Origin: Ignavibacteria bacterium
GTDB lineage: Bacteria; Bacteroidota; Ignavibacteria; UBA10030; F1-140-MAGs086
Length of the DNA: 40,685 bases
Reading direction: 5' to 3'
NCBI GenBank assembly: GCA_016873775.1
Contig: VGWC01000016.1
Location: 1 to 40,685, forward strand
Below, one piece after another: positions 1 through 40,685 of the stretch; position 1 is the stretch's first letter; each line of letters begins with the position of its first letter. The notes under the pieces were generated by a model. It was not told the origin of the DNA and did not search any database. It was given only the letters and a program-made list of their open reading frames with translations. Position numbers and translations under genes: made by a program.

Positions 1-658
1 ACACTAATTCCGAAGTCACCGACGCGCGAAGAGAATGTTTGCCTTTCATTTCAGGCGCGGTAAAACCTTTCGTTCCTTTCTCGACAAGAAATCCGCGCAC
101 AACGCCATTCAATTTTGCCCACACGACTGCAACGTCTGAAATCGTTCCATTCGTAATCCACATCTTCGCTCCGTTTAACACATATCCGCTCGAAGTTTCT
201 TCGGCGCGTGTAATCATCCCGCCGGGATTAGAACCAAAATCCGGTTCCGTCAATCCGAAGCAACCGATTTTTTTTCCGCTTGCAAGTTGTGGAAGCCATT
301 TCATTTTTTGTTCTTCGTTCCCGTACGCAAAAATCGGATACATCACCAAACCGCTTTGTACAGAAGCGAAACTTCGTATTCCGCTATCGCCGCGTTCAAG
401 TTCTTGTGTCATCAATCCGTACGCAACGTTGTTTAATTCCGAACCGCCATATTTTTGCGGAAGTGTGGGACCGAACATTCCCAACTCCGCCATTTTCGGA
501 ACGAGTTCGAGCGGGAATTTTCCTTCGCGGCAATGTTTTTCAATAATCGGAAGAACGTTATCATCAACAAATTCGCGAACAGTATCGCGTACGAGAATTT
601 CTTCCGGCGAGAGCAAACTTTCGATGTTATAGTAATCAACGGGTTTTGTTTTGGGCAT
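1..658 (-). CDS. Acyl-CoA dehydrogenase, glutaryl-CoA dehydrogenase-like (N-terminal part, runs off left edge)
   Basis: FAD-dependent oxidation of an acyl-CoA thioester; the closest style is the glutaryl-CoA dehydrogenase branch. The 219 visible residues start at the ATG at 658 (MPKTKPVDYYN) and stay open to the window edge. An N-terminal helical domain (RDTVREFVDDNVLP, residues ~25-38) is followed by the flavin/substrate motif FGLTEPDFGSNPGGM near residue 135 and the beta-domain stretch MWITNG. The C-terminal domain with the catalytic glutamate lies outside the window, so substrate cannot be fixed. It is the last visible gene of the leftward series and is separated by about 105 bp from the gene upstream of it. 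Family assignment is firm; the glutaryl specificity is inference from motif resemblance only. Confidence 0.88.
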   Translation of the reverse strand, partial: MPKTKPVDYYNIESLLSPEEILVRDTVREFVDDNVLPIIEKHCREGKFPLELVPKMAELGMFGPTLPQKYGGSELNNVAYGLMTQELERGDSGIRSFASVQSGLVMYPIFAYGNEEQKMKWLPQLASGKKIGCFGLTEPDFGSNPGGMITRAEETSSGYVLNGAKMWITNGTISDVAVVWAKLNGVVRGFLVEKGTKGFTAPEMKGKHSLRASVTSELV

Positions 659-763
659 AAACAATTTTCAAGGTGAGTAAATTTTGGAGGCAAAAATTAC
701 AAAAAAGGGGACTGAAGGAAAAGGTTTGCGATGAAAAAAAATTATTTCCCAGGTTGCGAACAA

Positions 764-2104
764 CTATGTACGAAACCACGAATGGATGACATCCGTAAAT
801 TTTGCCGCGGCGGATGAATACGGGTCAATTTCATTATGAATAAAAATATCGCCTATATACAACCGTGCTTCATTCCACGATTGCATCGCGTTGAGAGTAT
901 CAATCGCTTTCTGATATTCCGCTTCACTCCTCCGAAAAATTTTCTTCGTGAATTTTTTTTGCATTCGTTCACTCATGGTTGAACGAATATCTTTTCTTGA
1001 AGTGATAACATTTTCTTCCTTTCGTTCTACATCCTGTTTCGTTTCAAACAGTGGTCCGTGATGTTGTTGCTCTTTTGTATCTCTTGCAGAAAAATCTCCT
1101 GATGATTCGATTTGAACAGACTCTTCTTCCCTGGGAATGTTTTTTTCTTCCAAAGGAAAATATATAGGCGACGACGGTTTCTTAAGTAATGCAAGCACCT
1201 CTTCTTCTGTTGGAGCCATAGAAGATAACGCATCGTCGAATTCGCTGCTTTCGGCTTCTTGCGGAGTAATTTCTTCTTTGTTTTGAAATGGAGTTATAGC
1301 ATCTGAAGCAACAGGTGAATTTTGCGCGAACAAACTTCCTTTGGTCGAAAAAATATGTTCGAGAATGTTTTGAACATCTTTTTCCGTTACCGGGTCCCAA
1401 TTGTTTGCATCCATATTTTTTTGAACCTGTTCGGCAACAGAATTCATTTTTTTATCTTCAAAAAATTTCTGTGCCGCTTGAACAGGAATCGTTTCTACAC
1501 CAACGGAGGAACCGCAGTTGAAATACCTGAAAATCGGTTTCATTATTGTTACTATCTCGCGCGGGGTTCTTCGTTGAAAATATTCTTTGTCGAGATTGTG
1601 TAATAAGAGTTCGAGTTCGGTTTTCGTGAATTGCGCCATTTTCGTTTCTTCAACAACGCGTTCCACGATGCGAACAATATAATCGTATTCGGAAAATCCT
1701 TTCAACATTTCGAGCATGGTAGTCGAAGATATTTTTTCGCTGTTATTGAACACAAAACTACGGAGAGTCCACTGCGGACGCACAAGATAATTGAGCATCA
1801 AATGAATTCCATCATCGAGCGAATGTAAAAACTCCTTCCGCGGAAAAGAATAATTGAGCACCAGCACAGATTGCAGTTCATTTTTTATTGTACGCATCGT
1901 TGCAGGTGCATACGAAAATTTACTCTGCGATACTGTTTGCTTCCATTCACGCGCAAATTTTTCTTCCACGCCGAGGCGAAAATAATATTGAATACTTGAA
2001 GGAATATCCGCTACTAAAATTTCACGCAATGTTATTTTCCCTCGCGAGCCAATAGTACGCGCATGAATTATTACCGTAAGTCGTTCGAGTTCTTGGTCAA
2101 ACAT
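764..2104 (-). CDS. Conserved-looking protein of unknown function, 446 aa
   Basis: I do not recognise this protein. No signal peptide or membrane segment is visible. The first ~250 residues look folded and mostly helical (for example TMLEMLKGFSEYDYIVRIV and TELELLLHNLDKEYFQRR). Residues ~260-385 are low-complexity, acidic and Glu/Ser/Pro-rich, a likely disordered linker. The last ~60 residues form another helical, basic-then-amphipathic segment ending KFTDVIHSWFRT. The start is ATG at 2104. It lies 72 bp downstream of the S23 gene on the same strand, and that gap is filled with word-like repeat sequence. Without the S23 gene it would sit directly behind the large TPR gene, which may be its original operon partner. 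Cytoplasmic location is inferred from the lack of export signals. Confidence 0.7.
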   Translation of the reverse strand: MFDQELERLTVIIHARTIGSRGKITLREILVADIPSSIQYYFRLGVEEKFAREWKQTVSQSKFSYAPATMRTIKNELQSVLVLNYSFPRKEFLHSLDDGIHLMLNYLVRPQWTLRSFVFNNSEKISSTTMLEMLKGFSEYDYIVRIVERVVEETKMAQFTKTELELLLHNLDKEYFQRRTPREIVTIMKPIFRYFNCGSSVGVETIPVQAAQKFFEDKKMNSVAEQVQKNMDANNWDPVTEKDVQNILEHIFSTKGSLFAQNSPVASDAITPFQNKEEITPQEAESSEFDDALSSMAPTEEEVLALLKKPSSPIYFPLEEKNIPREEESVQIESSGDFSARDTKEQQHHGPLFETKQDVERKEENVITSRKDIRSTMSERMQKKFTKKIFRRSEAEYQKAIDTLNAMQSWNEARLYIGDIFIHNEIDPYSSAAAKFTDVIHSWFRT

Positions 2105-2118
2105 AGTAGTATAAAAGT

Positions 2119-2175
2119 ATAAAGTTCAAAAATCAAATGTCAAATAAATTTCAAATTCCTAAAATCCAAAACTGA
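2119..2175. repeat. Word-like repeat downstream of S23 gene
   Basis: The plus strand reads AAAGTTCAAA, then CAAATGTCAAAT, then AAATTTCAAATT, followed by a CCTAAAATCCAAAAC segment. The same three words occur in a different order and opposite orientation at 2537-2577, on the other side of the S23 gene. It fills the gap between the S23 stop (2177) and the next start (2104). Confidence 0.7.
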
Positions 2176-2176
2176 A

Positions 2177-2551
2177 CTATAATTTCTTTTTCAAAATGAT
2201 GGAAGAAAAAATCAGAGTGAGTTCGTGCGATTCTTTCCATAATGTTCTGCATTCGTCTTTTTTTGTTGGGTTTGCTTTAGCAATCATTCTTAACCAATGC
2301 ATTGTTTCTTTCGACTCTTTTTTGCATAAAGCGATTTTGTGATAAAAATCTTTTTTCGATTCAGCTCCATCGGCTTCCATATAATTTGCGCCGATACTTG
2401 TTGCAGAACGAACCACTTGATTTATCAATGGTTTATTCACCGATGTTTCCGGAATTGCCAAAACAAATTCAATAATATCTTCTCCAAATTTTGCTGTGCG
2501 TTCAGCTAAATCATATTTCTTTTCTTTAGAACTTTGGATTTGATTTGACAT
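2177..2551 (-). CDS. S23 / four-helix-bundle protein
   Basis: Belongs to the small four-helix-bundle family first seen as open frames in intervening sequences of 23S rRNA genes; the Avd accessory protein of diversity-generating retroelements has the same fold. The 124-aa length is typical. Family hallmarks are visible: PLINQVVRSATSIGANYMEA at residues ~40-60 and KKDFYHKIALCKKESKETMH at ~66-85, followed by a last helix ending in a lysine tail. No reverse transcriptase, template repeat or rRNA gene is nearby, so neither classic context applies. Its molecular role is unknown. The gene sits between two genes of the same strand, with repeat words on both sides, and its start codon (2551) lies inside the upstream repeat, so its first codons are repeat-derived. 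It looks like an inserted cassette. Confidence 0.9.
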   Translation of the reverse strand: MSNQIQSSKEKKYDLAERTAKFGEDIIEFVLAIPETSVNKPLINQVVRSATSIGANYMEADGAESKKDFYHKIALCKKESKETMHWLRMIAKANPTKKDECRTLWKESHELTLIFSSIILKKKL

Positions 2552-2577
2552 TTGAACTTTGTAATTTGAAATTTATC
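2537..2577. repeat. Word-like repeat upstream of S23 gene, inverted relative to the downstream copy
   Basis: Read on the minus strand this is AAATTTCAAATT, ACAAAGTTCAAA, ATGTCAAATC, running into the S23 start codon. It contains the words of the 2119-2175 copy in permuted order and opposite orientation. It occupies the whole 30-bp gap between the stop of the TPR gene (2582) and the S23 start. Confidence 0.7.
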
Positions 2578-2581
2578 AACA

Positions 2582-5500
2582 TTACTTCTTCATCAAATTG
2601 TTTACGCGATCAATTTCTTTTTTTGCCGACGCTTTAAACATTGCATCAATACCGTTTCTATCAATGATTTGTTGATACATAGCAATGGCATTATCAAATT
2701 TAGAAAGTTGTTCATACGATTGTCCCGCCATATACAACGCTGTCGCCGTCCAATCAATTTTGGTTTTCTTTATTACGAGATACGGCACTTTTAAAAATTC
2801 CAAAATCGCTTGCTGATAATCGCCTTTGTAAAAATACGCTTCTCCGATGTCGTAGCGCACTTCCGCTTCAATGTCGCTTCCGTAATCGTCAAGCAATTTT
2901 TGAAAATGTACCACCGCTTGGTCATAATATTCGAGCCGCGTGAACAAAACGCCGATGGTGATTTTTTTGCTCAACACAGATTCATCGTTTGGAAATGCAG
3001 CAATAAAATCTCTCGTTGCTTTCAATGCGGCATCATATAAACGCAGCGATTGAAACGCTTCAATCAGATTACTCATCGCCAACGGTAGAATGTCGCTTGC
3101 TTTTTCTTGATACGCCAATACGCGTTGATACAACGAAATCGCGGAATCAAATTGCTCTTTATTGTACGCAATATTCCCGAGAGAAAGAATTGCACGCGGA
3201 ATAACATCAACATCTGAAGAAATTGCAACGACACGGCGATACATTTTCTCAGCTGAATCCGGTTTTTCTTGCGCTTCAAAAATTTTTCCTCGCCAATACA
3301 ACGCACGAGCAATTGTTTCATCATTCATTTTCTTTGCAAGAATTCCATCCAAAATTTTCGACGAAGTTTGCAAATTACTTTGTCGCATAAAATATCGCGC
3401 GCGTTCTATTTCCAGCGAAGCGATTGTTATGCTGTCATTCGCGTACGATTTTTTGAACTCATCAAACAACGGGTTTGCACCGAGTAAATTTTCCGAACGC
3501 AGTTTCGCGACGATAATTTTCTCTTGATAATATTTTTTCAACGAGTCGTTCTGAGCATTTTTTTTCAACTCCTCAAATTGCCTAATCGCTTCAACGTATT
3601 GCTCTGTTTCAAAAAGCAAATCAGCGATATTTTTTTCTGCATTTCCCGTGGTTCCGAGTGCACTTGCTTGACGAAAATACGCAGCAGCAAGTTCTGAATT
3701 TCCTTCGCTCTTTTCCAAATTTCCCAACGCGAAAAACACTTGCGCGGCATTGGTTGAATAATGATCGAGCGAAAGCGCGTACAAATAATGTTCGCGCGCT
3801 TTGGTTACATTATTCTCAGTGAAAAAAATCGCGGCAATTTTTTGGTGCAATGAAAATGTATGGCGTTCTGAAAATAAATTCCGTCCTTGTTCGTCAAGCA
3901 TTGTCTGCAAAAGGATAACCGCTTCGTTATGTTGCTTTTGCAAAAACAACGCTTCAACTTCCAAACTCTCTGCACTCGCTGCATACTTTGTATAGTAAAA
4001 CTGTTCCCGAAGATTTCTGAACAATTCTTCGGCGTTATTTTCTGAAGAAAGGTTTTGTTCTTGCAGCAGTATAGTTCCTAACTCAAAATTCGCTTGAGCG
4101 GAAAATTTTCCATTGAAATATTTTTGCAATTCTTTCTTCCAAATCAATTTCGCAGAATCGCTATTTGCATTCGTCTTAAAAATCTTTCCTAAACGAAACA
4201 ACGCTTCTTCCGCGCTTTCGGTTGAGAGAAATTGTTCTGCAATTTGAAAATATGTTTTCTTCGCTGTATCAATTTGTCCACTTTGTTCAAATGCTTTTGC
4301 TAACGAAAGAATGACTTCATCTTTTCCCGGAATCATCGGAAACGAAACGAGAAGATTTTCAACAACAAGCGGTAATTCTTGAATGGAAATTGTTTTCTTC
4401 CGTAATTGAAAACGAGCATACGCCGCTTCATTTGCAAACCGATGTGCAGGAAATTGTTTCAGAAATTCTTCATACAATGAAATTGCATTATTGTTCTCCT
4501 CAACAAATTCCACGCTCTTTGCTCTAAAAAACATTGCTTCCGCTTTTTTATCGCTCGCAAGTTCGCTCTTCAGTGCAGTTTCAAATTGTTGCGCCGCGGC
4601 AGAATAATTTTTGAAATCGTTGAAATAAATTTCGCCGAGATGGAACGCAACATCTCCTTTGTTTCCTCCGCTTATTGCATCACCAACAAGCAACGCAAGT
4701 TTTTCTACCGCAATTCGATAATCTTTTTGCAAATATATCTGTATGTATTTCGCTCGCTGTTCCGCGCTGTCAATCAACCCGCTCGAAGGGAATTGTTTTT
4801 TTGACGAAGAATATTTTTCGACTGCTTTTTCATATTCACGTAACGAATCATCACAAACCGCAATAGCAAACGAAACATCATCGGAGAACGTGTGTTGAGG
4901 AAATTTTTCTTCAAACAATGAAAAAAATCGCCGCGCTTCTTCATAATGTTCCGTGTGTTCCAATAAAACTTTTCCTGCGCGGAATAAAGCGACCGGAGAA
5001 TTGATGGTGTCTTTACAGAGCGTTGCGAGTTGTTCGTATGCATTTGCAGAGAGAGCGAAATCGTTGTTTGCTTCCGCGCTTGCAGCAAAATGAAACAACG
5101 CACTTTTTTTCAGCGAAGCATTTTCCGTATGCAATGCTTGTTGAAAATATTCTTTCCCTTTGGAAAACTTTTTTGCATTGGATGACGCAATTCCCGCTTG
5201 AATCAAAACGTTCGCTCGCAATTCACTCAAAGGAAATTTTTGCAAGAATTGTTCGTAGTAATGAAGCGCATTCGTTTCATCGTTCAGAGAAAGAAAACAA
5301 TTTCCAATTTCAAACGTTGCTTGTTCTCCAATGGTGAACGAATCTCTCACCGCTTTCTTAAACATTTCAATCGCATCGAGAAATTTTTCTTGTTGCTGTA
5401 ATAATTTCCCAATTTCAAAATTGGCTTCATTTACGTTTTGCGTTTCAGAAAATTTTTCAAGAGCACGACGAAATGTTCTCTCTGCATCATCGAATCGTGC

Positions 5501-6178
5501 AACGCGAAGATAGAGTTTTCCAAGCGCAATCGTTGCTTCACATTGCGTTGATTTATCTGTGCTTTCCTTCGCAAGTTTTTCCAATTCGTTTTGCGCAGAA
5601 GAAATATTTCCTTCCTCCATCGAAACGGAAATCAAACGCAATTTTGCTTTCGGAAAAATTTTTGCCGTTGAAAATTCGCGTGTGATGGCTTTCAAAACAC
5701 GTTTTTCATTTTCTCCATCGTTCGTTTTTTTGTAACAATCGCTCGCTCTGAACAATGCATCGGGAACGCTTGCATCATTCGGGAAAAAAACTTTGAGACG
5801 CTCGTACGCATTTGCCGCCTCTTTGAAATTACTGACACGCTCGAATATTTCTGCAACGTACATCCACGCTTGCGGCGCTTTGGGATTGGTTGAATAACTC
5901 AATGCAAAATTTTGAAACGTCGAACGCGCTTCATCGAATTGTTTCAGTTGCGTTTGAATTTGGCCGATATAAAATTTTGATTCGATTGCATTTGCCGATG
6001 AGGAATATTTTTCTGCAAAACGTTGAAACTGTTCAAGCGCGAGGTCGTAACTTTTGTCCTCATACAATTTTACTGCAAATTTGAATTCGGCATTCTCTTG
6101 CGCATCTTGAGTTCGCGCGAGCGTAGCAATGCAAAGTATCGTGAATAAAAAGCGAATTGAATGAGTGAATCTTTTCAT
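2582..6178 (-). CDS. Giant secreted tetratricopeptide-repeat protein
   Basis: A scaffold-type protein of about 1,198 aa made almost wholly of TPR motifs, of the YbgF/BamD-like kind (for example LALEQFQRFAEKYSSSANAI, AISLYQRVLAYQEKAS, YDQAVVHFQKLLDDYGSDIE). Roughly 25-30 helix pairs can be followed from residue ~30 to the C-terminus. I place the start at ATG 6178 (MKRFTHSIRFLF), which gives a clean signal peptide; the longer frame to 6223 would begin with TTG and put 15 residues before it. The protein should therefore be periplasmic or outer-membrane associated. In this lineage such proteins are common and mostly uncharacterised; a role in envelope assembly or gliding/secretion is only a guess. 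The gene is followed after 30 bp by the S23 cassette. Confidence 0.88.
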   Translation of the reverse strand: MKRFTHSIRFLFTILCIATLARTQDAQENAEFKFAVKLYEDKSYDLALEQFQRFAEKYSSSANAIESKFYIGQIQTQLKQFDEARSTFQNFALSYSTNPKAPQAWMYVAEIFERVSNFKEAANAYERLKVFFPNDASVPDALFRASDCYKKTNDGENEKRVLKAITREFSTAKIFPKAKLRLISVSMEEGNISSAQNELEKLAKESTDKSTQCEATIALGKLYLRVARFDDAERTFRRALEKFSETQNVNEANFEIGKLLQQQEKFLDAIEMFKKAVRDSFTIGEQATFEIGNCFLSLNDETNALHYYEQFLQKFPLSELRANVLIQAGIASSNAKKFSKGKEYFQQALHTENASLKKSALFHFAASAEANNDFALSANAYEQLATLCKDTINSPVALFRAGKVLLEHTEHYEEARRFFSLFEEKFPQHTFSDDVSFAIAVCDDSLREYEKAVEKYSSSKKQFPSSGLIDSAEQRAKYIQIYLQKDYRIAVEKLALLVGDAISGGNKGDVAFHLGEIYFNDFKNYSAAAQQFETALKSELASDKKAEAMFFRAKSVEFVEENNNAISLYEEFLKQFPAHRFANEAAYARFQLRKKTISIQELPLVVENLLVSFPMIPGKDEVILSLAKAFEQSGQIDTAKKTYFQIAEQFLSTESAEEALFRLGKIFKTNANSDSAKLIWKKELQKYFNGKFSAQANFELGTILLQEQNLSSENNAEELFRNLREQFYYTKYAASAESLEVEALFLQKQHNEAVILLQTMLDEQGRNLFSERHTFSLHQKIAAIFFTENNVTKAREHYLYALSLDHYSTNAAQVFFALGNLEKSEGNSELAAAYFRQASALGTTGNAEKNIADLLFETEQYVEAIRQFEELKKNAQNDSLKKYYQEKIIVAKLRSENLLGANPLFDEFKKSYANDSITIASLEIERARYFMRQSNLQTSSKILDGILAKKMNDETIARALYWRGKIFEAQEKPDSAEKMYRRVVAISSDVDVIPRAILSLGNIAYNKEQFDSAISLYQRVLAYQEKASDILPLAMSNLIEAFQSLRLYDAALKATRDFIAAFPNDESVLSKKITIGVLFTRLEYYDQAVVHFQKLLDDYGSDIEAEVRYDIGEAYFYKGDYQQAILEFLKVPYLVIKKTKIDWTATALYMAGQSYEQLSKFDNAIAMYQQIIDRNGIDAMFKASAKKEIDRVNNLMKK

Positions 6179-6424
6179 AAAAGCAAGGGCAAATTTACTT
6201 AAAATATTTATTGCCGAAAACAAGCACGCTACAATTACCTTTTGTTGTTTCGTTTGAACATCGTGTTTGGAGTTCTTCTTAAATACTCAAATTGTGGTAT
6301 TGCATCTTAAAATTTATTCGTATAACTTGAAAGTGTAATTTTATATACCAATGACAATTTTCATTTAAGAAACAAATCCACGTCGTCTCTCGTTCGATAA
6401 AATCGGACAACGAGGAAGAATAAC

Positions 6425-7114
6425 CTACAATGATCTATCCTCTATCACTTGATTGCTGAACAGAACGACCATCATCACATAAAACAAACTCAACGGTTGC
6501 TTCGTGAACGTAAAGGTGAACATTTGATTGTTTGTATCGTTGAAAACACGAATTGTGGTATCGGTTCCACCGGAAAAACTGATTTTCAATTCGAGTGGCA
6601 TTTGAAAAAATCCTGTATTCGTTTGCGTTTGCTTCGTAATGTATTTCGCTTGCCAAACGCTTCCGCCGAGTGAAGAAATTCCGTACGAATTTTGATACAC
6701 GGGATGATTTGGTGATTTTACCCATTGATTAAAAAACCAATCGAGGTTTTGTCCTGTCGCTTCATTCATTTTTTGCATAAATGCATCCGTAGTCGCAAAC
6801 TTATACTTAAATCGAGCAGTATCCGTTGCATACGAATTTATTGCAGAAAAGAATAATAAATCACCCAATGTATATCGCAATATGTGAAGCACGCACGCGC
6901 CTTTGTTGTACGTAACGGCAGTATTAAAAAGCACAGCCACCGATGGAGTATAATCCGCCCACGACGGATTATACATCGCCCATCCGGGATTCGGCTGTAA
7001 ATATCCGTTCGCGTCGTTGTTAATGTCGTTTTTGTATGCTGAATATTGTCCCAGAAGTTTGTTCGAACAGAATATTTTTTTTCTTGAGAAATTGTAAAAA
7101 TTCTTTGACATCAT
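6425..7114 (-). pseudogene. C-terminal remnant of a secreted M1-family aminopeptidase
   Basis: Residues ~27-205 match the part of M1 (gluzincin) metallopeptidases that follows the active site: YKNDINNDANGYLQPNPGW, TAVTYNKGACVLHILRYTLG, NLDWFFNQWVKSPNHPVYQ, and a beta-sandwich end (PLELKISFSGGTDTTIRVF). The catalytic HEXXH and the zinc-ligand glutamate should lie upstream but are absent; the first ~25 residues (MMSKNFYNFSRKKIF) look like unrelated sequence read through the break. The last ~20 residues also diverge from the expected ending, suggesting a second frame disturbance. The upstream 340 bp hold no recognisable M1 N-terminus. I read this as a decayed fragment that is unlikely to be enzymatically active. 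Whether it is translated cannot be seen. Confidence 0.75.
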
Positions 7115-7458
7115 TCGAGTACGATTCGAGTGTGTTTTAAGAAAGATTTTTTTCTAAAGAAATATGTTGACAAAAAGAATGAAGAAGGGGAAATGCGGAA
7201 TCTGCAGCGGATTCGTTTTGAGTTTTTCGAATGTTCTTCGTTGTTGGCAAAACAGCTCTGTTACGCCATTGCCGGTTCTTGACCCGTCATTACATTTTAT
7301 CTTGGCGTAACAACTCCGGGTGGTGGAGAAATGGTATCGCGAACGCAGAATATTTCATAAGAATTTAAAATAGAAAAGAATGTATTAAGAAGAATAGATA
7401 CTTGTGCAGGCATAGTACCTCATATCTGCGCCTGCACAATGAAGCGCGGTTCAACGCA
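7115..7458. other. Gene-free stretch behind a T9SS gene
   Basis: No convincing coding sequence on either strand. It holds a terminator-like hairpin (7402-7439) and a 9-bp inverted repeat (GTTACGCCA at 7260-7268, TGGCGTAAC at 7303-7311). It probably contains the site where the N-terminal part of the M1 peptidase gene was lost. Confidence 0.5.
7402..7439 (-). terminator. Hairpin downstream of T9SS cargo gene
   Basis: A perfect 10-bp inverted repeat (TTGTGCAGGC at 7402-7411, GCCTGCACAA at 7430-7439) with an 18-nt loop lies 20 bp past the stop codon of the T9SS gene. Read on the minus strand it is followed by a pyrimidine-rich GTATCTATTCTTCTT rather than a pure T-run, so it is a plausible but weak intrinsic terminator. 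Confidence 0.5.
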
Positions 7459-8979
7459 CTATTTAAGTAAAAGCATTTTCTGTGTTCGAACGTTGTTTCC
7501 GACTTGCAAGCGGTAGAAATACACGCCACTCGGAATATCATTTGCGTTCCAAGGAATATTGTACGTTCCTGCTGCCAGTTTTTCGTTCACAAGTGTAGCG
7601 ATTTCTTTCCCAAGAACATCATATACTTTTAAGGAAACAAATCGGAAATCCAAAATCTGAAACCTGAAATTTGTTGTCGGATTAAACGGGTTCGGATAAT
7701 TTTGGTACAGAATAAAATCATTCGGCGTAGAAGTAAAATTCTCGCGAACATTATCAATTCCGCCCGCAAGAAATTCTCCGGTTTCAATATCTATAATTGC
7801 GTGGAAGTACAACGAAGTTCCATCTGATAACAACGCTTCATATTCACCAACCCAAACTACTTTTGTTGTATCCTGCGGATATATCCAAACAAAATTTCCG
7901 CCGAACAGTCTTCGGGAAACAACATTATACAGTTGACGAAATTCTTCCCCGCCATTATGCTCTACTACCCACATTGCGCTATCGCTATCAATAAAATTTT
8001 CCGGTATCGGTCGCGAATTTTGCGGAAACGGCGGTGGATTGGTTGTATCTACCATCATAAAGAACGACGATGCAAACACTGTTGTATAGAATTGCAATGT
8101 TGGCGAGAAAAACATATACATCCATCCAAACGAAGTACCGTCTAAATTTATCGTATCTCCATCTGATTGCGCAAATACATATCGTAACTGTTGGTCAGAA
8201 GCGTACTGTGATGCAAGAGTTTTCGCAGTATCAACAAACCCGGTTGCCGTTGTTAAATAAAATAATTGTCGCAATGTCATATTGACTCCATCGCGATTAT
8301 CTCCTTGAATCACGATACTATCCTGCACCCCGTCGTTATTCTCGTCGTAAAAACCGATGTAGTCGTCAAAGGGATCTAATTCACCGTCACCGTTTGCATC
8401 TTTTGCGCAAACGGGCCAATACGTTCCATCACGAAGATAATACGTAGTATACTCTCCCGTTGAATTGGTAATAACAACTGAACTGCGAGCATTTCCATAA
8501 TCTGAAAACAACGGTTTATCTAACAATGCAATAAATGCGCCCGAAACTTCACCTGCGTACGATACAATTCCCTTCACGACAAATTGCCCATGTTCCTGAG
8601 AAGTTGTATAATTTAATACGTACGGCATTGCCAACATTTCACCATTCAAACTACGCGCTCCTATTACAATCCATACATAATCCGTGTTCGCAGTGTGCGT
8701 TACTTCGATTGATATTGTTTGAAGATTTCCGCTGTACGTAACATTTCCCAACGTAATGGAATCTAGGGGGTCATGCGCAAGTAAATTTATCGGCAGTTGC
8801 AAATCGCCGAAGCGAGTATTCGTATCAATAGGCGATGAAAAGTTAAAACTTACGATTGTGGATAGTTGCACTTCTTGTTCGCCATCCACAGGGGTAGATG
8901 ACGTTATAACAAACTGCGCTTGCGTTTGTAAAGAAAATACAATAAAGAGAGTGAATATAAAATTCAATATTCGAAACAT
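7459..8979 (-). CDS. Secreted T9SS cargo protein with Ig-like domain and sorting domain
   Basis: An exported protein of about 506 aa of unknown activity. The start is placed at ATG 8979 (MFRILNFIFTLFIVFSLQTQ), which makes a normal signal peptide; the frame stays open 36 codons further without sense. After the signal comes a Big_5/SbsA-type Ig-like domain (STPVDGEQEVQLSTIVSFNF), then a Ca-binding dockerin/EF-hand-like loop pair (DANGDGELDPFDDY, DENNDGVQDS) and a beta-rich region. The last ~85 residues are a T9SS type A sorting domain (YQNYPNPFNPTT, VSLKVYDVLGKEIATL, SGVYFYRLQVG, QKMLLLK). The protein should therefore pass the outer membrane by type IX secretion and be anchored or released there. 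Codons between NPFNP and VSLKV consist of an interspersed repeat word (7636-7673). Confidence 0.88.
   Translation of the reverse strand: MFRILNFIFTLFIVFSLQTQAQFVITSSTPVDGEQEVQLSTIVSFNFSSPIDTNTRFGDLQLPINLLAHDPLDSITLGNVTYSGNLQTISIEVTHTANTDYVWIVIGARSLNGEMLAMPYVLNYTTSQEHGQFVVKGIVSYAGEVSGAFIALLDKPLFSDYGNARSSVVITNSTGEYTTYYLRDGTYWPVCAKDANGDGELDPFDDYIGFYDENNDGVQDSIVIQGDNRDGVNMTLRQLFYLTTATGFVDTAKTLASQYASDQQLRYVFAQSDGDTINLDGTSFGWMYMFFSPTLQFYTTVFASSFFMMVDTTNPPPFPQNSRPIPENFIDSDSAMWVVEHNGGEEFRQLYNVVSRRLFGGNFVWIYPQDTTKVVWVGEYEALLSDGTSLYFHAIIDIETGEFLAGGIDNVRENFTSTPNDFILYQNYPNPFNPTTNFRFQILDFRFVSLKVYDVLGKEIATLVNEKLAAGTYNIPWNANDIPSGVYFYRLQVGNNVRTQKMLLLK
7636..7673. repeat. Repeat word inside the T9SS sorting-domain coding sequence
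   Basis: The plus strand reads AAACAAATCGGAAATCC then AAAATCTGAAACCTGAAATT, a tandem of near-identical GAAAT/TGAAA words. On the minus strand it encodes FRFQILDFRFVS. The segment AAACAAATCGGAAAT matches 34235-34249 (AAACAAATCAGAAAT, one mismatch), which is not sorting-domain coding sequence. Confidence 0.65.
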
Positions 8980-9120
8980 AAATTTCTCTGGAATTTGTGA
9001 TTGATAAAAAAAAATTGTGGCTAAAAATAACAAAACATTGTTATGACAACAAGCGTTATAAATCGCATCTTCAAACTTCTGCACCATTGATATTTCATCG
9101 GTTTCCTTTATGATTTATGC

Positions 9121-9717
9121 TTAAAGAAACTTTTCAATCTCACTCAGGAAAAACTCCTTCGGTCGCGCGCCAATCCATTGCGAAACGATTTTCCCATCTT
9201 TGTTCAACAAAAATGTTGTGGGATACGCTCGCACATTTCCAAATGCACTTTGAATTTCCTCATCGCGGTCAATAATAATGGGATACGAAAGTTTAAAATG
9301 GTTGATAAATTCTCTCACGTCTTCGCTAGCCGATGGTCCCGTATCCGCAGAAATCCCAAGAAATTTTACTCCTTTGTTTCGCAGTTCGTTTTGCACTTCC
9401 ACCATATCGGGAGTTTCCATTTTACACGGTCCGCACCACGTCGTCCAAAAATTCACAAGCGTTAATTTTTCCGTGAACGATGAAAGTGTAACGCTATTCC
9501 CTTGCGCATCTTTCCAGTGAAGATTTGGTGCAGCATCGGTATTGCTTGCTTGCACAAAAAGATATTCGCCAAGCACGGGAGTTGTTGTTCCTGTTTCTTG
9601 CGAAACGGATTGCTGTTGTTTGTTTTCTTCTCGTTCATCCGCAGTATTTTTATTGCATCCGGAAACGAAAAAAACAAGAAAAGAAAAATATGTAAGGAAG
9701 AAGATTCGGTGATTCAT
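9121..9717 (-). CDS. TlpA/ResA-like thioredoxin lipoprotein
   Basis: A membrane-anchored periplasmic thiol-disulfide oxidoreductase of 198 aa. The N-terminus has a lipobox (FFVSGC, lipidated Cys21) and a ~45-residue polar linker. The thioredoxin-like domain runs from about residue 66, with the active site WCGPC (Cys95, Cys98) after LVNFWTT and the cis-proline segment RAYPTTFLL. Such proteins reduce apocytochrome c or other periplasmic disulfides; the target here is unknown. Its ATG overlaps the stop of the anti-sigma gene (ATGA at 9714-9717), so it is translationally coupled to the sigma/anti-sigma pair. That makes it a likely partner or output of this regulon, perhaps in redox or envelope stress. 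This link is inference from gene order. Confidence 0.92.
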   Translation of the reverse strand: MNHRIFFLTYFSFLVFFVSGCNKNTADEREENKQQQSVSQETGTTTPVLGEYLFVQASNTDAAPNLHWKDAQGNSVTLSSFTEKLTLVNFWTTWCGPCKMETPDMVEVQNELRNKGVKFLGISADTGPSASEDVREFINHFKLSYPIIIDRDEEIQSAFGNVRAYPTTFLLNKDGKIVSQWIGARPKEFFLSEIEKFL

Positions 9718-10661
9718 TTTGCACTGTTGATTGTTTTAAAACCATGAAATAATTCTTGATGAACTTCTTGTTTATCCGCATTGCTCACGGCATAGTACAA
9801 AACACCTTTATCTATCCACATCGCGATGCAACAATTTGAATCGGAATCGTCTATATACCAATTTCCTTTTTTTAAAACTGTTTGTGCGGATTCCGGGAGG
9901 AAAAAAAGATTCAATTCATCAAACGAATTGAAGGTTGTTTGATACAATGCAACATTATGTCCACGGTGTGAATACATTACTTGTGCAACCTGTTCGTTTT
10001 GAAACTGCGAGACAATGCCGCCTATCAACTCGCAGTCACTCATTTCGGGAAGCCGCACGGGAAAATTGACACGTGAAGCAAGATACTGTTCCAATTCTTT
10101 TCTCTGCGATGTAAGTTTTTCAGGTTTCTTTTTTCCTTGCAAAAACAAATCGAATTCCGTCATTGATTCATTGAGGATGGGCGGAAGCGATTTCTTTTTG
10201 GGTTTTGGTTTTTCCGTTTGTTTCGTTTCTGTTGCAACGGGAACAGAAATATTTTCCGTTACTGTTTCTTTTGCAGGATAAGAAACTACTTTTTGTTCGG
10301 AAGTTTGCTGTGGCGTTTTCTCCGTATTGTACAACAAAAAAAACACGAACGCCGCTACTGCAACGGCGCCGCTTATTGCAAATGACGGTTTCCACCAATG
10401 AGTAAAAAAAGGAAAACGTTGTTCGGTTTGCGTTCCTGCTTCAATGCGGGTTTTTTCAATAATATCTGCGCGGATTTTCCAAGGAGTTTTCAGAGGAGGA
10501 AGCGTTGCGCGAAGAAGTTGTTTGGTTGCTAATTCAACTTCGTAGAGTTTTGAACAATGTGCGCATTGGTTGAGATGAGCATCGAGTATGTGTTGTTCTT
10601 CGGCAATAAGTTCGTTATCCGCTAATGCTGTGAGCAGTTCGTAGTACTGTTCGCAATTCAT
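9714..10661 (-). CDS. Transmembrane anti-sigma factor with zinc-binding (ZAS) domain
   Basis: Expected to hold the neighbouring ECF sigma factor inactive at the inner membrane until a signal arrives. The first ~60 residues are a ZAS-type domain with the ligands His29-X3-Cys33-X2-Cys36 (HLNQCAHC). One membrane helix follows at ~93-111 (FAISGAVAVAAFVFFLLY). The periplasmic part (~112-315) contains a Pro/Lys-rich linker and a domain with YSHRGHNVALYQ and GVLYYAVSNAD, the arrangement seen in sensor parts of other anti-sigma factors. The gene lies 39 bp downstream of the sigma gene and overlaps the TlpA gene by 4 bp. Redox control through the zinc cysteines is possible, since the next gene is a thioredoxin-like protein, but nothing in the sequence proves it. 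Confidence 0.9.
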   Translation of the reverse strand: MNCEQYYELLTALADNELIAEEQHILDAHLNQCAHCSKLYEVELATKQLLRATLPPLKTPWKIRADIIEKTRIEAGTQTEQRFPFFTHWWKPSFAISGAVAVAAFVFFLLYNTEKTPQQTSEQKVVSYPAKETVTENISVPVATETKQTEKPKPKKKSLPPILNESMTEFDLFLQGKKKPEKLTSQRKELEQYLASRVNFPVRLPEMSDCELIGGIVSQFQNEQVAQVMYSHRGHNVALYQTTFNSFDELNLFFLPESAQTVLKKGNWYIDDSDSNCCIAMWIDKGVLYYAVSNADKQEVHQELFHGFKTINSAK

Positions 10662-10700
10662 TGTTGTCTCCTTTCGATTAAAAATAAATAAACAGTAACC

Positions 10701-11267
10701 TCAGACATCGGTTATATATCCTTTCTTTTTTGCATACGTAAGTAATTTTTTTTGTAACATTTTTCTCCCGCGGTGTAACCGTGAGCGAACGGTGCCAATC
10801 GGGCATTGTAAAAATTCTGCTATTTCTTCGTACTGCAGACCTTCAATATCGCAAAGAAGTATAACGGTGCGAAAATCGTTGGGAAGGGAATCGAGTGCGT
10901 CAGTTACTTCGTCGTCGAGTAAGTTCGTATAAAGATTATGCTGCAAGTCGGAAGATTCGACGGCAGATTCATCTTTGAGGGAGTCATAAAATTCTTCGAT
11001 TTCGTTGTAACTAACGGATTCGCCTTCTTTTTTTTCTTTGCGATAACGGTTGATATACGAATTTTTCATTATCCGAAACAACCACGCTTTCAAATTAGTT
11101 CCCTTCTCGAATTGTTCCCAAAAACGAAATGCTTTCAGATACGTTTCCTGCAATAAATCCTGCGCATCTTCTTCGTTGTTGGTGATTCGCATTGCATAAC
11201 TAAAAAGTAAATCCATATGTGGAACGGCAATGCGTTCAAATTCTTTTTGCTTTTGTTTTATATCCAA
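10701..11267 (-). CDS. ECF-family RNA polymerase sigma factor
   Basis: An extracytoplasmic-function sigma-70 protein of 188 aa. Region 2 is at ~20-78 (DLLFSYAMRITNNEEDAQDL, AWLFRIMKNSYINRYRK) and region 4 at ~128-178 (ALDSLPNDFRTVILLCDIEG, IGTVRSRLHRGRKML). The frame begins with TTG at 11267; the first ATG in frame (11216) would cut into the conserved FERIAVPHMDLLFSYA stretch, so the TTG start is preferred. The gene heads the sigma / anti-sigma / TlpA operon. ECF operons are usually autoregulated, but I could not identify a -35/-10 pair with confidence in the ~90 bp upstream. Confidence 0.95.
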   Translation of the reverse strand: MDIKQKQKEFERIAVPHMDLLFSYAMRITNNEEDAQDLLQETYLKAFRFWEQFEKGTNLKAWLFRIMKNSYINRYRKEKKEGESVSYNEIEEFYDSLKDESAVESSDLQHNLYTNLLDDEVTDALDSLPNDFRTVILLCDIEGLQYEEIAEFLQCPIGTVRSRLHRGRKMLQKKLLTYAKKKGYITDV

Positions 11268-11358
11268 AAATTGATGTGCAGTTTAGTGAACTATGGTTGT
11301 ATTCAATTAAGCGGTGAAAAAATACTAAAAGAGAGAGGTTTGACCAAGAAAAGATATG

Positions 11359-12510
11359 TTACCACGCCGTTTTTAGAAATTCAATTCCTTTGCTTTGAAA
11401 AAAATCCACATCAATATTTTTCCCCAATACAATTTTTTCTCGGGGAATAACAATTTCGCTTGCATTTATTTCTCGAAGCGCAGCGAACGTAGATAAATCT
11501 CCAATGTCAACTATTTTCGGAGGAAATTCGCAATGTGTATCCACTTGATACGAAATGCCAATATCGGCAGTGAACATTTTCTCTTCAGGAAATTGAATAA
11601 TGGCATTGCGTAAAATGACATCGTACGCTTTTTTACCGTTAAATGGAAGTTGCTCGTACGAAGAAATTTTCGAGGAAGAAAATTCGTTTGTAGCAATTGC
11701 ATAATAAGCAGAAAGCAAACTCACCGCATACAATTTCCGAATATTTTTTTTCTCGAAATCGTTTTTTCTGTGCCCCGCTTCGAGGAGTATCGTACTCACA
11801 CCAAAGTATTGCATCGAATCGCCGAATGCACGCGGTTCAAAATCGTCGTTGTATCGCGCAAGATTATTCGGAATAAATTGTTTCATTGTTTCGGAAATAA
11901 CAGCGGCAACGTGCTTTGCTTTTGTTCGCGTTTCATTTTCACTTTTCGCTTCGTCAAATGCCGGGGCAAGTAATGCAAGAGCAGTAATTTCTTTTGTGCT
12001 GGAAATAGTACTCAATTCTTGGTCGTGTAAATTGAAACCGAATTCCGGTCGCAACTTCAAACGTAAACCGTGCAACAATCTTGCTTCGTACGAAACACAC
12101 GCTTGCGCATCGCGGTTAATGTCAATGTTTTGCGCGTTTCTTCGTTGCTTGCATTCTGCTCCGTCGGGATTAACCATCGGAAGAAAATACAATGTACATT
12201 CGGAAAGAATTTTTTCTGCTTCGCTTGTATTTCTGTTTGTCAAAAGAAAATTCAGAACATCAAATATTGCTTTCGTTGCAGTAGATTCGTCTCCGTGCAT
12301 TTGTGTCCAGCAAAATATTTTTCGTTTTCCATTCCCGATGGAGAGCAAATACATTGTTCTATCTTCAAACGAAATCCCGGCTTCTTCAATTTTTATTTCG
12401 CTTTCTTTCAACGAATGAATATGCTCTTCAATTTCAGAATGAATAACATACGTGGAAAATTTATTTACTTTCCATTCATCGTAGGAATAAAAAAGTTGTT
12501 GGTGATTCAC
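11359..12510 (-). CDS. M14-family zinc carboxypeptidase
   Basis: A metallopeptidase of 383 aa. Zinc ligands are His72 and Glu75 (MHGDES) and His162 (FNLHDQE); the general-base glutamate is Glu244 (STILLEAGH). The substrate-carboxylate residues are in MVNPDGAECKQRRN and DINRD. No signal peptide is visible, so the protein is probably cytoplasmic, unlike secreted digestive M14 enzymes. Cytoplasmic M14 relatives act on murein peptides or modified C-termini, but the substrate here is open. The frame starts with GTG at 12510 (MNHQQLFYSYDEW); no ATG exists nearby. It is the last gene before the ECF operon on the same strand, about 90 bp away, and is preceded by a palindromic repeat at 12543-12617. 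Confidence 0.88.
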   Translation of the reverse strand: MNHQQLFYSYDEWKVNKFSTYVIHSEIEEHIHSLKESEIKIEEAGISFEDRTMYLLSIGNGKRKIFCWTQMHGDESTATKAIFDVLNFLLTNRNTSEAEKILSECTLYFLPMVNPDGAECKQRRNAQNIDINRDAQACVSYEARLLHGLRLKLRPEFGFNLHDQELSTISSTKEITALALLAPAFDEAKSENETRTKAKHVAAVISETMKQFIPNNLARYNDDFEPRAFGDSMQYFGVSTILLEAGHRKNDFEKKNIRKLYAVSLLSAYYAIATNEFSSSKISSYEQLPFNGKKAYDVILRNAIIQFPEEKMFTADIGISYQVDTHCEFPPKIVDIGDLSTFAALREINASEIVIPREKIVLGKNIDVDFFQSKGIEFLKTAW

Positions 12511-12542
12511 TTGGGATTGCCGTTATTCGTCGGTGGTCATTT

Positions 12543-12617
12543 GTAATTGGTAATTAGTCATTCGTAAAATCTCAACGTTTTTTTAAGCAAGACAACTAAT
12601 AACAAATTACCAATTAC
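12543..12617. repeat. Palindromic interspersed repeat (GTAATTGGTAATT family)
   Basis: A perfect 13-bp inverted repeat: GTAATTGGTAATT at 12543-12555 and AATTACCAATTAC at 12605-12617. The left half continues as TAATTAGTCATTCGTAAA, a word also found (one or two changes) at 28978-29000. The right arm contains the stop codon of the gene at 12614-13906, so it could also act as a terminator. Confidence 0.7.
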
Positions 12618-13906
12618 GTCTTCTGCTGTTTCTTCTTCGCCGCGGGAAAGAGAACATTATTCAGAATCAAACGATATCCGGGAGAATTTTTGTACAACTC
12701 CAATTGCGTGGGAGGGTCTCCAACAGCGTGCTGATAATCTTCCGGGTCGTGTCCGCCGTACCACGTAAATGTTCCGCGTCCGTAATTACCATGAATGTAT
12801 CGCACTTCTTGTGTCCCTTCTTTTTCGGCAAGTACAATCACAGATTTCTTTATCAAATTTTTTTTGAAATTTGTTGTTTGCCCCATAAATCCGTGAATCA
12901 CATTGACATGATTTTGCGTAAGCATTGTCGGTACCGGGTCATACTTTGCAGAAAATTCAAACAGCGTAAAATAATCCGTTTCAGAATTCATCATTCCTGC
13001 CATATCGCTCGGAGGAATGTCAATATCGGAATATTCGTAGCGAAGCGGATTTGTTTCATATGTAAAATTTTCAAATGCAAGAGTTTTGGTAAAATCCAAT
13101 TTCGTTTGCGCTTTGGAATCTTGCGGGTCTCCATCGTACATCACATCGCAAATGTCAGTATGTTCCGCCGCAAGAGCAAGGTCAAATGCATCTGTTGCGG
13201 CGCACATTGCAAACGTGAATCCTCCTCCCGCAATAAAATTTTTTATTTCGCGCGCAACTGTTTTTTTCATTTCCGAAACTTTCTTGTAGCCAAGTTTCTT
13301 CGCCATTTGTTCATTCAGCACTTGTTGTTCGATATACCACTGCGCAGAATGAAACGACGCATAAAATTTTCCATATTGTCCCGAAAAATCTTCGTGATGA
13401 ACATGCAACCAATCGTACTGATTCAACTTTTTTCCCAGCACTTCTTCATCCCATAATTTATCGAACGGAATTTCCGCATATGTTAACGCAAGCACAACTG
13501 CATCATCCCACGGCCGAAAATTCGATGGTTGATACACTGCAACCTTCGGCGCTTTTTCTAAACGAACCGCTTCCATATTATTATCTTCGCTTTGCACTTC
13601 GCTGAAAATTCGCGCCGCATCGCTTCCAGAAACTTGTTCGTAAAAAACTCCGCGCACGCGACATTCGTTTGCGATGCTTTCGTTGGCATCGCAGAGAAAC
13701 GAACCGCCGCGATAATTCAAAAGCCAATCTACATCAATATTTTTTGTAAGTATCCAATACGCAATTCCGTACGACTTCAAATGGTCGGATTGCGATAAGT
13801 CCATAGGGATAAGTATTTTTCCCTGCGTGAAGGAAAGTGTTGTTAGGAGAAAGAAGTAAGAAGTAAGTAGTAAAAGTTTTTGAGATTTTCTGGAATCGAA
13901 AATCAT
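12614..13906 (-). CDS. Conserved secreted Bacteroidota protein, often mislabelled asparagine synthetase B
   Basis: A 430-aa exported protein of a family widespread in Bacteroidota and relatives. Characteristic stretches are ILIPMDLSQSDHLKSYGIAY, DWLLNYRGGSFLCD, EKAPKVAVYQPSN, PWDDAVVLALTYAEIPFDKL, LHVHHEDFSGQYGKFYA, FTWYGGHDPEDYQH and the C-terminal RLILNNVLFPAAKKKQQK. Members are often annotated as asparagine synthetase B, but I see neither the N-terminal glutaminase cysteine nor an ATP-pyrophosphatase SGGxDS loop, so that name should not be trusted. Function is unknown. The N-terminal signal peptide (KLLLLTSYFFLLTTLSF) is encoded by an interspersed repeat word. The start codon overlaps the stop of the TPR gene upstream (ATGA, 13903-13906), so the two are co-translated and may work together. 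Confidence 0.88.
   Translation of the reverse strand: MIFDSRKSQKLLLLTSYFFLLTTLSFTQGKILIPMDLSQSDHLKSYGIAYWILTKNIDVDWLLNYRGGSFLCDANESIANECRVRGVFYEQVSGSDAARIFSEVQSEDNNMEAVRLEKAPKVAVYQPSNFRPWDDAVVLALTYAEIPFDKLWDEEVLGKKLNQYDWLHVHHEDFSGQYGKFYASFHSAQWYIEQQVLNEQMAKKLGYKKVSEMKKTVAREIKNFIAGGGFTFAMCAATDAFDLALAAEHTDICDVMYDGDPQDSKAQTKLDFTKTLAFENFTYETNPLRYEYSDIDIPPSDMAGMMNSETDYFTLFEFSAKYDPVPTMLTQNHVNVIHGFMGQTTNFKKNLIKKSVIVLAEKEGTQEVRYIHGNYGRGTFTWYGGHDPEDYQHAVGDPPTQLELYKNSPGYRLILNNVLFPAAKKKQQKT
13853..13876. repeat. Repeat word inside a signal-peptide coding sequence
   Basis: The plus strand has GAAGTAAGAAGTAAGTAG followed by TAAAAG. A related word, with AGTAAGTAG exact, lies between two genes at 31982-32006. 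On the minus strand it encodes LLLLTSYFF of the signal peptide above. Confidence 0.55.
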
Positions 13907-15750
13907 AGCGTATCTCCTCTTAACACCCGAATGCGTTTTCGCGCTTCTTCGACAAATAACGATTTCGGAAATTCGTGTAATATAATTTCGTACGATTCAA
14001 TTGCTTTCGGAATATTTTTTTCATCATAGTCATAGATTTTCGCTATCATCATCATTGCATTGTCGCGCAGCATGCTTTCGGAATAGTGAGAATAAATTTT
14101 TTGCAGCGTAGAAATTGCTGTGCTGTATTGTTTCACTGTGTATTGAAGCTCGCCTGTTTTCAGTAAGGCATCATCGGCGAGTTCCGAATTGGAAAAATTT
14201 TCCACGAGATGCTGAAACGCGGTTATGGCTTCGGAATAGTTATTTTGCCGAGCAAGAAAATCTGCGGCGGCAAATTTTTTTAGAACAAACTCTTCTTTCC
14301 CGCGATGCGTTTCAATGAATAAACTCAAACTCAACGCATCGTTGGCGATATCGGTTGCAAGCACTTTCGTGAGTTCCTCCAGGTGTTTCGATACTTCTTG
14401 AAAATTTCCTTTGAAGTAATAAATTTCCGCAAGACGAAACTGCGCAAGTTCTTTTTGCGAAGAAAGAATGCGTTGTTCCTGAAGAATAGAGCGCAATTCT
14501 TTTTCTGCAAGAGCAGTATCGCCAAGTTGCAAATGAATTTCTGCTGTTCGCTGAATACCATCAATTCGCAACGGTGAAGAGAGAGGAACGTTATTTTTCA
14601 GTTCGCCAAGTGTTGCAAGCGCTTCCGAAGAATTATTGAAATGCTCACTTTGAATCATCGAAATCTGCAACAAACATTTTGTCCCAAGTTCGCTTTTGTT
14701 GTGAGTGGAAGCAAGAGTTCTGTACGTAGATACGGCATCTTCGAATGAAATGCGGAATTGCAAGGAAGAAAATTTTCTTGACGTTGTCGAATCTGCAACG
14801 CTCAAGGTTTCGGAAAGTTTTTCCAAACATTGCGCAAACCCAAATTGTGCGGTTGCAATCATCGGAAAACGCGGATACAACCTGATGACATCGTAATACG
14901 CTTGCGCCGCGATAAAAAATTCCTTATCACGAAAAACACGTTCGGCAAAATTATACAGTTCGTTTCCATTGGCGCGCGTTTGCTCATCTATTTCGCGGTA
15001 CAAATTCAACGCTTCCGAATATAGTTTCCCTTCCATCAAAAGCCACGCGAGAAGTCGTTTCAGTTGCAAATTATTTTTTTCTCGACTGTTTGCTTCTATT
15101 ACCATTTCTGTTGCCGCGACAAGACCTTCTTTTTTCCCGGTGAATGAAGATAGTCGCGTTTGGACGAGAGAAAGTTGCTGCGGCGTATCGTTCAAAAGTA
15201 AAAGAAATTCCCTTGCTGCATTTTTATACTGCATCGTCATAGCATAGAGCGAACCTATTTCTGTTACAAATAAATTTTTATTCCCGATTTCCGTTCTTCC
15301 ACGCAAATAAAAAGCAATTGCTGTTTCCCACATTCGGTTTTCCTGCGCAGCATCTGCAACGATTTTATATACAACGAAATTTCTTCTGTCGAGCGCAATT
15401 CCTCGTTCCCACGTGAGTAAGGCAAGCGATTCTTTCTCCGCTTTTGCAAACACTGAACCAAGAGAAGCGATAAGCGCAATATCGTTCGGAGTTTTTTTCA
15501 AACGATTTTCGCAAATGGAAATTGCGTTTTCATATTTTTTCAGTTGCAAATATCCGCGCCGAAGTGCGTCGAAATAGAAAGTGTTCGCAGAATCATTGCG
15601 AAATAGTTCTTCGTACAGAGAAATTGCTTTTTCCCAATCGCCGCCGCGTTCATAGTTCTGAGCGAGTTTGGATTTCATATCGTTTGACTGCGTCAGTACA
15701 ATTTCGGTATAAGCCGAGCTAATGAAAAGTACGAGAAGAATTGATTTCAT
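13903..15750 (-). CDS. Exported TPR-repeat protein, 615 aa
   Basis: Starts with a signal peptide (MKSILLVLFISSAYTEIVLT) and then consists of TPR helix pairs over nearly its whole length, for example GDWEKAISLYEELFRNDSAN, YENAISICENRLKKTPNDIA, and near the C-terminus NYSEAITAFQHLVENFSNSE, KQYSTAISTLQKIYSHYSES and IPKAIESYEIILHEFPKSLF. The C-terminal repeats resemble the outer-membrane lipoprotein BamD/YbgF type, but there is no lipobox cysteine. It is probably a periplasmic adaptor for protein-protein contacts. It is translationally coupled to the following gene of the asparagine-synthetase-B-misnamed family. Unlike the giant TPR protein at 2582-6178 it is of ordinary length. The specific role is unknown. 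Confidence 0.88.
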   Translation of the reverse strand: MKSILLVLFISSAYTEIVLTQSNDMKSKLAQNYERGGDWEKAISLYEELFRNDSANTFYFDALRRGYLQLKKYENAISICENRLKKTPNDIALIASLGSVFAKAEKESLALLTWERGIALDRRNFVVYKIVADAAQENRMWETAIAFYLRGRTEIGNKNLFVTEIGSLYAMTMQYKNAAREFLLLLNDTPQQLSLVQTRLSSFTGKKEGLVAATEMVIEANSREKNNLQLKRLLAWLLMEGKLYSEALNLYREIDEQTRANGNELYNFAERVFRDKEFFIAAQAYYDVIRLYPRFPMIATAQFGFAQCLEKLSETLSVADSTTSRKFSSLQFRISFEDAVSTYRTLASTHNKSELGTKCLLQISMIQSEHFNNSSEALATLGELKNNVPLSSPLRIDGIQRTAEIHLQLGDTALAEKELRSILQEQRILSSQKELAQFRLAEIYYFKGNFQEVSKHLEELTKVLATDIANDALSLSLFIETHRGKEEFVLKKFAAADFLARQNNYSEAITAFQHLVENFSNSELADDALLKTGELQYTVKQYSTAISTLQKIYSHYSESMLRDNAMMMIAKIYDYDEKNIPKAIESYEIILHEFPKSLFVEEARKRIRVLRGDTL

Positions 15751-15887
15751 CGCTGATGAAAAGATATTGTATGAAAATTTAGTTCCAACGTGGCAATAAA
15801 TATATGGAAAAATTGAGGAGCGTGAGGAACGAACGAAACCGTAATGCTTTCTCCGCGTTTTTTTTAGAACTTTTTGAAAGAAACAAG

Positions 15888-16640
15888 TTATTTCCCAACG
15901 AACAAACGTCGTGCATTATGTTCCGGAAGTTTTTCACGACGGATTTTTTGCGCCGCAGAGTACACATCGTACTCGGCACGATAATTTCTGTAAATGAGTT
16001 GCTCCGTATCGAACACGCCGAAACTCAAACGCCAGTCGTGGTCGCGCGGTTGTCCAATACTACCAACGTTAATCAAATATTTATGTAGATGATTCAAACG
16101 AAATTCTGAAATGGAACATGCGCTTTGGTTTTCTATTCGTATCGGTTCAAGTGTTTCTTCACTGTTCGAAAATATTTCGGCATAATGCGAATGTCCGAAA
16201 AAACAATGTTGCGTAGAAAAGTAACGAAAATTTTCGTACGCATCGTATTCCGAAAGAATATAATGCCATCCCGCAGGATCTTTGGGAGACGAATGAACAA
16301 ATTTGCTTCCAAATTGCTCGCATGATATCGGAAGATGCGTGAGGAAAATGCTATTATGGTCAGTGATTTTTTGGTTTGTCCATACCGTAGATTTCAATGC
16401 AAGTTCCGTAAAATTCGAATGCGCTTTTTGAATATTTTCCACTGCTTCATCGTGATTGCCGAGTAAGACGACAGAGCAATGTTTTCGGATGAGTTCGATA
16501 CATTCATTCGGATTTGCGCCATAATCTACCATATCGCCAAGACAAACAATTTCATCCACTGCGAGCGAATCAATAATATGCAACGCTTTCGACAACGCTT
16601 CAAGATTTGCGTGAATATCGGAAATGATTGCAAGTTTCAT
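15888..16640 (-). CDS. Calcineurin-like metallophosphoesterase
   Basis: A 250-aa two-metal phosphoesterase of the compact YfcE/ApaH-like superfamily. Metal-binding motifs are visible in order: D8-x-H10 (IISDIHAN), GDMVDYG at ~35-41 (Asp36), GNHDEA at 61-66 (Asn62, His63), then His residues in IFLTHLPIS and the GHSH motif (FFGHSHYAEIF), and NVGSIGQPRD near the C-terminus. The last motif is common in members acting on phosphodiesters or small phosphate esters. No export signal, so cytoplasmic; substrate unknown. Its ATG overlaps the stop of the upstream 77-codon frame (ATGA, 16637-16640), which ties its translation to the probably frameshifted gene before it. Confidence 0.92.
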   Translation of the reverse strand: MKLAIISDIHANLEALSKALHIIDSLAVDEIVCLGDMVDYGANPNECIELIRKHCSVVLLGNHDEAVENIQKAHSNFTELALKSTVWTNQKITDHNSIFLTHLPISCEQFGSKFVHSSPKDPAGWHYILSEYDAYENFRYFSTQHCFFGHSHYAEIFSNSEETLEPIRIENQSACSISEFRLNHLHKYLINVGSIGQPRDHDWRLSFGVFDTEQLIYRNYRAEYDVYSAAQKIRREKLPEHNARRLFVGK

Positions 16641-16870
16641 ACACGATGTTGAGGAAGAGAGTGCAATGTTTCAAGACTAAAATTCGACAATACGCCAAAA
16701 CAGTACGTGTACGGTTCTTTAAAATGAATTCCCAGTCGCAAACTTTCATTTGCGGCATAGAGTAAACCGAAATCGAAACCAAGCGCAGCCGCAACAGAAC
16801 TTCCCGCTTGACGTTTTGAATAAAACTGATACAAAGGTTCCAAATTCAAACTTGAGTTTCGATGGAACAT
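16637..16870 (-). pseudogene. Second reading frame of a probably frameshifted envelope-protein gene
   Basis: A 77-codon frame beginning with ATG 16870, inside the 3' end of the frame at 16846-17280. It encodes LNLEPLYQFYSKRQAGSS and AALGFDFGLLYAANESLRLG followed by IHFKEPYTYCFG. Alternating hydrophobic residues with DFGLLY and LRLGIHFK resemble strands of an outer-membrane beta-barrel of the PorV type. It has no signal peptide of its own. It may be the displaced C-terminal part of the preceding secreted gene (frameshift between about 16870 and 16905) or a small coupled gene. Its stop overlaps the start of the metallophosphoesterase. I favour a frameshift but cannot exclude separate translation. 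Confidence 0.45.
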
Positions 16871-17280
16871 ATTCCGTCGAGTAGCGCGGTTGCGGTTATT
16901 GTTTCTTGTATTATTTTTCCATCAACGAGATGAAATAGTTTCGACATTCCCACTTCCAAATTTCCCGCAAGGAGTAGTTTTTTAGGAGAGTGTTGTTGAA
17001 TTGGCGGTGAAGACGGCTGCACAATTTCAGCGGGCGGCGATGGCGGATTTGACGATTGAAAAACCATAATGACACCTGCGGCTTTCAATTTTGAAAGTCG
17101 CACGAATGGAACTCCGTAATGGATAATGGTGTATTCATCCAACGTTTTCTCTGTAAAGCCGCGCTCTTTTGCAAGTATTCGAATCGCTTCCGCTTGCGCA
17201 GGAAGAATTGTTTCTTCTTGCGCGCGAACCATTGCAAACATTGTAATGAAAAGAAAAAAGAAAAATACTTTCGCTCTCAT
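16846..17280 (-). CDS. Small secreted protein, probably 5' part of a frameshifted gene
   Basis: A 144-aa frame with a clear signal peptide (MRAKVFFFFLFITMFAMVRA, cleavage near AQEE). A short helical domain follows (AEAIRILAKERGFTEKTLDE, LSKLKAAGVIMVFQ), then a Pro/Ser/Gln-rich linker (SSNPPSPPAEIVQPSSPPIQ) and a beta-type stretch (KLLLAGNLEVGMSKLFHLVD) before a stop soon after DGICSIETQV. The abrupt end and the overlapping second frame with barrel-like sequence suggest that one base was gained or lost and that the intact protein carried a helical N-domain, linker and membrane-type C-domain. Function unknown. It heads a short coupled series with the metallophosphoesterase and is divergent from the hydrolase gene at 17534. 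Confidence 0.6.
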   Translation of the reverse strand: MRAKVFFFFLFITMFAMVRAQEETILPAQAEAIRILAKERGFTEKTLDEYTIIHYGVPFVRLSKLKAAGVIMVFQSSNPPSPPAEIVQPSSPPIQQHSPKKLLLAGNLEVGMSKLFHLVDGKIIQETITATALLDGICSIETQV

Positions 17281-17533
17281 AAAATATTCCTGTTATTATT
17301 TTTTGTGGGAAAAAGTAGGAAAATTTACGTAAAGAAAGAAAAGCGATTTTTTTTGTCAATATTTCTTCAAAAGAATTGCAAATCGAATATCCCTTTCGTA
17401 TTTTTCACCCACTTTAAAAAACGATACGAAAGAAAATCGAACAATAACTCTGCAATACAAGTCAAAGATTTTTCAAGAATCATTTGCAATTCCTTCTTCA
17501 TCAGGAAAAATCATCACGGGAGATATTCGTTGG

Positions 17534-18298
17534 ATGGATGATGGAACAAAAAAACCGCTCGTTATTATTTGTCACGGTTTTATGGCGTTCAAAGATTGGG
17601 GAATGTTCCCATTTGTTGGAAAAGAATTTGCGCACCACGGGTTTGTTTCAGTTGTTTTCAATTTCTCTCATAACGGAATTGCAGACAACAATAAAAAAAT
17701 TACTGATTACAACGCATTCGAACACAATTCAATTTCTAAAGAACTGGCGGATATTCGGAGCGTTACCGATGAACTGTACGACGGTTCGTTGAAAAAAAAT
17801 TTCTTTGACACGAAAACTATTGCGCTAGTCGCTCATTCGCGAGGCGGAGGAATTGCAATTGTTCACGCATCAAACGATTCGCGTGTATCAATGCTTGCGA
17901 CGTGGTCTTCCATTGCTCGTTTCGACAGATGGAACACAAATCAAAAAATTCGTTGGCAGAAAGATGGATTTCTTCCGGCAAGCAATCGGATACAATCACA
18001 TCCGTTGAAACTAGGAATTGATTTTTTGAACGATATGGAATACAACGCAGAAAAATTTTGTATTACGACATCCGCATCACGGTTAACTATTCCTTGGCTG
18101 ATCGTGCAAGGGACTGAAGATGTTATTACGCCGCTCAATGAAGCGCATGAACTTCTTGAACATTCGAATAAGACACAAACGGAGTTTTTACTTTTACATC
18201 ACGTCGGTCATCTTTACAACGCATTCAACGAACACGATAGAACAACTGTTCGACACGTTGTAGATGTAACTGCACATTTTTTTCAATCAAAACTATAA
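17534..18298 (+). CDS. Alpha/beta hydrolase
   Basis: A serine hydrolase of the alpha/beta fold. Visible elements are the oxyanion strand PLVIICHGFMAFKDWG, the nucleophile elbow VAHSRGGG (Ser102 from the ATG), a late acid in VQGTEDVITPLNEA and the catalytic His in LLHHVGHLYNAF. The ATG at 17534 is probably too late: the frame stays open upstream and encodes KSKIFQESFAIPSSSGKI then ITGDIRW, which matches the N-terminal beta-strands normally seen in this family. A non-ATG start such as CTG at 17450 is possible. The stop lies 4 bp before bioY, so the two form one operon. A role in biotin supply (BioH-like esterase) is tempting, but the sequence style is closer to dienelactone-hydrolase-like esterases. 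Substrate unknown. Confidence 0.88.
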   Translation: MDDGTKKPLVIICHGFMAFKDWGMFPFVGKEFAHHGFVSVVFNFSHNGIADNNKKITDYNAFEHNSISKELADIRSVTDELYDGSLKKNFFDTKTIALVAHSRGGGIAIVHASNDSRVSMLATWSSIARFDRWNTNQKIRWQKDGFLPASNRIQSHPLKLGIDFLNDMEYNAEKFCITTSASRLTIPWLIVQGTEDVITPLNEAHELLEHSNKTQTEFLLLHHVGHLYNAFNEHDRTTVRHVVDVTAHFFQSKL

Positions 18299-18302
18299 CA
18301 GT

Positions 18303-18878
18303 ATGGAACATACTCATTCATCAACATTATCCATTGCAAAACACAATGCAACAACTCTCAACATTGTTTTTATTGTTGGATTTTCACTGCTTACTTCAAT
18401 CGGCGCTCAAATCGAAATCCCAACATTTCCGGTCCCCTTCACGTTGCAAACATTTTTTGTTCTTCTTTCTGGCGCAGTTCTCGGAAAACGCAACGGTGCT
18501 TTGAGTCAACTTCTGTATATCTCTCTTGGCATCGCAGGAGTTCCGGTTTTTTCGGGAGCAGGATTTGGAATCGCAAAAATACTTGGACCCACGGGAGGAT
18601 ATTTACTGGCGTTTCCATTCATTGCTTTTCTCGTTGGCTATGCAATGGAGCGCGCGCAAAATTTTTGGTGGATTTTTGCTTCAATGTTCACAAGTATGCT
18701 TGTGCTTTTTTTCATCGGAACATTTCATCTTTACACATTTTATCTTCACCGTTTTTCAGAATCGGTTGAAAAAGGATTTCTGTTGTTTTCCGTTTGGGAT
18801 ATGGTTAAACTTTTTGCCGCTTCTTCTATTGCGCATCAACTTGTACGGCGGAAAAAAACTTCACAGCAAACATTGTGA
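18303..18878 (+). CDS. bioY: Biotin transporter BioY
   Basis: Membrane S-component for biotin uptake (ECF-type transport, or alone). The 191-aa length and six hydrophobic helices fit the family, as do the signatures IPTFPVPFTLQTFFVLLSGA, LGKRNGALSQLLYISLGIAG, VPVFSGAGFGI and LGPTGGYLLAFPFIAFLVGY. No AT ATPase or T-component gene is adjacent, so energising subunits would be shared or absent. The gene starts 4 bp after the hydrolase stop and is followed by a strong terminator (18887-18943), which closes the two-gene unit. I saw no BirA-type operator, though the region upstream of the hydrolase was only read by eye. Confidence 0.95.
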   Translation: MEHTHSSTLSIAKHNATTLNIVFIVGFSLLTSIGAQIEIPTFPVPFTLQTFFVLLSGAVLGKRNGALSQLLYISLGIAGVPVFSGAGFGIAKILGPTGGYLLAFPFIAFLVGYAMERAQNFWWIFASMFTSMLVLFFIGTFHLYTFYLHRFSESVEKGFLLFSVWDMVKLFAASSIAHQLVRRKKTSQQTL

Positions 18879-18886
18879 AATACATA

Positions 18887-18943
18887 ACGACTGTGTGAAC
18901 AGTATACGTGGATTCACGTACTATTCGCACAGTTGTTTTTTTT
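18887..18943 (+). terminator. Strong intrinsic terminator after bioY
   Basis: A long stem: left arm 18887-18910 (ACGACTGTGTGAACAG then TATACGTG), right arm 18915-18936 (CACGTACTATTCGCACAG then TTGT), only a few mismatches and a 4-nt loop GATT. It is followed directly by a run of eight T (18936-18943). Confidence 0.88.
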
Positions 18944-18972
18944 CGAGGCAAGAATAATCACTATTGAGGAAT

Positions 18973-21900
18973 ATGTCTTCTCCTCTCGAAAACGATTCCG
19001 CTCTTTCGTTCCCGAATCTTACGGTTATTTCCGCATCTGCGGGTTCCGGAAAAACGCACACACTCACGCTTCGCTATGTGCAGTTTCTCCTTTCAAAAAA
19101 AATTTCTCAATCGCATCCTCGCAATATTCTCGCCATTACGTTCACCAATAATGCGGCAAACGAAATGAAACGGAGAATACTCGAATGTTTGAAACGCATC
19201 TGTCTTGGCGAAAAAAAAATTGTTCACGACGTACAAGCAATTGTTTCTCTCACGAAAGAAGAATTGCTCCGTCGCGCAGAACAACAACTCGAATATATTC
19301 TCGAACATTATTCCGAGTTTCAAATCAAAACGATTGATAGTTTTATTCTTTCCGTTTTCAAATCGTCATCTCTCGAATTGGGTTTTCATCCCCACACGGA
19401 AATCATTCTTCATTCGAGAGAATTTTTTACGCAAGCGTTTCAGGAATTTTCCCGCAATACGCAGTTGCATCAACAACACGTACCGCTAATTCAGCAGTTG
19501 GTTGCATTGATGGAACACACGAATCGCGGCGGAACATATTTGTGGAATCCATTTCAAAAGTTCCTGAATGAAACAATTACCATATTTACTGAACTTCGCT
19601 CGCTCGTTAAACCGCTGGATACGGAGGATTATTCGCGCACGCTTCTAATGCTCGAAACTGAACTTGCAGAACAAGCAAATGCTGTGCTGAAACTTCTCGC
19701 GGCATCGGGATTGCCGCCGTACAAACTTTTTCAGAATGATTTGCACGACGCGTGTGAAAAAAAAATACCTTCGGTGCTTAAAAAAGAAATCAAATACAAA
19801 TTTTACAATACCCCGAAAACTCAACAACACATCGCCGCTGAACAAACCTACGGAACAAAAATTACTGACGCAGCGCAACAGTTTTATGTAGTATTATCCC
19901 GCTATGCGCTCACGTTTTCGCGCATTCATTTTTTCCCGTACGTGAAATTTTTATCACTTCTCGAAGAACCAATTGCCACCATTGCAAAACGCGAATCGGT
20001 CATTACGATAGATGAAGTCAATAGGATGATGAAGAACTATATCACGAACAACACAATTCCGGAATTTTACGAAAAACTGGGCGACGATATTGCTCATTTT
20101 CTCATTGATGAATTTCAAGACACATCACCTATTCAGTGGTGCATATTACGACCGTTGCTCGAAGAATCGCTTGCAAAACACGGTTCGTTGTTTGTCGTCG
20201 GCGATTTGAAACAATCCATTTACGGTTTTCGCGGCGCCGATTGGAGAATTATGAAACGTTTGATGAGCGGAAGCGAGTTTTATTCCGTTCCGCCAATAGT
20301 GAAACAACTGGAAACGAATTATCGGAGTTATGAACATATTGTTCAGTTCAACGACGAATTCTTCACGGAAAAACTTGCGACGGCAAACGACTATGCAGAA
20401 GCGGCGGCACGTACCGGCTTATCGGATTTTGTTCAACACGCAAAGGAAGGAACTGAAAAGAAAGGCGTTGTTGCTGTTCATTGCATTCAGCAAAACGATG
20501 AAGAGAAAAATGTTCAGCAAGAGCTTATCAACATCATTCGCGATTGCGAGTCACGACATTATACGTGGAGTGATATAGCAATTCTTACGTACAGCAACCA
20601 AGATGTTGTTGCTATAAGTTCGTGGCTAAATGAAGCGCAGATAGAATTCATTTCCCATAGCAATCTTGATGTTCGAAAACGAAAAACCATTGCTGAAATT
20701 CTTTCGCTGTTGAAGTTTCTTGATTCGCCGATGGATAATCATTCGTTTGCAACGTTGATATCGGGCAATATGTTTTTGAAAGCGTGCGAACGTGCATCAA
20801 TTTCTTGCACAAAAACCGAACTCTGTAATTTTTTATTTGAATCGCGCAACACAACGTTCTCGGCAACAACCATTCCTTTATATAAATCATTTCAAAAGAA
20901 ATTTCCGGATGCGTGGATGCAATTCCTTGAACCATTGTTCACCGCTGTTGGATATTTACCGCTGTACGATTGTATTTCGTACGTGTATCAGCATTTCAAT
21001 GTCTTTCAACATTTTCCCGAAGAAGAAGCGGCATTGTTGAAATTTCTCGAAGTTGTTTGCGTTTCGGAAAAAAACGGAATCAATACACTTCATACATATT
21101 TGGAATTTACAGAAATGAACGACGAATCGGAACAGTGGAACATCCGTCTTTCATCATCAGCAAACGCTGTATCCGTGATGACAATTCATAAAGCGAAAGG
21201 ATTAGGATTTCCCGTTGTCATCGGCGTGCTTCCGGAAAAAAACGCAACTCCAAAAAATCTGATTATTGATGACAGCGAAGAACGTGCGCGCATTCTGAAT
21301 ATCAGGGAAGAACTCTGCAAGAAAAATGAAACGCTCGCAACTATTAAGCGCGAAAAAGAATTACTGACACAAACGGATGCGTTGAACAAATTATACGTTG
21401 CGTTCACTCGTGCAGAAGAAGAACTCTACATCCTCGCGCATTTCAAAGATGAAGCAAACAGAAAAAGCCCAACAGCATTGCTTACTCCTTCAGTCATCAA
21501 ACCGAGCGAACGTTCCCCTCGACAAAACGCGCAAGAGAAATTCAATATGGTAAAACTAGTCCATCATCAGCGTTTCTCGGAAAATCTTGTTCCCGTTGCT
21601 CCGCGTGCCTCTCGAGTAGAAACGTTGCGCGGCGAATATATTCATCACATACTTTCGAACATCCAATTCATTGATGATTCTTGGGAAACAACGCTTGCCA
21701 ACATTATTCACAATGAAATGGAAATGCTTCAGACGCCTGTTTCTTCCGAAGAAATTTTATCGGCACTCAAACAATTTTTCTCGATGGAAGAAATTCTGTT
21801 TTTTTTCAAAAATATTTCCCAACGGAAAATTTTGAATGAACAGGAAATCGTGGATAGAAACGGCGTTCTTCATCGTTGCGACAGAATCATTATTGATGAA

Positions 21901-22068
21901 ACCATCGTTACCGTTATGGATTTCAAAACCGGAGGAAACGAGCGCGAAGCATCGTACCGAAAACAAGTACAAGAATATCGGAACGTCGTTAGCGAAGTAT
22001 ATGCGCCAAAGAACATTCGCGGTGTCATCGCGTATGTGGATTTACAGAAAGTGATAACGATAGAATGA
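18973..22068 (+). CDS. addA: AddA/RecB-like UvrD-family helicase-nuclease
   Basis: Helicase-nuclease subunit for processing double-strand DNA ends before RecA loading. A Superfamily 1 helicase core runs from the Walker A ASAGSGKT (residues 21-28) through ITFTNNAANEMKRRI, the Walker B/DExx box LIDEFQDTSPIQW (~377) and GDLKQSIYGFRGADWR, to motif V/VI (VMTIHKAKGLGFPVV, LYVAFTRAEEELYIL). The last ~130 residues carry a RecB-type nuclease domain: RCDRIIIDE, DFKTGG (Asp983) and QVQEY. Length ~1,031 aa, slightly short for AddA. I prefer ATG 18973 over TTG 18964, which adds three residues. Its stop overlaps the start of the addB-like gene (ATGA, 22065-22068), showing one complex with coupled translation. 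Confidence 0.93.
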   Translation: MSSPLENDSALSFPNLTVISASAGSGKTHTLTLRYVQFLLSKKISQSHPRNILAITFTNNAANEMKRRILECLKRICLGEKKIVHDVQAIVSLTKEELLRRAEQQLEYILEHYSEFQIKTIDSFILSVFKSSSLELGFHPHTEIILHSREFFTQAFQEFSRNTQLHQQHVPLIQQLVALMEHTNRGGTYLWNPFQKFLNETITIFTELRSLVKPLDTEDYSRTLLMLETELAEQANAVLKLLAASGLPPYKLFQNDLHDACEKKIPSVLKKEIKYKFYNTPKTQQHIAAEQTYGTKITDAAQQFYVVLSRYALTFSRIHFFPYVKFLSLLEEPIATIAKRESVITIDEVNRMMKNYITNNTIPEFYEKLGDDIAHFLIDEFQDTSPIQWCILRPLLEESLAKHGSLFVVGDLKQSIYGFRGADWRIMKRLMSGSEFYSVPPIVKQLETNYRSYEHIVQFNDEFFTEKLATANDYAEAAARTGLSDFVQHAKEGTEKKGVVAVHCIQQNDEEKNVQQELINIIRDCESRHYTWSDIAILTYSNQDVVAISSWLNEAQIEFISHSNLDVRKRKTIAEILSLLKFLDSPMDNHSFATLISGNMFLKACERASISCTKTELCNFLFESRNTTFSATTIPLYKSFQKKFPDAWMQFLEPLFTAVGYLPLYDCISYVYQHFNVFQHFPEEEAALLKFLEVVCVSEKNGINTLHTYLEFTEMNDESEQWNIRLSSSANAVSVMTIHKAKGLGFPVVIGVLPEKNATPKNLIIDDSEERARILNIREELCKKNETLATIKREKELLTQTDALNKLYVAFTRAEEELYILAHFKDEANRKSPTALLTPSVIKPSERSPRQNAQEKFNMVKLVHHQRFSENLVPVAPRASRVETLRGEYIHHILSNIQFIDDSWETTLANIIHNEMEMLQTPVSSEEILSALKQFFSMEEILFFFKNISQRKILNEQEIVDRNGVLHRCDRIIIDETIVTVMDFKTGGNEREASYRKQVQEYRNVVSEVYAPKNIRGVIAYVDLQKVITIE

Positions 22069-24875
22069 GCGCAAGTTTTCTTTTCCCTGCGTCGCACAAT
22101 CTTATCGAAGAAGTCGCTTCGCGATTGATGTTCACCAAAGCCGATTATTCGAGCAATCTTGTGGTCTTTCCTGGAAAACGTCCTGCGTTTTTTTTAAGAA
22201 AGAACATATCGGAAAAACGAAAACAAAGTTTTATTCCGCCACGCATTGTTTCGATTGAAGAACTAATCGAAGACTTGACGAAACGCCTTTTTGCCGAACA
22301 GCAACAAACAATTTCGTCGTTGGATGCGGTAGCATTACTTTTCGAGATTCATAGCGCATTACACATTCGATTCGGCGGAGACCATTTTCTTTCTCTTGAT
22401 ACATTTCTTCCGTTAGGAATCAAATTGTTTGGCGAGTTGGAAGAATTGCAACTTGCCAATTGTTCATACGAACAAGCGCGCGCAACTCTCGCTGGAATTA
22501 CATACGGAAATGTTCACATCATTGCTGACGTGTACGAAAAATTTTACACTGCGTTGGAACAGCAACATCGTGTTACGCGGGCGATGAAATATCGTCGTGT
22601 CGCAAACAATTTTTCTCCGTCGGCGTTATCGGAATTTCAACAAGTTGTGTTCGCGGGATTTTTTTCGTTCACGCAAACGGAAATACATCTCTTGCAACAA
22701 TTTTCGAAACTTCACCACGTTACGTTTCTTTTTCAACAAGGAAGCGGCATTCAGCGTTTTCTCGCGCGGCTTGAAATTCCAACGGAAAAAATTGCCGAAG
22801 AAGAACGAACGCCAACAACATTTTTCTATCGTTCTCCTGATTCGCACGGACAAGTATTTGCTTGCAATGAACAATTGAACGAGTGTCTGCGCAGGGATAA
22901 CAATCTTGACGAAGAAACAGTTATCGTCCTTCCTTCTTCAGATTCGTTATTTCCGTTGCTTCATCATTCTCTTTCGTCGTTGCCGAATGTTGAATACAAT
23001 ATTTCCGCCGGGTACGCAATAACGCGTTCGCCGGTGTTTTCTTTCTATAACGCTTTATTGGAATTACTGGCAACAAAAAATGAACATACTTTTTCAGCAT
23101 CGCAGTATATCGCTTTTATTCTTCATCCGTATATCAAAAATATTCTTTTTCATCAACGTGCGGACATAACACGTATGATGGTTCATTCGATAGAAAAATA
23201 TTTTGCCGCATCGAAAGCGAATGCAGTATTTTCGCTGGAAGAATTGGAAAACCATCTCCCTTCGCTTATCGCAGATACGGAAGAATATTCTTCAAACGAA
23301 CTTCAATCGCATCTTCGGGAAATTCATCGCCGCACGATTCATCAAATGCAATCGTATGAAACCATCGGTGATTTTGCAAACAACAGCATCTCCGTTCTCC
23401 AATACATTGAAGAAAACAGTACGGCAAAACGTCATTTGTATTTTTATCCGTTTGTGGAAAAAATAGTTGATGCGCTTGATACGCTAACCCATTCGCTCAT
23501 TGCGAAACAGAAATTTTCAACCGCTCGTTCGTATGCGCAATTGATGCGCGCGTATTTGCAAACAATCGAAATTCATTTTTCGGGAACACCGTTGAAGGGA
23601 TTGCAAGTGTTGGGATTTTTGGAAACGCGTACGATACAATTTCGGCGCGTGTTTGTGTTGGATGCGAATGAATACATTTTGCCACCAAGTTCATCGGGAA
23701 CAGAATCATTTATTCCTCAACAGGCGAGAGAGAAACTCGGAATGGAATTCCATTCTGATAAAGAAAACCTCGCCGCATATTATTTCGACGTATTATTGAA
23801 AGGCGCAGAAGAAGCGCACATCTTTTTTACGGAAAACGAAAAACAAGAGCGTAGCAGATTTGTTGAGAAATTATTGTGGGAAAAACAACGTCGAGATAAA
23901 GTATATTCCGATGAACAGTACGTAAAAACAATTTCGTATCAACTTTCGCTAAAAAATTCCACCCCGGAAACTATTCCAAAAACCGCTTCTATCATTGATT
24001 TTCTCAAAAAATTTTCTTTTTCAGCAACGTCGCTTGATACATACTTGGAATGTGATTTGAAGTTTTATTACCGGTACGTTCTCGGTTTATCGGAAGGAGA
24101 ACAATTCAATGATGATATAGAAATGAGCGATGTAGGAAATATTGTTCATAAAGTTTTAGACGAATTTTTTAATCCATGGACGGAACAAACGTTGCAAGAA
24201 AAACACTTGAGCCCGGAAACACTTTCGGAAATTCTTTCCAAAACACTGCGAACAACATTGGGAGATGGGAACTTTATCCATATCGCGTTGCTTCGGTCGC
24301 AAATAGAAAAACAATTGCACCGATTTCTAGAACAGTACCAATTTCCGATGCTTCGTTCACAACCAATTGTGTTGAAACAGAGCGAACAACAACATTCTGT
24401 TCAGTATCAACAGTATCGTTTTTCCGCGCGCATTGATAGAATAGAACAACGCGACGAACAATGGTATATTCTCGATTACAAAACGAGCGGCGACGAAACA
24501 CGATACCGTATTCGCTTCGATAAACTCAAACCTGATGATGCTACAACGTGGAGAAACGCAATCGGTTCGTTGCAATTGCCGCTCTATGCATTCATCACTT
24601 CTCGTGCGTACAACATTCCGTTAGAAAAAATTTTTCCTGTCTATATTTTTCTTGGAATGAAGAATATAGATGAACGTATAGAAGTTCCGTTATTTGATAC
24701 CGCAGAACAGATAACTGAAAAATACGCGATGTTGCATCAAGTAATTTTCAAACTTCTGAACGAAATTACTGATGGAAAGACAGACTTCAAACCAACAGAA
24801 GATTTGGAAAAAAGTTGTCCGCGTTGTTCATTCCAAACCATTTGCGGAACACAATGGATGAAACGATGGGAATAA
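22065..24875 (+). CDS. addB: AddB-like PD-(D/E)XK nuclease with predicted Fe-S cluster
   Basis: Second subunit of the AddAB-type end-resection complex, 936 aa. The N-terminal two thirds resemble a degenerate helicase: FLFPASHNLIEEVASRL stands where AddB of Bacillus has a Walker A, so ATP binding is probably lost. From residue ~655 comes the nuclease domain (SATSLDTYLECDLKFYYRY, later RIDRIE and LDYKTSGDE, Asp804). Four cysteines match the AddB iron-sulfur staple: Cys663, then Cys918-X2-Cys921-X5-Cys927 (SCPRCSFQTICG). With nuclease motifs in both AddA and AddB, each subunit should cut one strand, as in known AddAB. Last gene of the addAB unit; a remnant of a sensor gene follows. Confidence 0.9.
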   Translation: MSASFLFPASHNLIEEVASRLMFTKADYSSNLVVFPGKRPAFFLRKNISEKRKQSFIPPRIVSIEELIEDLTKRLFAEQQQTISSLDAVALLFEIHSALHIRFGGDHFLSLDTFLPLGIKLFGELEELQLANCSYEQARATLAGITYGNVHIIADVYEKFYTALEQQHRVTRAMKYRRVANNFSPSALSEFQQVVFAGFFSFTQTEIHLLQQFSKLHHVTFLFQQGSGIQRFLARLEIPTEKIAEEERTPTTFFYRSPDSHGQVFACNEQLNECLRRDNNLDEETVIVLPSSDSLFPLLHHSLSSLPNVEYNISAGYAITRSPVFSFYNALLELLATKNEHTFSASQYIAFILHPYIKNILFHQRADITRMMVHSIEKYFAASKANAVFSLEELENHLPSLIADTEEYSSNELQSHLREIHRRTIHQMQSYETIGDFANNSISVLQYIEENSTAKRHLYFYPFVEKIVDALDTLTHSLIAKQKFSTARSYAQLMRAYLQTIEIHFSGTPLKGLQVLGFLETRTIQFRRVFVLDANEYILPPSSSGTESFIPQQAREKLGMEFHSDKENLAAYYFDVLLKGAEEAHIFFTENEKQERSRFVEKLLWEKQRRDKVYSDEQYVKTISYQLSLKNSTPETIPKTASIIDFLKKFSFSATSLDTYLECDLKFYYRYVLGLSEGEQFNDDIEMSDVGNIVHKVLDEFFNPWTEQTLQEKHLSPETLSEILSKTLRTTLGDGNFIHIALLRSQIEKQLHRFLEQYQFPMLRSQPIVLKQSEQQHSVQYQQYRFSARIDRIEQRDEQWYILDYKTSGDETRYRIRFDKLKPDDATTWRNAIGSLQLPLYAFITSRAYNIPLEKIFPVYIFLGMKNIDERIEVPLFDTAEQITEKYAMLHQVIFKLLNEITDGKTDFKPTEDLEKSCPRCSFQTICGTQWMKRWE

Positions 24876-24926
24876 TGAGCGCGCTTTTTTTCTCATTATC
24901 TTTGGTATGTTTGACTGAATTTTTTT

Positions 24927-25106
24927 ATGAAACAAGAGGCAACATTATTTTTCTTCCTACGATTTTTTCACGTCATCCTGTATTTCTTTGTTCTCTTGCT
25001 CGCAAGTAAACGGCATCTTGTCGCACAAGATAAACTGACATTTCAGCGTTCAACTATTGACAACGGACTTTCGCAAAACACTGTGCAAACATTGCGAATA
25101 AATTGA
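24927..25106 (+). pseudogene. N-terminal stub of a two-component beta-propeller sensor gene
   Basis: A 59-codon frame with a hydrophobic export segment (VILYFFVLLLASKRHLVA) followed by KLTFQRSTIDNGLSQNTVQT and an early stop. The motif FxxxxIDxGLSQNTV is the typical start of the ligand-binding beta-propeller of hybrid two-component sensors (Reg_prop type). No further blades or kinase follow within the ~80 bp before the next gene, so almost the entire gene has been lost. It is probably not functional. Confidence 0.65.
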
Positions 25107-25188
25107 ATCTGCACGGAAGTTTTATGTTCTTGAAATTTGCGCTGGGAAACAGAAAAAATTTGTAACGTATCGCACTGTTTTAAGACGA

Positions 25189-25866
25189 ATGAACTCAACA
25201 CAAATCCTTGCAATGCTTCACTCGCTCAGCAATCCTCGAGCGAAAGAAGCGTTATCGTATTTTAAAATCGAATCAAAAAATGTAATTGGAATTTCTGCTC
25301 CGATTCTGAAAACTCTTGCAAAAAAAATTGGAAAAAATCACAAACTCGCGCAAGAACTGTGGGCAACAAACGTGCTTGAAGCGCGGGCAATTGCTGTGCT
25401 TATTGAAGAACCGCACAAAGTTTCTGAGAAACAAACAGAATCGTGGCTGAAGGATTTCGATAGTTGGGCAATTGTGGATACGGCGTGTTGTTATCTTTTT
25501 CGTTTGCTACCCAATGCGTACGAAAAAGTGAGCGAATGGACTTCACGCGAAAAAGAATATGAAAAGCGTGCGGGATTTTCGTTAATGGCATATCTTGCCG
25601 TTCACGACAAGAAAGAAAGCGATGCGAAATTCGAACTATTTTTTCCGCATATCGTACGCGAGTCAACGGACGAAAGAAATTTTGTAAAGAAAGCAGTAAA
25701 TTGGGCGTTGCGGCAAATCGGAAAGCGAAATGTTCATTTAAATACCATTGCAATTCGCGTTGCGAAAGAAATTCACAAACGCGATTCTCGTTCAGCAAAA
25801 TGGATTGCAAGCGATGCATTACGTGAATTGCAAAGCGAGGCGATTCAGAAGAGGCTGAAAAAGTGA
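25189..25866 (+). CDS. AlkD-like DNA alkylation repair protein
   Basis: DNA glycosylase of the HEAT-like-repeat AlkC/AlkD superfamily, which excises N3- and N7-alkylated purines. Length (225 aa) is normal. Recognisable stretches are GISAPILKTLAKKIGKNHKL, FDSWAIVDTACC (the Asp of the VD pair corresponds to the catalytic Asp of AlkD), EYEKRAGFSLMAYLAVHDKK and FVKKAVNWALRQIGKRN with the conserved Trp and Arg. It is cytoplasmic. The gene is on the same strand as addAB, about 310 bp downstream, with only the sensor stub between them; it is convergent with the SDR gene. A shared repair function with addAB is possible, but co-transcription is not shown. Confidence 0.93.
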   Translation: MNSTQILAMLHSLSNPRAKEALSYFKIESKNVIGISAPILKTLAKKIGKNHKLAQELWATNVLEARAIAVLIEEPHKVSEKQTESWLKDFDSWAIVDTACCYLFRLLPNAYEKVSEWTSREKEYEKRAGFSLMAYLAVHDKKESDAKFELFFPHIVRESTDERNFVKKAVNWALRQIGKRNVHLNTIAIRVAKEIHKRDSRSAKWIASDALRELQSEAIQKRLKK

Positions 25867-25869
25867 ATC

Positions 25870-25905
25870 GTGCATCGTATTTTCGGTTCACGAATCACGA
25901 TGCAC
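25870..25905. terminator. Hairpin between convergent genes
   Basis: Inverted repeat GTGCATCGT (25870-25878) and ACGATGCAC (25897-25905), 9 bp, between the stops of the AlkD-like and SDR genes. It could stop transcription from both sides. Its loop and flanks (TTCACGAATCACG, GTGAATCGTG) belong to the same word family seen at 28935-28955 and, in coding form, at 37555-37587. Confidence 0.5.
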
Positions 25906-25911
25906 CAATAA

Positions 25912-26706
25912 CTACGTATTCAGAGTGCGAACAATTGCCGTTACCATTTTTCTCGGCGTAATACGAACAGCTTTGGCAAGAACTTTATTTTTCAATCCGG
26001 CAATAACAAGTGTTTTACCTTTCATCATCGCTTTGTAACCGAGTTGAGCAACTATTTCCGCATCCATCATTTTTTTGCGACCAAAACGCGAACGTTCCAT
26101 TTTTGCCCGCTTTTGAAATCCACTTGCCGTTGGTCCCGGACAAAGTGCAGTCAATGTTACTCCTGTTCTCCGTAACTCGCTCGAAATCGCTTCAGAGAAC
26201 GAAAGTACAAATGCTTTCGTTGCGTAATACGAAGCCATCATCGGTCCCGGTTGAAATGCCGCAGTGGAAGCAACATTCATAATTTTCCCACTTTTCCGTT
26301 TCACCATTTCTTTTAAAAATAATTTTGTCAAATGCATCAGTGCGACAACATTGACTTGAATCATTTTCAATTCATCTTCAAGTTCTGTTTCTGAAAAATT
26401 ACCGTACGTTCCAAAGCCAGCATTATTGACGAGAACGTCAACCGTAATATGTTCTTTTTGCAGTTGGTTAAAAATTTCAGAAGGAGCATTCGGATCCGAT
26501 AAATCTTTGACAATAGTATTGATCGGAACAACGTACTTCAGTTGCAATTCGCCTGCGGCTTCTTTCAATTTTTTCGACTCACGCGCCACCATAATCAGGC
26601 GATATCCATCATCTGCAAAAAGCCGACTTAATTCCAATCCTATTCCACTTGAAGCCCCTGTAATAAGAACGGTTTTATAATTATTCTCTTGAATAACTGT
26701 ACCCAT
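25912..26706 (-). CDS. Short-chain dehydrogenase/reductase
   Basis: NAD(P)H-dependent oxidoreductase of the classical SDR family, 264 aa. The cofactor-binding motif is TGASSGIG at 16-23, with Arg42 (MVARESKK) favouring NADPH. NNAG is at ~94-97 and the catalytic residues are Ser147 (NVAST) and Tyr160-X3-Lys164 (ASYYATK), followed by LCPGPTASGF. This subfamily (DltE/YqjQ-like) acts on unknown hydrophobic substrates. No signal peptide. It is transcribed alone, leftward, with ~490 bp upstream that contains a signal-peptide stub and a palindromic repeat. Confidence 0.93.
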   Translation of the reverse strand: MGTVIQENNYKTVLITGASSGIGLELSRLFADDGYRLIMVARESKKLKEAAGELQLKYVVPINTIVKDLSDPNAPSEIFNQLQKEHITVDVLVNNAGFGTYGNFSETELEDELKMIQVNVVALMHLTKLFLKEMVKRKSGKIMNVASTAAFQPGPMMASYYATKAFVLSFSEAISSELRRTGVTLTALCPGPTASGFQKRAKMERSRFGRKKMMDAEIVAQLGYKAMMKGKTLVIAGLKNKVLAKAVRITPRKMVTAIVRTLNT

Positions 26707-26844
26707 AAAAATTTTCCCAAAAAGTTATTGTTACAAAAATAAATGCGGTGCAAAGATAATCATCTAAATGAATTTTACAAATGGGAAAAAATAAAATCCA
26801 GAAAAATTTTTTTACGTCATGCTTTGAAAGAAAATTACAATGTG

Positions 26845-26967
26845 CTATTTTTGTTTTCCCATGGTTGTCCAATAGAATCGAGCGCAAGTTGGAGCGGGGT
26901 TTTCTTGAGAGAAAGAGAATGAAGAAAATAATGTAATACAAAGAAGGAAAGAAAATATTTTGTTCAT
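26845..26967 (-). pseudogene. Signal-peptide stub or very small secreted ORF (40 aa)
   Basis: Starts at ATG 26967 and encodes an ideal signal peptide (MNKIFSFLLCITLFSSFSFS) with likely cleavage before QENPAPT, then stops after only ~20 further residues. The quality of the signal sequence argues that this was the start of a real exported protein. I see no recognisable continuation in the other frames beyond a short stretch (TPLQLALDSIGQPWENKNS) just before the stop. Either a decayed gene or a mini-peptide; it lies upstream of the SDR gene on the same strand. Confidence 0.45.
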
Positions 26968-26992
26968 ACGATGTAGTTCTATTTTGAATTTA

Positions 26993-27079
26993 AATAGAAC
27001 ACAGATGACGTCGATGAAACAGATTGTAACGGATTATATCAGCGAAAATCCGTTGAATCAGTTTCATCCGTGTTCTATT
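26993..27079. repeat. Palindromic repeat of the ATCCGTGTTC type
   Basis: The left part AATAGAACACAGATGA (26993-27008) and, after a short insertion, GATGAAACAGATTGTAACG are mirrored by CCGTTGAATCAGTTTCATC and TCATCCGTGTTCTATT at the right end. This gives a long, imperfect hairpin. Elements with words like GAACACGGATGA and ATCCGTGTTC are well known as interspersed repeats in several phyla. Confidence 0.75.
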
Positions 27080-27199
27080 CAGAATTAGTTTCGGGGCAAA
27101 AAATATCACTTCTTACGTTCAATAACAATTCTTCACGCTTCATTCGCTTTTGTTTATATTTTCCCCGCTTTTTGAAACCAACTCCGCATAACCCGATTA

Positions 27200-27913
27200 A
27201 TGCCGCATCTCGAAAAACTCTCCGCCGTAATTTTTGATATGGATGGAACAATAACTCGCTCCAACGATTTGATTTTCGGTTCGTTCAATTGCGTTGCGAA
27301 AAAATATTTGCGCAAAACTTTTTCCCCGAAAGAAATCACCGCTCTCTTTGGTCCGGCAGAAGAAGGAGCGATTGAAAAACTCATCGGCAAAGAAAAACTT
27401 GCCGAAGCGATGCAGGATTTTTGGAATTTCTATCGCGAGAATCATTCGATATGTTCGCTGTACGATGGGATTATTGACTTGTTTGAATTTTTACGAGAGC
27501 ATAATATCAAAATCGGATTGTTCACGGGCAAAGGAAAAATTTCTACGCACATTTCGTTGCAGCAATTCTGCATTGAACATTATTTCGATTACATCGTAAC
27601 AGGACACGATGTAACAAAACACAAACCGAGCGGCGAAGGAATCGAAATTATTCTGCGCGAACTTTCGCTCGATAAAAACGAAACGCTGATGGTCGGCGAT
27701 GCAATTTCTGATATGAAAGCATCGGCGGAAGTTGGCGTACCGTGTGCTGTTGCATTGTGGGATTCGTATGCGTTGGAAGAAATTTTATTGCTTAATCCAG
27801 AATTGAAGTTTTTTTCGGTGAGTGAATTTTCAAATTGGTTGAAAGAAAATGTTTTGAAGCAATCAACACGTCATCCCGAACTTGTTTCGGGAACTTTTGT
27901 TCAATCAAAGTAG
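27200..27913 (+). CDS. HAD-family phosphatase (phosphoglycolate-phosphatase-like)
   Basis: Haloacid-dehalogenase-type hydrolase, 237 aa. Motif I is VIFDMDGTITRSN (nucleophile Asp13, acid Asp15), motif II is IGLFTGKGK, motif III Lys is in DVTKHKPSGEG and motif IV is MVGDAISDMKAS. A helical cap (~20-95) places it in the C1-cap group together with phosphoglycolate and pyrophosphate phosphatases; the substrate is not fixed. The enzyme proper ends near residue 220. The last ~17 residues (STRHPELVSGTFVQSK) are encoded by the left half of an interspersed palindromic repeat and are a likely recent tail. It is followed 29 bp later by the Gfo/Idh/MocA gene. Confidence 0.92.
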   Translation: MPHLEKLSAVIFDMDGTITRSNDLIFGSFNCVAKKYLRKTFSPKEITALFGPAEEGAIEKLIGKEKLAEAMQDFWNFYRENHSICSLYDGIIDLFEFLREHNIKIGLFTGKGKISTHISLQQFCIEHYFDYIVTGHDVTKHKPSGEGIEIILRELSLDKNETLMVGDAISDMKASAEVGVPCAVALWDSYALEEILLLNPELKFFSVSEFSNWLKENVLKQSTRHPELVSGTFVQSK

Positions 27914-27938
27914 ATGCTGAAACGAGTTCAGCATGACG
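27869..27938. repeat. CGTCAT-type palindromic repeat (RHPELVSG element)
   Basis: Bounded by CGTCAT (27869-27874) and ATGACG (27933-27938). It contains two hairpins: TCCCGAA/TTCGGGA (27874-27892) and TGCTGAA/TTCAGCA (27915-27933). This is the widespread REP-like element that, when translated, gives RHPELVSG or RHAELVSA. It overlaps the 3' end of the HAD gene and ends 5 bp before the next start codon. Confidence 0.85.
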
Positions 27939-27942
27939 AAAT

Positions 27943-28950
27943 ATGAGTAACAACAAAACAAATATCGCAGTTATTGGCGTTGGGCATCTTGGTTCATTAC
28001 ACGCAAAAATGCTTGCGGAAATTTCTTCGGCAAATTTCGTTGGTGTGTTTGATGTTGATGAACAAAAGCGAAATGACATTGCAATGAAATACAACGTTCG
28101 CGCATTTCCAAGTTTGAATGAGTTGTTCGAAACTGTGAATGCAGTAACGATTGCTGCAAATACACGATTTCATTTTGAAATTGCTAAACTTGCTTTGCAA
28201 AACGGAATTCATTGCTTCATTGAAAAACCAATTACGACAATGCCGAACGAAGCAGAAGAATTGATAACGCTCGCAAGAAAAAACAATTGCAAAATTCAAG
28301 TTGGACATATTGAGCGATTTAATCCCGCGATTCTTGCGATTGAAAAATACGATGTGAAGCCGATGTTTATTGAAGCGCATCGTTTGGCGCAATTCACTGC
28401 TCGCGGAGCCGATGTCGCCGTTGTGCTTGATTTGATGATTCATGACATTGATATAATTTTGAGTTTGGTGAAATCGGACGTTGCACAAATTGATGCGAAT
28501 GGCGTTGCGGTTGTTTCCGATTCAGTGGATATTGCGAACGCGCGCATCAAGTTTGAAAACGGATGTGTTGCAAACGTAACGGCGAGCAGAATTTCGCAGC
28601 AGAAAATGCGGAAGATGAGAATGTTTCAGCACGATGCGTATATCTCAGTAAATTTTTCGGAGAACAACGCGGAAGTATTTCGGCTTGTGGATGAACATTT
28701 TCAAATGCAATCGCGAATGATGAAACTCGGCGCGATTGATTCGGGAAAATATCAGCGTAACATTATTTTTGAACAACCAGAAATTCCGCAACTCAATCCG
28801 CTAAAAGTCGAGTTAGAAGAGTTTGTGAAATGCATTCAGCAAAACACCGAGCCGAAAGTTACTGCGGAAGAGGGAAAGCAAGCGTTGGTTGTTGCGAGTG
28901 AGATACTTTCGAGAATTGATGAACAACGTTTCGTGGTTCGTGAATCGTGA
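27943..28950 (+). CDS. Gfo/Idh/MocA-family oxidoreductase
   Basis: NAD(P)-dependent sugar or cyclitol dehydrogenase/reductase, 335 aa. The Rossmann motif is IAVIGVGHLGSLHAKML (~8-24); the EKP motif is in HCFIEKPITTMP (~96) and the C-terminal domain contains GHIERFNPAI and VLDLMIHDIDIILSL with the conserved histidine. The MIHDID type is common in dehydrogenases of UDP-amino-sugar or lipid A / cell-surface pathways in Bacteroidota, so a cell-envelope sugar is a fair guess. The last residues (RFVVRES) come from a TTCGTGAATCGTGAA repeat word, which supplies the stop codon. The gene sits between two interspersed repeats. Confidence 0.9.
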   Translation: MSNNKTNIAVIGVGHLGSLHAKMLAEISSANFVGVFDVDEQKRNDIAMKYNVRAFPSLNELFETVNAVTIAANTRFHFEIAKLALQNGIHCFIEKPITTMPNEAEELITLARKNNCKIQVGHIERFNPAILAIEKYDVKPMFIEAHRLAQFTARGADVAVVLDLMIHDIDIILSLVKSDVAQIDANGVAVVSDSVDIANARIKFENGCVANVTASRISQQKMRKMRMFQHDAYISVNFSENNAEVFRLVDEHFQMQSRMMKLGAIDSGKYQRNIIFEQPEIPQLNPLKVELEEFVKCIQQNTEPKVTAEEGKQALVVASEILSRIDEQRFVVRES

Positions 28951-28973
28951 ACGGCAATCTGTTAATTGTTATT

Positions 28974-29040
28974 AGTAATTAGTCATTTGTCATTCGTAAA
29001 TTGAAAAACACTAATGACCAATTACAAATGACTAATGACT
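28974..29040. repeat. Palindromic interspersed repeat (AATTAGTCATT family)
   Basis: The arms AGTAATTAGTCATTTGTC (from 28974) and the mirror ending ACAAATGACTAATGACT (to 29040) pair over 24 positions with three mismatches, leaving a short A-rich loop. The word TAATTAGTCATT(C/T)GT is shared with 12551-12565. It lies between the dehydrogenase and the CCA-adding enzyme. Confidence 0.8.
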
Positions 29041-29073
29041 TTTTGTTATAAAGAAAAATTCTAATTATTGTAA

Positions 29074-30492
29074 GTGAACAAACTCCAATTCTCCAATACT
29101 CCATTACTCCATCACATCGGCAAAATTGCTGACGCGGAAAACGTTCAAGTGTATGTCGTTGGCGGATTTGTACGTGATGCTTTGATGGAACGTAAACGCG
29201 AGCATTTCGATATTGATATTGTTGTTGTTGGCGATGGAGTGGCATTTGCGAAAACCGTTGCGAAACATTTCGGAAGAAAAAACATTGTTACGTTTGAAAA
29301 ATTTGGAACAGCGCAACTTATTCTCGATGACGTGAAAATTGAATTTGTCGGTTCGCGCAAAGAAGCATACGACAGAAATTCACGCAAACCTTTTGTCGAA
29401 GTCGGAACGATTGAAGATGATGTAGCGCGAAGAGATTTTACAATGAATGCAATTGCATCATCGCTGAATAAAAATTCTTTCGGAGAAATTCTTGATCCGT
29501 TCAATGGAAGAAAAGCGATTGAAGAGCAAACCATAAAAACACCGCTTGCACCGGAAGCAACATTCAGCGATGACCCTTTGCGAATGATGCGCGCGATTCG
29601 TTTTGCATCGCAGTTGGGATTTTTTATCGAAGAAAAAACACTTGCTGCTATTAACGAAATGCGCGAGAGAATTTCGATTGTGTCGCAAGAAAGAATTACG
29701 GATGAGTTTTTCAAAATACTTGCATCGCCGAAACCAAGCGTTGGACTAAAATTACTTCATCAAACACGATTGCTTGAAATAATTTTTCCCGAAGTTTCGC
29801 AAATGGTGGGACAAGAACAGCGAAAAGATTTTCACCACAAAGATGTTTTTTTTCATACGTTGAAAGTGGTGGACAACATTGCAAAATCAAGCGATAACGT
29901 TTGGCTACGTTTTACCGGATTGATGCACGACATTGCAAAACCGCGCACAAAAGCGTTCGATGAAAATGTTGGATGGACGTTTCACGGACACGAGGAAGTT
30001 GGCGCGCGAATGCAAAAAAAGATTTTCAAAAAATTAAAACTTCCTCTCGAACAACTTTCCTATGTCGAAAAACTTGTGCGCTATCATTTGCGACCGATGG
30101 TGTTGGTGAAAGAAGAAGTTACAGAATCAGCAATTCGGCGTTTGTTGTTTGATTGCGGCAGCGACATTGACGATTTGATGTTGTTGTGTCGCGCAGATAT
30201 TACGTCGCAAAACCCGCAACGTGTTGCAGAGTATTTGAAAAATTACGATGTTGTCGTTCAAAAAATGAAAGAAGTGGAGGAGCGCGATAAACTTCGTGCG
30301 TGGCGACCGCCGGTGATGGGTGAAGAAATTATGCGTGTGTGTGGAATTCCCGAAGGAAAACTTGTCGGTATGTTAAAAAAAATGATTGAAGAAGAAATTC
30401 TCGAAGGAAGAATTCCCAATGAACACGATGCGGCTTTAAATTTTCTTTTTTCTATAAAAGATGAAGTAATTTCTCAAAAAGTACAAGTCTAA
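29074..30492 (+). CDS. cca: CCA tRNA nucleotidyltransferase with HD domain
   Basis: Adds or repairs the 3'-CCA of tRNAs (class II poly-A polymerase/CCA family), 472 aa. The head domain has GGFVRD (30-35) and the metal pair Asp46-x-Asp48 (FDIDIVV), then RRDFTMNAIA and the DDPLRMMRAIRFASQLGF motif. A neck/body of helices leads to a C-terminal HD phosphohydrolase domain (HHKDVFFHTL, LMHDIAKPR, FHGHEE, RYHLRPM). The start is GTG at 29074, with no usable ATG close by. Residues 3-13 (KLQFSNTPLLH) are encoded by a word-like sequence (CTCCAATACTCCATTACTCC) that looks repeat-derived. The preceding gap holds a palindromic repeat. Confidence 0.94.
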   Translation: MNKLQFSNTPLLHHIGKIADAENVQVYVVGGFVRDALMERKREHFDIDIVVVGDGVAFAKTVAKHFGRKNIVTFEKFGTAQLILDDVKIEFVGSRKEAYDRNSRKPFVEVGTIEDDVARRDFTMNAIASSLNKNSFGEILDPFNGRKAIEEQTIKTPLAPEATFSDDPLRMMRAIRFASQLGFFIEEKTLAAINEMRERISIVSQERITDEFFKILASPKPSVGLKLLHQTRLLEIIFPEVSQMVGQEQRKDFHHKDVFFHTLKVVDNIAKSSDNVWLRFTGLMHDIAKPRTKAFDENVGWTFHGHEEVGARMQKKIFKKLKLPLEQLSYVEKLVRYHLRPMVLVKEEVTESAIRRLLFDCGSDIDDLMLLCRADITSQNPQRVAEYLKNYDVVVQKMKEVEERDKLRAWRPPVMGEEIMRVCGIPEGKLVGMLKKMIEEEILEGRIPNEHDAALNFLFSIKDEVISQKVQV

Positions 30493-30501
30493 TGTTTTGT
30501 T

Positions 30502-30560
30502 TCACGCAAAGCCGCAAAGATGCAAAGAAAATTATTTTGCGACTCTGCGTCTTTGCGTGA
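30502..30560. repeat. Palindromic repeat of the TCACGCAAAG type
   Basis: Inverted repeat TCACGCAAAG (30502-30511) and CTTTGCGTGA (30551-30560), with internal GCAAAG copies and CTCTGCGT before the right arm. Elements built from CTCTGCGTCTTTGCGTGA words are known interspersed repeats. It lies just past the cca stop; the related words CTCTGCGTCTTTG recur at 38821-38833. Confidence 0.8.
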
Positions 30561-30632
30561 GACAATAACTGCTTGCAACCTTTTTACCAATTTTAGTATC
30601 TAATACATTTATTATTCAAATCAGTTATACCA

Positions 30633-31979
30633 ATGTTCATTTCAAAATTGATGAAACATATTTATTTATTGTTGTTCGCGATTATTTTTTGCGGAACGAA
30701 AACATTTTCTCAAACAAAAACTATTTCTCTTTCGGAAGCGATTTCGATTTCTTCGGAAAAAAATACACAAATGATATCGTCTCGAAATTCTGTTGAATCG
30801 CAGCAGAGTTTTCAACGGGTTGCGTACGGAGCTTTATTTCCCAGCGTTTCTACAAGTTGGAACTGGACGCGTTCACAAGATCCAACGGCAAGTTCGACAA
30901 CAATTCCGGGCTTTGGAACAATTACCCAACCGCGAGTTTCAAATTCTTTTTCCGCTGGAGTTGATGCGAGTTTAACCTTCTTCGATGGGTTTGCTAACTT
31001 TGCGGCGTTGGACAGAGCAAATTTAAATGTGGAAACTTCCGAACTGACGCGTGAACGAACAGAACAACAAACTATATTTCAAACAATTTCCTTGTATTTA
31101 AATGTTTTGCGAACAGAGCAATTGTTGAATGTGCGAAAAGATAATTTGCGAAGAAGTAATGAGCAACTCAAGCGAATTCAAGAATCGCAAAAACTTGGCG
31201 GTGTTGCGTTGGCGGATGTCTATCGTCAGCAAGTAATTGTTTCTAACGATGAACTTGCGTTGATTCAAGCGCAAAATGAATTTGATAAATCGAAAGTAGA
31301 TTTGGTAACGTATTTAACACTTGACCCTCTCGTGCAATTTGAATTCGCCGATGCAACAGTTCCGAAAGAAATTGATTCGGTCGAAATTCAAAATGTAAAA
31401 CGTGAAGAAAAAAACTATTCGGCATTTTCACAACAAGCAATGCAACGCAGATTCGATTTTAAAACTTCTGAACAAAACGTAACTGCGGCGGAATTGGGAG
31501 TGAAATATTACCAAGGCGATTGGTGGCCCTCGTTGCGCGCGTTTGCATCGCTCGATTACTCCGGAAGGAAATTGAGCAAAACGACGTACAGTGGAATGTC
31601 GTGGGGAATTTCGGCAAGTTATCCGCTCTTCAATAATTTTCAACGAGAGAATTCGATTCAGCAATCGGAAATTGATTTGCGCAATGCAAACGAGCAACTT
31701 TCTTTGAAAGAGCGACAGGTGAAAGCAGAAGTTCGGAAAGCAGTATTGGATTTGGAAACTGCAGTAAAATCACTCGAAGTAAGTCAAACGGGAATTCGTT
31801 CTGCAATTGAAGACAGAAGAATAGCAGAAGAAAAATATAATCTTGGCGCTGGAACGTTGCTCGATAAACTCGTTGCTGATGCGAATTATACGTCGGCAAT
31901 TTCAAACAAAGTCAATTCTGTCTATAATTATATTCTTGCGAAACGCAATCTTGAATTTGTGGTAGGAACACTCAAGTAA
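30633..31979 (+). CDS. TolC-family outer-membrane efflux protein
   Basis: Outer-membrane channel of a tripartite exporter, 448 aa. A signal peptide (MKHIYLLLFAIIFCGTKTFS, starting at the second ATG, 30651) is followed by two OEP repeats of long helices (QTKTISLSEAISISSEKNTQ, ELTRERTEQQTIFQTISLYL, VTAAELGVKYYQGDWWPSLR, AEEKYNLGAGTLLDKLVADA) with beta-barrel strands between. The typical DxYRQQ-like ADVYRQQVIVSNDELALIQA helix is present. Either 30633 or 30651 is possible as start. First gene of the five-gene exporter cluster; a repeat word (31982-32006) separates it from the adaptor gene. Confidence 0.93.
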   Translation: MFISKLMKHIYLLLFAIIFCGTKTFSQTKTISLSEAISISSEKNTQMISSRNSVESQQSFQRVAYGALFPSVSTSWNWTRSQDPTASSTTIPGFGTITQPRVSNSFSAGVDASLTFFDGFANFAALDRANLNVETSELTRERTEQQTIFQTISLYLNVLRTEQLLNVRKDNLRRSNEQLKRIQESQKLGGVALADVYRQQVIVSNDELALIQAQNEFDKSKVDLVTYLTLDPLVQFEFADATVPKEIDSVEIQNVKREEKNYSAFSQQAMQRRFDFKTSEQNVTAAELGVKYYQGDWWPSLRAFASLDYSGRKLSKTTYSGMSWGISASYPLFNNFQRENSIQQSEIDLRNANEQLSLKERQVKAEVRKAVLDLETAVKSLEVSQTGIRSAIEDRRIAEEKYNLGAGTLLDKLVADANYTSAISNKVNSVYNYILAKRNLEFVVGTLK

Positions 31980-31981
31980 AA

Positions 31982-32006
31982 GTAGTTAGAAGTCAGTAGT
32001 AAGTAG
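31982..32006. repeat. Repeat word GTAGTTAGAAGTCAGTAGTA between exporter genes
   Basis: A short AGTAG/AAGTAAG-type word string immediately after the TolC stop. The 9-mer AGTAAGTAG is shared with 13862-13870, where the same kind of word encodes part of a signal peptide. Confidence 0.5.
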
Positions 32007-32048
32007 AAAATCATAATTCGAAAAACAAACATCGTACATCATTTATTT

Positions 32049-33344
32049 ATGTCAAACGGAAATCAGAAAAAGAAATCGAAAAAGAAAATTATCATTTGGT
32101 CAATCATCGGCGTAGTCGTTATCGGACTTGTCGTAACAATGGTTTTGAGAGGGAAACAAAAACCGGAAATCATTATTCAAACAGAAAAAGTGCAACGACG
32201 AACTATTACGCAAAGTGTAACTGCTGTTGGAAAAATTCAGCCTGAAAAAATGGTCAAGATTAATGCCGAAGTCAGCGGCGAAATTATTGCTATCGAAGTG
32301 AAAGAAGGTGACCGTGTACAAAAAGGCGATTTGCTCGTGCGCATTAAACCCGACCAATACGAAGCGCAAGTGAAACAGCAAGAAGCGGGGTTAAATGCGC
32401 AACGTTCTGCCTTAGTAATACAGGAAACTCAGAGTAAAAAAGCAGAAAATGATTTCAAGCGTATCAAGGGATTGTTTGAAAAAAGTCTTGCCTCACAGCA
32501 GGATATTGATGCATCGAAAACCGTTTGGGATGTTTCCGTAGCACAATGTGAGTCGCAGAAATTTGCGATTGAACAAGCAGAAGCGTCACTGAAAAATATT
32601 CGTGAAGCGCTTGCGAAAACAACAATCTATGCGCCGATGAGTGGAACTATCAGCGAACTCATCAGCGAAGTAGGTGAGCGCGTGAGCGGAAGTACGTTTA
32701 TGCAGGGAACACACATTCTCACCGTTGCGGACCTTTCGACAATGGAAGCGCGAGTTGATGTTGGCGAAACGGATGTTATCAATATTTCACTCGGCGACAC
32801 TGCGCGCGTAGAAGTTGACGCATTTCCGAACGCCAAATTTAACGGTATTGTGCGTGAAATTGCGAACACTGCAAAAACATTTGGGCTTGGCACACAACAA
32901 GAAGTTACAAACTTTGAAGTGAAAATCCGATTGCTCAACGATGAACAATTTCGTCCGGGAATGTCCACAACAGCAGTGATTGAAACGGATACAAAACAGA
33001 ACGTGCTTTCGGTGCCGATTCAAAGCGTAACGATTCGAACAAAAAAAGATGAAGAAAAGAAACAGCAATCGGAAGAAGAACGGCAAGAAATGGCAGCAAC
33101 AATTGTGAAAAAGAAAGAAGAAAAGAAAGTAAGAGAAGTTGTGTTTGTTGTAGGAAGCGATACGGTAAATATGACAGAAGTAAGAACCGGAGCAAGTGAT
33201 GATTCGTTCATCGAAATACTTGAAGGATTAAGTGAAGGTCAAAACGTTGTCTCCGGAAGTTATCGCGCAATCAATCGCGATTTAGAGCAAGGTTCTAAAA
33301 TTCGCGTGGAACAAGAGAAACAGAAAACTGAAGATAAAAAGTAG
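32049..33344 (+). CDS. MacA/HlyD-type periplasmic adaptor
   Basis: Membrane-fusion protein that links the inner-membrane ABC transporter to the TolC channel, 431 aa. One N-terminal membrane helix (~13-33, IIIWSIIGVVVIGLVVTMVL) anchors it. The first half-lipoyl segment is VKINAEVSGEIIAIEVKEGD, then VQKGDLLVRIKPDQYEAQVK; a coiled-coil hairpin lies at ~110-185; the second lipoyl half is TTIYAPMSGTISELISEVGE; and a beta-barrel domain contains ADLSTMEARVDVGETDVINI. Residues ~330-365 form an unusual, highly charged Glu/Lys insertion (KKDEEKKQQSEEERQEM) in the C-terminal membrane-proximal domain. It sits in order between TolC and the ATPase. Confidence 0.93.
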   Translation: MSNGNQKKKSKKKIIIWSIIGVVVIGLVVTMVLRGKQKPEIIIQTEKVQRRTITQSVTAVGKIQPEKMVKINAEVSGEIIAIEVKEGDRVQKGDLLVRIKPDQYEAQVKQQEAGLNAQRSALVIQETQSKKAENDFKRIKGLFEKSLASQQDIDASKTVWDVSVAQCESQKFAIEQAEASLKNIREALAKTTIYAPMSGTISELISEVGERVSGSTFMQGTHILTVADLSTMEARVDVGETDVINISLGDTARVEVDAFPNAKFNGIVREIANTAKTFGLGTQQEVTNFEVKIRLLNDEQFRPGMSTTAVIETDTKQNVLSVPIQSVTIRTKKDEEKKQQSEEERQEMAATIVKKKEEKKVREVVFVVGSDTVNMTEVRTGASDDSFIEILEGLSEGQNVVSGSYRAINRDLEQGSKIRVEQEKQKTEDKK

Positions 33345-33429
33345 ATGATAGAATATAGAGCAGTAATAGCGTTAATCAATAGGTTTCTTGAAAATTATCA
33401 ATCACTCATCATATACTAAATTAATTTGA

Positions 33430-34122
33430 ATGGAAAATCACGCACTCATCAAACTAGAACAACTCACGAAATCATATGATATGGGAAAAGCGGAAGAAGT
33501 GCACGCATTGTGCGGGGTAAATTTGCAAATTCAAAAAAATGAATATATCGCAATTATGGGGCCTTCGGGTTCCGGCAAATCCACGATGATGAATATTATT
33601 GGATGTCTCGATACGCCAACGTCGGGAATTTATATTTTGAACGGACTAGATGTTCACGATATGGAAGATAATGCATTGGCAAAAATCCGCAACAAAGAAA
33701 TCGGATTTGTGTTTCAAACATTTAATTTACTTGCGCGTTCCGATGCGTTGCATAATGTTGAACTCCCGCTTATCTATGGAGGAATTGGGAAACGCGACCG
33801 CCGTGAACGTGCGATGGAAGCATTGCGTCAAGTAGGACTTGAAGACCGCGCGCATCATAAACCGAACGAACTTTCCGGCGGACAACGTCAACGTGTTGCG
33901 GTTGCGCGCGCATTAGTTACGAATCCCTCGATCATTCTTGCCGATGAACCTACGGGAAATCTCGATTCGAAAACAGGGGAAGAAATTATGGCGTTGTTTG
34001 AACAACTTCACTCGCAGGATAATACCATCATTCTCGTTACGCACGAACACGATATTGCTTTGCATGCGCATCGTGTTGTTAGTTTGCGAGACGGAATGAT
34101 TGAAAAAGATGAGCGAAGGTGA
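33430..34122 (+). CDS. ABC transporter ATP-binding protein, MacB/LolD type
   Basis: Stand-alone ATPase of 230 aa that powers the two permeases encoded downstream. Walker A is GPSGSGKST (44-52), the Q-loop is at Gln96 (FVFQTFNLL), the signature is [15 protein letters not shown] (148-162), Walker B is [12 protein letters not shown] and the H-loop is in [12 protein letters not shown]. This subgroup drives mechanotransmission rather than simple substrate passage and exports peptides, lipoproteins or macrolides. In E. coli MacB the ATPase and permease are fused; here they are separate. The gap to the first permease gene holds an S23 gene remnant and a repeat. Confidence 0.96.
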
Positions 34123-34139
34123 TAATTTTCAATTCTACG

Positions 34140-34265
34140 ATGACGAAAGAAGAACTACAAGAACGGGGAAAACAAATGGCTTTACGGGTGATTCGATTAG
34201 CAGAATCCTTCCCGAAAAGAAAAACAGCAACGCCAAACAAATCAGAAATTGGCAATCGGAAATAG
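34140..34265 (+). pseudogene. Deleted S23/four-helix-bundle gene remnant
   Basis: A 41-codon frame from ATG 34140 encodes MTKEELQERGKQMALRVIRL then AESFPKRKTA, which is the standard N-terminus of S23-type four-helix-bundle proteins. The family core that should follow (RSGTSVGANYRAACRA type) is missing. Instead the frame runs straight into TPNKSEIGNRK, encoded by the repeat word at 34235-34266, and stops. It therefore looks like an S23 gene with its middle deleted. It sits between the ATPase and permease genes of an exporter where an insertion is not expected. The remnant is probably non-functional, though it may still be translated within the operon. Confidence 0.72.
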
Positions 34266-34266
34266 G
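34235..34266. repeat. Repeat word AAACAAATCAGAAATTGGCA next to S23 remnant
   Basis: A string of GAAAT/ATCGGAAAT words that supplies the last codons and stop of the S23 remnant and ends 3 bp before the permease start. AATCGGAAAT (34254-34263) and AAACAAATC(A/G)GAAAT (34235-34249) both recur in the T9SS sorting-domain word at 7635-7649. Confidence 0.65.
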
Positions 34267-34268
34267 AA

Positions 34269-35486
34269 ATGAAACTCTGGGAAATCACCGAAGGGCTCCG
34301 CATTGCACTGAAATCAATTAAAGCAAATAAAATGCGCGCAATTCTTACGACGTTAGGAATTGTTATCGGCATTGTTTCCGTTACGCTTATGGCAACCGCA
34401 ATCGAAGGAATGAACCGCGCTTTTTCCGATAATATATCGAAGATGGGTTCCAATGTTCTGTATATCCAAAAATCTCCATGGTTTATTGGCGAAGAATGGT
34501 GGCGATTACGAAACAGAAAAGATTTAACACTGCAACAAGCGAACGCATTGAAGCGACAAACAAAATTATGTTCCATCGTTTCGCCATCCGCAGGATTACG
34601 CGGTGTTATTCAAACCGGAGACAAACGCGTGGATGATATCGTCGTCAACGGTGTTGACGAGAACTTTGATAAAGTCGGTTTTGCGGAACCTTCCGACGGG
34701 AGATTCCTTTCGATGGATGATACAGAAAATGGAAGACCGGTTGTCGTTCTCAGTCAAGATATTTCAGAAAAATTATTTCCTCACGAAGAACCGCTTGGAA
34801 AAAGCGTGAAGATCCGCGGTAAAACATTCATCGTTATTGGTTTAAATGCAAAGCAGGGAAATTTTTTGGGAATGAGTCTCGATAACCGTGTGTTTATTCC
34901 GATAAAAAATTTTATTGACCTATATGGAAAGCAAGTGTTGTTCACTATCAATGCAAAAGTTGCCGATGGTGTAAACATTGAAGACGCAAAAGAAGAAGTG
35001 CGCGGAATAATGAGAAAAGTCCGACATCTGAAACCAGCGGAAGAAGACGATTTTGCCATCAATCAACAGGAACTTTTGCAACGACAATTCGATAATATCT
35101 TTTCTGTGATTTACGGAATTGGATTGTTTATTACGGGAATGTCCTTGTTCGTTGGCGCAATCGGAATAATGAATATTATGTTTGTTTCCGTAACGGAACG
35201 CACGAAAGAAATCGGAATAAGAAAAGCGTTGGGCGCAAAACGTCGAACGATACTTTTACAATTTCTGATTGAAGCGGCGGCAATTTGTTTAATCGGCGGT
35301 CTTATCGGACTTGCCATTGCAACACCATTAAGTTTTCTCATTGATTCGTTTCTTCCAACATCTATGCCTCTTTCCATCGTTGTCGTTTCACTTTTAATGT
35401 CCATCGTTGTCGGTTTAATTTCCGGATTGCTTCCTGCTTATCGCGCGGCTAAATTAGACCCGGTGGATGCCTTGCGGTATGAATAA
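34269..35486 (+). CDS. MacB-type ABC transporter permease 1
   Basis: Inner-membrane permease of 405 aa. The first helix (~20-45, MRAILTTLGIVIGIVSVTLM) is followed by a large periplasmic MacB_PCD domain (~46-275) and three C-terminal FtsX helices (LFITGMSLFVGAIGIMNIMF, AICLIGGLIGLAIATPLSFL, SIVVVSLLMSIVVGLISGLL). The coupling region is SVTERTKEIGIRKALGAKRR, which contacts the ATPase, and the end is AAKLDPVDALRYE. It is similar in plan to the next gene but clearly not a recent copy. The gene begins 3 bp after a repeat word that ends the S23 remnant, so its ribosome-binding region may be altered by that insertion. Confidence 0.94.
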   Translation: MKLWEITEGLRIALKSIKANKMRAILTTLGIVIGIVSVTLMATAIEGMNRAFSDNISKMGSNVLYIQKSPWFIGEEWWRLRNRKDLTLQQANALKRQTKLCSIVSPSAGLRGVIQTGDKRVDDIVVNGVDENFDKVGFAEPSDGRFLSMDDTENGRPVVVLSQDISEKLFPHEEPLGKSVKIRGKTFIVIGLNAKQGNFLGMSLDNRVFIPIKNFIDLYGKQVLFTINAKVADGVNIEDAKEEVRGIMRKVRHLKPAEEDDFAINQQELLQRQFDNIFSVIYGIGLFITGMSLFVGAIGIMNIMFVSVTERTKEIGIRKALGAKRRTILLQFLIEAAAICLIGGLIGLAIATPLSFLIDSFLPTSMPLSIVVVSLLMSIVVGLISGLLPAYRAAKLDPVDALRYE

Positions 35487-35512
35487 TATTTTTTCAAACA
35501 ACATTAGTTTCA

Positions 35513-36742
35513 ATGGAATTCAAAGAACTTCTTACAATTGCGCTTACTTCCATTCGCGCCAATAAACTTCGTTCCATTCTTACACTTTTAGGAATTGTCG
35601 TCGGCGTCTTTTCTATTATTGCGGTGATGACGGCAATGGGTGTTCTGCAAAGTACAATTGAAAAAGATTTGAGCGATTTAGGTGCAAACACGTTTCAGGT
35701 GCAAAAATTTCCGGTCAATATCGGCGGCGGCGGAAGAGACCGTTCCAAATTTCGCAACAGAAAAAATATCACGTATGAACAAGGAATTGCCGTCAAAGAA
35801 CGCGCAACTCTTGCTGAATATGTTGGCGTGGAAACATTAGAATACGGAAGAACCGTACGAACAAAACGATACGAAACCAATCCTTCCGTGACGCTCTTCG
35901 GCGAAAATACCGATGGACTAATTACGAATAACTGGATTCCAAAAGATGGACGCGGAATAAGCGAGGACGATATTGAATATGCTCGCAATAATATTGTACT
36001 TGGCGCACGTATCGTTCAAAAAATATTTCCTCACGAAAACCCGGTCGACGCAACGGTGCAAGTTGATGGAAGACATTATCGTGTTATCGGCGTTCTCGAA
36101 GAAAAAGGTTCATCGCTTGGAGGAAATCAGGATAATCAGGCAATTATTCCGATAACAACGTTTATGCGCTACTACGGAAAAGAACGCAGTTTCAATATTA
36201 TGGTGAAAGCGCAATCGCAACAGTTGTTCACGGAAACGATGGAACAAGTGCGCTCGCAACTCCGCAACATTCGCCGCGTTGCTCCTTCGGAAGAAGATGA
36301 CTTTGCTATTTTTTCCAACGATTCTCTTATTGACCAATTCAATGATTTTACGAAATACGTGAAGTATGGAATTCTTTTCATCAGTTCTATTGCGTTGCTG
36401 GCGGCGGGAATCGGCATTATGAATATTATGCTTGTATCCGTTACAGAACGCACAAGAGAAATTGGAATCCGAAAAGCATTAGGCGCGCGCAAACGGGATA
36501 TTCTCCGTCAATTCATCATTGAAGCAGTTATTCTTTCCGAAATCGGCGGCATGGTTGGAGTTTTCCTCGGTATTCTCGGAGGCAATATTGTCGCACTCTT
36601 AATGGAAACTTCTGTCGTTATTCCGTTTGATTGGGCAATTATTGGATTACTGATTTGTTCTTTTGTTGGAATAGTTTTTGGTGTCTATCCCGCGTGGAAA
36701 GCGTCAAAACTTGTTCCGATTGAAGCGCTGAGATACGAGTAA
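35513..36742 (+). CDS. MacB-type ABC transporter permease 2
   Basis: Second permease, 409 aa, with the same layout: N-terminal helix (LRSILTLLGIVVGVFSIIAV), periplasmic MacB_PCD domain (SDLGANTFQVQKFPVNIGGG near its start) and three FtsX helices. It has SVTERTREIGIRKALGARKR as coupling element and ends SKLVPIEALRYE. Together with permease 1 it probably forms a heterodimer on the ATPase dimer, joined to the MacA-like adaptor and TolC. The gene starts 26 bp after permease 1. The periplasmic domain differs most from permease 1, as expected if the two lobes contact different partners. The exported substrate cannot be told from sequence. Confidence 0.94.
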   Translation: MEFKELLTIALTSIRANKLRSILTLLGIVVGVFSIIAVMTAMGVLQSTIEKDLSDLGANTFQVQKFPVNIGGGGRDRSKFRNRKNITYEQGIAVKERATLAEYVGVETLEYGRTVRTKRYETNPSVTLFGENTDGLITNNWIPKDGRGISEDDIEYARNNIVLGARIVQKIFPHENPVDATVQVDGRHYRVIGVLEEKGSSLGGNQDNQAIIPITTFMRYYGKERSFNIMVKAQSQQLFTETMEQVRSQLRNIRRVAPSEEDDFAIFSNDSLIDQFNDFTKYVKYGILFISSIALLAAGIGIMNIMLVSVTERTREIGIRKALGARKRDILRQFIIEAVILSEIGGMVGVFLGILGGNIVALLMETSVVIPFDWAIIGLLICSFVGIVFGVYPAWKASKLVPIEALRYE

Positions 36743-36796
36743 AACATTTTATTTGTACTTATCGAAGTAATACCGTGTAAATCGAAAAGACCACGT

Positions 36797-37294
36797 ATGA
36801 CACAAGACAACGAAACCTTTTCACACCAGTACATCGCATATTGCAGAAAAAAAATTTTGAAAGAATATTTCCCGAAATTTCAACGTTGTGTCAATGAATT
36901 AAGCGAAGAAGAAATCTGGTGGCGCGCCAACGAAACGGACAATAGTGTTGGAAATATCCTTCTGCATTTGTGCGGAAATATACGTCAGTGGATAATTTCC
37001 GGCATCGGTGGAACGGCGGATATTCGCGAGCGCGCAAAAGAATTTTCCGAACGAACCCACATTCCCAAAAACGAATTGTTGCATAACTTGGAAACGACGA
37101 TGCAGGAAGCGGATTGCGTACTGCAACGCGTTGATTCATCAACTCTTTGGGAAATGCGTCGTATTCAAATTTATGACGTAACGGTTCTGGAACTCATTGC
37201 CCAAGTTGTCGAACACCTCTCGTATCATCTCGGACAAATTGTGTATATCACGAAAATGAAAAAGGGAATTGATTTGAAGTTTTATATGTTGTAA
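36797..37294 (+). CDS. DinB-superfamily (DUF1572-like) protein
   Basis: A 165-aa four-helix-bundle protein of the DinB/YfiT metalloenzyme superfamily. The three putative metal ligands are His57 (NILLHLCGN), His140 and His144 (VVEHLSYHLGQIVYI). Some relatives are thiol S-transferases using bacillithiol or mycothiol, but many have no known reaction; that is not resolvable here. Length is normal and no export signal is present. It lies 54 bp after permease 2 on the same strand and may be co-transcribed, with no obvious functional link. The gene downstream is convergent. Confidence 0.85.
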   Translation: MTQDNETFSHQYIAYCRKKILKEYFPKFQRCVNELSEEEIWWRANETDNSVGNILLHLCGNIRQWIISGIGGTADIRERAKEFSERTHIPKNELLHNLETTMQEADCVLQRVDSSTLWEMRRIQIYDVTVLELIAQVVEHLSYHLGQIVYITKMKKGIDLKFYML

Positions 37295-37353
37295 CTCCAT
37301 ACACTACACGTTCCTGTTTCTCGAAGCGTGGAATGTTGAATTTCTTTCCTGTA

Positions 37354-38619
37354 TTATTTCACCAGCACTAATTTTTTCACGTCAACAAAAACTTCTGATT
37401 CGCCTGTTATTTCGATACGATAAAAATACACGCCGCTCGGCAAATTCATTGCGTCAAATTCTACTTCGTGTTCTCCTTCATCCATTTCTTCATTTTGTAT
37501 AAGCGTTGCTACTTCTCTTCCGAGAACATCAAAAACTTTTAAGGACACAATACTATTCACGATTAACGAATAACGAATCACGGTTAACGGATTGAAGGGA
37601 TTTGGGTGGTTTTGAAAAAGAGAAATTTCCGACGGAAAATTATTTTCTGTCATGGTAACCGATGTAGGAATAATTTCTGAAGAACGGAGAAGCGTTCCTT
37701 GCGAACCGCTGACATAATACGTAACAAGTGAATCAACTTTTGTAAAGGTGATGGTGAACAATGCCGCAGAAGAGCCGGAATTCTGCATCTCCCACGATGT
37801 TCCTGTATTTGTCGTCTTGAAAATAAATCCCGGTGTTCCAACTGCATAACCGATACTATCCGTTGAAAACGTTACCGAATGCAACAAAGCGTCAAACAGC
37901 GAGGTAGTTGACCACGATGTTCCTCCGTCCGTGGTTTTCAAAACTTTTCCGTAATCGCCAACAACGTAACCGACATTCTCATTCCGGAAATGCGCGCCGA
38001 GAAAAATATCATCATTCGTTTCGGAATGTATTTGCGACCACGTTGTTCCTCCGTTGATTGTCTTAAAAATTTTTCCTCCATTGCCGCAAGCAAAACCAAC
38101 ATTCACATTTACAAAGGAAAGCGCGTATAACCCCACAGTGATACCTGAATATTGTCCAAACCACGTCGCTCCGCCATTCGTGGTTTTGTACATCGGTGAA
38201 CCTCCAATCCCGCACATATAGCCAATACTGTCATTGAGAAATGTTATCCCCGTGAAAATATATGTTTGCCCAATGGAATTAGAAGTCCAATTCATTCCAC
38301 CATTAGTAGTTACCAAAAATCTGCTGTTATATCCCGCCGCAAAACCTTTATTTGCGTCGAGAAAATACACTGCCATTAACTCATCATTTATTCCTGTCGG
38401 TTGAATCGTCCACGTGTTTCCTGTATTCGTTGTTTTTATTATCGTTCCCTGCTTTCCAACTGCGAAACCGATGTGCATTGAATCCGTGTGAGGAAAAAAT
38501 ACCGAATTTATTCCTTGAGAAGTTCCGGAGTTTAACGTTACCCATTGTGAATAACTCAAGGGGGAAATGACAAATGTAAGAATGAGAAAAACAAAAAATT
38601 GTGTTGTGTGCTTATTCAT
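37354..38619 (-). CDS. Secreted Ycf48/BNR-like beta-propeller protein with T9SS sorting domain
   Basis: A 421-aa exported protein. A signal peptide (FFVFLILTFVISPLSYS) is followed by about seven repeats of the photosystem-assembly Ycf48/BNR type, each with GxAxGxxGxIxKTTxxGxxW: GFAVGKQGTIIKTTNTGNTW, GYMCGIGGSPMYKTTNGGAT, GFACGNGGKIFKTINGGTTW, GYVVGDYGKVLKTTDGGTSW. These should form a beta-propeller. The last ~90 residues are a T9SS type A sorting domain (FQNHPNPFNPLT, VSLKVFDVLGREVATL, SGVYFYRIEI, VKKLVLVK). It is therefore secreted through the outer membrane. In this lineage such proteins have no assigned function despite the Ycf48 name. A repeat word occupies the codons between NPFNP and VSLKV (37555-37587). 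Confidence 0.9.
   Translation of the reverse strand: MNKHTTQFFVFLILTFVISPLSYSQWVTLNSGTSQGINSVFFPHTDSMHIGFAVGKQGTIIKTTNTGNTWTIQPTGINDELMAVYFLDANKGFAAGYNSRFLVTTNGGMNWTSNSIGQTYIFTGITFLNDSIGYMCGIGGSPMYKTTNGGATWFGQYSGITVGLYALSFVNVNVGFACGNGGKIFKTINGGTTWSQIHSETNDDIFLGAHFRNENVGYVVGDYGKVLKTTDGGTSWSTTSLFDALLHSVTFSTDSIGYAVGTPGFIFKTTNTGTSWEMQNSGSSAALFTITFTKVDSLVTYYVSGSQGTLLRSSEIIPTSVTMTENNFPSEISLFQNHPNPFNPLTVIRYSLIVNSIVSLKVFDVLGREVATLIQNEEMDEGEHEVEFDAMNLPSGVYFYRIEITGESEVFVDVKKLVLVK
37555..37587. repeat. Repeat word inside the second T9SS sorting-domain coding sequence
   Basis: The plus strand reads TTCACGATTAACGAATAACG then AATCACGGTTAAC. This is the TTCACGAATCACG word family seen between genes at 25882-25900 and 28935-28955. 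On the minus strand it encodes VIRYSLIVNS. It occupies the same alignment position as the unrelated word at 7636-7673 in the other T9SS gene. Confidence 0.55.
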
Positions 38620-38795
38620 AGTTCGATATATCGTAATAAAATTTTCGGGATTAAAGTAATAAGTAAATCTACAATTGCCAAAAATTCAAATTTCTTTTTA
38701 ATCAACTCTACAACGAACAAGCAAACCAACGTATTAACATTCAATGGAAAAATATTTCATTCCTTAGAACTTATTCTTCTAATTTAAAAAGGAAT

Positions 38796-38829
38796 GACGC
38801 AGAGAAAAGAAAAATCTTTCCTCTGCGTC
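38796..38829. repeat. CTCTGCGTC hairpin repeat
   Basis: GACGCAGAG (38796-38804) and CTCTGCGTC (38821-38829) pair perfectly, and the stem extends inward with AAAGA/TCTTT after one mismatch, leaving a 4-5 nt loop. It belongs to the same word family as 30502-30560. Read on the minus strand it is followed by ATTCCTTTTTAAATT, so it may also act as a terminator for the remnants upstream. Confidence 0.7.
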
Positions 38830-38848
38830 TTTGTAGTTTTCTAAAAAA

Positions 38849-39052
38849 TCACTTCATCAAAATCATTTTCTTCGTTTCTGTTTTTCCTCCAACGGATAAA
38901 CGATAGAAATACATTCCGCTCGAAAATTTTTCTGCATTCCATTGCACAGAATAATTTTTCGCAAGTAATCCAATAAAAGTATAGTTTCCGTTGACATCAG
39001 TTAACGCAGAATCCGTTTTATCATCCGAAAGATACATACGCCAGTTTTGCAC
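38849..39052 (-). pseudogene. Remnant of a T9SS cargo gene with internal deletion
   Basis: A 67-codon frame (GTG at 39052; open ~12 codons further as DETETG) joins two pieces that are normally far apart. VQNWRMYLSDDKTDSALTDV plus NGNYTFIGLL is an SdrD/Cna-B-like domain. VQWNAEKFSSGMYFYRLSVG plus KTETKKMILMK is the last third of a T9SS sorting domain. The NPFNP and VSLKVYDVLG parts are missing, so a deletion has fused the pieces in frame. There is no signal peptide; upstream sequence is a different pseudogene. Not expected to be secreted or functional. Confidence 0.7.
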
Positions 39053-39065
39053 ACCGGTTTCAGTT

Positions 39066-39408
39066 TCATCTGTCGTCTATGTCATCAAGAAAAATTATTC
39101 CGGTGTTTGCAAGTTCAAACAATCCATTTTTCCCGACATCGCATTTGTGTATGCTCCTTTTTCATGCCTAAATAATTCGCTCTCCAGCAATTCCGGAGGA
39201 AGCGTCGAAAGTCCTACTTTAATAAACGCTTGCGCGCTGCGAGAACTGTTTCGGTGAATAAATTCCGCGATGATTTCTTTTCCAACGCCTGTTTCTCCCA
39301 CTAACAAAACCGTTGTATCCGATGCCGCAATTGTCGTTATGCGGTGAAATATCGGACGCAGTGTATGCTTTGCCCAATAATCGAAAATGTACTTGGGGAT
39401 TTTTGCAT
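39066..39408 (-). pseudogene. Frameshifted fragment of a sigma-54-dependent activator (AAA+ domain)
   Basis: Three frames together spell the first half of an NtrC-type AAA+ domain. Frame one starts at ATG 39408 (MQKSPSTFSIIGQSIH). After a shift near 39361 comes LRPIFHRITTIAASDTTVLL, the Walker A VGETGVGKEIIAEF and LPPELLESELFRHEKGAYTN. After a second shift near 39122 comes GLFELANTGIIFLDDIDD with the Walker B. The sequence then breaks off into the T9SS remnant. The loop that contacts sigma-54 (GAFTGA in active proteins) reads GAYTNA. Walker A is intact, but the domain is cut before the sensor motifs and no DNA-binding part remains. It starts 9 bp after the hydrogenase protease gene, so it may once have been the regulator of that operon. 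Confidence 0.8.
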
Positions 39409-39417
39409 CTTACATCA

Positions 39418-39891
39418 TCAACGCTCACAAGAGTTCAGAATGTTCTCAATGACAGAATCAGCCGCAGTTACCATTTCAGAGGAGAACATATTCCCTGTTT
39501 CAAAACTTCTACCTTCAATTCCGAACACAAGCAGTTGTTGCGGAAGTTGATTCAACGTGCGAGAGAGTTCGATTGCTTCAGCGATGCTGAAGAGATGCGA
39601 CGAGTAATTAAAAAAATTAGTGGGAATTTTTTCTTTGCTTGCATCGAAGAAATGAACAGTTCCAGCATTTGCGTTTGACGAAACTGCATCAACAACAAAA
39701 ACCATTTCTTTATTTTTCCAACACTCCATTAAACTTGCTCCTTCGCCGCTGTGTTCAATTACTTTTACATTGTTGAGATTTAGTTCTTTTATTTTTCGAG
39801 CAACGTAAATTCCAATTCCATCATCGTTGCGAAATTCATTTCCTACGCCGATAACAATAATTGGAGAATTTATTTTTTCAGTTGCGTTCAA
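39418..39891 (-). CDS. NiFe-hydrogenase maturation protease
   Basis: Endopeptidase of the HyaD/HybD/HycI family that removes the C-terminal tail of the hydrogenase large subunit once nickel is inserted; 157 aa. The nickel-sensing residues align with those of HybD: Glu19 ([13 protein letters not shown]), Asp68 (VFVVDAVSS) and His99 ([10 protein letters not shown]). The frame overlaps the large-subunit gene by 14 bp and starts with TTG at 39891; no ATG is available. Its position directly behind the large subunit fits its substrate. The sequence downstream is a decayed sigma-54 activator. Confidence 0.93.
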
Positions 39892-40685
39892 TTTCCAATT
39901 TCAAAAAATGAGTAGCGCACGAAATGCACGGGTCGTAGTTACGGATTGCTTGCTCGCATAACCACGTGAGTTTCTCATTATCGAGTTCAAGATTTTTGGG
40001 AACAAGATTTCGTAAATCACTTTCCATCGTTCGGAAATTTTGTGCTGTCGGAGGAATGATTTTCGCATCAAGAATATTTCCGCTTTCGTCAACACGATAG
40101 CGATGGAACAAAATCCCTCGCGGCGCTTCCGTACATCCGTAACCAATTCCTTCTTTCGGAATAATTTCTACGCAAGGTTTTTCCGGCATTTCATAATGCT
40201 CGATTATTCGCAGTGCTTCTTCAATTGCATACAATGTTTCCACTGCGCGAACAATAATACTCTTGAACGGATTTTTTATGAACGATGGAAGTCCAACACT
40301 TTTTGCCGTTTCTTTGCAAAGCGATGTGAGTTTATCAAAGTTCAAATTGTATCGTGCGTTCGGTCCGACAAAATAATTTCCACGCTCTTTCAAAACAGAA
40401 TGTAATGCGTTGGAATGTTGCACATGCTCTTCTGCAAAATGATATTCGTAATCTTTAATTTCAATGTCTAATCCTTTATTGGAAACAAGTCTTCCTTCGT
40501 TGAACGGATATTCATTCGGATGACGAAGCGCAACGTATTCATAGTCTTGTTCAAATTCCGGAAAGGGAAATGTTGCAACAAGTTTCACCGTATCAATAGC
40601 CGCATCGCGAGCCCATTTCAATTTTTCAACAAGTGAAAGCAAATCTTTTTTCGTCGGCAATTTGTAAAATCCGCCAACGCGAACA
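39878..40685 (-). CDS. NiFe hydrogenase large (alpha) subunit, C-terminal part, runs off right edge
   Basis: Catalytic subunit of a cytoplasmic-type NiFe hydrogenase; 268 C-terminal residues are visible. The frame is open to the window edge (VRVGGFYK just before [10 protein letters not shown]), so the apparent start near 40660 is not real. The C-terminal nickel-binding motif is DPCISCATH, followed by a short tail FLKLEIERN that the neighbouring protease should remove after the histidine. [19 protein letters not shown] and [19 protein letters not shown] are typical of group 3 bidirectional/sulfhydrogenase alpha subunits (3b-like). The N-terminal motif with the other two cysteines lies outside the window. 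Group assignment is inference; the hydrogenase family itself is certain. Confidence 0.94.

Follow-up and report, generated by a model that had tools for sequence, protein, structure and literature searches.

Two T9SS sorting domains encoded on this stretch of DNA carry, at the same place, equally long segments written in different repeat words, which raises the question of where such words come from and why they are found inside a protein domain. The window, i.e., the whole stretch of 40,685 nucleotides analyzed here, is contig C16 of an Ignavibacteria assembly of 2.54 Mb that is 97.7% complete, of which 1.06 Mb was taken in stretches for analysis; this and the genomes compared with it are metagenome assemblies. 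The two genes and the segments in question, hereafter slots, are as follows:

7459..8979, minus strand: T9SS type A cargo protein of 506 aa with a Big_5 domain and a C-terminal sorting domain (Pfam PF18962, PF13205; TIGR04183, 43.5 bits)
7639..7677, minus strand: heptad-encoded slot TTNFRFQILDFRF, 13 residues between NPFNP and VSLKV
37354..38619, minus strand: second T9SS cargo protein of 421 aa with Ycf48-like repeats (Pfam; TIGR04183, 33.7 bits)
37549..37587, minus strand: slot LTVIRYSLIVNSI, written in GTTATTC-type heptads, 13 residues between NPFNP and VSLKV

Both TIGR04183 scores exceed the curated cut-off of 23 and the match lies at the C terminus, so both proteins are members of the family. 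The first-pass annotation, which had described both as T9SS proteins whose slots are equal in length and come from different word families, was correct on each of these points, and several word families occupy the slot within one genome. It had read the first slot as a set of GAAAT/CTGAAA words; these are indeed repeat words, but it overlooked their actual form, a degenerate heptamer array AAATCNG of five units (on the plus strand AAATCGG, AAATCCA, AAATCTG, AAACCTG and AAATTTG). About a dozen further sorting domains of this genome, as well as intergenic arrays, contain the word of the second slot. In the predicted structure of the sorting domain (pLDDT 88, seven strands), the slot includes the β-strand that had been proposed (24-31) and, in addition, the turn 32-34 and the start of the strand 35-42. 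Fold matches include the T9SS structures 8glk, 8qb1 and PorZ 5m11, but their E-values are modest, between 1e-3 and 2e-2, and similar scores are reached by other Ig-like folds. Directly upstream of the gene at 37354-38619, the window also holds the remnant of a third sorting domain (38861-39019), a C-terminal half with a 75-aa open frame and without the slot.

The genome encodes 103 T9SS sorting domains. Slot statistics were computed on the 78 domains without a palindrome (described below), with synonymous-codon shuffles that preserve the protein serving as the null. DNA identity at lag 7 is 0.375 in these slots vs 0.301 in the shuffles (z 13.6), and no excess was detected in the 78 domains at lags 5, 6, 8 and 9 or in the segments before and after the slot. 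In a set of 108 sorting domains from other genomes, retrieved with a query that omitted the slot, the corresponding values are 0.390 and 0.323 (z 11.5); lag 7 is null in three further segments of these domains, and a smaller slot excess is seen at lag 8 (z 4.4). The named relatives, retrieved with the downstream half of the sorting domain as the query, are mostly Ignavibacteria, Melioribacteraceae and Chlorobi-type metagenome genomes. The best HMM matches across the phylum were unusable as a test of range, being biased toward consensus slots. After removal of similar slots, 16/58 slots of the own genome are individually significant at 0.05 vs 2/58 control segments; the counts are 9/50 vs 4 in the genome of a sister species (G001, used for the ortholog, paralog and word-matching comparisons) and 17/73 vs 8 in other genomes. 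From these counts, roughly a quarter of the non-redundant slots, rather than all of them, are written in heptads. It could be argued that an amphipathic strand in AT-rich codons merely looks periodic, and the alternating residue pattern does leave some lag-7 identity in the synonymous shuffles (0.30). The observed 0.375, however, stands far above that level, the own-genome lags 6, 8 and 9 are null and the result is repeated in a second set of genomes; barring a codon-context effect specific to lag 7, the codon-shuffle test refutes such a protein-level constraint, which we regard as very improbable.

Several heptad families fill the slots of this genome, among them GTTATTC (VIRYSL..., about 13 domains), CACTATC (TIHYALST), AGTTACG (VISYELRVTSF) and TTTCAGA (NFRFQI, DFRFQI). 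In about 20 further sorting domains the slot is encoded by the palindrome GTAGGGGCAATTCATGAATTGCCCYTAC (PVGAIHELPLQ) and is six residues longer. This palindrome was considered as an intergenic REP and ruled out: in the sampled 1.06 Mb it was found in sorting domains and nowhere else, so its spread here went through copying of the domain. About 20 genes with no other relationship carry the PVGAIHELPLQ module and its palindrome in nearly identical form, which indicates a recent spread of the sorting domain itself, and G001 versions of the palindrome show compensatory changes (GCGATTCATGAATCGC, L309, L281). In the stretches L133-L212, the place of the slot also holds peptides that resemble intergenic repeats, namely PPSPFYKKGERGG (L163, L180), PGQARND (L187), SSPHALSGD (L171), SGRDLAKSGR (L139) and a VGTDSYTSL palindrome (L179), and L128 has VGTGHVPSL; the lengths of the inserts there vary.

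Heptad arrays are also abundant outside sorting domains. About 100 kb of intergenic DNA contains 36 arrays of period 7 vs 0.05 under a first-order Markov null, and 0 or 1 array for each of the periods 5, 6 and 8 to 12. The exact tandem heptads fall into 34 classes in 95 kb of intergenic DNA rather than into one or a few fixed words. Within 70 non-domain arrays, mismatches between units cluster at the same one or two heptad positions (z 11.5; e.g., AGTTNCN, GTCATTN), so that an array consists of a fixed core with wobble letters; most of these arrays lie in non-coding DNA. One such locus in the window is an inverted pair:

28959..29039, no strand assigned: two intergenic heptad arrays, inverted, GTTATTAGTAATTAGTCATT... 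/ ...CCAATTACAAATGACTAATGAC, with no gene in between (inverted-repeat and array search)

Other repeats of the window include an intergenic inverted repeat at 30497-30565 with GCGTCTTTGCGTGAG, of which the 14-mer GCGTCTTTGCGTGA was found 9 times in the sampled intergenic DNA, and another at 26993-27079, AATAGAACACAGATGAC.../...CCGTGTTCTATT, whose related AATAGAACACGGAT words recur intergenically. At 27870-28094, a HAD-like gene ends in HPELVSG/HAELVSAS peptides, which the opposite strand also encodes; here a widespread intergenic 'HPELVSGS' repeat appears to extend the gene in frame.

Do slots and arrays share their words? Plain sharing of k-mers with intergenic DNA was dropped as a test, since it gave enrichment along the entire domain, NPFNP included, because 'intergenic' stretches contain remnants of the domain; it was replaced by comparison with the 70 arrays shown to be outside domains. 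Against these, 12-mers are shared by the slots of 17/78 domains vs 3.3 in synonymous shuffles, and by 2 domains before the slot, 0 after it and 1 at the end. Thus, the words do occur outside sorting domains, as had been claimed, and the expectation that the slot would be enriched in them over other parts of the domain was borne out. Letter-swapped arrays failed as a control, as the A<->T swap converts GTTATTC to its own reverse complement; therefore, only reversed and G<->C controls count. Reversed arrays, in which heptad periodicity is preserved, still match 9 own slots; in the comparison across genomes, own slots match own arrays in 16/73 cases, reversed arrays in 8 and G001 arrays in 5. Part of the word-matching signal is therefore generic. 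Its specific part stands out best in the sister genome, in which 17/84 slots match G001 arrays and 0/84 match reversed ones. Exact tandem heptads proved too few to serve as a test, only 1/6 slot classes recurring in intergenic DNA (p 0.22), and an exact donor array was identified for no slot.

Heptad arrays also surround genes for a four-helix-bundle protein, the 23S rRNA IVP family (TIGR02436; PF05635), of which the genome has 12, one at a contig end. The window contains an intact copy and a relic:

2177..2551, minus strand: intact four-helix-bundle gene, 23S rRNA-intervening-sequence protein family (PF05635, 6.2e-15; TIGR02436, 76.5 bits)
2114..2163, plus strand: heptad array, one of two inverted arms that flank this gene (inverted repeat I1; flank lag-7 signal)
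2525..2574, plus strand: heptad array, second arm of the inverted pair (inverted repeat I1; lag-7 signal)
34140..34262, plus strand: relic of a four-helix-bundle gene, MTKEELQERGKQMALRVIRLAESFPK... (58% identity over 26 aa to an intact copy in L100; phmmer 1e-5, blastp 9e-5)
34238..34270, plus strand: degenerate heptad run AATCAGA AATTGGC AATCGGA AATAGGA at the 3' end of the relic (sequence reading, alignment)

The relic has no Pfam or NCBIfam match, being too short. Its end is the place (34235-34250) to which the first slot had been matched at 15 of 16 positions as an example of a word outside sorting-domain genes: the match is actually 14/16, the only one in the window at two or fewer mismatches besides the slot itself, and it does lie outside sorting domains, but at the end of a truncated gene. 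Of the 11 scorable four-helix-bundle genes, ten are flanked on at least one side by a heptad array according to the lag-7 measure; the remaining one has shared inverted 8-mers. The arrays flanking a gene are mutually inverted, and every element has its own word. In the own genome 18/24 flanks of these genes are above threshold vs 1/76 distant flanks; across the phylum the signal is weaker, with 17/58 flanks of 29 further genes over threshold and 12/58 at lag 8. An Rfam search detected no rRNA in the window, which places the window copy, and that copy only, outside a 23S rRNA gene.

Arrays are also found in frame in unrelated proteins. They occur in IleRS (two sites), PNP, LolCE, exopolyphosphatase (Ppx) and methionine synthase (MetH), mostly as hairpins, that is, as array, loop and inverted array; alanyl-tRNA synthetase (AlaRS) has a short in-frame heptad run, and the N termini of NadD and TrpB are extended by heptad arrays. 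For the IleRS, PNP and exopolyphosphatase inserts, the site is empty in most order-level relatives. The sorting-domain slot, unlike these hairpins, is a single arm. Given the arrays in tRNA synthetases, PNP and other cytoplasmic enzymes, the sorting domain is just one of several hosts that tolerate them.

Comparison with the sister species shows that the word at a given place can differ between the two genomes. Seven orthologous places are comparable (flanks 69-90% identical in DNA); six hold a heptad array of a different word, and in the remaining one the array is absent from the sister species. The IleRS insert is 65% identical (shuffled background 50%) between flanks that are 87-89% identical, with a length of 75 vs 72 nt, and the loop GTTTGGGAAA is retained between two rewritten arms; the same site carries yet other words in two more distant families. 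The PNP insert is 87 nt in both species and 57% identical (background 49%), with flanks at 83-85%. For sorting domains, orthologs of the sister genome were rejected as proof of a slot-only swap, since the entire domain is often exchanged between genes, and paralog pairs were therefore used. In the G001 paralogs L288/L326, the 90 nt upstream are 79% identical and the downstream part 88%, while the slots of equal length, VTVISYSLLVNSI and TTTIRFEVEGLGL, are 51% identical against a background of 54%; this is the only pair with both flanks clearly conserved around a changed slot of equal length. A second G001 pair, L229/L308, has tails that are 93% identical and different slots, at background identity. 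Independent insertion at the same spot is possible case by case; loop and length being kept, the alignments speak for replacement. The best reading of these sequences is that dispersed heptad repeats linked to IVP elements would be copied between sites and that the first hairpin of the sorting domain would tolerate them.

Dispersed heptamers, in-frame repeat elements and IVP elements are already known kinds of DNA. The STRR of cyanobacteria are dispersed heptanucleotide direct repeats, and the 36 intergenic arrays found here, with exact 7-nt tandem units above chance, resemble them and the TAACTGA repeats. The latter are dispersed intergenic tandem heptamers of Beggiatoaceae that are also reported for five Bacteroidetes, and it was pointed out that such repeats, if translated, could form β-sheets (PMC4679880). 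A single fixed word dominates the TAACTGA repeats, whereas many degenerate words with a fixed core and wobble are present here, which form inverted pairs and also lie in frame within genes. The Rickettsia palindromic elements (RPEs) are repeats that have entered unrelated protein genes in frame, the added loop being tolerated by the protein (PMC10969869, citing Ogata et al. 2000, 2002). The inserts in IleRS, PNP and Ppx are alike in being in frame in unrelated conserved genes with empty sites in relatives. RPEs, however, are palindromes of about 150 bp with one consensus per family, while the present arrays have 7-bp units and many words per genome, with different copies carrying different words; at a fixed site one word gives way to another, and in the sorting domain codons are replaced by a single arm with no change in length. 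The 23S rRNA IVS of Coxiella combines the same protein family with inverted repeats and with tandem GACAGAT heptamers in variable number before the gene (PMC4990558). The present elements share the PF05635/TIGR02436 reading frame between inverted repeats; they differ in that the window copy is free-standing and in that the 12 genes of one genome each have their own word. The sorting domains themselves belong to the T9SS type A family (TIGR04183, PF18962) and differ from it in the repeat words that encode the first strand and turn in about a quarter of non-redundant slots. A search of the open literature returned no earlier account of T9SS sorting domains that contain heptad words, of free-standing IVP genes flanked by heptad arrays across Bacteroidota, or of fixed sites at which one word had replaced another.

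Taken as a whole, the explanation that we consider probable is that the genome has a dispersed pool of degenerate tandem arrays with 7-bp units. Typically these form inverted pairs with a four-helix-bundle gene in between, or hairpins without a gene, and their copies would land in frame inside genes whose protein tolerates them. This explanation builds on the observed periodicity beyond codon choice, word sharing, slot-only difference between paralogs, hairpins at sites that are empty in relatives and differing orthologous words. The commonest in-frame place would be the first β-strand and turn of the T9SS C-terminal sorting domain, because there are about 100 such domains per genome, only an alternating hydrophobic pattern is needed, and a stop-free strand of the word supplies it. 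The source of new words would probably be other arrays within the genome, copied through template switching, ectopic conversion or conversion between paralogous domains; the four-helix-bundle elements may have been the original carriers. Either ectopic conversion or template switching at hairpins would be a suitable copying route. Genes certainly do exchange whole sorting domains, which may contribute, since conversion between paralogous domains could spread slot words without an intergenic donor. An ordinary reading is that of selfish repeats filtered by selection, with no dedicated process. A more far-reaching version, in which a genome-wide process rewrites arrays in concert at fixed positions (in essential genes and in both hairpin arms) from a shared word pool, perhaps with IVP proteins as agents, and so diversifies the sorting domains of secreted proteins, is possible but doubtful.

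Conversion between paralogs could also be the sole process, with short tracts anchored in NPFNP and VSLKV shuffling slots among the roughly 100 domains and the intergenic likeness being secondary. Sorting domains do exchange between genes, one word (VIRYSL) recurs in about 13 domains, and the palindrome-derived VGAIHELPLQ of about 20 domains is here confined to them; yet this leaves the heptads in intergenic DNA, IVP flanks and housekeeping genes unexplained, as well as the word replacement outside the family in IleRS and PNP, and we hold it unlikely. Slippage in situ, in which slot heptads arise locally, selection restores the length and the likeness to intergenic arrays merely reflects two AT-rich slippage products, appears less likely still. 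The sharing with arrays of the own genome exceeds reversed controls (17 vs 0 in G001), even if some slots are matched by reversed arrays too; the concentration of variation at fixed heptad positions (z 11.5) is what copying between neighboring units would give, but orthologous words change whole and in both hairpin arms at nearly constant length (75 vs 72 and 87 vs 87 nt), for which stepwise slippage is an unlikely source, and the other periods that slippage should also produce are almost absent. Rewriting of words at fixed sites recalls diversity-generating retroelements, whose Avd protein belongs to the same four-helix-bundle superfamily, so that the IVP-like protein could be pictured as an Avd-like helper in rewriting the slot. 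No reverse transcriptase (PF00078) was detected in the 97.7%-complete own genome, however, only 2/13 genomes searched have one, and informally no adenine-specific pattern was noticed, which makes this rival highly improbable.

The original observation is thereby confirmed as real and larger than stated, and its interpretation is partly supported. The suggestion that a mobile or copied word supplies interchangeable strands agrees with the slot-only replacement between paralogs; a device serving secreted proteins is unsupported, because the same arrays also flank four-helix-bundle genes, lie in intergenic DNA and are found in frame in cytoplasmic enzymes.

The heptad pool connects dispersed heptamer repeats, orphan four-helix-bundle (23S rRNA IVP) genes and protein evolution, which are usually separate topics, and provides a clear bacterial case in which a segment of a functional domain is encoded by repeat DNA. 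Word turnover at a fixed place resembles that of eukaryotic satellite DNA. There is also reason for caution, as the stretch of the T9SS tag that varies most in these lineages is a reflection of repeat DNA and not of the function of the cargo.
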